The notes beneath the pieces were generated by a model. It ran no database searches and was not told the origin of the DNA. It was given only the letters and a program-made list of their open reading frames with translations. DNA of 64,000 nt. It comes from Apostichopus japonicus. Lineage: Eukaryota; Echinodermata; Holothuroidea; Aspidochirotida; Stichopodidae. Positions 1 through 64,000 of this stretch are shown piece by piece. The DNA is taken from the NCBI RefSeq assembly GCF_037975245.1, contig NC_092570.1, positions 15,741,001-15,805,000 of the forward strand. Reading direction: 5' to 3'. A program made the translations under genes and the position numbers. The number at the start of each line of letters is the position of its first letter. Position 1 is the first letter of the stretch.

Positions 1-1156
1 TCGAGGGGCTGTTTGATGCATAACATCGGTTGTTCACCAACGATTCCGTTAGTTATTGATAAACTTGCTAGACTACATGACATGGTCACGTTCGAATAAA
101 AAGCCGTTTCTCTTGTTTTATAAGGCGTTCACCAATCCTGACATCCAATTACCATATTGACAAACTACGCTTCGGGAAAAAGTGTTAAAGTATTAACCCC
201 CCACCTACACTTCACCTATTCAGTCATACACCAACCCCCCCTAACCCCCTAACCCCCCCCCCCCCCCCACACACACACACATGCTGGTTGTTCTGCCTAC
301 ATTCTGTCACTATCGTTGTTTGGCTAACAAGGACAGTTAATGTGACATTAAAGGAGTAGACAAGTTTTCACCGGAAGCTGACTGCTTGCAAGAAACAAAA
401 AGCAGGAATTGTGGTAAGAAATGTTTATACTTTTATTACACCATTATGTATAATATTGTTGTAAACAACTTGGACTAACTGAAATGCCGTCTACAATTTA
501 TGGATAAAGCGGTTCCGTTCAATCGGTGAAGGAACTCAATGCCAAAGTTATCAGAAATAATTCATTGGCGTGCACAACTCCGGGTAGACGAGGGTCCACC
601 CCTCTCCCCCCCCCCTCCACACACACCTTCCATTTCTTTTCTTACCACTGCTACGGGTGTACACTTCTTTTCAAAGTTCACACAAAAACTCAATAGTATT
701 AGTAACAATACCTTGTGTTTAGAATGTACCACTAGTCGTATTAATATTCTTTTTTTCTGGGGGGGTCCCCTAGCTCCCCTCCGACAGTGTATTCGCCCAA
801 GGAGCCACATCCCTCCCATATACTATTCTTCATTCGCCTCTGGTCCATTAAAGCTGCAGCAGTCCCTACCTAAATCAGTCGGGGAGGGGGATTATTCCCC
901 CATCCTTCCCTTCCATTTTTTTTTATTCCTATGCACGCCACTGGAGACAAGACAATAATCCTGTAAGTCAAGCAAGAAATGTTAAGATCAATAAAAGGTC
1001 AAAACCTGTATGAAGGGGGTGGCGGGGAGTGGGGTTACAAAAAATGTGTTGTATTACAATATACTAGAGTCAATTTTAATATAATTGGCTTAATTTAACT
1101 ATGATGTCGTGCATATGTTATATAAACACGTATAAGCAGACGTATAACATAAACCA
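1..1156. other. Left flank without a recognisable gene
   Basis: No ORF here looks coding. The stretch holds a poly-C tract running into a short CA repeat (about 240-280), C-rich and G-rich patches around 600-620 and 755-780, and otherwise AT-rich unique-looking sequence. The ORFs that can be drawn at 539-958 are low-complexity Pro/Ser reading frames without splice-site support. The stretch ends at the left terminus of the large transposon. Confidence 0.5.
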
Positions 1157-1171
1157 CACTGAAAACATAAA
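1157..1171 (+). repeat. Left terminal inverted repeat of the CACTA-like element
   Basis: The 15 bases CACTGAAAACATAAA match the reverse complement of 21260-21274 with no mismatch. The CACT start is typical of the CACTA superfamily. Similarity stops abruptly after these 15 bases. Confidence 0.85.
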
Positions 1172-1179
1172 TTGGTCAT

Positions 1180-1600
1180 ACCGACTAATATTAAATTAGT
1201 CAGTATGGTGCCTCTACCGACTAAGCAACTGCTAGTCCATCATTACCGACTAGTTTATGCCTAGTCAATCCTGGCTGGACTAATATAACTGACTAATGTT
1301 AAATACTTCACCGACTAATCGCATTAGTCAGTCAAACTAGTCTGTATTCCCCTGACTAGTTTGTGACCACCGACTAATTAACGAACTAGAATATAAATTA
1401 GTCGGTCATTCATCGACTAGAGTTTGACTAACGTAGCGCTAGTCAGCGTGGTGCCTCTACCGACTAATTTAAGATGCCGCCTCTAGTCAGTGATCCCCGA
1501 CTAAGGTAGGCCTCTAGTCAGTGATAACCGACTAAGGTAAGGCCTTGTCAGTAAACAACCGACTAAGCTAGTGGACTAACTACTGTACTAGTCAGTCCAT
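1180..1600. repeat. Left subterminal repeat field (CCGACTA / ACTAGTCAG motifs)
   Basis: About 420 bases are dominated by short degenerate motifs in both orientations: CCGACTAA, ATTAGTCAG, CTAGTCAGT and ACTAGTC, more than ten in all. In plant CACTA elements such subterminal arrays are binding sites of the second element protein (TNPA). The same role here is inference. Confidence 0.75.
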
Positions 1601-1689
1601 GGTTTACAAATGATTCTGGCATGAAATTCATTCAAACCAATAAATGGATAAAAGCAGAAACACCAATGAATCAAGTTCTGAAGGTAACA

Positions 1690-1695
1690 TTTATT
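1690..1695 (-). terminator. Possible polyadenylation signal of the element transcript
   Basis: The minus strand reads AATAAA here, about 1.2 kb past the stop codon of the second gene and just inside the left subterminal field. AATAAA is frequent by chance in AT-rich DNA, so this is only a candidate. Confidence 0.2.
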
Positions 1696-1839
1696 ACAAA
1701 TACTAGTAACTACAACATATGATAACAAATACTAATAACTACAGCATGTGATATCATATCACTACAACATGTGATATAATAAAATTTACTCTCTAATCAA
1801 TAACAACATAGATAATGTAATAGCATGTGTAATGACTTA

Positions 1840-2050
1840 AAACTGGTCCTTATTAAAAGCTCTAATACAAGGTGCATACATTTCAAAGAATACAATCCTA
1901 CACATGCATGACCATAGCCCCTGTATATAGCACTTGAAACTGGTCCTTGGTGAAAGCTCTAATACAAGATGAATTTTTTTCAAAGAATACAATACTGAAT
2001 ACAATCCTACACATGCATGGCCATTGACCATAGCCTCTGTATAGCACAGT
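1840..2050. repeat. Two-copy direct repeat of about 100 bp
   Basis: The segment from about 1840 (AACTGGTCCTTATTAAAAGC) recurs from about 1936 (AACTGGTCCTTGGTGAAAGC). Both copies continue through CTCTAATACAAG, CAAAGAATACAAT, CACATGCATG and CCATAGCC. It lies in the presumed 3' untranslated part of the second transposon gene. Two further diverged copies of another unit (AATTGTCTGCTATT, then AAGATTTTGGCAAGTTT) lie at about 2180-2270 and 2360-2450. Confidence 0.5.
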
Positions 2051-2867
2051 ATGAATTCACTTTAAGAAATAGTTTATAGATAAAAAAAAACATGATACAA
2101 CAACAGCAGACCATAGTGTTACAGTACATTTCATAAATCTTGTTTGAAAGCCTGAATGAAATGCGAAATGTACTGTGTGCAAATTGTCTGCTATTGTGGA
2201 CCAGTATATCACACCTTTCACAAGTCTGTGAAGATTTTGGCAAGTTTAGGCACATTGATAGATTTGTTTGAAACATAGATGATACCATTTTTGGCAAGAA
2301 ACTTATTCATGGAACCTTGACCGTTGCTCAAACACACATAAACCTAACCCCTACTGCATATAATTGTCTGCTATTATGGAACATCCTATGTGGGATTTGT
2401 TTTCATGGTCCAGCTGTAAAGATTTTGGCAAGTTTTAGTCACATTGGACAGTCTTGCTTGGAGGTATATTACGATATCTGACTAAATATATAAATGGAAA
2501 TGGATAAACTTTCATGAAGCCCTGACCTTCGCTCAAATATACAGGTAATCATTTGGTGGGAGTTGTGACAACTACTCTTCTATAGAACCCTGTGTCAATT
2601 GAACATGTTAGATTAACACAAAGGTACAGAAAATTGTACAGAAATCTTAAAATGGAATTACTATCATTAAATTGTTTTCCATGACAAAATTAGTATTTTC
2701 CATGACCTATTACCTTTCAATTTGACAATATGACCATGATGGATGGGCACCACAAAACATCACAATGCTGCATTGAACATGCAACAAATACTGGCCATAT
2801 TACAAAATATTATAAAATTATGTAATGGACAAATGGTGTTATCACACAAAGTAGCAAGTATATCACT

Positions 2868-5800
2868 TTAACATGCATTTAGTTTGTTAACTTGCATCCT
2901 TATTGTCCTTGCAACAGGGAGTTGATCATCGATAATCAGGATTATCCGCTGAAGGAATATTAGCGAGTTGCTCACACATGTCGGATAGCTCAGATTGAAA
3001 ACGTAAAAGGATTCGATCCATAGAGTGGATGCTCCAAGTATTGTAGTTGAATGGGCAACATCAGTCCCATCTACCACAAGAGTAAATTGTTCAGTTTTGT
3101 AGGGTGTGGCTGCATCCATCCTAATGTACACATGACTGGGATTTACGGTCTGTAGAAAAATATATGAAAAACACAATTGGTAACTTGTGATATTGCCAAA
3201 GAATGTTGTTGATATGGATTACCCAAAATGTTCATCATCATCCAGATCTCATTTTAAGGATTGGGTAACAATGAGATCTGGATGATGATGAACATTTTGG
3301 ATAAATCCAGTGGCCCACTTGGGATGAGGCAGCAACTATTTCATGTATAATTTAAGCAATAGATTTCTTGAAAGTATTGACCCAGTATTAGAAAATTACA
3401 CCCATAGACAGTGGTGGCTCAAGCCATAAAAAAATTGAGGGTGACAAAAGAGTGGCAACCGAAAATATTTTGGGGTGCAAAAAAGAAAAAAAAAGTGTCA
3501 TTTTATGGCCAGCACGTGATAATTTTCGACAATCTGGGGGGCAGCCGGGGGCCCAAGAAGAAAATGCCCCCCATAGCCCCGCCACTGCATATAGATGGTA
3601 AGTAATGAGGGATCCATCTGTGGGAAACACAGCGAGTACTGAAAATGTTTCGCTAATGAACATGGCAGGAGCATATATTGTAGTGCAGGTCTGCGTTAAC
3701 AAAGATGTGCATATTACCAATACACAGTCACCGGCATCACCCTTCTGATGATGTGCAATGTGTTGCGTTCGACTCTCCCATTTCTCTTGACCTCCAAGAA
3801 AAGTTTTTACGCTATCCTGATGCAGCACAGGTAATACAGAGTTACTTTATTTTTTACTGCACCTCAATAAATTATTGAAGGAATAAAACTATAATACGGA
3901 GTAGTTTCATCAAACACAATTAGATGTTGTCAGCCAACACAGCAATAAAACAATGCAGAAAGCCAGTCAAACTTTATCAAAGCATAAAAACCGAAGTGAA
4001 CGCTTTAGGAGTAGCAGAACGGAGCCTGCAACTCACCAACCGTAACATTCTTTTTTTTTTCAACGAATGTAGAATGCAGAAAAGATCCTTGAACACTGCG
4101 TTTGAGAACCAATATTTTCTGATAAAGTTACTTTACTTGCCTCTTCGAAAGGATTAGGCCTACTGTACATATTTGTCTTCTCATGCCGTCATCTGCAAAA
4201 TCTACGACAATCGCAACCCACCACATGTTTATGCCTATGTTGATGAAAACAAATGCAAGAACACGAGATTTAGTGCAATAAAAGCCACTATTGGTGCCCG
4301 ATTGCTGTTAGTGAGTTGATAAAACATCACCAAAAATGTTTCTGTGCGGCCTTTAGGTGTTAGGCTAACACCACTGTTAGTGAATTCTACCAACTGTTCA
4401 CTTCTGTGCTCCCAAAATTTGATATTGGTACTGATAGTGATGTTGTTAATGCTAAAAACGCTTCTGTGCAGTTGCTCCTAGTCAACCGTTGCACTTTTCA
4501 CTAAAAGTGCATTTACTATGGTATAAGAGAAGTACTGATAACTGAAAAACACTCACCGTTTTGTCAACTGGAACAAAGATGTCAGTGATCAGCTCTTGAA
4601 AGAGCCCAGGGATAGAAAGTAATGCAGCCTCCAAAGTTGCTTCTGTAGAAAAAAAGAAAAGAAAAAAAAAGGTAATTACTATGTATTTCTTTTAAAAATT
4701 TAAGGAGCCCAGTGAGTTTATTGACAGCTGAGGAGAGAATACACTGCTACTTTTTCCTCCAAAAATATTGCTGTATGAATAAGATACAGTTGAGTGGTTT
4801 GGCAGAGAAGTTATATTAATCAGGATTGGTGTGTTCTTAACAGCTTATGGGATGCACTCACTTCAACAAGGAACACAAACCGGAATCCTGAATTAGTCCT
4901 TCTTCTCTACCACACAAGTGTAATTATTTTTGGGTCAGGCAGGATGGGACTGCACACACTCACTGAGCTCCTGGTACACAAGTGCAAACATTGACCTCGC
5001 GTAGTTTGGTAACCGCTGCAAGATCGCAATGTTACTGCCGTCGGCAACATGAGCTAGAGTTAAACACCCCTAACCCCACCCCTTTCAATGTTATGGCGGA
5101 AACCCTGTCGTGTTAGAGATAAGTCACTTTAAAAATAGCCACAACTTACCTGGCTTGGCTATATGAAAGAAAAAATAGGAAATTGCCGAGCTCTAATCAA
5201 TATATTTTTCTCCACCTGTTATTATTAGCACCCCAATACCTACCTGTATGTCTCTCCCATACATTCTAGTTCACAGGAATCTAACATTTTTCCACCTATA
5301 GTGCAAGGTGACATCCAGTAGGCAGCCACATTTTATTGGATTTTAATGGGCTGTTATATATCATTATGAAATGAATAATGGTACCTGCTTGGTCTTTCTC
5401 TGCCTGGAAGAGAGGTATGGCAGAAACAACCTCTTCAAAAAATCTGTGAGGGTTCCTCTTCCCTTGTCCTCTCCTTATCAGGGCAGTGGCGTATTTGTTT
5501 AGTCCATTCGCAAGACGCTTCTGCAGCGGGAGCACATCATCTTTTATTCTCTGCATCTCCTCTGACATCTGAAGAGAAAGGAACAATAACAAATTTATGT
5601 GAACAGTTTTACATTATCAGGGCATGATTGGTGGTGGTAAGGGGGGAGGCGGTGCAGTCGCAAAAGCCAAATCTCAAAAAGGTCCACTTCATTGCGCTAA
5701 TGACACGCACACACAAAATAATGCAAAAGTGTAAAAATGGTGAACCAAAATGGCTCCATTTGGGTTATGCATCATTTTTGAAAAATTGGCAGAGCTGATG

Positions 5801-8344
5801 CTTCATAGTCTACTTCCCAAATTAGCCCCCCCCCCACAGACAGAATCATACAGGAAATCAAAATCAGTGTGTGTGTCGTTTGGCTCTCCTGAGCAGTGAA
5901 ATAGCTCCCGTGAGAGTTGGAAAAAACAAAGACGGGATGGGAGCCGCTTATTTCTACCAAAGACCAAAGTGGCTCCCGTCGAATCGGCAGTGAACTCTTG
6001 CCCTTGGAAACCATCCACGTCACGTGGCAGATATAGCGATATTTGTTTGAAGATCTATTTTCATTCTGATCGTTTTATACACATGAACTGGTGAATGTTA
6101 TAGCCTAGTGTGAATTAATTGCTACTGCCTTGGCAAATACAGCAGTTAATACATGTATAGATATCAAATGACTCTGAGAAACTTGAGATTGATAATTAAT
6201 ATCAGATATAAAAATTAAATTAATGTCCCAAGACACAAATGAATAGGAATTGGATGCTTCTTGACGGAAAAGTTGCTTAGATCCCTTTAGCCGCCAAGCA
6301 AGAAATTTGAATTACCTGGTCCTCGTCAAATAACCAGGGGTATTTGACCTGGATTTCATCCAACGTTGGTTTGGGCTTGGATGAAATGATCCATTTTCTC
6401 CTGTCTGCCAGGGTCTTTGTCATGGAGCAGGACACGGTCTTGTAATCTGGTTGTTTTCTTCTCTTTTCTGCATTCAGCCACCCTATATGGGTGGCTATGG
6501 TCAAGTCATCCTCCGAGGCAGGGCGACTGGGGAGGTAGTTTTTCATTCCCCAGTAAGTTGGGGGGTCCACTGTAGAAGGTGGAGGCGAACGTGGCTTCCG
6601 TTCTGCTTTCAACTTCTTCTTCTGCACAGCCTCAATCTTCAGGTCTAGACGCTTACGCTTATTCTGGAATTTGTACTGCAGTCTATGCTTCCATAGCATC
6701 TGAAAAACCAAAACAAACAGAAATGAATGTTTACACAATAGGCTGTTGCATGTGGCCCCAAAACAATGAACATTACCACCTGGGTCATTCCATATCAAAT
6801 CACCAGATTTTGGGGTATGTTGTAGTTCAACATTTTTGAAAAATTCCCAAATTTATTGCATGAGTGGACCACCATGAAATAAGCATATTCTGAAAATTTC
6901 AGTTGCATTGCTTTACAATTGGCCGATTTATCACACTTTGAAATTCCGCAATTTGTCGCCACCATGGCAATTTGGCATTTTCTTGACTTTTGAGGTCTCA
7001 TTTCTCAGCAATTACACATTCTACTACATTTCTATTACAGATGCCCATAGAGTCTAACCCATAGAACAGGAAAATAAAAAATTAGGCTACAAAAATATTG
7101 TCTTGTGGAGTTAGGTCAACTTAAAAGTGTCAAAATATTTAATTTTTGTACTTTTCACTAAAAAATGTGCTATTTTTAGTGATGAATTGCTCCTAAACCA
7201 TTGCTTCAGGGTACTTGATTCTTTCAGAGGTTATTATGTCTAGTACAAACATTACAAAATAATGATTACAATGCTTTCCTAGAATATGTTTGCAAGTTGT
7301 GCAACTCTAAAGTTGCTATTTCATGCTGCGATTCAGCATGAGGTAGGGGTTTTGATGCCAATTTTTTACCAAAGTAACCATGTTAGAGGTGTCAGGGTTT
7401 ATACTTTATTAATAAGTATAAAGTTCTTACACATTAGCAAATTTCAGGGTTCTAGCTGTTCTCAATATTAATTTATGAAGTTGTTAAGTTGCTCCAATGT
7501 ACAAAAGAGGTCGTTTTTGACGGCCAATAACTCAAAACGCGTCAAATTAAAAAAAAATTGATAAATTTTTCTGGAAGAGATATAGTACCACCCTGTTTGT
7601 ACAAAAAATTTCAGGAGGGTGTTTTGCCTGTAAAGCAATGCAACTGAAATTTTCAGAATATGCTTATTTTATGGTGGTCCAATCATACAATAAATTTGGG
7701 AATTTTTGGAAAGGGTGCAGCAACAGCCATCCGTGATTTGACACGGAATGACCCACCTAGAAAAACACTGATTACATGATGTCCTTCTCCATCAGGGAAA
7801 TTCCTATTCAGGTGGCGAAGCGATTATATAACAGGGGCATGATAGCCATGAATAAATGGGCAGTTATTCTTGTTGTACTGTCACATGTTAGAACTATGGC
7901 AATATGAACCAATATGGCCAATTGGTAATTTATTAATTTCTCAGACTGATCCTCACAAAATGGATTAATATTGATTATATTGTTGATACTGTAAGAAATA
8001 AATTAATAATGATGGATATATATATATATATCCTATGTACAAATACCTGGCAGAGTTCTAGCCATGAAAAGTTTCGAACCAGGTGGAAGATAGATGACAT
8101 AAACATCTGACATGTCTACCGAATCGAGTGCATTCATGTCATTCGGTACTCCTTGGTAAACATATCACAATGACATATATATATACATATATCCTATGTA
8201 CAAAACCCTGGCAGAGTTCTAGCCATGAACAGTTTTGAACCAAGTGGAAGATAGATGACATACACATCTGACATGTCTACCGAATCGAGTGCATTCATGT
8301 CATTCGGTACTTGGTAACATGTCACAATGATGGAGATATATATA

Positions 8345-8376
<32 letters not shown>

Positions 8377-11300
8377 GATATATATCCTATGTACAAATAC
8401 CTGGCAGAGTTCTAGCCATGAAAAGTTTCGAAACCAGGTGGGAAGATAGATGACATACACATCTAAAATGTCTACCGAATCGAGTGAATTCATGTCATTC
8501 GGTACTCCTTGGTAACATGTCACTTTTGTTCATTGGAAAGCTGTTTGGTAGGGGTACATTGTTGTGAACATTGCTAAGTGTTAGTTACTTAATGAGGTAA
8601 ATATGTAAATTGGGCAGGGTCCGAAACATAAATGGCCCCAAAATGCATTACCAACAACAACAATGAGTTTCCTATGTACTATGCACACACTATTTGTGTA
8701 TAGCAATGCCTGCAAATACATTTTTTTTATGAAAAACTTGAAATGTTGACACATGACTATGATACATGACTATGGATCCACTCGTGTCCGCTATCATGGT
8801 GGACTTTTGGACTAGAAACCGATCCATTTTGCAGAATCCGATGTTAAGTTATTTAACATTTAGTTAAGTTATTAATTGAGCATATACCAGCCATCAATTG
8901 GCGACTTGGCCGGGGACAGGGGGAGGGCTATAATTTTATCAAGCGCCCCTAATGGGGGGGGGGGATGTATTGATATTAAAACATACATGCAGTACCTTCT
9001 TATCACCAAGTGGCATATTTGCTGCAGGTTTGCACATCTGTGGGAACTTCGCATGTATCTTTTCAACCATGATGTCGTATTCAGTCTTGGTTGGATAGCT
9101 GGTTGGATATAATGAAAGAATATATATATATATATTTATAGTGTGTAGACTTTAGTGGAATCAGAGGCAAGCAACGGTGATCCAGCACATGCAAACACTA
9201 CAAATGTGAGTTATTCTAAGTACTAGCTGTGGCAACAGGGTGGCCATGTAAATAGGTAGGTAGGATAGAGATTTAGATGCATTTATGGCTGAGCAAATGT
9301 CTTACTGCTGACAAGGGACCACCTTACCGCTGACATGGGACAACCGACTAGGCAGGGTAGGAATTAGTTGTGAGATGTGGGTTGAGGGTGGATGTGGGTA
9401 GGCCCATAATATCTTTTGGGACTGATTAGCTATTATTTTCTCTTGAAGTGCTCTGCCTACTCTAACTATAAGGACAATTTATATTTTGCCCTCTTGGCCC
9501 TACTCTGGGGCTATTTCAGAAGTGGGGGGGGGGGGATAATCACCCACAGCCCAGTATATAACCTACCCTGCTAATAGGGATTGAAAATGTACCTCACCAG
9601 GGCTTGACAAAATTTTCAAATAGGGCACAGCGTATGCCTGGTCGGTGGATTCAATTTATTAGGGGCACCGACAGCGCAAATGAGTGAAATTGAAGGGCAG
9701 GACAGTGCAACACTAAGGGCACCGACAGCACGCTTCAATTTCAGTTTTGCAATTTTTCCATGGTAGAAAGACCTAAAGTGCCCCCCCCCCATGGTGCCAG
9801 GGATCAATCAGGAACTGCGTTGTAACCCAAAAATGATTCATAATTAAGTATATATACACAAAATCAGTCAATTGTAATTGACTAGCCTATGTGTTTCATA
9901 ATATTATATTCCTTAGCTATATTGTGCAAATATATTTGGTGACGTACTAGCCTATTTCTTTTGTTTATATTTTACCAATCCAAGAGCGGGAATCTTTGGG
10001 TGATTTTGATCAAGTGTGTCAAAGTAATGGGCCAATTTTAAGCCAACCTCCTAGTTTTTATTGAGATTCTAGTTGCAATACTGTAAAGGCCTAGCCTAGG
10101 CACGAAAAATCGCTACTGAGTGTTACTGTTGATGTGTTAGAATTAGGTTGTAAGACTTAAGACAAAAACCACCGTTTTGCTAGACCACTTACAAATTTTT
10201 CGATTAAAGTGTGGCTTTTTGCATTGAAAACATATTTTTCCCATATCTATATGATAGTTGGCATAGTTTATACAGAATGCAAGTTACCTACTTTTTAACA
10301 CGATGATGATACTGGGAATCAAATTCCTGCACATCATGTGCACTGACGAAGTGAACATAATACTATAAAACACATCCTAACACACTCTGAATAATCTAGT
10401 GTTAGGCAAAGTTGGAAAACCCCTGGGCTATTTTTATCAATGGGAATGATCGGTGCAGGAGTGAAAAGGCCTAACGTTTGGATCGATAAAAATATAATTT
10501 ATCAGACGGAAAATAAATCAGTTGCAACAGCAAAATTAAGCGGGAAACAACAGAATTTCATTGACGATGTCATACATGAAAATTCAAGGAACTTTAATAA
10601 GGAAGCCTAGGCCATTTTCTTGCACAATTCCCACTTTCTCTGTCTATTTTCCACTCCGGAGTTAACACTGATACAAACTAGAAATATAATATCGTCAGCC
10701 TCATGGATGTGCATTACTTTTCGCACGCCTCAAAACACAAGGCCTGTTAATGTCGCTAGCGTTATGGCAGGGCTAGGGCTGGCTGTGAAATTTTGGGGTC
10801 CAACGATGCAATTTTGATTCATAAATCATCAAAACACTGTGAAAAGAGTGTTATTTTTGTCTTTTTGGACCCCTTAGGTGAACACAAATCTAAACTTTGG
10901 GTCAAACCCTCCCAAAAAGGTGTCTATATGACCCCGAGACCACTTGTAGCGCCAACCCTGCGTTATGGTTTCGCTCTACTCACTATATGGAACATTACTA
11001 ATACCAGGGATGTAAGTGCAGCCCAAAAAAAAACCCCAGAAAACTATTCGGAGAAACCGGGGGAATGTCGTCTTAACGCATCCTACTCCTAGCTCTGAAT
11101 ACTTACGCAATATCATTGTTAGGCTAGCTCAAAAGTATTAGCGCTAACACATACCCCTAGTTCTGACTACTTACACACTATCGTTATGTTAGGCTAGCTC
11201 CAAGTAACAAATACGTCGCAGCGAAATCCGGAATAAAAAACAGTCTCACATTTGAAAGCGATCACGAATATTGACTATCATATGCGTATCCCGTAGATTT

Positions 11301-14300
11301 AGCCGCTCACAAATATCACAAGCGTTATTTCCGAAACTTATGTCGAGCACCAGCAGTTACGAATCAACGTGAATTAGGCAAGGTTTTTCAACGACAGAAA
11401 TGAGCTATGGCGATTTGAAGTTCGCACGTACGCAACGATGTTCACATGGCACACACAATGTTGTACAGTGCAATGCGATGTGTAACAGGAAATGGTATTT
11501 TGGTTGATCGATGAGTGAAAATTGAAGTTAGCTTGCTGCAACGGGCCAGGCATTTTTGCCGCGTTGTGTCTTTGATATTTGTACAATTTTGTGGAACTTT
11601 ATTGGAATTAAAAAAAAACGGAAGACTTACATCCCTGTAATACTAGAACGAAAGCGCAATATACAATAAGACAACGATTCGCGAGAATGAAATTTGATCT
11701 AATTTTTTTCCACAAAATATTCGCATTTTCGTCATTTCCAGGGAAAACAGGGAGACACTTTAGGTGAATGAATAATTTGAAAGGCACCGACAGCTTTTTT
11801 CAGTAAGAAGAAAGGGCACGACAGCAAAAGCCGTCGGTTTTGTCAAGCCCTGCCTCACAATCACCAGTTGACTAAGTTTGACAATCTCTACTTGCCCCAA
11901 CAAATTTCAATTAGTCCCCAAAGTAGTCCGGTATCAGGGCTGCTGCAGTCAGGGTGGTGACACTTGCTAGCAGGTATCATTTATTAAAGGCTGTCACATC
12001 ATTTCAGACATCTTGGAACTACATAACCCCATAAGCTTTGGGCTAATCTTTCAGTATTTTAAGTACTGGCCTCCACTAAAAGCAATAGGGACCATGTACT
12101 CACTATGGGTATTCCACCTAATAAGTATGACATGGGTGGGGCCATATAATAGCACCAAATACTGTATGTTCTTTCCCCCATATGGGCAACCTATATGTCA
12201 AGTTCGAACTTTGTAGACATTTGGGTTCTCCAGTTATCATGTTTACAAGGGCGTCACAGACACACACATATGCACGCCAGCGTGACTGCATAGATTCCTT
12301 CCGCCTTGGCAAGGAATAAAAAATGCCAGAGAGAATTAGACATACTACTTACTAAATTCCATGGTTCTTGGTAACTGCTGAATAGATGCTGTCTAGGAAA
12401 TGGCCCCTTTCTGCAGTATTCAGTGTGTCCCCACCAAGTTTCAGTTTTGAAGTTATTAAAGGAGGCTGGACTGGTACAGCAAACCCAGTGATCCAACTGA
12501 CAGAAGCTTGTCTGCCTTGAGACTCTGTTGACGAAGAAGTTGCTGCAACATCCGCTACAGGTTTGAAATTGATTGCAGCATCCTCGGCAGTATCCTCAGC
12601 AACATCATCAGCCGCATCATTCTGGGGCTGCTGTACAACAGGTGGTAGTGTGTCAGTGCTGCAAAACAATTTAATGACTATTCACCTGAAATGGGATTAA
12701 ATCTGGCTTACTGTCCTTGCATTTAACCAATATCTAAAACATGACTTTTCTTTTACTGCTTATCGGTTATCACAATGTTTTTCAATACCAGAACTACACG
12801 TGTTAGCAGGGTTATATATAGATATAGAACTGAATAGGCTGTTGAACTCGTTTATACAGTAGGCCTACACCAGGGTTGAGAGAGGCAATCGAGGCAAAGT
12901 GCCTTGCCTAAGGACACAATGGAAAAGCTGAACAGTCCTGGGAGGATTCGAACTAGAAACCTTTAGATCTGTAGTCCAGCGAAGCTCTACTGACTGAGCT
13001 CTCCACCCTCATTTCATCATTAGTGCCACACTTACTGGTACATACCTTGCATCATTTTCTATCTGCTCAATGTCACCTTGGTTGACATTGATAGTGACAG
13101 GAAACACCACTGGCTCTTCTACCCTCACCAGAATCTTTGTGGGACCTGGAATTTTCTGATCCTCCTCTATGTCTACGTAGTCTTCAAAGTCTTTGTCAAA
13201 GAACTGGAGGATGAGAGACTTGTTCTCCAAACCAAATAAACCAGATGCAGCCTTCTCTATATCAAGCTTGGTAGCTCCTTCTGCATCACCCTCAATATGA
13301 ACCCCTTTTTGGTTCATACCATATAACAACAACAATTTGTGTCTGAAAGACAATTTAACATACTAAATAAATTTGAGAAGTGAACCAACCAAATCTAACT
13401 CGTCTACATCATTTTATTTACATTGTACAGTAAGTACATAGTTTCAAAGCTGTATTTGGTCACAAAGTCACAAATACATTTAACCACAAAAGTGCATTTG
13501 ATATCAATAATATTTTTATCTTTTTTCCTTTCCTTCATCATACAAATTTAATATGCGCAACAAAGTGGGTGTACTAAATTTACACCCACTGTACTAATGT
13601 ACTAAATTTAAAAATACAAGTATACTGAGAGAAGTGTTTTAAATAAATGTCAAATGGTTGGCATTGGTCAGAATTGGATATGGCATTCAAATTGATTACA
13701 AATACTAAAGAACTGAAGACCACAATAATATTGTTCATGGCTCAGAATTGCATTGAAATTGAACATTGTAAATAAACAACTATTGACAGGCTAAAACACT
13801 GGCTAAACCTTGGCAAACCTCTAAAAGACAATCAGTTTAAGTTTGCTACAATTATCTACTTTATTCTTCATCATCACTGACTGTTGATGATTGTGGTAGA
13901 ATAGAGAAGAAATGATGATGCTATGCTGGTATGCTATGCTTCGTACAGAGGTGTAAAATGGGCATACCTGTTAAAATGCCTTCCATAGAAAAAAAAGCTT
14001 ATTTAATTCAAAGCCCAACATCATAAAAATGGAAAAATCACCACAGCCAAAAAGCTACCAACTACCAAAATTTACACAGGGAAGTACAGACTACACATAG
14101 TCACCTAAAACAGGACCTTTTGCAGGCAAATAAACTCAACAAGTACGCTAACTATCTCTTAAACCTAACCTGTAAATTGCAATTATCAGGGTTATATGTG
14201 TGAACCTAAAACCACACCAACAAGCAATATCCTACCATCTTTAAAAGACACACTAACAGGAGACATGAATTGGCTTTGATTCAATAAACTGTTTTCAGTT

Positions 14301-17300
14301 CAATGCACAAACACACATCAAAAATAAAATGCGTTCGCCAAATAAAGCATATGTTTGTTTATATAAAACAGCAATACCATAAAGAATGCAATTTTTAATT
14401 TTTTGACAGCTCCAAACCCGGCATTAATTTGCTGAAACACCTTTGGCCATGTTTTCGCTTACATTTAAAGTATTCTGTAGCCAGTGAATAGGCTAAAAAT
14501 CCTACAAGGATCTATTTAGGGGACCAAGACTTCCCTTTTGCTGAGTCGAATCACACAGAGGAGGAATCGTACTCCACACATCGCCCTTTAAACACAGCAT
14601 AGAGCCTAAAAGTGTCCTTTTAATCACCCTAACCCTGAAAAAAAACCACAAGTGAAGAGTCAGCTGTATTCAGGGTTCATTTTAAGTGGGATCGCACTTT
14701 GCGATGTGAATATTCACTCTGCGATGCAAGACGGCACTCTGTATCGCGCAACTGCCACAAAAAAAAAATAGCCTAACATACTGTAGTAAAGGCAAATTTG
14801 GAGCCTATACCATCATTTGTTTGGAAGATCTTCAAACGATGTCTAATTTCATTTTGATCTATTTATACAGGTGAATGAAATTAATAGCCTAACACACTGT
14901 AGTATAGGCAAATTTGGAGCCGATACTGTCATTTATTTTTATTTTAAATAAAATTCAAGTTTGTAAACCAATTCTGGATTAGTTTAATTAAATAAATTAC
15001 TGCGATAGTGTTACATAATGTTCATTATTAATGTTTCAATTTTGATTCACTCATCCAGGGCATTCAAAAGTAATACCCAAACTAGCTAGCACTAAGCGCC
15101 ATTCTGTTATCTTCCACTTATGATCCTAACTGCAGACCTGTCAACCTGTTTGACCCCAAAATAGGGAGAATAAAAATTTTCAGGGCCAAAAAACCGGGAG
15201 AATAAGGGGCAAATAGGGAGGTTGGTAATTTTCAACTGAAATTATATAAATACTCCTAAATAAATAGTCTACAGTACCGCTCATGTATAACTGGACATGT
15301 GTACGCGCACAGGATGAAGACGTATAAACAAGTACAATCGCGTATAAAATCGTTGACAAACAAATTGCCGCGTAGACACCTCGTATAATCCCTGTACGAC
15401 TTTATACGCAGGTTATGCTATTGTGCTCAATGAATAGGGATTAAAGTCGCCGAAAGAATTAGTGAGATGTTTGAAACAGCCGTTTCTTAAATCGTAGTTT
15501 AAGACGTGATATTCACCTAGCATCGAAGAGGACGCAGGTAAAGTGTGTGCCTGCATAGAACTTAACTGTTTTTTTCGTATACAAGTAGCCTACATGCGAA
15601 CTGCACACATTAGGTACGCCGCATATACAAACAAGTGACAACTTGCGTTTATTAAACTGGTGCACCAAGGCATATGCACAGTGCACGCCGTACTACTGTA
15701 CTGTATTCAGGACTCGACCAAGGCCAACGTACTATAACGACATTGGGCGAAGTCTGAGAACTGACAAAGCAGCCTGATATTGGTTGAGAGTCCCGCACAG
15801 CACTGTGCCAGCAGGGAGTTGTTATGGAACTCCCTGGTGTCAGTCATAACGTGTTTGTAAACAATCAATCTATTTTTAGATTACACTTATTACCCGAAGG
15901 GCATATGACTAACTGTTGGCTATTTTCAGAATTTCGCAAGTGATGAAACATTAAAAAACCGGGAGAATAGAATATGAAACCGGGAGGCTGGGAGATTTGG
16001 GTAAAAACCGTGAGTCTCCCGGTAAAACCGGGAGAGTTGACAGGTCTGTAACTGCAAAAAAAATAGTTCTATAAAGTATAGCCTAACTATCACTGGTAAT
16101 TCTTAACCTAACACACTGTAGCATAGTTAATTGTGGATCCTATACCAGGGATGTAAGTTTTCTGTATTTTAATTACCACAAAAATGGTATTTTCTGGTGC
16201 ATGAACATACTCCAGGTAATGAAATTGATAGCACCATTTTGCATCTCAGCACTCATTTGAGGGCAAAAATTTCAAAAGGGGAGGTGGGGACACCCACTCC
16301 CCCTCAACTACAGCGTGTACAGACAAAAGTTACTTGCTAACCATTTTGACCAAACTGCTAATCAAATCGGGATTTTGATTAGTATAAGTGGTATACCTTC
16401 CCCACCATTTACAGGGTACATCTATGATCTATCATAGATTTCGCACATAATGTCTTATTGAAATCAGATTCATACTACCAGTCTTGTATACACCAAGAGG
16501 ATAATAGTTGTGCAAATCAGACGGTCTGAATAAGACAAGTGTATTACCAAATTGAACATTGTAGGCATGCAAGTGGGATATATACTCTGTATGTTCCCCT
16601 AATTTACAAAGTAAATAAGTATGCCCAGCTATAATAAAACACATATCAATCATGCCAAATTTGTAACCAACATCCACTATTACTGCCAAACCCTTTGAAT
16701 ACCAGGTACCATTGTATGACACCTTGCCAACTGAATACACTGATTCATGCTCACCTACTAGGGGCAATATTTCATCTTGTATGTTAAGTGGCAAAAGTCT
16801 CACTGGAAACATTTCACCCTTCGTATGAATTGTATCTTCAGTCAAGAAGGTTGTACGACCACGGAAAGTGGCTTGCATGAATTCATGCCTTTGTGCTAGG
16901 GTCTTACATAAATTCTTTCTGTTCTTGGTAGTCTTTGAAATTTCCTTGAAGTAATTATGCTTTCCTTCAAAGCGCAATGTCCATGTATTAATCAGTGGAC
17001 CAAACTGCAATAGCACTGCTGGATAGTGTATCAAATAGTGAAACTTTGGTTTCATAGTTACATTATGAAAAAAGGTGTAATAGGAAGTTAGAAAATCCTG
17101 TATCAAATCATCCAGAAACATTGAAAGTGCTGGTGTGACCTCAGCAGAAGTACAGTATTCTGTCACATCTAACAACAACAACAAAACTTTCCATGAAAGG
17201 CAGCCAATAGGAACCAAGTGGCCTACCATTAATGGTAACATACGGTTAAAGCACCACATCTGACAGGCTGTCTGCTTGACTCTGAACGTATAAAGATTGT

Positions 17301-19573
17301 TGGACATGACGGAGGGTTTATTCGTACGGTCAGATGCTTCATATGGAAAAGACTTGATCTGTTGATTCAAGTATTTAAGGGTGAAATACTCTTGTGAAAC
17401 ACAATCCTTGATTACTTCTCCAACTACCTCTGGAAGAACACCCTCAAACAAATCATGGGCCAGGTCCGGTGGTAAGCCATTTGTTACATGAAAATATGTT
17501 AGTTGGTTGAGACAGGAAGTGCCCTTTACCCCATATGTTGACATGAGTGCAGGGTTCACATGAACTGCTTGAGTCTGTTGATCATATACTTCCTTGGACC
17601 TCAATATCAATTTATCTGACAAACAAAAATGATTCTTAAGATTTGCCGTTGTGACATTACACATTCGACATACCCTCCCATGGTTAAAATGTACTTGAAA
17701 CCCTCCGATTTCATGGGCAGCCAGGTTATCTGCCGACAAAAAAGAAACTGTACCACGAAACGTATGCTCCATACCATCTTTAGAGAATTGAATGCCATCT
17801 TTTTCAAGAACTTTCAGATCTTCAAGAAGAGGGAAAAAGACATTTTGCAAACCATATGTTTTTACATAGAGTGATGGGCACAGTGACACCAGTTGAATAT
17901 TGCGCAATTTCGATCTATGCATTGGGTGCAGATTACCAAGCACAAAATACACTGCAGAAAATTTTAGCATTTGAACATGTGTTCCAAGGGGGTTTGCCAC
18001 AGTGAAGTCATCATAGTATAGCTGTACTTGTAGACTAGATGGCTCTTCAGAAAAAAGTGCATTGCTCTTAAATTTGGAACCATCACAAAAGTCACTCAAT
18101 TTATGCTCAATATGACTTGCATGCCCGCCATAAACCTCTCCCAAGATATCATCTGATTTCAACAATGCTTTAAGAGTTTGAAGAATTGGGATGTACTGCA
18201 TTGTATGTTCCTTGCCATTATCATCATCCCTGCCCAGCACATATTCACATGGTTCAACAACATTGTACTGATTTATCATGTATTTCTGAAGATTTCTAGA
18301 ATTTGAAAACAAGTTGAAGGCTTGTTCCAACTGACCCTCTTGAAATATTTCTGCCAAACCAAATTCATTAAGACAATCGATGTTGGTACCCGACCTCATC
18401 AGCATATTGTTGAGATCTTTCTCTAGGTTTTCTCTGTGTATCTTGAGAAGGTCGACAAATTCATTTGCTACGAATGAACAAGCTGCCTGTGGCGTTTTAT
18501 GGATTTCCCTCAGCTTCATTAAAAACATTGATACTTCCCTATTAACATCAAATTCAGGGTGAGGTATTTCTATATTTTCTGGATTTCCATTTTCAACTAC
18601 ATGTTCATTTTGATCTACTTGTACTTCAATTGGAGGAGCATTTAGGTTATTCCGCCTTCCATACCAAAACTCATGTTTTTGCCTTATATGACGCCTAAAT
18701 ACACGGATATTAGAGTAACTCTTAGCACAATTGTTTATCCCACAAACAATTTTAAAGTTGGGATCATTTCCATGTTCAAACCTGTAATGCTTAATTAGTA
18801 CTTCAAACTCTGGAGTACTAAAGTCACAGTGGCAACAGCTGTAAGCCATTTTACTAAAGTCCAACCATATGCAAAATAATACAGCCCCTATGACTGCCTC
18901 ATGATGAGGAATATGTCTCATTTATATCCCACAAGTTAAAAAAACAATGATGAACAATTGAACATTATATACTGTGCACTTGGAAGTTGGACATGGTTAT
19001 GCAAGCATTAATGGAAAGTGTAAATGCACGAGTACAGTCAATGTAATTGTGACCTTGTGACAATACCTTATCTTTCACATACCGTAGGCTACTTTATTTA
19101 GCCCACAGAATTTGTAATTACTGTAAGTAGCAGTGTACTACTGTTCTGCACTATATGTACATGTACTAGGCTAGGCTACATCTGTAATTTGACATACCTG
19201 TGAACAATCAGAATTAGATTAAAAGTTTAAAAACAAATACTGACATCTCTTTCATACATTTATTTAAACATTATTTTGACTGTATACCCTGCAGTGATAG
19301 TAGTAGTAATACTAGTAGTAGTAGCCTACGGTACACTCTTCAGTACTCAGTAGGCCTGGCTATAATTAGCCTAGCCTATGCCACATGCACTTGTAACATT
19401 AGGCTATATACTTACTGTATACTATCAGTATATAGTATACAGTAAGTATATAGCCTTATTTTACAAGTGCTTGTGCCAGTTGTGGCCTATGCTAGGCCTT
19501 TGCTATGATGACAAATAAAGTTACATCAATTGATCAATTTTACTCACCGAATACTTCCTTCGATCTCCATCAT
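2868..19573 (-). CDS. Second transposon gene: PB1-like / SAMD3-like protein, 555 aa, 8 exons
   Basis: Exons in transcript order: 19573-19548 (coding part), 13342-13046, 12658-12353, 9098-8996, 6699-6316, 5568-5385, 4642-4557, 3149-2868. Every junction has GT-AG ends and matching phase, and the sum is 1668 bp with a terminal TAA. The N-terminus is a PB1-like fold region (begins near RHKLLLLYG, acidic end around residues 60-80). An Asp/Ala-rich linker follows, then YPTKTEYDIMVEKIHAKFPQ, a basic stretch starting WKHRLQYKFQNKRKR, and RRKWI before KYPWLF. The C-terminal third resembles the tail of vertebrate and invertebrate SAMD3-like proteins. No SAM domain is visible. Intron 1 contains the whole transposase ORF. 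By analogy with maize TNPA it may bind the subterminal repeats, but that is inference. The family name is from memory; the exon structure is the stronger claim. Confidence 0.68.
3223..3300. repeat. Perfect 31-bp stem, 16-base loop hairpin
   Basis: 3223-3253 (CCAAAATGTTCATCATCATC...) and 3270-3300 are exact reverse complements separated by 16 bases. It sits in the last intron of the second transposon gene, 74 bases upstream of the final exon's acceptor. The 78-nt size resembles a microRNA precursor or a minimal foldback; nothing else supports either role. Confidence 0.7.
3409..3588. mobile_element. Small hAT-like MITE (about 180 bp)
   Basis: The left end CAGTGGTGGCTC and the right end GCCCCGCCACTG are imperfect inverted repeats. 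The flanking octamers are CCCATAGA and CATATAGA (6 of 8 match). It is probably an old hAT-type nonautonomous insertion; the ORFs drawn across it are not genes. Confidence 0.4.
6782..7754. mobile_element. 973-bp MITE with about 130-bp inverted repeats
   Basis: The left arm starts GGGTCATTCCATATCAAATC and the right arm ends GATTTGACACGGAATGACCC. Homology continues inward through matching copies of AATTTCAGTTGCATTGCTTT (rc on the other side). The flank ACCT is present on both sides (6778-6781 and 7755-7758), a likely 4-bp target duplication; CACCT (5 bp) is also possible. It lies in an intron of the second transposon gene and has no coding capacity. Confidence 0.75.
8031..8522. repeat. Three-copy tandem repeat, about 145 bp unit, with TA microsatellite spacers
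   Basis: Copies at about 8031-8176, 8191-8333 and 8385-8522 share TCCTATGTACAAA, TGGCAGAGTTCTAGCCATGA, GATAGATGACATA and GTCTACCGAATCGAGTG. They are separated by TA/TATG-rich spacers, the longest at 8334-8384. The apparent ORF across copies two and three is a by-product of the repeats. It is intronic within the transposon gene. Confidence 0.75.
9598..11852. mobile_element. 2.26-kb nested element with CAGGGCTTGACAAAA termini
   Basis: The ends CAGGGCTTGACAAAA (9598) and TTTTGTCAAGCCCTG (to 11852) are inverted repeats. The 6-bp flanks CCTCAC (9592-9597 and 11853-11858) are identical. Subterminal GGGCACCGACAGC motifs occur at both ends. No long ORF is present. The CAG start suggests a hAT relative, although classical hATs duplicate 8 bp. 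It carries another element at 11005-11637. Confidence 0.7.
11005..11637. mobile_element. 633-bp MITE nested inside the 2.26-kb element
   Basis: CAGGGATGTAAGT at the left and ACTTACATCCCTG at the right form inverted ends. The flank TAATAC is repeated on both sides (10999-11004 and 11638-11643), again a 6-bp duplication. A lone copy of the same terminal sequence occurs at 16146-16158 without an identified partner. Confidence 0.7.
12870..13010 (-). mobile_element. tRNA-derived SINE
   Basis: On the minus strand the head reads GGTGGAGAGCTCAGTCAGTA with an A-box-like GCTCAGTCAGTAGAGC. A B-box AGTTCGAATCC lies at 12944-12954, and a tail containing GTGTCCTTAGGCAAGGCAC is typical of marine-invertebrate SINEs. 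It is in intron 2 of the second transposon gene, just 35 bp downstream of an exon. Confidence 0.65.
14760..14950. repeat. Local direct repeat around GCCTAACAYACTGTAGTA
   Basis: Two copies (about 14770 and 14887) share CTGTAGTA, GGCAAATTTGGAGCC and CATCATTT or a close variant. A third, more diverged copy lies at about 16108-16145, beyond the MITE at 15133-16048. The MITE therefore probably split a preexisting tandem cluster. Confidence 0.5.
15133..16048. mobile_element. 916-bp MITE with CAGACCTGTCAAC ends
   Basis: The left end CAGACCTGTCAAC and the right end GTTGACAGGTCTG are inverted. The 6-bp flank TAACTG is identical at 15127-15132 and 16049-16054. Subterminal AACCGGGAGAAT motifs recur at both ends in opposite orientation. 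It inserted between the transposase stop codon and the next exon of the second gene, so it is inside the long first intron. Confidence 0.78.
16432..19573 (-). CDS. CACTA-type transposase with N-terminal C2H2 zinc fingers
   Basis: The main exon is a single uninterrupted 829-codon ORF (18921 down to 16432). A strong donor after 19548 (CG|GTGAGTAA) pairs with an acceptor just before 18853 (ACTTTAG|T). It joins ATG-ATG at 19573 to the ORF in frame, giving MMEIEGSI-R-K then the ORF's M25, about 815 aa. Numbering by the ORF, two C2H2 fingers are C29-C32-H45-H50 and C60-C65-H78-H83. The catalytic region shows YYDDF (303-306, D304/D305), SADNL with D398, a CRMC knuckle (418-421), LPPDLAHDLFEGV (483-495) and RFEGKHN with E652. 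These resemble the tnp2/TNPD-like transposases of animal EnSpm elements; the DDE assignment is by inspection. It is expected to bind and cut the element ends in the nucleus. Without the upstream exon, translation could start at M1 or M25. The ORF is intact. Confidence 0.82.
19370..19500. repeat. Inverted repeat with a perfect 23-bp core hairpin
   Basis: 19401-19423 (AGGCTATATACTTACTGTAT...) is the exact reverse complement of 19434-19456 with a 10-base loop. Less perfect pairing extends outward through ACTTGTAA/TTACAAGT and GGCCTA/TAGGCC. It lies just downstream of the shared exon's donor, at the start of intron 1, so a stem in the pre-mRNA could affect splice choice; this is speculation. Confidence 0.65.
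19548..19573 (-). other. Shared first coding exon of both transposon products
   Basis: Reading the minus strand, ATG-ATG at 19573 is followed by six more codons and CG, then the donor GTGAGTAA. Phase 2 fits both the transposase acceptor at 18853 (CG+T, then AAA ATG) and the second-gene acceptor at 13342 (CG+A, then CAC). An upstream ATG at about 19610 opens a second frame, MFTGTANSFPRYDGDRRKYS, which leaves the exon in phase 0 and does not fit either acceptor. Confidence 0.6.
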
Positions 19574-19609
19574 AACGAGGAAACGAATTTGCAGTTCCGG
19601 TAAACATGC

Positions 19610-19690
19610 GAGCGAACCAGCACATAGAAGTAGTACTAGTAGTAGTAGAAGTTCAAGTAGTAGTAGTAGTAGTAAGTTGAGTCTCGTCTA
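19610..19690. repeat. AGT-rich triplet repeat
   Basis: Runs of AGTAGTAGT interrupted by ACTAGT and AAGTTCA lie just upstream of the shared first exon, in its presumed 5' untranslated or promoter region. A weaker cluster is at 19298-19325. Confidence 0.6.
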
Positions 19691-20082
19691 GCTGTACTAA
19701 CTACTATATATATACTGTAAGCCACAGACGTGCCACCGGCCGGCCGCATGATCGAACGCATGAACGGGATAAATCTGCATATTCAATGCTTCGTTGCAAT
19801 ACGTGCTTATGATTGGTGCACTAAATTTTAACGCAAAACGTTGACCAATTATGTGTGGTTATTTTTACCGCGAAAAGTTGTGTAACGCTCTAGTACGAAA
19901 AACCAGTGCAGAGTCCCTGAAGGGGGTTGTGCAATATGTGTGTGTGTGATTAGAGTTTTATTTATTGCAATTTGTTTTCTCTAAGGCCTATTGGAGATGG
20001 GCGACTTTTTGTCAGCCTAATGGGTTTAGCTCCTGTTACTCTTTTTGTTCTTTTCAATTTGTTACGTCCATAATATCATCTC

Positions 20083-20217
20083 CAGGGGCGGATGCAGGAT
20101 TTCTCCAAGGGGTGGGGGTTTGAGGTTTCCGCCCGACAGTGAATGGCTGTCACGGGGAGGGGGTAAAAAATTAATGGGGGTTAACCACCTCACCCCTCCC
20201 CCTTGGATCCGCCTCTG
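20083..20217. mobile_element. Possible small inverted-repeat element (CAGGGGCGGATGCAGGA)
   Basis: The left CAGGGGCGGATGCAGGA and right TTGGATCCGCCTCTG are imperfect inverted repeats around G-rich filler. No convincing target duplication is visible. It resembles the CAGNGGCGGA-ended MITE at 21851. Confidence 0.35.
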
Positions 20218-20813
20218 ATCCCTGTTATTTTTGTATTGTGAACATATTAGGCCTATGTGCAAACAAATATAAATAAAGCAAAAACAAGAGCAGGCTTTAA
20301 AACCTTTATCACAACAATGTTATATGCGTCATGGAGCAGTCATGTTCCATAGGCGTAGGGAAGGGGGAAGAGGGGCGACCGCCCTCCACTCTCGATGATG
20401 GGGGAGTCTCCCTCTTTCGCCCCCCCCCCCGATTTGGATGGCATGCTAGAATATATATAGGCCTTCAGCCTGTAATATTGACAACCATTGCACCATTTTG
20501 CATTTAGAGCACCTCCCCCAGGTAAATGATAAATAAATAAGTTTCGCCCACACCCACTTCTGAAAAGCTTCCTACGTTCAACAGTTTGGGGGAAAAAACG
20601 AAAGGAGTGCATGTTTTATTTTATTGAGATGTCCCCGTGCCCTAAAACTTTAAAAGTGATAGTCCAAACTATATTTTTTTCTCTTCCAACAGCACAATAA
20701 AAAGAATATTTAGTGTCTTTTTTTCTACTTTTATTTATTTATCAACCTCCAAGCATTGAGCAAAAAACCTTCCGAAAATCGTTGTTTTTACCCTATCAGT
20801 ATACGAAACCCTA

Positions 20814-20832
20814 TGACGTCACGAAACGTCAT
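20814..20832. promoter_or_regulatory. Palindromic CRE-like site in the element's 5' region
   Basis: TGACGTCA at 20814-20821 is a perfect cAMP-response-element palindrome, followed by a second half site (ACGTCAT) within ten bases. It lies about 1.2 kb upstream of the shared first exon and 440 bp inside the right end, where a promoter would be expected. Function is not shown by sequence alone. Confidence 0.25.
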
Positions 20833-21012
20833 GCATAAAGTGTTAGAGAAAGAAGCACTTTCCGCGTAGCTAGCTGCGGACTGACTGTGCAGTGACAAAC
20901 AAATCCCGAGTCCTGGGGCTGAAATACATGGGTGCTGCATGCAACTATAAAAGGCCTATACCTAGACGGTATATATATCTTCGCTGCGTGGGCAACTTAT
21001 TAAATGTTGTTT

Positions 21013-21259
21013 GTCGGTTAACTTAGTTGGTTACTTAGTCAGTCTGAAATGCTAGTCGGTCAAGTTAGTCAGTCCAGACTTGCTAGTCGGTCGAGGTTAT
21101 TGGCGTTAGTCAGTACCCATAAACTAGTCGGTCGTAATTATTCCCTAGTCGGTCTTGACTGACTAATTGCCGTGACTACTCTAGCACACTTTAGTTAGTC
21201 GGTAGTGACTGACTAGTGTACTGACTAGCTATTCACTAGTCCGTAGCGTTACTGACTAG
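21013..21259. repeat. Right subterminal repeat field (TAGTCGGTC / GACTGACTA motifs)
   Basis: About 245 bases carry the same core as the left field, mainly as TTAGTCAGTC, CTAGTCGGTC and TGACTGACTAG. The right field is shorter and more regular than the left one. Its orientation mirrors the left field, as expected for the two ends of one element. Confidence 0.75.
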
Positions 21260-21274
21260 TTTATGTTTTCAGTG
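21260..21274 (-). repeat. Right terminal inverted repeat of the CACTA-like element
   Basis: TTTATGTTTTCAGTG is the exact reverse complement of the left terminus. It closes the right subterminal repeat field and marks the promoter-side end of the element, because both genes read toward lower coordinates. Confidence 0.85.
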
Positions 21275-21465
21275 CAAAGCAAATGAAGCAAATTGGTCCA
21301 TCCCCATGTAGCTTGATAGCTTGTTGCGTTGTCGATATACTGTATCTTTGTGTTGTATTTTGGATGACATAACTCGATTCTAACTTCTTCATCGTTTTTT
21401 TTTTTGTTTCTTTGTCGAAGGTAATATAACCTTTTTAATTTGAAAGAAAACATAACTATTGTTAA

Positions 21466-21729
<264 letters not shown>

Positions 21730-21850
21730 AGTTTTACCCAACATTAAGCCTTTTGATAGTTCGTTCGAATGCTACATTTGTACTTCTAAGACCGCAGGGA
21801 GGGAATTAATGGTGTGTGTGGCGGGGATGGGCGGTGGATGGTCGTGTAGG

Positions 21851-22123
21851 CAGTGGCGGAGCGTCTATACAGTCAGAGGGGCGGCGGCCCCCCTGACGGA
21901 CTCAAATGGACTGCTGGCGCCCTTTTCAGCCTTTATATCTGCAAATTAGCAAGGCCCGGAAAGGGTCATATCCGGCGATCTAGGGAGTATCTTTAATCAT
22001 TTTTTTTTATACGCTCCGCGCCAACCTGTGGTGGCGCTATGCTTTGATAGTGTCGAAAGCGCCCCTACAGACCATTATCGCCGCCCCCCCCCCCCCCGAC
22101 CAGTACCCCTAGCTCCGCTACTG
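21851..22123. mobile_element. 273-bp hAT-type MITE with perfect 8-bp target duplication
   Basis: The left end CAGTGGCGGAGC and the right end GCTCCGCTACTG are inverted. CGTGTAGG is duplicated exactly at 21843-21850 and 22124-22131. It contains the palindromic GCGCCAACC-GGTGGCGC motif also seen in the 27020-28245 element. Confidence 0.85.
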
Positions 22124-22131
22124 CGTGTAGG

Positions 22132-23470
22132 AAGCTATCATAGGAGGAGGCATCTGAGAAAAAGATATTATATGATTGTATTATGCACCACCCTTCCCTC
22201 CCCGTCAGCCCTTTTCTTCATATAAGAACGCCAATAAGTATAAAGTAACGAAAGTAAACGTGCAGTCGTGAACTTTAATTTGGCTTCATCTGTTGAATGG
22301 AAAGCATATATATCAAATGAACTGGTAGATCGAGATTAAAACTCGCCATGGAATAAAACTGTAGGTAAAACGTGTACACACGACCCCAACCACAACCCCT
22401 GTGCCCCAACCCCACCCCAACCCCTAACTGAGACTCACCAGCAGTAACAGCATTTCTTTTCTCCCATATAATCATAGCAGCAAGTGTGTACCACTCTTAT
22501 TATTATTCAGTAAATTTTGATTTTAGAAACATGTGCAAGGTGGCGCATGTGATGGATATATGCGGTAACTCCGTGTGCACCTACTTTGCGTATATTCCAT
22601 TTGATGTAAATAGCATGCAAGCAGTCTCTCTGGCTGCTTTGTTTGAAAGTCAAACTGTATAACCGCTTTCTTTCGAACGTAATATTTAACCCATCCAGTC
22701 TCGACGAAACCTGTTGGAATTTATATACAGTGTAAGAAGCGAACGTCATTATTGTTTTCCGAGGCACTAAGTTCACGACTTATTTCACCGATTTACCGAT
22801 TCGATTCACCGATAATAAAACCCCAGAATTTAAAAGCCATGCGTGAAGTTTGAGAACCCCCCCCCCCCCCCCCCTTGTCCCTTGCTTGTTTTGACTCAAG
22901 ATATTCGCGAGTCTCATAATGGAGGAATCGGATCAAAACAACTGTGAAATCACATAGGTGAAGGATAAAACTAAACCACAGAGCAAAATCAAAGATATAT
23001 TCTTAACCTTTGACCTTCTCGAAGTTACCGTATACCATTATGTATTTTACAGGAATTCATTGAACCCTTGAGCTAAGGCTGCTTAGCATGCATCTTTCGT
23101 GGCGATTATAAGCTTTAAAAAGTTGTTCCGTTCATGTGTTGTTGTTTTTTTTTACTTCGTAGAATGATGCACGGGTCTGCTTGAATATTCGAAAGGGGAA
23201 CTGCAAGTTCCATAATTTGTAAGCTTAAACCCCGCCCCCGCCCCTTCCCTCCATCTTCACCCTCCCGACCTAAATAAGTCGCTACTCTGAGGACATTGAA
23301 TGGTTCAAGGTTTTATATGATAACTGGCAACGGCATGATCAATGGTGAATTCCGTGGTTGATTCATACATGTATGTGCATGCTCCACACTCCGTCCTGCC
23401 TGAATTTTGTTTCATCCATTGCCCCTTGAATTCAACCGTCTCCATAGTCGGAGTCTTGGTATAATCTTTT
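22132..23470. other. Intergenic, no gene seen
   Basis: This holds only low-complexity patches: C-rich runs at about 22380-22430, a poly-C tract at 22858-22874, and GC-rich pyrimidine sequence near 23225-23270. It ends just downstream of the coiled-coil gene's stop codon. Confidence 0.5.
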
Positions 23471-25225
23471 TTATTCCACAGAACCAGCCATTCGTTTTAT
23501 TTTCCTCGTCAAGGACATCAGCTTATTCTGCAAACTTAACTTATTCACCTCTTCATTTTGTTTGAAGGTTTTATCTATGAAGTCCAATCTCTGTGTTTCT
23601 TTTACAAACTCTACGTTCTTCTCGTGCAACTCCTGACAAAGCTCTTCCAGACAATCCAAGTCATGTTTGACCGCCTCTTTGCTTTGGCGTTCTGCGCTTA
23701 ACGCCTCCTGAAGCTGCGCCTGTTCGAGTTGAAGGCGTATCAGACTCTGATTCAACCCACTCATAGATCGATCGGAAATGAAGGCGCCTTTCTTGTAGTC
23801 TCTGATTCGAGATCGAATCTGACTACCTCGGAGGATGGAGCCATTCTCATCTTCCCGAAGTTTGGCGTTTTCTTCCCGGACGGAAACGACTTTACTCTGA
23901 TACCATCTCTTACGGAAATTCTCGAACGCGTCTGTGAGGGCAGAAAATGCAAATATAAAAAAAATAATAATAAAAAAAAATAAATAATAATAATAAAAAA
24001 ATAATAATAAAAATATATATATATATATATAATTAATTATAAATAATAATAAATCGTAATGAGTTGGAAAATCAAGAACAGTGAAAACATTTCCAGCCTC
24101 TACTGGGATTCGAACTCGGGCCTCCCGCTTTATATGCGGACACCCTAACCACTAGGCTATGGACGCTGATTCGGTACGTCCATAGGTTCGAAACCGGTAA
24201 GGAAGGTCATAATTCCACTGTAGTCGTTTGTCACCTGTATAGAACAATACTAGTTCTATTTTTGGTGGCCTATTTTGCCTTATACTCTAGAGAAAATATA
24301 GTATATATATATATATATTTGATTCAATCACTTTAAAGTCTTTAAAGAGCAGTCCAGATATTTAGAATATTTGAATGGCGAATATCTTGAAATCAATAAT
24401 AGCTATAGAATCGTAGTCAGAACTTAAATATTTCTTTTTTGTTGGACTATGACATAATAATCAAGACATTCTGTTAACATTCTGCTAACATATCAACATA
24501 TAAATAGAATCGTAGTCAGAACTTAAATATTTCTTTTTTGTTGGACTATGACATAATAATCAAGACATTCTGTTAACATTCTGCTAACATATCAACATAT
24601 AAATGCGCTGATGATAACAGTATGCATGTAAGTAGTCAACTTCCATATGACAACAACAATATCTGCCCAAAAGCTAAAACAAAGTTTCTCTCAGAGCTTT
24701 ATATGTATATAATAGTTAGCCAACCAAAAAAAAAAAATCAATAAAGTCGTTTGATGACATTACCTTTATCTTTTAGAAACTCTGCAATCTCTTCCTTCGT
24801 TGGCTTAAAGAGATATCCAGATTTTGCCCGATGATGGAAATCAGCCACGGAAAGCTGTAAGTTTTAAGAGGTGTTATTCATTCAAGTTATATATATATAT
24901 ATTTATATAGGCTGTAATGAAGTCATGAACATCAGCGTATATATCCTCATGAAGGATAAAACTACTGAATCATAAAGCGAAGTTAAAAAAATCGAGAGAT
25001 ATCGCGTCATTACCGCTAACCTGGTATACTAAAAGAACATTTCAATACTGGCTATTAATTCATATGGGATTTTGTGAACCTTCGGTCCCTTACCGTTTGA
25101 CCATTCCATTTGATACTTTGAACACCTATCTGTTTCACCAATTCCACGCCTTCGTCGAGTATTCTTTCTAAGTTATCCAGTTCCGTGTAATCGCAGATTT
25201 GCGGATATTCTATGGCAAGTTCCAT
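23471..25225 (-). CDS. Small coiled-coil protein, 3 exons, 227 aa, function unknown
   Basis: Exons in transcript order: 25225-25094 (ATG, 44 codons), 24854-24764, 23931-23471. Donors GTAAGG and GTAATG and acceptors TTACAG and TCACAG fit, and phases 0 and 1 match. The N-terminal 75 residues look globular, with a YPQICDYTEL start and an FKPTKEEIAEFLKDK helix. From about residue 90 on the protein is highly charged and helical, with long heptad-like Leu/Gln/Glu stretches (LQLEQAQLQEAL, LEELCQELHEKN) and a basic C-terminus (LTRKIKRMAG). There is no signal peptide or membrane segment. I do not recognise the family; it could be a cytoskeletal, ciliary or lineage-specific coiled-coil protein. The gene is isolated between the large transposon and KICS2. 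Intron 2 carries a tRNA-like SINE and a 99-bp tandem duplication. Confidence 0.65.
24050..24170 (-). mobile_element. tRNA-derived SINE copy
   Basis: On the minus strand an A-box-like TAGCCTAGTGGTTAG and a B-box AGTTCGAATCCCAG are spaced as in a tRNA. The tail ATTTTCCAACTCATTACGAT runs into AT-rich sequence. The same unit occurs at 55185-55300. It lies in intron 2 of the coiled-coil gene and is not a functional tRNA, since no matching acceptor stem is visible. Confidence 0.65.
24405..24602. repeat. Exact 99-bp tandem duplication
   Basis: The unit starting ATAGAATCGTAGTCAGAACT occurs twice in direct succession at 24405 and 24504, apparently without mismatch. This implies a very recent duplication inside intron 2 of the coiled-coil gene, or an assembly duplicate. 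Confidence 0.85.
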
Positions 25226-27019
25226 GACGGTTACCTTCGCTGAGGAGATTAGTTTATATTTATCTTTTTCGCCGAGATGTTTATTTGGTCAGAAAAATGT
25301 AGTTTCTTCTATTTCGATATGTGACCTTATAAAATTAATTCTTCAGCAAACTTTCACAGTCCGTCTTCTCATCCGTAAATACTTTCTTTTCAAAATTGTT
25401 TCCGTCATAGAGCGCGCGGGCGTTATTGTAGACTATAGAAGACGCTGCCATAAATAGACGCCACAACGTATCTAGTTTCAGTTAGTGGTAAAGCGTATAC
25501 GTGGCGATGTGCGCATATCATAGAAATTGATAAATACATTCCTAATCAATCTCTATGGCGCATATACATTAGAGGTTTGCCTATTGTTTGCGCTACGCGG
25601 CACTACAGCGTAAAGATATGCATAATGTTCCACTGTGTAGAGTTTAATTCATGGCTACTCTGTATAGACTGGTGTTCTGTGTGCGTATTAGCATGAACCA
25701 TGGAGCTGAAATAAGTCTCTGCGAGTTCGCAACACACAGCACACGTACATGATCACAGATTTGAAAGAATGCAGTCCTGACGCATTATCAGGTTGTACAA
25801 AAACGGGAATGCAGTGCCTGATGGCCCAATTGTTTGCCAAGAATTATTTAATTACAAGTGTACACCATACAAAAAAAAAAAGCGGTGTAAATAGGCTCAT
25901 ACTAACAGTGGGGGAAAAATCAGTTTGAGTATGTGAGCGACGTTGGAATAATCTTGCGTGCTTTGAACAAGCTCGAAATTTATCTGACGCGCGCAAACAC
26001 TCTGTCTAGATCTACTTTGTGACAAATGGAGAATCTCTAAACGCAAAATCAAACGCGTCAATTTCGAATTCTCAATTTTTAATAAAATCATTCAAGATGT
26101 ATCCACTAGCCCGTTTTTCGCATCGAATATTAATTATGTATACGCAGATGTCTTTTCTTGCTCACCCTTAGTATATTCTGCCCATTCTTTCAGTATTAAC
26201 GTATGTCGTAAATCATAGCTCCCAACTCTTGAGAAGGCAAATGCTGGTCCATGCTACGAATCGCCGTCCTGGGGGAGGGGTATAAGGGGAGGTGGTGCCC
26301 CCTCCCCTTTTGATTTTTTTTTAATCCTGGTGATGCCTACATGTAAAATGGTGGCACTTAAAAGGCTTTTGTCACCCAAAATTTTCTGAGAAATTTGCAT
26401 TTTTTTGTGTGTAACATCAATATATTGAATAGTAGGTGATAATTCATTCTTTCCCGTGGCATGAAAATGTTCGCTGCTCGCCCCAATGAAAAGAAATATA
26501 GGCTAATTTGAGGTTCAAATGATGCTGTAAAGGAGGTTTTATACTCTATTATTGTATCTCTTTTCAGGTCAATCAGAATATACATGCAATAGAATCGGTT
26601 CAGAGTCAAACCCAAATGTCAAAAATTGAAACAACATTCCATGACAAATGAGAAACATCATCCATAATTCACTCCCAACCCAGACTTGGTTGTTGTTATC
26701 ATATAAAAACATTAATTCTCGAGTTCTTTTGCCATAAATTATCCATTTATACACTGTAGGATGATATAATTACTTCGTCGAAATTATTCCAGTATGCAGT
26801 ATGTACAGGTGTTGGTAGACTCCGACCATGAGACTCAAGGAGTTAATTGCCACCAGTGTGATCCTTTAATATTAACAATTTCGAAGAAGCAATAAACCTT
26901 GCGCAAGATCGTGATACGTGGCGGAGGTTAATCACTGAGCATGTCGGATAGACGAGACTCAACTTACTACTACTACTAGTGTGATCCTTTTTGTATATAG
27001 TAGCCAGCTGCTAAAAGAC
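25226..27019. other. Intergenic, no gene seen
   Basis: The upstream region of the coiled-coil gene. Reading frames here are short and lack splice-site or family support. A G-rich inverted patch (GGGGAGG...CCTCCCC) is at about 26270-26310. Confidence 0.5.
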
Positions 27020-28245
27020 CATGGGCGGCGATCCTGGGGGGGATGGGGGGGGATATATCCCCCCCATGAAAATGGGTGGAGGGGATGTAATACACCATAT
27101 CCCCCCCACCAAATGCCAGGAATAAGAATATTTTCATGCCTTCATTTATGCATCATCGTGAATGTACGGCTCTTTTTAGCTTCATTTCTCGCCTATACCA
27201 TAAACGCAGTGCGATCTTTTCAAATAAACCGTCTTTATAAAGCAAGAATAGTTGACTGTAGGCTTCATTGGCCCCATAACAACAAAATGTATTATTGCGC
27301 CCACGGTATTGATATAGTACATATATGCACCCTCATAGTATTCATATAGGCCCTATACTGAGTAGGCCTACACACGTACATGTTCCCTCGAACAGCTGAG
27401 AATCTCATGTTACCAGGGTAATGCTTAATTAGGGGCGTCGGAGCGGTTCGCCGCACCACTATTCACGGCGCAAAAAAAAAAGGAGAAAAAAGTAGCACTA
27501 AGAAGAAAAAAAGGCAAAAAATAAAGAACCAAAATGATAACATACATAAAAAAGTGTTTCAGAAGATTAATCGGGTACAAAAACAGACAAGGGAGAATGC
27601 ACAGAAGAAAAGCTCGGGAAGTGCCATTTCCTGCAACCTGGGAGGCATTTTTTCAAATTTTCTCCATTACGCTACGCGCCAACCAATGGTGGCGCGTAGC
27701 GTAGTTTGACCTTCCAAACGTCCCCCACCCCCCCCGATAATTATGGTAGATGGCCACACTCTGATCTTCCGTACCAATCCCAAATAGCTTCCGACGCCCC
27801 TGTTAATACACGTACGTTTCACCTGGATGCCCTAGCAATCGGTACCTAGGAATGTAACTATGTGTAATTGTGTATTGCATGTGTATAGGCCTATAATAGC
27901 CTGCATGAGGCCATTTTCTTCATCGAATAATATAAAGAGCTCTCGAACATTCTAACGTTGCGCCTGAAACAAGATTGACAGGGGCAATTTTCCCAAAATA
28001 ACACCCGAAGTTAAAAAAAAAGTATTTTGGATCCTGATTATGAGATATTTCGGACATGAAATCCCTATTTTAAAGTTGGGTATATGCCGCTTGGAAACCT
28101 CGGCAAGTGCCGTTTCCGGCCATCTAGAGGGTTTGTAAATCCCAAAATTTTCTTGTACGCTTCGCGCCAACCCATGGTGGCGCTACGCTTAGATAGTCAA
28201 CAAGGTCATATCCCCCCCACTCGGAAGTACGGATCGCCGCCCATG
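27020..28245. mobile_element. 1.2-kb hAT-like element with perfect 8-bp target duplication
   Basis: CATGGGCGGCGATCC at the left and GGATCGCCGCCCATG at the right are exact inverted repeats. TAAAAGAC is duplicated at 27012-27019 and 28246-28253. No transposase is encoded, so it is nonautonomous. Two internal copies of the GCGCCAACC-NATGGTGGCGC motif lie at about 27677 and 28158. A further insertion sits inside at 27430-27801. Confidence 0.85.
27430..27801. mobile_element. Probable TTAA-flanked element nested in the hAT-like element
   Basis: Inverted ends TTAGGGGCGTCGGAGC and GCTTCCGACGCCCCTG match at most positions. TTAA lies directly outside both ends (27426-27429 and 27802-27805), as for piggyBac or Kolobok insertions. 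The centre is A-rich and noncoding. Confidence 0.4.
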
Positions 28246-28905
28246 TAAAAGACAGTCTGTTTTGCGTGGGATGAATGCTAAAGTAATGATGGTTGCTAAG
28301 TCAAAATTTGATGCAATTTTTTTCTATGTATACTTGACAATTACAATGCGGGTTTTTTGGACGCTTGCTCGGGTCAGCGGGTTTGGGTGTTAGAATGCGG
28401 GTACAACCCGCGAAATGCGTGTCAGTCGGGAGCTCTATGTAAATGTTGCACTCCCAGTGGTCAAATTTGCATGAAACACATGAACCGTTAACCGTTTATC
28501 GAAAGCCCCGAAAACGAGGATTTTCAAACAAAACTTGTACTAGTTGATAATCCGTCTTTATCCAAATTTTTCAACCGAAAAAAAAGGATGTTCAAACAAC
28601 TTGGATTTTCGGTCGGAAACCAGGTTTTCCCCCTATAAACAGGTTTTTCAATTGATAATCCAAGTTTATCGGCGTGTAGCCTGGAAGTTATCAGTTGAGA
28701 TCGAGGTGTAGCTTTATTTTATTGTTTTAATTGAAAATCCAGGTTTAATCGATCGAGAAACCCGGAATGATGAATTTGGAGTTTTGAATCGAGAAATGTT
28801 CAATTGTGTGGTATTTGGCTTCCCATAAAGCCTGTCCAATACATTACTAAAGCATGTAAGTTAGTGAGAGTTTGGCACCTTGGAAGTTGGAATCGAAGAT
28901 GTCAA

Positions 28906-31900
28906 ATGGCCTCTGCACAAGGGGCCAGCTTGAAGGAAGGAGGCTCAAGCACATGTAAAGCTGAAGAAACATTCATTGAAGATTGCATTAGGCCCTTCAT
29001 TCTTTTCAACTTTGACAGAGTGAAGGAACTATCGGTAGGGTCTGGAGTTTGCCTACTCTCTTGTCGCACAAACCTAGGCTAGCCTAACGTTTAGATTAGG
29101 ATAGGCAAGGCAGGTAGCATTCGCCCATTAAAAGCCCCATTGACTTACACACTAACTCACAAAAGTAATGTGGTCTCTAAGTCTAGATAGAAAATCTAAC
29201 TAGCTAAATGCTACCCATCACTGGATAGCTGACAAGTTGAATATTCTTGTCATCATCAATTTTCCGTATCATGACCTTGTCATTTTTGCTATCAGAGCCT
29301 GAAGTTTTCGTCAATTGTAAACAGACATCTTCACTCAGTAGTAAACCATTTTTGTACGCTGCCCCTGCGAGGCCTGACTGGGTCTAAACTTGCCTCAATT
29401 GAACTTAGTTTTGCACCACATGTACTTCCATTCATGCAAGACACAAAAAACCAGAATCTGATTGATAACATATCCAATTCCAAACAGATGTTCTTCCACT
29501 GCTTTTGGCACTTTTCCTGAAGGAGAACATTCAGGTAGACTCCATAGGAGTAGGCTATGCCACCAGCAATGTCTATAGCTTAGGCTATGGTATTAGTACT
29601 ACAAATTATAGTAGAAGTTATGGGAAAATTTGATCAGAGTTTCATTCTAAATCTTTGCGTATTCGTAATATCATACCATGACAAACAGATAATGTTTCCT
29701 ATATTTCTAGTGCCATTCTGCCATAGTAACAACCGCCATACCTTTCCGCCATAGGCTTTGATTTTTTCCGCCATGGCAGGAAGGATCGAAACCTATGGCG
29801 GAAAGACCTGTACATTTTAGGAATGGATTTTACAATGGTGTACAGGGACAGGGATGTATTGTTGAAACTTTCTTTGAATCGCGTGGAAGGATAGGTACAC
29901 AGTGGAACGCACTCCCACCTGATCTAAAATCAGCACCAAACACCGCCTCCTTCAAGTTAATGCTGGGAAGTCAGCAGCACCATTAGCCAACTTGGAGGAC
30001 TGCACGTCAACAGCCACATCAGTGGCGATTTGTGCAGTATTACACCAAGACCAAGACCAGTCATCATACTGTATGTGACGGTTCACTGGATAGACACAAG
30101 ATTGGGGAATTGATACATACTGTAGTCTTTAATGTACAGGTTGATTGAATAGTTTTAATGTAAGTTAGTAAGAGTTGATACACTGTCTTCAAATATATAA
30201 TAGTTGGTTGAATAAATTAGGCTGATTGTTTATTAAAAAGATCGATTCTGATTGTAGATATAAAAGACCGTTTTGTAGATTTTGCAGGCCTAGATAGAGT
30301 GAAGCGAATTAAATTTTTCTGTGAATTTCTTCGTTCCCAAGCCAATGCTAATCACACATACAACCATGAACCAACCCATCAATCTGTTACATTATATTTC
30401 TAACCTACATACTAACGTTACTCCTACCCACAACAACGTGCTTTTTCTGCCATACAAAAAGTGGATGACACTTTTTCTATGGCAGAAAAAGCACATTCTC
30501 TATTGCATTAGATCGATTCAGATTTTCTTCTGAAAATTGTTATCTGGACCCTGGTAATGGTATGGTAAAAGATTTAGAACAAACTACTGACGTTAGGCTA
30601 CAGTATGTAACCACTAAGAATGACTGAACAGTGCAAAGAAAAAAAATTAGTGGCTTGTTCAGTTTGCCTAGGAATATAAAATTTGGTTGTTTTCCAGCCC
30701 ATAAGGGTATTTCAATCTCTAAAACTGAAATTTTTACCATTAACTTTCTTTTGACATTGAAGTTTGTGTCATTATGTGTAGCCAGTGTATTTGGCCAAAA
30801 GTTCTGTGCATGTGTACCGAAATGGCCATACTAAATCATAGTAATCTAACGGTTATAAAGCTCTTGGGTTATTGGCTACAGTTTTTGGTCTGACTGAATC
30901 ACGTTATATCACCTATTTTCAGTCATTTGATCAAATATTGGCTGATATGTGACTTTGAATTTTGGTTTATCATTACCATCACAAGCAATAATGTGTCAGT
31001 TTCTGGTTTACATGTGACATTGCATATTTGGTTACTTTTTGTAACAGTATTCTTCTGTAATATCATCATTTGATGATATTTCCTCCTACATGTATTGTCT
31101 ATTATATATTAACTATAAATTTACACTTTCCTCTTCCTTTTCAGGACAGGGATAAGATGACCAAAATTTCCAATGCACCCTTATTGATCTCCCTTCTCAA
31201 TGTCATTAACTATCTGGCTATTGCTGAGAAAAGTTACCTTGCTCTTACATTTCTAGAACAGAAATGGTTTGTAAGGAGGGAAGTAAGTCTCTAAGCTAAA
31301 AACAAAATGTTCTTACGACTAAATTATACAGCAGCATCCATCCAGTGGATAAAAAAGTCTATCAGAATTGTCTTCAATTTTGAGGACGTTAAAAAGTATC
31401 TCCCTGTTTACTATATTTAGTCCTCCAGATTATTTACCAAGTAATGACGTACAGTGTTAAAAGTTGACAATTCACAGTGAGCAAAAATGCTTTCAGAATG
31501 GCAATAAACTGCTTATTGAAGAGAGACACTATAAGAGACCATTATTAGACTTTCTCACATATTTTAGAACAATGCTGATGACCATGGATTAATAGTCAGA
31601 TGATCAGATCTGTATGAATGATTGTGTATTGACTATGTGATGACTGTGTAATGACTATGTAATGACTATGGAATGGCTAAGGAATGACTTGATAACTATG
31701 GAATGACTCTGAAATGACTCTTAATGACTCTTGATGACTATGGAATGACCATGGAATGACCATGGAATGACACTTAATGACTATTGAATGACTCTGAAAT
31801 GACTCTTAATGACTATGGAAAGACTCTGTAATGACTATGGAATGACACTTTATGACTATGTAATGACCATGGAATGACTCTTGATGACTATGTAATGACT

Positions 31901-34900
31901 ATGGAATGACTCTTTATTGACTATGGAATGACTCTTATTGACTATGGAATGACTCTGTAATGACTATGGAATGACAATTTATTACTATATAATGACCATG
32001 GAATGACTCTTGATGACTATGTAATGACTATGGAATGACTCTGTAATGACTATGGAATGACTATGGAATGACTCTTTATTGACTATGGAATGACTCTTTA
32101 TTGACTATGTAATGACTATGGAATGACTCTTAATGACTATGGAATGACTATGGAATGACTCTGAAATGACTCTTAATGGCTATGGAATGACTATGGAATG
32201 ACTCTTCATGACTATGGAATGACCATGGAATGACTATGGAATGACTCTTAATGACTATGGAGCTACTATGGAATGACTCTTAATGACTATGGAATGACTA
32301 TGGAATGACTCTTAATGGCTATGGAATGACTATGGAATGACTCTTAATGACTATGTAATGACTATGGAATGACTCTTAATGACTATGGAATGACTATGGA
32401 ATGACTCTTAATGACTATGGAATGACTCTAATGACTATGGAATGACTATGGAATGACTCTGAAATGACTCTTATAATGGCTATGGAATGACTATGGAATG
32501 ACTCTTAATGACTATGGAATGACCATGGAATGACTATGGAATGACTCTTAATGACTATGGAATGACTTTGGAATGACACTTAATGACTATGGAATGACCA
32601 TGAAATGACTCTTAATGACTATGGAATGACTCTTAATGACTATGAAATGACCATGGACTGACTCTGTAATGACTCTTAATGACCATGAAATGACTCTTAA
32701 TGACTATGGAATGACTCTTAATGACTATGGAATGACAATGAATGACTATGGAATGACTCTGTAGTGACTCTTAATGACTATGGAATGACTCTGACTCTTA
32801 ATAACTCTTAATGACTATATAATGACTATGGAATGACTATGGAATGACCATGGAATGACTATGGAATGACAATGGAATGACTATGGAATATTAAAGGTGA
32901 CACATGACACAATGTTCTACATCTGTGATAAGTCAATGCCTGGTCAACTCACTACCTTGAATCAGCATGATATAACAATTCACTGTCTGCTGCCAATGGT
33001 ACTTTCATGATATCATTTACTCACTGAAACCACACAGTGCCATAAATTTGTATTCTACTGTATTGCATATAAACATTATTGCATGATGTAAATGTGACCA
33101 TGTTTTTTGTTTTTGAAAAAAAATTAAGTTGTTGATTCGATTAACTTAAAAACTACAGTATGGTACCTTCCTATCCTTCACTGTGTGATGAAAAGTATTG
33201 TTAAATATTGACTTATGTTTTGACAAAATGGTACAGTCTGTAAAAAATTTGGAGGGAAAGGAAGTATAAGAATATATCTTTAAAAGGCATCTTTTAAATC
33301 TTTCTTTCATGGGTGTTCTTCTTTCGCTTGCAGTCAGGGAAGGGAATCTATACACAAGCAAGCTCAGAGCTGCAGAAGATAGAACAAAGGAGTAAGCCTC
33401 ATCTTCTCCAAGCACCGAGACAGGACGGCCTGGAATATTTGGTCTCACACATAGCAGAACAACTGGCTCAGTTTGTCAAAGCTCGACAAGAAATGATGGA
33501 TTTGTATCCTTAACGTAAAGATAACAGGAGAAATGTATATGTATATTGTTTGGGGGCTGACTGACAAAAGTAGGACAAACTTAGGCATGTGTGTGATGAA
33601 AGAGGGGAGGGGGTGGGGGGGGGGGTGCTGGGCAGTTTGGGGGTTGGGGAGGGAGTTTACAAGGGTAATAACATTGTTTGAATACATCTGAAAGAATTGA
33701 TCCGAGGGCAAATGATCCACTATAGACAATGCCAACCAAGAAATGTGCACAGTATAGATGCTACAAATTTTTGACAAATGGTGGGAGTTAGGGGTGGGGG
33801 TGGTCTTGGAAGGGTTTGCCCGATGGAAGCATTTTGATTTAGTGTGGATTTATTTAATAGAGAAGTTGTAGTTACACCTGCAGCCCTTCATTTCAGTTTA
33901 ATAATTATTTAACAGTTCCGTTTTGTAACCGACATTCTGGCAGTTACTGGACAACTTTGTTTTTATGAATAATTACAGTTCGTGGTTCCTAAATTCCTAC
34001 TAAATATTGTGTTATTTTACCTCTTATGGTCTTTGCTTGTATTAAATTTATGATGGTCATTTAAATCTTGTTTTGGATGTTTTGGACTACACTCCCTGCA
34101 TTTTGATGTCACACATATCATTAAATGTTTATTTCTTAAATTTAGTTGTTTGTCTCTGTCAAATGATGAATTTCAGTCTATCATTTTCTTGATCGATAAC
34201 AAAAAATATTGCAACAGTTACATGAAGCTGTGTAATCCGAAAGTCGAGACGGATTACTCCGAAATGTCAACAATACTGGACACCATATGCGAAAGGTTAG
34301 ATAACATTTAACCAGCGCTATGTCTGAAAGGATAAACTTAAATGGTGGCATTAGGGAAGCAATGAAACCTAGCATCTGGAAGGTAGTGGGTTTGATCCCT
34401 GGCCAAGGTTAAGGTGGGGTTTCATCCCAGGAGAAATCCATGGTCTTCCCCTATCTGAAACCATCTTCCACATTGGACAAAAAAAACCCCCAAAAGACTT
34501 ACAAGCCTCTCTGGTTGTTTCATGCCCAGATAAGATACTGCTGGTATCAGCAATAAACAGTTAAGTACTATTTTATGGTCATTTTGATTCATTTTTCCAT
34601 ATAAAGATGGTTTAAAGCAGGTGATTTATTTGTATTGAAAGCCCGAACATGTTCATGATGAATATGCATGAGTTCTTAAATATGTCATGAATTTCTTGCA
34701 TCAGTGTTGCACTGTCAAGATGTTTAAGCCCTTGCAGAGAGTATGTCACCAGGTTGTTAACGAGCATAGTTGAGAGAGTATGCCTACAACATTGTCATAG
34801 CAGGTGTTACAAAATAGATCAGCAGATATGCTAGAAATTCAAAATACGGTCACCTGTAGTCAAACTATCACCTAGTTTCAAGCTAGAGGTTGTCACAGGA

Positions 34901-37900
34901 AATATTCAATGGTCTGTTTTGAATCTCCTCAATGCAGGAGCATATCTCATGTGTAATGGCTGGTTCATATTCCAATACATATCAGAGTGATAGATGTAAA
35001 TGAAGCGAATATGGTGAAAACAATATGGTGAGAGCATGCCATGAAGATGTCTACTTACAATATATATTGTTTACATCTATCACCCCTAACATATATCAAG
35101 GAGGGTGAACAGGCGTTTATATCTCTTTGCCCTCTTGTTAATGGACGTAAAGGAGTTAATTCGGTGGATACCAGCTTATTGTTAAGCAGGAATTTTGACC
35201 AAAAACTTGGCAAAATAGGATAGAGACCAAAAGAAAAGTTTGCAAGATTAGGAAAAATATGATCGCTGGAAAGCTTGCATTCGGTTTGTGTTGTTCTTTT
35301 GACATGAAAATACTGAAATATTATTGATCAATTAACTTACTGGTCAGACTCTGGAGGTCAGAGGTTATCACCTTTTAATGCCAAATAGATGCAAATGATT
35401 GTGACCACCTTAGTTGGTAGAGAAATCTCCAGGGAGTGCTCCCTTGCCCCTCCCCCTCCCCCCTTGCCAAAAAGAAAATAGATTCTTTCATAGAAGATGG
35501 TGATATAAAAATCTAAAAAAACCTAATAGTAATTGAAAAGTAATAACCAGATTTGCAGTCCAAGGCGTTTGGCATCCCAGTCCTGTCATATTTCTGAGTC
35601 CACGTCCACGCTCCTGGCATTCAAAGTCCCGAGCCATAAGTAACTAAAAATAATTCTCTTTACCTGAAATTTCTTGTGTCTTTGTTTTTGTTTTCAGATA
35701 TAAAAACAGTTTTCACCATCCTCTTCTAGCTCCTCTGAAGAATTCTTGGACTCTGGAAACGGACATTATTCTTTCGCTCCTTCAAGCCAGGACTGCGATG
35801 AGTCATTGGCATTTCTTGCCGTCTCTTCTGAGATTACACGACGCACACACGAAGCTGGAGGTCTGGGGTTCTCCATTTAAGGCTAAAGAGGTTATATATT
35901 TACATTATCAGTAGATAGATAGATATTTATTCAGCCAATCGTATAAAAATACAATAAAATTGGTTGATAACAAGAGCTCAAAACATTACAAATTGTAAAC
36001 AACATATAAGACGAAAAATAATGTACATAGATATGAAAACGTGCTATAAAATGTACACAAATATGAAAATGTACTCACAATATAAAGATGAACAAAAATA
36101 TAAAATGTACCTACAAAATATTAAAGTGTACAAAAATACATAAATGCCCTCATATCCAATATAAAGTCTACAAAGTATGTAATTGTACATAAAATATTAA
36201 AATATTGGAGTATAAAATTATTTAACGGTTTTGATGCGCATTGAATATCTTCACAGCAGAAGGATAAAAACTGTCAGTAAATCTTTTAGAACCCCTAAAA
36301 GTATGCATTCTTTTGCCTGAGAGCAGGAACTTGAAATAATCAGTTGCTGGGTGGTAATCATCATTCAATATATTTTCAAAATAAAATAAAACTGTTAGCA
36401 AACTGCTTATCCACTAGAGAGCCTGTGTATTAGAATGTGTAAAATTAAGTTGGCCTGACGTTTCGATCCTAGCAGGATCTTCTTCAGAGGCTAAATGACA
36501 AGTAACAGTACAGAAGGGACAAAAACATGCACAGAGTACAGACAGGTTAATGAGCACTGTGCTCATTAACCTGTTTGTACTCTGTGCGTGTTTTTGTCCC
36601 TTCTGTACTGTTACTTGTCATTTAGCCTCTGAAGAAGATCCTGCTAGGATCGAAACGTCAGGCCAACTTACTTTTACACAATATATTTTCAACACGTTTT
36701 AATGTTCGCTCCTGGTAGAGTGAGTGAAGGGACGGTAGGCCTGTGCCAATGAGGCGCTCCGCGTTTCTTATGACAGATTTTTGTGTGTTTTGTACATTAG
36801 GTGAAATGACTGAATATTATTTGGAAGAAGTCTCTCTGGGGGCAAGGACCTAGGGGGGGGGGGGTGTGAGGAAGAACTGATTTTCAGCAAGACAAAGATA
36901 GTTTTGTACAGACTATATATCATCACAAACTGGTCAGAGGCTTCCAAAGAAAATCAAATTATGTTATATATTTATAAATATTGAAAATAAAAAATTTCAT
37001 AGTAATAATTTGTTTTAAGTAAGTGTAAATCATTTGAATAATTACATTAAATAATTATATGATGATGTAATGAGTTAAAATTGTTCACTAGATTTCATAC
37101 AAATGATTTACAATTTTCTCCTTTTTTCCCCTCTCATCAGCCAAAGAAGAAGCTCTCGGCTTACGTCTCCGTCAAGAATAACGTGATCCCATCATTAATG
37201 TGTTGGTTGATGAGGTTCTACCTCGCCCTTATATCAAAGGTACACTTACATTTAAAAACATAGATCTTGTAAGAATGCATTTTGTGTCTGTCTGTTTTCT
37301 GACTTCATATAAAAGGCGAAGAGCCCGAAGGTTCAATCTCAATGACGAACTAAGATGAACACATACTGTAGAAATACAGGTTCAACAGACAAGACCGAAG
37401 ATATTTACGCTTATTGGAACAATGAACAAGAGAAAGAAGCTGCTTGTAGATGGCCTGCTGGGGCTTAAAAGAATAGTCCAGGTCAAAATTTCATTTTGAT
37501 ACATGTTAAAGAGGAACATAATCTAAGCATTCTGGTGAAATTTGCATTCAATTCCTATATACTGTTTTTGAGATATTGACAGTTGAAGTTGCCAACTTTC
37601 TTACCAAAAGTGAACTTGGAGCAAACAGGTGTGATGTCATTGTTGCACATTAATAAATAATGTTTTGTTTTCCTTTAAAATTTATGTCTAATTTTAAACT
37701 CGACAATTGGATGCATCCATGATGTTAATGGACCATAGGTATTGGTATTTTATAAACTTCACATCCCCTTAAGACAAAACTAGTAACCCTATCCAATCCA
37801 AGGTCAAATCAATAGACTGAAAAATACAGAAAAACAAACATTATTTGTCAGTGTGCAACATTGACATCACACCTGTTTGCTTCAAGTTCACTTTTGGTAG

Positions 37901-40900
37901 AATATCAGATAACTTCAACTGTCAATATCTCAAAAACTGTACATAGATATTGAATGCAAATTTCACGAGAATGCTTAGATTATGTTCCTCTTTAACATAT
38001 CAAAACGACATTTTGACCTGGACTATTCTTTTAAATGGTTGTAGGCTGGTTGTGGATGGCCTGCTGGATCTTAATGGTTGCAGTCCGAGTTAAGCTGTGC
38101 AGTATAATTAAAAAGGAAGAGTTTGTCATAGTTATTGCTCTATGTGATGACTGACTTAGCCAAACAGCTAAGAAAAATCTTATTCCACGTGGGAGATATC
38201 ACAGTTTTTGTGTTTCTTCACACGCAAGGCTGAAGGCTTGATCAAGTCTAAATATGACATCCACGACCCACATGTAGCGCTCCATTGTTCTTACGTTTTT
38301 CTTTGAATTGTTCCAATGTTTAATTTCCTGTAACGGAGATGGGTATTTTTGCAAATGCTGAATGAACAATGTTGAAGTCCTTAACATGATAGCAACGATT
38401 TCAGTGTGGCCTTGAAAATGCGATAAGAATAACGAGTAACAGGTTTCAACTCCATACAGCACTGTGACATCACAGATTTCCAAAATGGCAGCCCTCAGAC
38501 GCCGGCATTCAAACTCGGACATATTCCAAACAGAGGCAGATTTATTTTTCTTTTAGCTGATTGGGAGAGTTGATCTTCACAAAGATCTCTGTCACATAAG
38601 CAGATGATGCCGGGTCTCTCCTTTAAGCTATGTAGAATAGATTCTCGGGCAAGTTTCATGGTACAGACTCACGCTTGAAAGCTATTTATCTTGCACGTAC
38701 CAGTGGGAATACTACTTGTACGCTTGCTGATAGATTTGGTGAAGTCAAGCAGCTCAGGGCGGTTTTTGTTCGACCCAGTCTAAATTGCCATCTAGGGTCG
38801 TTAGAACGCCTGCCTGCCATGTACTATTAAATGAAGGCATCAATTCCAGAAATCATGGTCACTTCACATACAGTCAGTCGATATCGAGCAATTAATATTT
38901 GTTAACGTCTTTTCATTGCCGTTTTCTCATTTCTGACAGTTCAGCTTCTACTTTCATGAAACTTTGAGCAAGCAATCACCTCCGGCAGACATCAAGTCAC
39001 ACTTATCCAATCTATCCATGGACTACTACAGCAAGTAAGTCTCTGACTTGTATATTTGGTCAATATATATATATTATCTTTGATTACGGAGCTTCTTGGT
39101 GGAGGAATGGGATGGGGGGGGAGAGGGGGAGTAACACAAATGTCAAGAAGGGAATTTTTGCTGAAAGATTATAATGCTCCATTTACTGTAAAAATGATTT
39201 ATATATATATATATATAAAAACATATTAATGCAATCACCTGTAGCCATCTGACAATACCCGTAATAATACTACATATTAATCTGTATTAATCATGTCATA
39301 ACTTGAAACCGTCTGTAATATCATCTATAAACCTGCCAATATATGTTAATCATAGATACGTAAAATCAGTCATTACCCGTAATCATATGTAACCATGAAT
39401 GTCTTCATTATCATGTTTGAAGTCTTACGCACATTCCCTTACCTTGACTCTCTCCCTCTCTCCAGGGTGGTCACATTCCAAAAGAAGACGGATGCAAATT
39501 ACATCATCCTGGTGTTCGATACTCACGGTTCACAGTACACGGGACATGGGTATCACTTTCCTGTCGGGTTTACAGAACCTCCCACAGGCTTGGACAGTTT
39601 TCCAGCCGTGTTTTCCTATCCAAGGGTAAGAACTGATGCTTTGGCCATGTACTTCATTGAAAGAGACAACTGTTTCATTTGAATACCTTCTATTTTATAT
39701 ACTTATCAATTTGTCAAAATTTCCATTTTTAATATTTGTTTTTTTTCAAATGCAGTGATCTTGTTGTTGTCTGCAGTAAGTGGTTATGGAAGGCTGTGTG
39801 TGCAATACTTAGAACATTGGCAGGCACTCTGTTTGGAACTGTTTGGCTATGTTTATAGTACTATTACTTTCCTGTATGTTGGCCACCCACACTGCTTGAC
39901 TGTGGTTATGGAAGGCTGTGTGTGCAATACTTAGAACATTGGCAGGCACTCTGTTTGGAACTGTTTGGCTATGTTTATAGTACTATTACTTTCCTGTATG
40001 TTGGCCACCCACACTGCTTGACTGACTGACACTCTGACTGAACTCGACCGTCCTGTCCTATATATTGATAGTCGTAAAGATCCCATTGTCTAACAACAGA
40101 CCTCCCCCTGCACACCACACCACTGATAAGTACACACAAGTGACACAATGACTGAATTCAGTCAATGTCCAGGGCTCGTTGAGGTCACATGCAAACTTAT
40201 TTTCCAGTGCTTGGTTACTTTTGTTGGGACTGGACTGTCTTCATTGTGAACCCTGGCACTTTCGACTCCCAGTCGGAGCCAAACGCTGCAGGTTCAGTTT
40301 CTCCTGACTGAGGTCGACGTGACCTTAAAGAATCGATCGGTTGTAGTCTTAATTACAAGCACACTGCCTGAGGCTTCAGAAGCAGATTCATAATTCCATG
40401 ATACGTTCGTGTTGTGGTAGCTTGAAGATTCATAATTACAACCACATGTTCCTGTTGTAGTAGCTTGAAGATTCATAATTCCAACAACACGTTCCTGTTG
40501 TAGTACCTTGAAGATTCATAATTCCAACGACACGTTCCTGTTGTAGTACCTTGAAGATTCATAATTCCAACGACACGTTCCTGTTGTAGTAGCTTGAAGA
40601 TTCATAATTTCAATGATACGTTCCTGTTGTAGTAGCTTGAAGATTCATAATTCCAATGACAAGTTCTTGTTGTTGAAGCTTGAAGATTCATAATTCCAAC
40701 AACACGTTTCTGACATGTGATACATACACAAAGGCTGTATTGCATGTATCAATTTCATTCCATTTCCATTCACCTGTGTTGATATTTGTTCTCCATGTAT
40801 CATGTTTGTTGACAATAATTTGTATCAAGTAAAAGGGAGGCCACACTTGACACAACTTGACTATGGGTTCATCTCTCTTCCATCTCTGTAGGATAAACCG

Positions 40901-43900
40901 ATTCACCTTTGGCCTAACGTTGTGATGCTTCTCAGTGAATCTTCAGGCGGAAATGTCGAACGACCGACTTATTGCTACGATATGGTGAGTTGTTCTTGGG
41001 TGCGAGGATATCCGGAGCTGTGCAGCTGTCTCCGGATAGGGTGGTGAAACTGGATCCGTGGTTGGATCCACATTAAGGTTGAGTTGAGGCATTGCACAGA
41101 CTCAGGAGGGTTGAACTTGGAAGTTTCAACATTGGTTTTGTTAAATGAAACATTTAAAGCCATTACAAATGAAAACTGTTTCAAAAGTCAGCTACTCATT
41201 TTAGCACTGTATTACAAAAGAAAGTAGGTAGGTGAATAGTTATGGTCGGTAGCATATTCTATTTGGAGAAAGGTGGTACAGTAGTCGTGGCCAGGGGAGG
41301 GTTTGTAAGTCAGAGCGGTTGCCCCTCCCTTTTACTAGGAAGAAAGTGCTGTTGAATGGTACCTACATGAAAATGACCATACCAGATTTGAAGTAAAGAG
41401 CTTCATCTAAATAAAACATCAGATAAAGGACATTGATACTGTTGACAATTTTCCTGTCTGGGCTTAAATTGGAATGATGACTCAGAAGTTATAATTACCA
41501 TGGAGAGAGTTATTCCATTGTATTTGTATTTATCACCGTTATGCCGTATGTCAGAATGATCTAAATATCTGGACACTTTTGAAATACTCCTGTGGAGGAA
41601 CATATCCTGGGGGGGGGGGATGGGGGAACCTGGACGTTAGTTAAACCAAGTGATACTGTCTGGGCGGCCGGGCGGCCCCTGGATGAACTCTTTGCTGTTT
41701 ACAAAATCGTGTGGTATTAGATATAATTGTCAATTGACCTTGCATCAATTTCGTTTGCAACAGAAACTGGAAATAATTGCCATATGTGGACTTTTGATCT
41801 GTGACAACTTCTTCTGCACTGACTGAAGTGGAAGTCAAGTATGCTACACAGAGTATGTGACTGTTTATCTCGATAACGTTTATTAAGTCTATAAAATTAC
41901 TCTAGTGAAGGCTCTTATACATCGACATTATTGAAGTTGACAACTATCAACTTAAGATTTGTAAAGGAAAAGAAGAAGAAAAAGCGGGAAGAAATGGGTC
42001 CTGGATGACATAGTGTTTCCTAGGGCCCGACCAGCTCCTCCACGCTACTGAATGCATCAAGCACCCCTTCTTTATTAAATTTTTATGTTTGTTCTCATTT
42101 TTTACCCCCTCCCAGCAACAACAGATCACATATTTCATCATCAAGGTGGACATCAAAATGAGCCTGCTTCTCGTCTTTGAAGCCAAGAAGTCAGAAAAGG
42201 ACACGAACATCAGTAACTTCCTGCAAGGTACGGAAATAAAATTAAAGAACCGTTCCTCAATGGGCTAACGCTCCACAGTTGTCGAGATCTCGTGATATTG
42301 GAAGCCCATTTTGGAAAGCACAAAATCCCCGGGGAATGCAAGCACTGCAGAGATGATACCAGTGCCAGTTTTGATGGAAAGTTTACGAGTAGTAGTTTAT
42401 AGGGAAACTATTGGAAGAAAATCTTTAAAGATCTGAAAATTAGTTTGAAACGTTAACTTGTCTGAAGACCGATCGGATCTGCTTATTCTCTCAGCCGTCA
42501 AGTAATTCTGATCAAGAGTTGAAGTTTGCGACGATGTTTTGACAATTTTCAGCGTATAAGGGGATGCAAACTTGGACTGTTTAGGTCACAGCCAGTGACA
42601 CGGATTGATACACAGAGGGAAGTGAACTGAATGGGGGCAAGAAGGGTGGGTGATTGGTCTTGTTCGTGGACCAGTGTTTATAGTCTGTAGCTACTGGTGT
42701 GTCTTCAGATTCATATGTTTAGAAAATTTTAAAAAATTAGAAAAGAAATAAAATAACAACAAATACCTCTAGAAAGCTTGCAAGAACTTCATAAACAAAT
42801 GGATCAGACTTCATGAGTGTAAGGAAATGCATTGCTTTAATGAAGGTCAAAGGGCACTTGAGATTAACATAGTTCAAAGTCTTACCAGCTCATACATACA
42901 ATAAACTTCAAAAGTAAACCATGTATGAAATTTACACTTAATTTGAAGTGTGTGGAGGTCAAAGGTCCTTTGAGGGGTCAAAACTTCAAATGTTGAGTGC
43001 ACTGTTACAGTGAATGTTATCATATCAAACTTGTGGTCAATTTGATTCAGTTTGGCATTCTATACAAATGCATGTGTTTAGCAGAAACAGTTGGCAAATT
43101 GATTGCTTTCTATTTTCTTGATCTTAAAATGCGCTTTTGACTCTTACACTACACACATTCCAAGGTCAGTTAAGAAATTTTTGTATGTAATAATACAGTG
43201 TTTTTTTTATATATTTTTTAAAATATAATTCTCCATGTATCTTCCATATTTCGTTATAAGGGGGGGGGGGGGAAGGTTGGTTGGTGGCTAGCCGGCAGAA
43301 TCCTTTGAGAGCAGTAACCCAACCAGGGCTTGAACCGAGCCAATCAGGAATCTCCAATCACTGATGGAGCTACCAATTACACCATTTTGGTTCCCAATTA
43401 ATAAAATTTGTTTCTTACCTTTATACTTCCACCTGTTCCAAAGAACAGAAAATTAAAAGGCTCTAGTTGGGCTTGAACCGGAGACTTGGAGCTTGTCTGA
43501 CTCTTTGTTACAGATCACTAACCACTGCGCCACTTGAACTTTTGAGAAATAATGCTCGTTTGTAATATTTAAACTTCAGAATGGAAGGGTGAAAAGGGCA
43601 GAAAATTAAAATGCTCTGGTTGGACTTGAACCGGAGATATGGAGCTTGTCTGACTCTTTCTGTTCCAGGGCACTAACCACTGCGCCACTTGACACGTTTC
43701 TAAGTAATGCTTGTTTCTAATATTTAAATTTGAGGATAGAAAGGTGAAAAGAGCAGAAAATCAAAATGTTCTAGTTGGACTTGAACTGGAGACTTGGGGC
43801 TTGTCTTTCCTTTTTTTCATGGTTTCCTTCATTTTTCAACGACGACAAATTTTTTGATTAATTAACTTAGATTTATCAAGAAAAGAGCTCTTTAATTTTT

Positions 43901-44098
43901 TTTCTTTTTAGCAGTTGTTAACATGGTATATGTCACCATAGGGGAAATTGTTAATGAAAACGTATCATGAATGTGAAGGCTGTGAAACTTTTAGTCTGTT
44001 TCTTTAGCCTTTGTTTCTTTGGTCCTCTTGCAGATATGGCTTCCTGTCTCAGAGGAACAAGGCTTTTATCTAATTTGAGGCAGGGTTCGAAGAATTGA
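28906..44098 (+). CDS. KICS2: KICSTOR complex subunit KICS2 (C12orf66 orthologue), 443 aa, 11 exons
   Basis: Exons: 28906-29034, 31145-31282, 33334-33503, 34218-34295, 35698-35890, 37141-37239, 38940-39034, 39466-39625, 40892-40984, 42116-42227, 44034-44098. Phases match at all ten junctions and the sum is 1332 bp with TGA; human KICS2 is about 445 aa. Family landmarks in order are LAIAEKSYLALTFLEQK, LVSHIAEQLAQFVKARQEM, SFHHPLLAPL, WHFLPSLLRLHDAHTKLEVW, FSFYFHETLSKQ, GHGYHFP, LDSFPAVFSYPRDKPIHLWP and LLLVFEAKKSEKDTNISNFL. KICS2 joins KPTN, ITFG2 and SZT2 in KICSTOR, which tethers GATOR1 to lysosomes and restrains mTORC1 when nutrients are low. The start is the first in-frame ATG (context AAATGG). 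Intron 3 looks U12-type. The short final exon was found by its match to the family's C-terminal tail and is the least certain part, with exon 4's acceptor. Confidence 0.88.
29815..29990 (+). mobile_element. LINE ORF2 C-terminal remnant
   Basis: The frame reads NGFYNGVQG ... FFESRGRIGTQWNALPPDL ... SAPNTASFKLML then stop. It has the W-N-x-L-P and S-F-K-x-x-L spacing of non-LTR retrotransposon C-termini. A short 3' tail with CCAAGACCAAGACC repeats follows at about 30045. It is 5'-truncated and lies in KICS2 intron 1. Confidence 0.5.
31595..32890. repeat. 1.3-kb minisatellite of TGACTATGGAA / TGACTCTTAA units
   Basis: More than one hundred 10-12-bp units, mainly AATGACTATGG and AATGACTCTTA, are arranged in shifting higher-order pairs. 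TGACC, TGACAATGG and CTGTAATGAC variants are frequent. The array fills most of KICS2 intron 2. The irregular unit length rules out a CRISPR-like or coding explanation. Confidence 0.95.
33504..34217 (+). other. KICS2: Probable U12-type (minor spliceosome) intron of KICS2
   Basis: The donor is GTATCCTTAA, a full match to the U12 5' splice-site core (RTATCCTT). A branch-site-like TTTCTTGATC lies at 34185-34194, 25 bases before the acceptor CAACAG. This junction keeps the frame and yields the expected F-Y after ...EMMD. No U2-type donor in the neighbourhood does the same. The branch motif deviates from consensus, so the class is likely rather than certain. Confidence 0.6.
36380..36678. mobile_element. 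Penelope-like palindromic insertion with 14-bp target duplication
   Basis: CAATATATTTTCAA is present at 36366-36379 and 36679-36692, flanking a 299-bp insertion that splits the LINE frame. The insertion begins with A-rich AATAAAATAAAA and then holds two nearly perfect inverted arms of about 120 bp (about 36437-36558 and 36560-36679) meeting with almost no loop. Each arm carries CTGAAGA-stem-GAAACGTC, a hammerhead-like core common in Penelope-like retroelements. Confidence 0.6.
36625..36663 (+). ncRNA. Hammerhead-ribozyme-like motif
   Basis: Read 5'-3': GCCT (stem I), CTGAAGA (core, CUGANGA), stem II GATCC-TGCTA-GGATC, GAAA, CGTC (cleavage triplet GTC), AGGC (stem I partner). One extra A sits between the core and stem II. 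Stem III would be the self-complementary ACGT, so only a dimeric form could fold. A mirrored copy is on the minus strand of the left arm (about 36453-36491). Activity is uncertain. Confidence 0.4.
37469..38030. mobile_element. 562-bp MITE with about 195-bp inverted repeats and TTAA flanks
   Basis: The left arm starts AAGAATAGTCCAGGTCAAAA and the right arm ends GACCTGGACTATTCTT. Pairing continues for nearly 200 bases through GAGGAACATAATCTAAGCAT, AGTGAACTTG and CAGGTGTGATGTCA. TTAA flanks both ends (37465-37468 and 38031-38034), as for Kolobok or piggyBac families. It is in KICS2 intron 6. Confidence 0.8.
38150..38600. repeat. Inverted-repeat element related to 53985-54490
   Basis: The ends around AGCCAAACAGCTAAGAAAAA (38158) and TTCTTTTAGCTGATTGGGAG (38548) are inverted relatives. 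The interior CTTGATCAAGTCTAAATATGACAT matches the minus strand of the MCT-intron copy. The 107-codon frame across it (38199-38522) is not supported as a gene. Confidence 0.45.
39781..40022. repeat. Near-exact 122-bp tandem duplication
   Basis: TGGTTATGGAAGGCTGTGTG begins at 39781 and again at 39903, and both copies run to GCCACCCACACTGCTTGACT without visible mismatch. It is in KICS2 intron 8. Confidence 0.85.
40385..40710. repeat. Minisatellite, about 41-bp unit, 7 to 8 copies
   Basis: The unit is GTTCCTGTTGTAGTAGCTTG followed by AAGATTCATAATTCCAACGACAC. Copies differ at a few positions (ACC for AGC, AATGATAC for AACGACAC). It is in KICS2 intron 8, less than 200 bp upstream of exon 9's acceptor. 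Confidence 0.9.
43440..43830 (-). repeat. Three tandem tRNA-like (SINE) units
   Basis: On the minus strand each unit reads AGTGGCGCAGTGGTTAGTG, AGAGTCAGACAAGCTCC, CCGGTTCAAGTCCAAC (B-box), GAGCATTTTAATTTTCTG, at a spacing of about 165 bp. The same family occurs in opposite orientation in the neighbouring MCT gene. The array lies in the last intron of KICS2. Confidence 0.65.
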
Positions 44099-47000
44099 TG
44101 AAGAAGACTACCGACCAGTCCGGGAAAAATGTGCATCTAGTTTTTGAGGCAGGGTTTGTTGAACGACCGACGTCGGAGGGAATTTTTTTGACCGTCTGCG
44201 GACCAGTTTGAAAGACCGACGTAGAAGAAAGTGTTCCATCTAGTTCAATGGAGATCTGAAAGAACCTCATAGAGTTAGATCTAGTATTCTAGTCTGTGAG
44301 GCAGGGTGAAGAACTAATTTAAGGTTTGAAGAATTGGCCTTGAATGTAGTGTTTTGGCTTATTATGGTTGATAAAGTTTTAAGAGCTGATATTAAAAGGG
44401 TTTCTTATTTAGCTTCAGACGAGAGTTTCCCTTTCCGAGAGATGGCTGTAAAACGGTGGGAGTGACAGAGGATGAGATTGCAAGTAGTTTAACAATCGAT
44501 GTGGAAGAATGGTGTAGAGTTTAACCTGCATCTACTTGTTGGCAGGGATAAGAACTCATTTTTGGCAAGTTTTGCCTTTCCAAGAAGGGGTTTTGAAGAA
44601 TGAATGAATGAAGAAATTTTTTAAGTAGCATAAGAAATGGGGGAAAGAATTGCTGATGGAGAGAATATAGTCTCTGATTTAGTTTAATGCAGATTGTAAG
44701 AGAACTAAAGAGAGTTTTTACTGTCAGAGAAAATGTTTGAATTTGAGTTAGGAGGGATTTCATCTACCGTGATTGCTGGAAGAACTGTTTAGTGGACACA
44801 CCTAAACAGACACACAGAACTCATTCTTGTGAAGATTTTTGCTGCTCAGTCTGAAAAAGGATTTAGAAGAGAAATAGTAGTTTGATATTTATCCATTTCT
44901 TTTAAGAAATAAAGAGCGTGGTCTTGTTCAAGAGTATCAGCATTAAAGTTAATAAATTAAATATGTCCAAAAGTCAATGGATTGAAATTATCGTACTGAA
45001 CTGAGGTGACCCTTGACCCATTCTGCCCAAAACTTCAAAGGAGAAAGGTTAAAAGAAATAGGAAAATTATTGGGCTATTAAAGAGAACCTAGTTCCAGAT
45101 TTCTCCTTTAAACAGATCTAACCATTTCTCTGACCAGCCTCCTTCTTTTGAGTAAATGCTCAGGATTGAGGAAGCGGGGAATGTTATCATAATAAAGGCA
45201 AGTTCTATTTTTGTAAGAAAATATTCATTAATAAAATAATGAAATGTGTACAGCTTTTCCCCTTTTTCATAATATTTTCTTTTTATTTCTTTCAATCAAT
45301 TTATGTTTTCATGTGATACAAGCACTTGTTGCCTACAGGAAGACACAAAATCTATTTTTGTTTTCTCCTTTAGAAACTAAAATAACAGATATAACTACTA
45401 TCAGTCCAGTCTACAGAAATTAAACAATGAAACTTAAATTGAGAAAACAAGAAATTGTTAGTTGAAGAATGAAATATTGTTGGGCAATTAAACATCCAAG
45501 ACTTATCAATCTTTCCTAATTAGGGCACATAATAAAAATAAATTGATTTTCCTGTTTCAAACAGCAAGTAGCTAGGGCCTACATCTCAGCCAGTTTGTTT
45601 AATATACGTAGCTGAAAGGACTTATTTTCTTCAATTAATTACGAAAGTATAACAAACAACGGCTTAAAATTAACCAAGGCCTGGGCTTCAAAGAACACAT
45701 CAAATGAGTATCAGGATAGCATTCTATACCTTCCTACATATTAAAGAATATTATGAGCAACAAATGAACAATTTTTATTAAGTTAAGTAGTCATTGTGAA
45801 TGTTCAATATTTCATCAGCCAACCTGGTTGTTTTAATTAAAGTAGTACTGAATAGCTGGGCATAGCTTTCTCAAAGTTAAGCCTCTCTTCATAAATATAG
45901 CTACATAGTACAGCAGCAATTTGACCAATGTGGGGGGGCCTCTATGCAAACTTCTGTAGATGCAAAACTGCACACATGTGTTCTTAGATAACTACTGTAA
46001 CTAGAACCTCAAGACATAATGATGAGAAGACAGCGTTGTCCCTATCAGGATAATTACACTTCCCCCATCCCCTTCCCCACTATGAAATTCTAGTTGGAAC
46101 TAATGCTTTTGTAAGGCACATTGGGATACGATCTAGTTGGTTTTCAATCATGCTGTTTACCAATTGAGAATGAACTCTGTAGAACTGCAGAGCCAAAGTT
46201 ACGAACATCAAGGTGGTCCTACATATTCTATAATTTATCTGCAAAACAACTGTCCATTTTGTGACAGGTTCAGCCTCTTAAAGCCACACATACACACACC
46301 AACTTGATTGCAAAAGCTGCTCGCCTGCCTAAGGCAAGTAACCTCAACCTGTGGCATCTTTAAATGCAAGGCTCACAAAAAAACAGTTTCTGAAACTGGA
46401 TGGCAGATACATAAGAAACCTCCCTATAAATTGGAGATTTAGACCAAAAATATTTAAAACAAAAAGAAGAAGCAAGAAAAAAAGAAGCTTAGTATTTCAA
46501 AGTAGAGTCTTTTGATCCGTATGATATTGCTCAGCCATGGAATCTCTTAAAAAGAAAGAACAAATTAAATAAATTTAATGTTTACACATGTTAACACATG
46601 TTTACTGGATGGCAGATTCAAAAGGCATTGTATTGTATACTGGAGGTTTAGAACCACAAAAAAAAAAAATTGAATGTAGAAAAAAAGAAGTTAATTACTT
46701 CAAAGTCAAATCTTTAGATAGTAACTTGATAAGGCTCAGCAGTGAGCTGCAAAATTTCTTAAAAAGGAAGAAAAATAGAAATAAAGTAGACAAATAGAAA
46801 ATAAAACTGAAATAAAATTCACAGAAATAAATTTAGCAGTGTGCAACTCTCCTTATATGTTCTGTTTGTTAAATATCTTTTTGAGATGAAATATAAAAGT
46901 AATATCGAAGATGTCCAAGCTATGGCACTTTGAAATCACGCAAACAAACACATCCCCCACACCCTTCCAAAGGAAGGAAAAATTAAGTCTGGTTGTCGTT

Positions 47001-48146
47001 CTACCGTAAACCTCAAAATGTCAATTTCTCATGAAATTTGCACTAGAGACAGTTCTTCGTTTATTTAGGCGCTGTGTCAACAGTAGGATGCCTGACCGGG
47101 GGCTGCAGCATCCTGCAGCCCAGGCTGTTTGGGACAATAATCTTTTGTACTCAGCAGTGTCACACAATATTTACTGCTGCTGGATAAGAAGATATTATCA
47201 CACTTAAGCTATTACGTAGTATCCCCACATCTGCACTAGAAACAGTTCTTTGTTTATTTAGGCGCTGTGTCAACAGTAGGATACCTGACCCGGGGACAGC
47301 AGCTCCTGCAGCCCAGGCTGTTTAGGACAATAATCTTTTGTACTGAGCAGTTTCACACAATATTTCCTGCTGCTCCACATGTAGAGATGATCTACATTGT
47401 TTGATATCAAACATGTTAAATATTTCCTAATGTCAATCATCCTGACAATAAATTAGATAAATATGCTAATATAAATATTTCTTTCTATAATTTAGTGTTC
47501 ACATCCAATTTTTTAATGTCATTTGATGGCATGGCGTAAGAAAGTTGGATTGCAATTATTAAATTTGTTTATTCCTTCCCTGAAACAGTGAGGCAGCGAT
47601 GTTAGTAATATTTCTACGAGTCGTTTGCAAAAAAAAAAAAAAAAACCAAGGCAGCCACCTCACGGAATTAATCACAAGCATACCACACACAGCACACTGA
47701 AAATGACGAACAGAAGAAAATTAATATTCTGAGGATGGTATACCTCCTTTCATAATGTACAAAAAATCTAAACCACAGTGATATTTGAGTTGCAGCTAAA
47801 ATGAAGAAAATAACAAATGCCCCAAAGTAGATTTATATCTCCATTGTTAATGAATACTCTTTTACCGACAATCAACTTGCAGCTACCCAAATGGAATGTT
47901 ATTAAGTAAAACATACATCTTTCAAAATATATATATCTTAATTTAGTTTATGTTTCTTTTAATTACATAACAACATATCTAGCCCTGCCTTTCCCTGTCA
48001 TGAGGTTTGAACAAGTCACTTCTTAAATGGAGACATAATTTCAAAGCCTTGGTTCACACAACAATTTTCGTGCAGTCATTTATCCTCAAAAATTGGAGTG
48101 AAATTTCTGTTCATGCATTCTTGCAATTCTGTAACAACTGTGTGTG
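44099..48146. other. KICS2 3' flank and intergenic DNA with duplications
   Basis: GAGGCAGGGTT-type phrases recur at 44077, 44146 and 44298, downstream of the KICS2 stop, and an AATAAA at about 44908 may serve as its polyA signal. A duplicated segment of about 150 bp is at 47039-47190 and 47231-47378 (GCGCTGTGTCAACAGTAGGA in both). A weaker duplication joins about 46396-46560 and 46603-46770. No gene is seen. Confidence 0.5.
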
Positions 48147-48560
48147 TCTGGTCACAAATTGAACGGCTGGTATTAATCCATCCAATTTACCTATCTGGCC
48201 ATACATTTACCAGCTGGTATTATTCAAACCAAGTCACCAATCTGTTCACAAGTTGACCAGCTGGAATTATTCAAACCAAGTCACCTATATGGTCAAAAGA
48301 TGACCAGCTGGTATTATTCAGCCCAATTTACCTTTGTGGCTACACATTTACCAGCTGGTATTATTCAAACCAATTTACCTATCTGGCCACACATTTACCA
48401 AACTGGTATTATTCGACCAAGTCACCTGTCTGGTCTTAGTTAACCGCTAGTCAACTGATACTCATTTACCTATCTGGTCACGAGTTGACAAGCTGGTACT
48501 ATTAAAACCGATTCCCCTTTCTGGTCATAAGTTGACCGACAAGTTGTTTTCAAACCGATT
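48147..48560. repeat. Minisatellite (CCAGCTGGTATTATTCAAAC), about 44-bp unit, 8 to 9 copies
   Basis: Units alternate CCAGCTGGTATTATTCAAAC and CAAGTCACCTATCTGGTCA with base changes. The array runs right up to, and by a few bases into, the MCT stop codon, so it would form the proximal 3' untranslated region of that transcript. Confidence 0.85.
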
Positions 48561-51500
48561 CATCTTTGTGGTTCAAAGCTCCTTCTGCTTCTTCTCTTTT
48601 CTCCATCTGAAACTCTTCTTTCAAACCGTTCTCTTCCACATTGACATAATCTTCTACATTTTGAACTTTTTCGCCTCTGTTTATACTGGCTTCCTTCTTT
48701 TCCTTCAGCCGTTTTAACGTATACAACACAGCCATCGATGAAGCACCTAAGAAAAAGGCACCGGCCCCAAAGAAGAATGATATGTTGTAGTTTCCGGTTG
48801 CGTCGTAAAGGAAAGCTGCATTTCAGGAGAAAGAGAAGATATGATACGATTTAATGATCACACTCATCCACAGCTGTCTGTATGGACAAGTCCTTAAAAG
48901 TAATCCAAATTTTTTTTTTTTTAAAGAGTTTTGATCATATTTTTGATCATATTAATAATATATAACCTCAAACCCACAAAGAAACAGTTTACACAAAGAA
49001 TATACAGAATATTTCAGCTCCTAAATATTTCAGCTTCTGAATTCTGAAGTTGAAATATTAGAAATGCGCAGTATTTCTCAACAGTTGCAGTGGCCAAGTT
49101 GGTAGTTCTCTGTAACTGAGAGAGTCAGACAAGCTCCATGTCCTGAGTTCAAATCCACATGAGAGCATTTTTATTTTCTGCTCTATTCTGCTTTATTTTC
49201 CTCCTTCCATTCTGAATTCTGAAGTTGAAATATAAGAAACAAGCAATTATTTCTCATCAGTAGCAGTGGCCAAGTTGGTAGTTCTCTGTGACTGAGAGAG
49301 TCAGACAATCTCCATGTCTTGAGTTCAACTCCATCTGAGAGCATTTTAATTTTCTGCTCTTTTCCTTCTTCCATTCTGGAGTTTAAATATTAGAAAAAAG
49401 CATATATTTCTCATCAGTTGCAGTGGCCAAGTTGGTAGTGCTCTGTGACTGAGAGAGTCAGACAAGCTCCATGTCCTGAGTTCAAATCCACATGAGAGCA
49501 TTTTAATTTTCTGCTCTTTTCCTGCTCCAATCTGAAGTTGAAATATTAGAAATGAGAATTATATCTCAACAGTTGCAGTGGCCAAGTTGGTAGTTCTCTG
49601 TGACTGAGAGAGTCAGACAAGCTCAATGTCCTGAGTTCAAATCCACATGAGAGCATTTTTATTTTCTGCTCTTTTCCTGCTTCCATTCTGAATTCTTAAG
49701 TTAAAATATTAGAAACAAGCAATTATTTCTTAACAGTTGCAATGGCCAAGTTGGTTATTCTGTGTGACTGAGAGAGTCAGACAAGCTCCATGTCCTGAGT
49801 TCGACTCCAGCCAGAGCCTTTTACTTTTCTGTTCTATGGAAAAGGTGGAAGTATAAAGGTAAGAAACAAAGTTTTCCCAATGGGAACCAAAATGGTGTAA
49901 TTGGTAGTTCTGCCAACAAGCCATTGGGACTCTCCTGATTTGCTGGGTTCAAGGCCAGGTTGAGGTGAGAAAGGGAGAGTAAAAGGAGAGAGAGTGTGGC
50001 GAGAGGGAAGGAAGGAGGGTGTGGTGAGAAGGGAGGAAGGAGAGTGAGACGAGAAGGGAGGAAGGAGAGTGAGACGAGAAGGGGTAGGCCAGAAGGGAGG
50101 AGGGCGGGTGGGTGAGGCAAGAAAGGGTAAGTTCCCAAGCGGCCAGGTGAGTTTGCCGTTACCCCCTCCCCCTGACAAGGTTCCCAAGCGGCCAGGTGAG
50201 TTCGCGGGTACCCCCTCCTCCCTGACAAGGTTCCAAAGTGGCCTCCCTATCCCAGACAAGTATCAGAGGAGAAAATGTTTTATAAAATGTTTTATAAAGT
50301 CCAAACAAGTGGATCTTTAAATATTTGAAAATCGCTTCTTATCAGTCTCTCCTCTAATGGTCTAGTGGTAGAGCAGAAGCTTTTGCATCACAGGGTACCT
50401 GGTTCAAAACCAACTTCTGCTTTTGCTTTTACTAAATTATTTCTTTTAGTAAAAGAAATTTTCCAAGAAATAAACAACACAAGAAAAACGAAAGAAACAG
50501 CTGATTTTTCTCAACTTGTTTAGCAGCTTATGGAAAACACAACCATAAAAGTTATATATTTTAAATATATATATTCATATAGATACATCTTATAGACACA
50601 GATATATATAGATATATACATATATGTTCATAGATATATAAATAAAAACAAAGGGAAAAAAGTCAATACATCCACTTAGAACCAAGAATTGCAATACAAA
50701 GAGATGAGTTTAGTACTCAGGATGTGCTCAGAAATAGTTGAGTGCCGGGCAGATTTGTATGGTAGTGTGATCCACGTCCTAGGGTTCTAAAGACAAGGGC
50801 GTCACATACACAAACACGCACACATGTTTGTATAACATTCAGACCGAGGACCCCATTGTATTTTCCATTTTTCAAATCCACGTACCCTAACCTTCACAAT
50901 ACCCCATACAATAGAATTCTTCCAAGGACGTGGTGATTCTTTAGAAATCACAACCGAGGACCTGAAATTCTTTTGTTCAAGTCCTCGGTCAGATTGAAAA
51001 TCAAACGCACACTTACACACGCAATCACAATCGCATAGATTCCTTAAGCCTTCGGGCTAGGAATCAGAAAATGGAATTACTTGGATATCTAAAACATCAT
51101 GCACAACATGACCTAATTGTTTAAATCCAAAAAGTGTCTAGGTACAGAAAACAGCATAGCTGTGCATTGTGGGAGCCCTAGACATGAATATTCATATTCA
51201 TAATGTTGTTGGTGCTTGATCATTCTCTTGTTCCGTTCCGACCTCCAAAATGATGAGTACTTCTCACCAAAAAAGTTTCACAAAAAGAAATTTTTCCAAA
51301 TTTCAGCATTTCAGAATGAAACAATGTAGCAATGCCAACTTTCAGCTGTTTACACACACAAACACATACCCCACCCACACACACGCTTACATACATGACA
51401 TTATATGGTAGCATCTGTAGGCTTCTAGTGCTCAACATGTGGCATAGATAGAATAAAGAATATGCTGGTTTTATACCTGGACTGTGGCCTAGTGAATAAA

Positions 51501-54500
51501 GGTGGTGACATTTGAAGCAATGAGGTTTAGCAAGCGGGAGGTTCAGGGTTCAATGCCCGACTGGGTCATCGGAAGGAGGATTTTTTGCATCCAAGAGCAA
51601 TCTACTGTTTTTCCATTTGAAATAGACTTTCTAAAATTGAAAAGATTCCAAATTTGAGTTAAAATGTTAAATTGGGAGCCACCTGGCGTGAAAGTTGTAA
51701 TCCACAAGCCCTTGCGGGGCTGTTCTCCCCACATTCGTGGACGTTAAAATCACTGCCTGATACTATGATTATGACGATGAAAGTAGGCGCTCCATTCAAG
51801 CTGTCCAACTTCAGTTCCATGTTAACTACCTAGGCATCCCATGTATTTATACACACACACAAAGACTTAAATCATTTCATAACTGAATTTCAACACACTT
51901 TTGACATTTTCAGACGCTAAGTTCTCTCCATAAAAATATGACATGAATAAAAGTATTAGGCTCACCCATGAAGTAGACCCCGATGAGGTTTCCCGTGCCA
52001 AGAAAGGTCATCGAGATACCCCAAGCATTGGGCACGTTGGTCGGGGGCACGGCCTCTCTGATGCAGACGATGGTGACCGCGATGGCCATCCCACTTCCGG
52101 CACCGAGGAAGAAGGCGCAGATGGCTAGTCCAGCAAACGACGCGGTGAATGGGTTGAGTAGGTCGCTGATGCAGCACATCATCGTGGAGACCATGAAGAG
52201 CATCATGGGCGATACGATCTTCAGGTCGATCAGGACGCCGTGGAACAGACGAGACGAGAAGCTTCCGATCCCGACCAGCGAGATGAGCCAAGAGGCCGTG
52301 GTCTGCTCGATACCGAGATCAAAGACCGCTTTCGAGGTGAAGAAAACCAAGGACGAATAGTAACCGAATCCCAATAAACAAAACGCCACAAATATAAAAT
52401 TGATGGACGGCATTTGCCAGATTAATTGAAGTCCGAAAAACTTGAGGCAACGCCAGAGGTAGAAATAACAAGTTCTGCTCGATTCCGTGGCCGAGATATC
52501 CTCGTCTTCCGCTGCATCGTCTGCGAGCTGTTTATGTTTCGTCTTCTCGTTGATGAAGTAGAGTTCCCGGTCGGACGGCCGAAACAGGAGGCCGCAGACC
52601 ACGATGAGGAGGACCAACGATGCCAGGATGGGGAATGTTCTTTGCCATGTGAAGGTATTGATCAGTAATTGCAGGAAGGGAGGTACCGCTAGCATGCCAA
52701 TGCCTACGCCAGACATCGCGATCCCATTGGCTAATCCCAGGCGCTTTTGGAAATAATGACCAATGACGGTGACTGCGGGCTGATAGGTGAAGCCTACGCC
52801 AATCGCTGAAAAATAACAAAAATAACATTACGAGATTATATCAATGTTTGCATGCAAAGTATCACCATCACATGAGGTCTTTGTTTATAGCTCAGTTGGT
52901 TGCTCCTTGTAGTAGAGTTATACTTGTCAATGTTCCATAGAGAAATTCCCCATAAAAACCCTCTCTTTTTAGCTACTTGCTAACATAAGAAAGCCAAGTG
53001 CTTAAATATTTCAGATATTAAGACTTCAAGGACTTGTTAATGAAATTAAAAAGAAAAAAGTAAGGTATTCAATGAAAGTTTGTGGGATGCAGTATTTTCT
53101 GTATTGGCCTTGTTAGACATAATCATGTTGCTACTAAGGAGCCATGGAACTGTTGTATCCAGTAGACCTCTTAGTAATAGGGATATACCTGATATGTGTG
53201 ATTATTAACCAGCTTGGTCAAAGTTACAACATTATGTAAAATGCAGCTTCATGGAGAACAATATTGAACATGTGCTCAAAGCCTTACATTTGTCTGTCAG
53301 TACACATTAAGAACATAAACACATGAAAAGTACTATAACAACTGTCAGTCTGTCAAATATTTATACAAGGTTCGTAGCTATTAACTGCTTATTTTCCACA
53401 AATGTGGGCTGCTCCCATAAGCCATATGAAGCAACTGATCAAGTCTGGCAGATGCCATAGGAAAATTGATTTCAGCCGGTAGTTTTTTTCTTTTTACATG
53501 AACCAACTTTTTTTTATAACAAGAGAATAAAATGGTGGAATTCTAGCCCTGCAATGTTACAGGCTAAGGAAAGAGCTTAAGTGATCATTTAGAAAATATA
53601 CTAATCACCCCAAAAAAATTACTGCCCCAAATAAGTCCTCATTAAAAGTTACAAATTTTGTCTAATTTGGCCAAATTTGTCACCCAGACAAGTTTGTTTG
53701 TCTCCAAACAGATTTTCAAGCGAGAGTAAAAAATGGAGGTAAACCTTTAAACAAACTTAGATAACATTCCCAAACTTTGTAGCTTCCCAGGAGATGAAAA
53801 AAGCAACAGGCATACCTTGTTTCTCCATTACTCCTGTACCTTTTGGCTAATACCAAGGACCACATCATTGTCCAGTAACCAACAGTATCATCATTGTGGT
53901 AGGTTAGCTATATATGTAAGAGTTCACCTTTGTTTAAAAGTAAACAGACACAAGGAGACAAATACCCTACCACCTTTCTTTAGTTCATATGACAGAGATC
54001 TTTGTGAAGTACCCTCTTCCCCAAGCAGCCAAGCAGCTGAGAAAAAATCTTGCTCCATTTGGGATGTATCCTAGTTTAAAAGACGTGCCTGGGAGCTTTC
54101 ATTTTGTAAACCTATGATGTCACCATGCTACCACGATCTGTACCTTCATTTACTTTTGCTTTGTTTGCTTTTCATTTTGCCAAAGCAAAATGTGTTCAGT
54201 GTTGATGCTGAAACCATTGCAGCATTTGCAAAACCCATCTCTTTACCCGAAAATAAACATTGTAATAAATAAATAAATAAAGCAAAAAAGCATTATAATA
54301 ATGAAGCACACGTGGCTTGATGATGTCATACTTGGACTTGATCAAGTCTTTAGCCTTGTGTGAAAAAAAACAAAAAAAAAACAATTCAAATCTGTGATAT
54401 CTCTGGGATGGAATAAGGATTTTCTTAGCTGCTTGGGGAAGTCCTTCAAGCATCTTGATCACATAGACCAATAATGATGGTAGGGGTATGTGTCTCCTTC

Positions 54501-57500
54501 AATATAATGAACTATGGATTCGTATAATATTTAGAGCACAGCTAGTGACTTCATAGATTACGCAATCTGATAAAGTCATGGCATCAGATATTCATCTATA
54601 TCAACATAAAAAAAAACATAAAACAGTAAAAAATTGTAAGATTAAAGATATCAATTTACAGATAGTTTACATATCAATATTGCCGTGAGGCAGAGATGGT
54701 AAATGTTTGTAGCGAACATTGAGAGAAGCATTCCCAAACTCATGCTCAGTCCAGAAATGATTACCACCAGCCGACATCCGAATGTTTTGGACAGACCACC
54801 AGCCGGTAAACCTTGTAAGAGAAAGAAAGAAGAAGAAAAAGAAGGGAAAAACAGTTAATATTTATTAATAACTGTACATAGTGATAGGTTTAAACATGTA
54901 AATAACATTAAAAAGAGAAACAGATTTATATAAATATATTAGAAATTAGAAAACCAGTAAGGTAAGGTGGTCTTTCCCCACTGTAGGCTTTTGTCACCTG
55001 TATCAAACAATGCTAGTTCTGTTTTTGGTGACATATTTTGCCTTACTCTATAGATCAAACATGATGCTAACCAACTTGAAATCATTTGTGATTCCTAAAG
55101 CCGGATCTCGAAAGAGATACTTTGAACAGACTTTATGTTAATGAAATGGAGGTAAACGACAAAGGCAAATGAATGTATATTGAAATCGTAAATGAGTTGG
55201 AAAATCAAGAACAATGAAAAAACTTCCAGCCTCGACCGGGATTCGAACCTGGGCCTCCCGCTCTGTACGCGGGCACCTAACCACTAGGCTATTTATTGCA
55301 TGTTCAATGTTTCTTTTCATTGAGATGTAGGTTATATGTATCAGGGGTGCTACGTCGTTGACTGGGTGAGGATGTTCCCAGGAATTTTAGCCAGCTTTTC
55401 TCCAACCCTTTACAACAGATTTACAAGAGCGGGTGTTTACTATTCTTATCAGTTTTACAATACCAGAAAATGAGACAAAACCTGGTAATGCCTGCAGTTT
55501 TCAAACATGTTTGTGTGACAGTACACATATATACAGTACAGCATATCTACATGTATGTATGAATGCTTTCATTCAGAGGCAAGTGTCAATGACGTCAGTT
55601 AGTTTTAACATTTTGAATCAAATCAGCAATATAGTTGAACGCGTGAAATCATACAGTTTTGTGTCAAAGATAGTTACTCTACTTGACTTTGCCTTTATAA
55701 TGCCCAAGCTACAGTATTTCTTCAACAGGAAACAGAAACTCCACAGTCAAAAATGCCAACTCTAGAAGCATGTTTTCTAGCACGAAATCAACGCACAAAG
55801 TATGATGAGTTACTCACTGTATAACAGGTTATATTACACAAATTCTGTGAGTCTGTCATCCCAATCTTACCTGTGTATTGAAACTAGTAGTATACAGTGT
55901 AGGTGCAGTGTGCGCATCGTATATTTTTATAATATTATGCAGGTACCCACAGTAGCTATTTTGCACTGTACAGTTACAGTATTCCCTGTATCTGCACCAA
56001 CCAGTGAATTGTAATAACATTCCTTGCTTATAGTTAATACATGCTGACTGTACGTAACAGTTGCACAAGTCACATATTGGGGGTAAAGGAGTCTACCGTA
56101 CAGGGAAGGACTCCCCAACCACCCCCCTACTTTGAGCAATGTTGGTATAATGGATGGTAAAAAACACAAATGTACATGGACTGATATGATTGGCTGTTTA
56201 TTAGTAAAAACACAAATAATCATGGACTGATACGCTTGGCTGGTTGCAAGTAAAGATAAAAGCTGTACAGGTACTGATATGCTTGGCTAGTTACACTGCA
56301 CTTTTTGTTGAACATAGTAGTTTTGTTCACAGATTCAAGAATATTGTAATTGGTAAATCCACTTTTAGTCCCGGTTTCAGGTGTTGCTCACTACCGCCAT
56401 AAGGTAATTTTCACCCTAAGTTTACAAGAACAGTCACATTCTAGCAGATCACCAGTCTATGACAATGGACACATATGTGATTCTCCAATAATTGTTTACA
56501 CTAAAAGGTCCGATGAAAAAGTCACTCAACGTGGCAAACTAGCAAGAGCCATATATCAAGACCTCTCTCATAAGATTCCTGCTCAAGAAACCACAGAGTA
56601 GATTCGCAAAACATTCGCATTTTTTCCAATACCTTTGAACTTATTATGTAAAACCTTATTTTGGATATCACATGATCATTATTAATGCAGTTTCATAGAC
56701 TACAAGGAAGAAAACAGAAGAAGAAAAAAAAGGTACTGGACAAGATAAAGCTGCAAAGACAGATACATGTGTTGATATGAATATTAACTGAACATATGAT
56801 CTACGTTTTTTTTAATCCTTTTGCTAACATCATTGGTTTTTGAATATTGTATGAACTACTAAAGATAATGAAGTACATTTCGTAGAGTGTCCGGTTTAAT
56901 ATCTGCCTTTATCGTATACATAGTCCTACAGCAAACTCTCGCGATGTGATGATAAACGCTAGAGGCAAACAGATTCACTACGAATATAAAATTTTCTTTA
57001 AATTGAGCCCTGGACTAACTTTGTACACTGAAGAAACCTGTACATGTTATCTCTTCAGTTGGGGTAATTTCTCCAGCAAGGACCACTGTACATATATATA
57101 CATTATTATTACTTTTGTAATTCATATTAATTTACATTTTTCTACATGTCTGCTACAGACCAGCCAAATTTCCGCACACCCTCGCTCTGAAATAATCCTT
57201 ACGAAATGTCCATGTTTTTTGAAGGACATACATAGGATATATACACTAACCTATTCACATACATACACATATGCAAGCCACTGAAAGATTTGTTGATTTA
57301 AAACAAGAGAACAGTTTGGGATAGAATACCTTCTACACTTAAAAATCAACAGACTTGGTAAACTGTACATGTGGCACATTCAATACAAACTTAGATTGAG
57401 TCATCTGTGACTCATCTATGGTTCAGCTGCATGTACATCAAATATGTATACAAAACATGCAGGCATATGTAGCTCATTTAAAGGGTGTGAAGACTCGCGC

Positions 57501-59117
57501 AAAAAAAACGTCTAATGTTGGTAATCTGACCTAGTTTCGAATGAGGTGTAACAGAAGTGTTAGACACCACCATCCAATCCCAGAGAACACACACACAGCT
57601 TGCTACCATCGGTAATTAGACACTAGTGTACAGTCAGTACATACAGCTGCAGTCAATACCCACAGCACAGTGTACAAACGATACAGCGATGGACATCTCA
57701 GGTCCAGCTTAAGATAACAAGGTATCACGTTTCATTACTGTACTGTCTGCATTTTGTAGCGACACAAACAAAACGTCACTTGCAAGCAATGGAAAGTGAA
57801 CTTTTTCAGATGGCCGTATGCGGTTTGGGGCGAGTCTTCAATGCCTTTAAGTCTCTTACCCATGACAGGTCCCATAAATCCGAGAATGACCCCGACCAGA
57901 CCCGCTGTCTTTGCGTTGATGTCGAAATATAACTGCCACTCAACTAGGAATACACTCAGAGACAACATGTAACCTGTAGAGAAATGGAAATTACATTTGA
58001 AGAATTATAGGCCCCAGCTTATTGGAATTGAAATAAATCAACTTCTTTACAGTGAGAAATACTTATTCTGCAAAAACAAAATACCATGACAATGTACTGA
58101 GGACTTATCTTCATTTAACTTGATTAATATTCAAATCTCATTTGATTAAAAGGAAGAAAAAGTCGAAAGGAATATCCGAGGAAGCCTTTTCCGATTCTTC
58201 TTTTACTTGCGATCATTTTACACTGATCAATCGATATCAAACTTCATACATGGATGTGTTTGGACAATATGAAATCTTGAGAAAGCAACACATTTTCTCC
58301 ACTCCATGCTTAACCTTCATTTGGTGAGAAAGTCTTGTGAATGAAACACTGATTTACAAAGGTCCTCACATTCCGATAGCAATAATAACCGTTTCGTTAA
58401 AACATGTCAAAGATGCTGCCAAATTCTATAAAAAACAGCAATCAATTGTTAAGTTTTCTAAATTTGAGAGATTCTCAAGACAATAGATCTTAATAGTTTT
58501 ACAGTAAGTGGTGTCATTAAACAAACACTGTTTTCCGCTTTAAGTGGATTAATACGGGTGTATAATTTTTCCGGTATTGCAATCGCAAAATGCGATGCAA
58601 AATGGGTAAATTGCCAATATGCATAGCAGTTCTTATATACAGAACTTTCTTAATTGCATTGTATTTGGGTCTGAGTGTTTGTGTCTCCAGTTTTTTTCTC
58701 TCTCCTATAGGGTCCTTGATGGGGACTTGAGTGTCCCCCCTTATCCTTTTTTTTCTACTAAACTAAACTACACTAAACATACACAGAACCATAGTATTTT
58801 ATAAGAGTTGTAGCCTTCAAAAGTGATATATATAATATATTTAAACTTAAATTATCCCCTGCATTTTGAGTGCAGAATAAATAGTCTCTTTTTTTTTGGG
58901 GGGGGGGGAGGGAATGAAGGGAAAAATTTTCTATATAGAACAATCATATACACTGAGTAGTACATGCAGTATTGTTTATTATCAATATAGGAAACGAATG
59001 CTATGGATACACACCTGAGGTTATGATATGCGCAACAAAGGCTGCTCCCATGGCAACCCATCCCCAACCGCCATCTGGGGCAGGAGGTGGCTGTCGGAGG
59101 GCAGTCGATGTGGTCAT
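48550..59117 (-). CDS. SLC16 / monocarboxylate-transporter-like MFS protein, 487 aa, 5 exons
   Basis: Exons in transcript order: 59117-59015, 57973-57860, 54811-54671, 52805-51966, 48815-48550. Every intron is GT-AG and phase 1, and the sum is 1464 bp. The ATG opens MTTSTALRQPPPAPDGGWGW, carrying the MCT TM1 signature (DGGWGW, residues 15-20). The TM5 signature is YFQKRLGLANG from residue 137. About 12 hydrophobic segments are split by a charged loop (about 195-235, NEKTKHKQLADDAAEDED), and the cytosolic tail is rich in Lys and Glu. In TM8, R305 (SFSSRLFHG) aligns with the MCT1 substrate Arg, but the position four residues earlier is not Asp. MCT family members carry monocarboxylates, aromatic amino acids or thyroid hormone, some with protons; the substrate here cannot be named. 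It converges on KICS2. Confidence 0.88.
49080..49830 (+). repeat. Five tandem tRNA-like (SINE) units
   Basis: Units start near 49085, 49261, 49420, 49573 and 49735. Each reads AGTGGCCAAGTTGGTAGT (A-box-like), GAGAGAGTCAGACAAGCTCC, CTGAGTTCAAATCC (B-box) and GAGCATTTTATTTTCTGC. The period varies from about 152 to 176 bp. It lies in the last MCT intron. The chopped reading frames here are shadows. Confidence 0.7.
49885..50430 (+). repeat. Two further tRNA-like segments around a GA-rich tract
   Basis: ATGGTGTAATTGGTAGTTCT with GGGTTCAAGGCC (about 49890-49962) and ATGGTCTAGTGGTAGAGCAG with TGGTTCAAAACC (about 50358-50412) have A-box and B-box spacing. Between them are GAGAAGGGAGGAAGGAGAG repeats and a duplicated CCCAAGCGGCCAGGTGAGTT. 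The Pro/Ser-rich minus-strand frames across this tract are low-complexity artefacts. Confidence 0.5.
51480..51565 (+). mobile_element. tRNA-like SINE fragment
   Basis: TGTGGCCTAGTGAATAAAG (A-box-like) and GGTTCAGGGTTCAATGCC (B-box-like) are spaced about 60 bases apart. It is in the last MCT intron. There is no acceptor-stem pairing for a real tRNA. Confidence 0.4.
53985..54490. repeat. Inverted-repeat element in MCT intron 3
   Basis: TTCCCCAAGCAGCCAAGCAG (about 54009) is mirrored by TTAGCTGCTTGGGGAAG (about 54426), with weaker pairing around them. The interior matches part of the KICS2 intron 6 element at 38150-38600. Exact ends and target duplication were not resolved. Confidence 0.45.
55185..55300 (-). 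mobile_element. tRNA-derived SINE copy (same family as 24050-24170)
   Basis: The minus strand carries TAGCCTAGTGGTTAGGTG and the B-box GGTTCGAATCCCGGT, with the tail CCAACTCATTTACGATTTC. It lies in MCT intron 2. A related segment (GTCACCTGTATCAAACAATG) is 190 bases to its left, whereas in the 24-kb copy the equivalent segment is to the right. Confidence 0.65.
57533..57853. repeat. Duplicated segment, copy A, adjoining MCT exon 2
   Basis: About 320 bp beginning TAGTTTCGAATGAGGTGTAA recur at 61761-62080 in the same orientation with scattered substitutions. This copy ends within about 6 bases of the exon 2 donor. Confidence 0.8.
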
Positions 59118-60318
59118 ATTGGACAGACTGTGATACTGAAGCAACTAGGCACCCCGTGATGATCTGGAGCGAACAGGTAATGGTGCAAAATTCTGGAGAA
59201 AAGAAACGAAGGAGAGAGAAAATTCAACTATTGATTAGTGGAACAAAATTATACTGTAAACATGTATATTATATACATTGCATGCAGCAAATACCACCCG
59301 TAGGGTTGTTAATATATATTAACAGAATAAACAAGAAACTTACTGTGTACAATATATACAGTGTGTACTGTACTTTTAATGTACAGTCTATCTATGTCAC
59401 TAATTGCTAAATACATTTTATGTGTTCTGCAAGCTGAGGACTAGGGTTTTCAATTTTTATGACAGGGTGTGCATACTTCTAGTACCTGGGTGATAAAATG
59501 TTTATATAATACATCAAAACAGTTTCTATTGGTTAAGAAAACAAAAAACATGTTGCAATACCTCGCTGGTCATGGTACAAAATCTTAACTACATACAGTA
59601 CTCTACACGTACAATAAAATATCATAAAACAATATCATTAGTACTGTACTACAATATGTACAGTACAGGAACTTGAGCCTCGTACTGCAGCAGCTCCATC
59701 TAAAGAGCTCGGAAGATGCTACAAATTGTCACATGACAGCTCTCCCCTCTTTTATGAATGCCTCCAGTTTCCTATCATGTTACAACCACAAAAGGTACTA
59801 TATGTTTACACTTTCAGCAAAGGTTACTGTCATCGCATGTCTACCAAAACACGGTGATGCTATCAACTATATCAGATCAATACTGTAAAACAACCAAATA
59901 TGTACTTGAGGTACATATGGTAATTGTACCGTTATCTTCACCATGGGTCTAGACAGTATATATACTGTATATATTATATGCCTACAGTAAACACAACTCA
60001 ACAATTTAAACTCCTGTTCAAGCAAATCTCCATGCTCGTGGTTTTCAATCTGATTTACATTAGATCTTATCTACAGTGGTACCATTTAAATACATCCAGG
60101 GCTTCTAGGCTGTGATAAACAAGACACACAAATATATATACGTGTAATTGTTATAGATATTGCAAATCATCGGCTACTGTAATATGCAGTGTATATATAC
60201 TATACAGATTTAAGCCTATAGATTGAAGGGACGTGCACTGAGAAATGAAGAGCAGGACAAGATTTGTAAGGCCGTCGATTGAATTGGGTTACAGAAATAA
60301 CGGCGACTCCAGAGATAC
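59118..60318. other. MCT upstream region, no gene seen
   Basis: AT-rich sequence with many ACTGTAC and TATATA strings. A 5' untranslated exon of the MCT gene may lie in this flank, but no donor or first exon could be assigned with confidence. Confidence 0.4.
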
Positions 60319-61328
60319 CAGGCTTGGGGCGATTACATCTGAATGTAATCGATTACGATTACTTGAGAATGTACGATTACGATTACTATTACAACCTAAA
60401 GTTGAAGTAATCGATTACGATTACATTGTAATGTAATCGTGATTACAATCACGATTACATTGTGGTTACTTGCACAATCCTCTGCATATCTGTTTAATAT
60501 AACTCTCTGCCGGGAAATAGGGCAATGAAATAGGGCAAAGGAAGGGCATTTACAGTATATACGGACAAAATTGTGGAAGTATATCTACAATTCCTACCAG
60601 GCATTACACATAAAATATGCCTTAACACGTTTAAGATGTGTAACCCATAAGTCCAGTAAAAAATACAATTTAAACAGACAAAGAGTAAACAGACAAATAC
60701 TAAAGTAAAACAAATGAAGATTTTCATGCAACACTATATTTTGTAAACTAATAATTTCTGCACAGCAGCAAAACTAAAAACTCTTTTACATTATAACACC
60801 AAAATAAAACTAAATAGCTTTGAAATGGGGCATTCCACAGTACATGGGACATGGAAGGCCAAAAGTAAAAGTAAATTATTTTCATCAAAAAGTGGTCAAC
60901 TCTGGTAAAGCAAATTCTGATCCACCAAAATACTTAATTTGCAGTGATTTTTTCAGCAACAAGGTTAATTACATTAATTAAAGAGGTGTAAATGGTGCAA
61001 AGTTGGATGGGTTATTGGACAATGGAATGTAGGCAAATTTCTGAATAAGTTTATTGTGCTAGAGAATTCTAGAAGCAGGAACACTTCTTTGGTCACACTA
61101 AAAGCCAATAGTAAGAATTAGTTTTAATCATTTCTACTAATTTTGCCCTTCTCATTCAAATTTCACTGTAATCATAAATGTAATACGATTACTTTGCCCT
61201 TGTAATCGATTACGATTACGATTACTTTGTAATTTTCACAAAAGTAATCGATTGCGATTACGATTACTTCAAAAAATGTAATCGATTGTAATCGATTACG
61301 ATTACTGATTACGATTACCCCAAGCCTG
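60319..61328. mobile_element. 1.0-kb hAT MITE with perfect 8-bp target duplication
   Basis: The ends CAGGCTTGGGG and CCCCAAGCCTG are inverted, and AGAGATAC is duplicated at 60311-60318 and 61329-61336. Subterminal arrays of GTAATCGATTACGATTAC occur in both arms. No ORF of note is present. Confidence 0.9.
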
Positions 61329-61760
61329 AGAGATACTACTCGTTATCACTCCAAATGTAATATTTTATCGTCAAACTCTGTTCAGGTTTCTCAACTCTTC
61401 AGCCTTTTTTTTGTTGTCTGAGAACCACGCTAACATGTGTCGGCTGAGATGCATTGCTATAGCCTGGCTTCCATCTGGCACCATCTGGACCACTGTCACT
61501 TACTGCGGTACAATACTAAGGGTCACAGGATCAAGAGGGTGCCCAGCAATTGGTCAATAGTACTATTATCAGGAGGTATCACGTGATACCCTCTGAGCAT
61601 GGCAAGAGCACTGGTCATCAACAAGAAGTACAGCCAGTTGGGACAACTTCTAATACCTCTCTACACTGTTCTCCATTATCGTGCTCTCAAAGCACTAGTA
61701 TTGACCAGTACAAACAGTTCTTAACCTTGATCTGATAAAAACATGTTATTCATACTGAAT

Positions 61761-62080
61761 TAGTTTCGACTGAGGTGTAACAGAAGTGTTAGACACCACC
61801 ATCGATCCCAGAATATACACACACAGCTTGCTACAGTCTATAATTAGACAAGAGTGTACAGTCAATACAAACAGCTACATGGTCAATACCCACAACACAG
61901 TGTACATAGCATTGATGGAAATCTTAGGTCTAGATAAATTAAAAGATAACAAGGTATTACATTTCATTACTGTCTGCATATTGAAGCGGCAGACAAAAAA
62001 CTTCACTTGCCAACAACGGAAAGTTAACTTTTTCAGAGGGTGGCACACGGTTTGGGGTGAGTCTTCAATGCCTTTAACTT
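61761..62080. repeat. Duplicated segment, copy B, upstream of the MCT gene
   Basis: This copy matches 57533-57853 through GTGTAACAGAAGTGTTAGAC, CACACACAGCTTGCTAC and GAGTCTTCAATGCCTTTAA. It does not continue into exon 2 sequence. Direction and mechanism of copying are unknown. Confidence 0.8.
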
Positions 62081-62511
62081 GGCCTTTAGTCCCCCCACAC
62101 TTTTGAAAAGCTTTTGGGAGCTTACAAGTTACATAGACTGAAAGTCACCATATCGAAAGGAATGTAAGCTACCAAATTGTTGGCTATATATATACGGGGC
62201 AAAACCAAACAAATATGTTTTTTACCTTTATTCACTCAATTTTGCCTGTAAATTCTCTCAATTTGAACCAGTTGTGTTACAGAAAAGCTGACAACTTATA
62301 TAGGTTGTAAAATTCAAACTGGTATCACATAACAACACCATCGTATTGTTTTGTATTATTGGCTACTATTACTAACTATGTAGTAAATGTGTAATTTTAC
62401 GGAAGCTTGAGTTTTTTCTGATGGACATCCAAATAATGATTTCTTTTTACAATAACGAAAGTTTACTGCGTGGGGGTTTTGGATCATATTGAGCGTTGGG
62501 CACATACTTAA

Positions 62512-62999
62512 GACCAGGGTCACACGTATAAAATTGCATCTTCCAACCATCGTTTCTTAACTATAGTCCGACCATATTAACTAACTACGATAGCACACGT
62601 ACTCACACGACTTTTTACTGTTTTCGGACGATCGTTATTCGTGGACACATGCACCAGTGAGTTAATGATGCTTTTGCAAAGCTATCTTGCGCAGTTGCGT
62701 TGGGTCTGTCAAGGGTCATGGTTTTGATGATGTTTCGCAAGGTTTTTAGTTGTAAGTAGTAGTAGATGATGTCAGTGTTACACTAAAATGCATAGTCGGA
62801 CAATGCAATTGCGATCACACGCATGGTTCTTCCTGCTGACAATGGTCGGACGATGGTTAATTCGGGCTTACGATGCTAATTACCATGTTTAGTGGACGAT
62901 GGTCGGACGATGGTCTGACCATAGCAGAGAGCGGTCACACACAAACCGTACCATGGTCGGACCATCGTTATGTCTGAAAAATGTACGTGTCACGGGGTC
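62512..62999. mobile_element. 488-bp PIF/Harbinger-like MITE
   Basis: The left end GACCAGGGTCACACGTA and the right end TACGTGTCACGGGGTC are imperfect inverted repeats. TAA flanks both ends (62509-62511 and 63000-63002), the 3-bp TWA duplication of Harbinger elements. The interior repeats GGTCGGACGATGG and its complement several times. Confidence 0.7.
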
Positions 63000-63002
63000 T
63001 AA

Positions 63003-64000
63003 ACTTTTATTATGATTAGGCTAGGCATAAGCCCGCCTAGGCCTACAATTAGACAATTTGGAAACCCACAATGTCTTATCACAGCTAGGCCTAGATTTGT
63101 TTGCAACTTAACAGAGTTATACAAAGATAAACACAACAGAAAAGTTGGGTTCTGTATTCGTACGTTAGGCCGCTGTTCTCACCAGATTGGGAGCAACATC
63201 GTTACTGTACCGGACGTTTCTGCAAAGTTCGATCAATCGCAAGGTCGCTCTCACATGTAACAGGCCAGGTAAGAATCGTCCATGATCCAAGAGAGATATA
63301 TATCGTTTCACAATATTCTCACGATCTAGAATATCTACCAGCCCGCCCTCTATTTACACTTCGGTTGGTGTTGCTACCGTCAAGCAGGTGTTGTGAACAT
63401 GCAGGGTCGATCTACGGAAATAAAAATGAAGGGCGCCATAAAACTAGTAAAGTGACGGAATCGGCCATGTTATACTGCTCGGGAAAAACAAATTTAACAG
63501 AAAGTCTAGATCTAGATTAAGGCCAGGTCCAAACAACAGAACTTAGTTTCCTAACTGTAAAAGCTACACCCAGCATGATTCGTTTTATGATTAGTAAGTT
63601 TGGGACGTCTTGACCCAATACTTGAGTTGACCGACAGTCCTTTGAGAAACCTAACCCAGGTGGATCCCGATCGCGTATGGTTACACTCACAATCTCCTCT
63701 ATTAAAATGTTCTGAAAATGTGTACACAGTTGATGGTGTTTACCGTACCCCTCCCAGTGTATGGTACTTTGTACAACAATAAGAAACATGTTGTGCAAGA
63801 GGACAAACCATGGAAGTTGCAGATCTCACCTCCTCCATGACATAACCATCAATGTTGTTTCATGCAAGACATCACATTTGGGCCAACTTCACCTCTGACC
63901 TTCATTGTTCTTTCAACCTATCCCTCAAAATCTAATAAGGAATACTCTTGTACATATCGGGTGATAAGTTAAATGGTTTTCTTCTGCATATTGACATTTG
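63003..64000. other. Right edge of the window, no gene identified
   Basis: Reading frames at 63012-63260 (+) and 63517-63798 (-) are open but short, with no recognisable motif and no paired splice sites. They could hold an upstream exon of a gene beyond the window. Confidence 0.4.

Follow-up and report, generated by a model that had tools for sequence, protein, structure and literature searches.

A probable start exon, upstream of the transposase gene, for the accessory protein of sea cucumber CACTA transposons

A complete CACTA transposon of the sea cucumber Apostichopus japonicus carries a second gene downstream of its transposase gene, and the start codon of the second protein is probably supplied by a very short exon that lies beyond the transposase gene, upstream of it, as judged from the sequences of this element and its relatives. 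The element lies in the 64,000-nucleotide stretch of contig NC_092570.1 that we analysed (the window), and both genes read on the minus strand. In the arrangement that we favor, and consider fairly probable, the two genes stand under one leader, intron 1 of the second gene spans the transposase ORF, the second start codon is in exon 1, and splicing switches between the products. The initial annotation had placed the transposase ORF within intron 1 of the second gene, as in maize En/Spm, and this now appears most likely, given that families A and D of these elements have no in-frame ATG ahead of the first domain of the second protein and that families A-D have both a phase-2 acceptor and a candidate ATG exon upstream.

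The transposon occupies positions 1157-21274 of the window (20,118 bp, ~20.1 kb). Its terminal inverted repeats are CACTGAAAACATAAATTGGTCA on the left (1157..1178, plus strand; the 3' end of the element in the gene sense) and CACTGAAAACATAAACTAGTCA on the right (21253..21274, minus strand; the 5' end), and the two ends share a perfect 15-bp inverted repeat, CACTGAAAACATAAA. This repeat begins with CACTG, one of the two starts, CACTA or CACTG, that characterize the superfamily. The target duplication, 2-3 bp long in the superfamily, has 2 bp here: it is CA/CA at the window element and TG/TG at its sibling on contig C17 (L038; two copies in all), and the subterminal arrays likewise expected are present at both ends. 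The motif CYGACTAR occurs 32 times in the window against 4.9 expected, and 30 of the 32 occurrences lie within the two end arrays, 18 at 1181..1595 and 12 at 21035..21259. The C17 sibling has the same left end as the window element, and separate stretches of the two copies align at 98.1-99.4%; a segment of ~970 bp (window 6782-7752) has no counterpart in this alignment. A CACTG start is also found in one copy of family B (L053) and one of family C (L054), and in copies L031 and L032 the first bases of the end differ from CACTG.

Relatives of the transposase were sought in the genome (671.6 Mb, 35 contigs), where 56 of the 435 candidates were scored; at least 74 matches resulted, and 30 of them were taken as loci. 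We chose 12 families, represented by one or a few copies each: A (the window element and its C17 sibling), B, C, D, E, F, G, H, J, K, M and N. Certain loci were not placed in a family, for example C16:43847320, C17:16090171, C17:6483910, C9:10113971 and C15:24339206, and for family J the flanks of the C16 copy, whose transposase is interrupted by one stop, were combined with the protein of the C1 copy. Transposase identity to family A is 61% for B, 46% for C, 37% for D and 31-35% for E, F, G, H, J, K, M and N. Outside this genome, viral contigs gave no match and genome contigs gave eight pattern matches, none of them a confirmed relative; weak matches to 29 phage records (E-values of 0.03-0.2 for the 20 listed) were judged to be chance.

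The transposase ORF of the window element (16432..18849, minus strand) opens at its own ATG, in the context AAAATGG, with a C2H2-like N-terminus. D, D and E positions that we take to be the catalytic residues are invariant across the 12 aligned families. Matches to the Pfam family Transposase_21 (PF02992) are below the cut-off for A (E=0.052), C (E=0.071) and D (E=5.8e-4), and the transposases of J, G, K and N gave no match to it at 0.1. Families F, G and H have a similar ORF of ~80-100 residues between the transposase stop and the second ORF, in another frame (L040:140-409, L042:278-589 and L044:194-433), which is perhaps a transposase 3' exon.

In all 12 families a second ORF lies downstream of the transposase on the same strand, from 109 to 3,090 bp past its stop codon. 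The second ORF of families E to M has its own ATG 0-5 residues ahead of the first beta strand, and that of N has its own ATG ahead of a SAM-like domain. In families A-D this position, just after the Met of E-M, is taken by a phase-2 acceptor from which the domain of the second gene starts, so that two bases from an upstream exon are needed. On the transposase tree, A-D form one side of a branch with support of 80/81, and one of 500 label shuffles was equally clustered; the placement of D has only moderate support, and whether B and C should carry the phase-2 label is uncertain. The grouping is compatible with the phase-2 start having arisen once in A-D.

The predicted exons of the second gene in the window element all lie on the minus strand. 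Putative exon 1 (ATGATGGAGATCGAAGGAAGTATTCG, 19548..19573), with its phase-2 donor GTGAGTAA, has candidate counterparts in B, C and D, and the predicted intron 1 (13343..19547, 6.2 kb), which is supported by the comparison of families, would contain the entire transposase ORF. Exon 2 (13046..13342, donor GTATGT), also delimited by family comparison, encodes a PB1-like N-terminal domain that begins at the junction. It is followed by putative exons 3 (12353..12658, donor GTAAGT), 4 (YPTKTEYDIMVEKIHAKFP, 8996..9098) and 5 (the YWGMKNYLPSRPASEDD region, 6316..6699), the last of which resembles the second ORFs of C, K and M. The phase of exon 3 agrees with its neighbors, that of exon 4 agrees with those of exons 3 and 5, and the downstream phases agree throughout exons 2-5. 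When the second ORFs of K and M were used as Tblastn queries, exon 5 of the window element was matched, and the K query also matched exon 2. We take the second protein to be SAMD3-like and its first domain to be PB1-like. Pfam searches found no convincing family in four second-gene stretches of A, with one chance-level match at E=0.024, and no family in the second ORFs of K, M and H. The sole domain evidence comes from family N, whose second gene (L052:786-1064) opens with a weak SAM match that is below the cut-off (PF22931, E=6.7e-4). This match and the presumed SAMD3-like look of the second genes raise the possibility that vertebrate SAMD3 is akin to CACTA accessory proteins.

Families A and D carry the argument for the upstream exon. 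No in-frame ATG is found ahead of the first domain of the second protein in either of the two copies of A, nor in any of the 17 D copies in which it was located (of 18; L027 was not located by the tag used). The gap between the transposase and the second gene in D measures 109 bp and has no ATG in any frame. Judged on these sequences, D, the high-copy family, needs the same upstream-exon arrangement as A. In C, an in-frame ATG lies nine codons ahead of the domain (MKIYILYSR) in all four copies (L007-L010), overlapping the pyrimidine tract of the would-be acceptor, and spliced and unspliced N-termini would differ. In B an in-frame ATG lies 12 codons ahead of the domain (MITLFWTCLIFS) in three of four copies (L003, L005 and L006) and is lacking in L004. 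The C copies and most B copies would therefore have no need of an upstream exon, and either start could be used in them.

Translation of the second protein could also begin at an internal Met, with exon 1 a non-coding leader or unused. In favor of such a start, eight of the 12 families use their own ATG before the first strand or the SAM-like domain. Against it, the candidate in A (MNQKGVHIE, residue 9) would delete the first beta strand that is aligned across families, and D has no internal Met before residue 61. We regard an internal start as very improbable.

The gaps themselves bear on a further alternative, in which the two genes are independent, the second has its own promoter and a start exon past the transposase, and the 26-nt exon is a chance occurrence or a transposase leader. 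The 3.1-kb gap of A contains 63 ATGs, which favors independence, as do the in-frame ATGs just before the domain in C and most B copies and the fact that chance phase-2 ATG exons are not rare. Neither the A gap nor the D gap, however, contains a start exon with a fitting donor at a score of at least 3, and D has its short, ATG-free gap. The B gap has one weak start-exon candidate (donor 3.2). Two candidates in the C gap were rejected, as both end in TG and would form a TGA stop once joined to the A at the acceptor. A search for intron-less copies of the D junction, allowing up to two mismatches, found none. On balance, independent genes seem rather unlikely to us, and the upstream exon remains the preferred source of the start codon.

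The acceptor at 13342, TTTCAG/ACACAAATTG, is at the 95.7th percentile of AGs, and the second-gene acceptors of A-D range from the 95.7th to the 98.6th. Of random 60-nt windows, 13.7% contain an acceptor as good as that of A at 13342, and the corresponding range across A-D is 5-14%; the second-gene acceptor of B is preceded, at a distance of 34 nt, by an AG with a better score. Sequence features thus put the 13342 acceptor moderately above chance, with a phase and a position that recur in B, C and D.

The small exon proposed by the initial annotation is located exactly as described: ATGATGGAGATCGAAGGAAGTATTCG is found on the minus strand at 19573-19548, before the donor GTGAGTAA, and leaves in phase 2. 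It had been suggested that sibling copies should conserve the exon and its donor, and both are kept in the two copies of A; a phase-2 ATG exon is likewise found upstream of the transposase in the other three families. The exons read MMEIEGSI+CG in A, MSDLDTQLDSSLCSRQ+TT in B, MSLV+CG in C and MSQ+GT in D, at distances from the transposase ATG of 698, 3,553, 1,936 and 348 bp, respectively, and in B and C the 5' end of the element is ~430-460 bp away from the exon. With L006 and L010 left out of the counts, the exon is kept in 2/2 copies of A, 3/3 of B, 3/3 of C (one substitution, MSLV/MSSV) and 18/18 of D. The compared copies within families are at least 98% alike (for D, 3 of 17 copies were compared with L013), and in C the exon is no better conserved than the intron next to it, so retention of the exon is no evidence of selection.

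An exon of this kind is also easily obtained by chance. Among 400 simulated upstream regions per family, an equal or better phase-2 ATG exon appeared in 112 for A, 122 for B (with the value of the rival B candidate exon as the threshold), 41 for C and 65 for D, and three of the eight own-ATG families have an upstream phase-2 exon candidate. B has a second upstream candidate with a better donor (4.0), and A has another candidate inside the transposase ORF (3.6). Because chance exons are frequent, the exon by itself is weak evidence, and more weight falls on the requirement for a start codon; the case rests on need and fit together in A and D, and what is seen in B and C is consistent with it. 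If the RNA of family A starts at the TATA-like run near 19712, weak out-of-frame ATGs would precede the exon 1 ATG.

The initial annotation had exon 1 leave from a common donor to two coding acceptors, one at 13342 and one at 18853 that would make it the N-terminus of the transposase. Both joins are in frame as described, AG/TAAAATGGCT (AG/TAAAATGG) at 18853 giving RKMAYS and TTTCAG/ACACAAATTG at 13342 giving RHKLLLLYG. The part concerning 13342 is supported by comparison, in that the phase-2 acceptor recurs in B-D and A and D lack an in-frame ATG ahead of the domain; the part concerning 18853 is not supported. The acceptor there, AG/TAAA (18850..18855, minus strand, first exon base 18853), is unremarkable and not conserved: it is at the 71st percentile of AGs, and at least six better AGs lie upstream of it within the same 698 bp. 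Its frame fit to exon 1 is a one-in-three event, and the nearest acceptors in B and C, strong ones found 125 and 315 bp ahead of the ATG of the transposase, are out of frame with exon 1.

A point in favor of two coding acceptors is that D has an AG in a compatible frame 10 nt ahead of the transposase ATG, but this AG is at the 49th percentile, and no good acceptor was found in the 348 bp from the exon-1 donor to the transposase ATG. Among the families with their own ATG, H, N, G and F show acceptors of fair quality at 19-58 nt from the ATG chosen for the transposase, on its 5' side, which also accords with use of donor 19548 for both a transposase starting MMEIEGSIRKMAYS and the second protein. 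Against this, the transposase N-termini align from their own methionines (MAYSCC, MRFNCC, MVNFPCC and MASLQMQSC). Given the weak, unconserved acceptor and this alignment, the R-K-M-A-Y-S join is probably a coincidence of frame, exon 1 does not appear to be the N-terminus of the transposase, and we consider a coding role for both acceptors unlikely.

Our preferred arrangement, with a single coding acceptor for exon 1 at 13342, predicts the transcripts, the shared promoter and the splicing switch as follows. The complete element would hold two genes on one strand behind one 5' leader, with the start codon of the second protein, TnpA-like in position, carried by a coding exon of 26 nt near the 5' end. 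Removal of intron 1 would take out the whole transposase ORF and join exon 1 to the first beta strand in phase 2, and the second protein of A would most likely be made only upon this removal. The transposase would be translated from its own ATG on RNA that keeps intron 1, is spliced to an internal acceptor or starts inside intron 1. Reading through a GTRAGT donor in phase 2 invariably meets TAA or TGA, so unspliced exon 1 becomes an upstream ORF: where intron 1 is not wholly removed, the exon-1 reading would stop inside the donor (CGG TGA in A) and exon 1 would act as a short upstream ORF. Leaky scanning or reinitiation may then bring ribosomes to the ATG of the transposase, unless an internal acceptor or a start further downstream serves instead. 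In this way, splicing of intron 1 would switch between second protein and transposase.

Splicing has been demonstrated in maize En/Spm (tnpA, tnpD), whereas it is predicted in the window element, and the second protein here, presumably SAMD3-like and without a Pfam match, is not TNPA as judged by Pfam search. The likenesses are a CACT-type terminal inverted repeat, subterminal repeats and, as a prediction for the window element, a short product that skips the transposase ORF in the intron-1 region; Spm/En is described as having a large ORF in the intron-1 region and a 2.5-kb transcript made of 11 tnpA exons (PMC2613891). The same paper describes a soybean CACTA element, Tgmt*, of 20.5 kb with one long precursor and a mosaic transcript in which the beginning of exon 1 is spliced to exon 11; this is a plant element, and its splice donor is inside exon 1, which carries the tnp2 domain (PMC2613891). 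Tam1 of Antirrhinum, also a plant element, is reported there to produce two transcripts, of which the shorter combines exons that lie far apart (PMC2613891).

An animal relative of CACTA elements with alternative splicing has been in the literature since 2006, when spliced transcripts with and without the transposase were described for SmTRC1 of Schistosoma mansoni (PMC1636069). Like the window element, SmTRC1 is an animal element with a 2-bp target duplication, and it has alternatively spliced RNAs and tandem ORFs on clone B4 (PMC1636069). It differs in a terminal inverted repeat beginning CCC rather than CACTG and in second proteins reported to have no detectable similarity to others, and section 8 of the paper mentions no coding micro-exon ahead of the transposase (PMC1636069). 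Among the papers listed by a search of open-licence literature, none describes the layout proposed here.

The A. japonicus elements offer a testable case of animal CACTA elements with the nested two-product layout known from maize, and families A and D (the latter with at least 18 copies), in one chromosome-scale genome, are places where the junction can be checked by RNA-seq. If the families that keep their own ATG are contrasted with A and D, and with B and C, to which either start seems available, the relocation of the start codon could be mapped onto a tree, and the recurring accessory gene gives a handle on a TnpA-like partner of animal CACTA transposases. Tentatively, we suggest that in one animal CACTA clade the accessory start codon moved into a leader micro-exon upstream of the transposase, that one splicing decision, with a phase-2 GTRAGT donor and a tiny upstream ORF, sets the product, and that vertebrate SAMD3 may share ancestry with the accessory genes.

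Several observations concern individual copies and intron 1 itself. Family D has at least 18 copies (L013-L030), and L014, L017 and L030 are 98.6-99.8% alike to L013 over their main alignments, which points to a recent burst of this family. Two B copies, L031 and L053, have upstream DNA that is 92% alike in opposite orientation, as if both had entered one kind of repeat. Within intron 1 of the window element, a small nested repeat with the ends ACAGACCTGTCAAC..GTTGACAGGTCTG lies at 15130-16060 and is probably common to the C17 sibling, since the gap length in the sibling is nearly equal. Soon after exon 1, at 19379-19478, the intron contains a hairpin with 47-bp arms that are 91% complementary.
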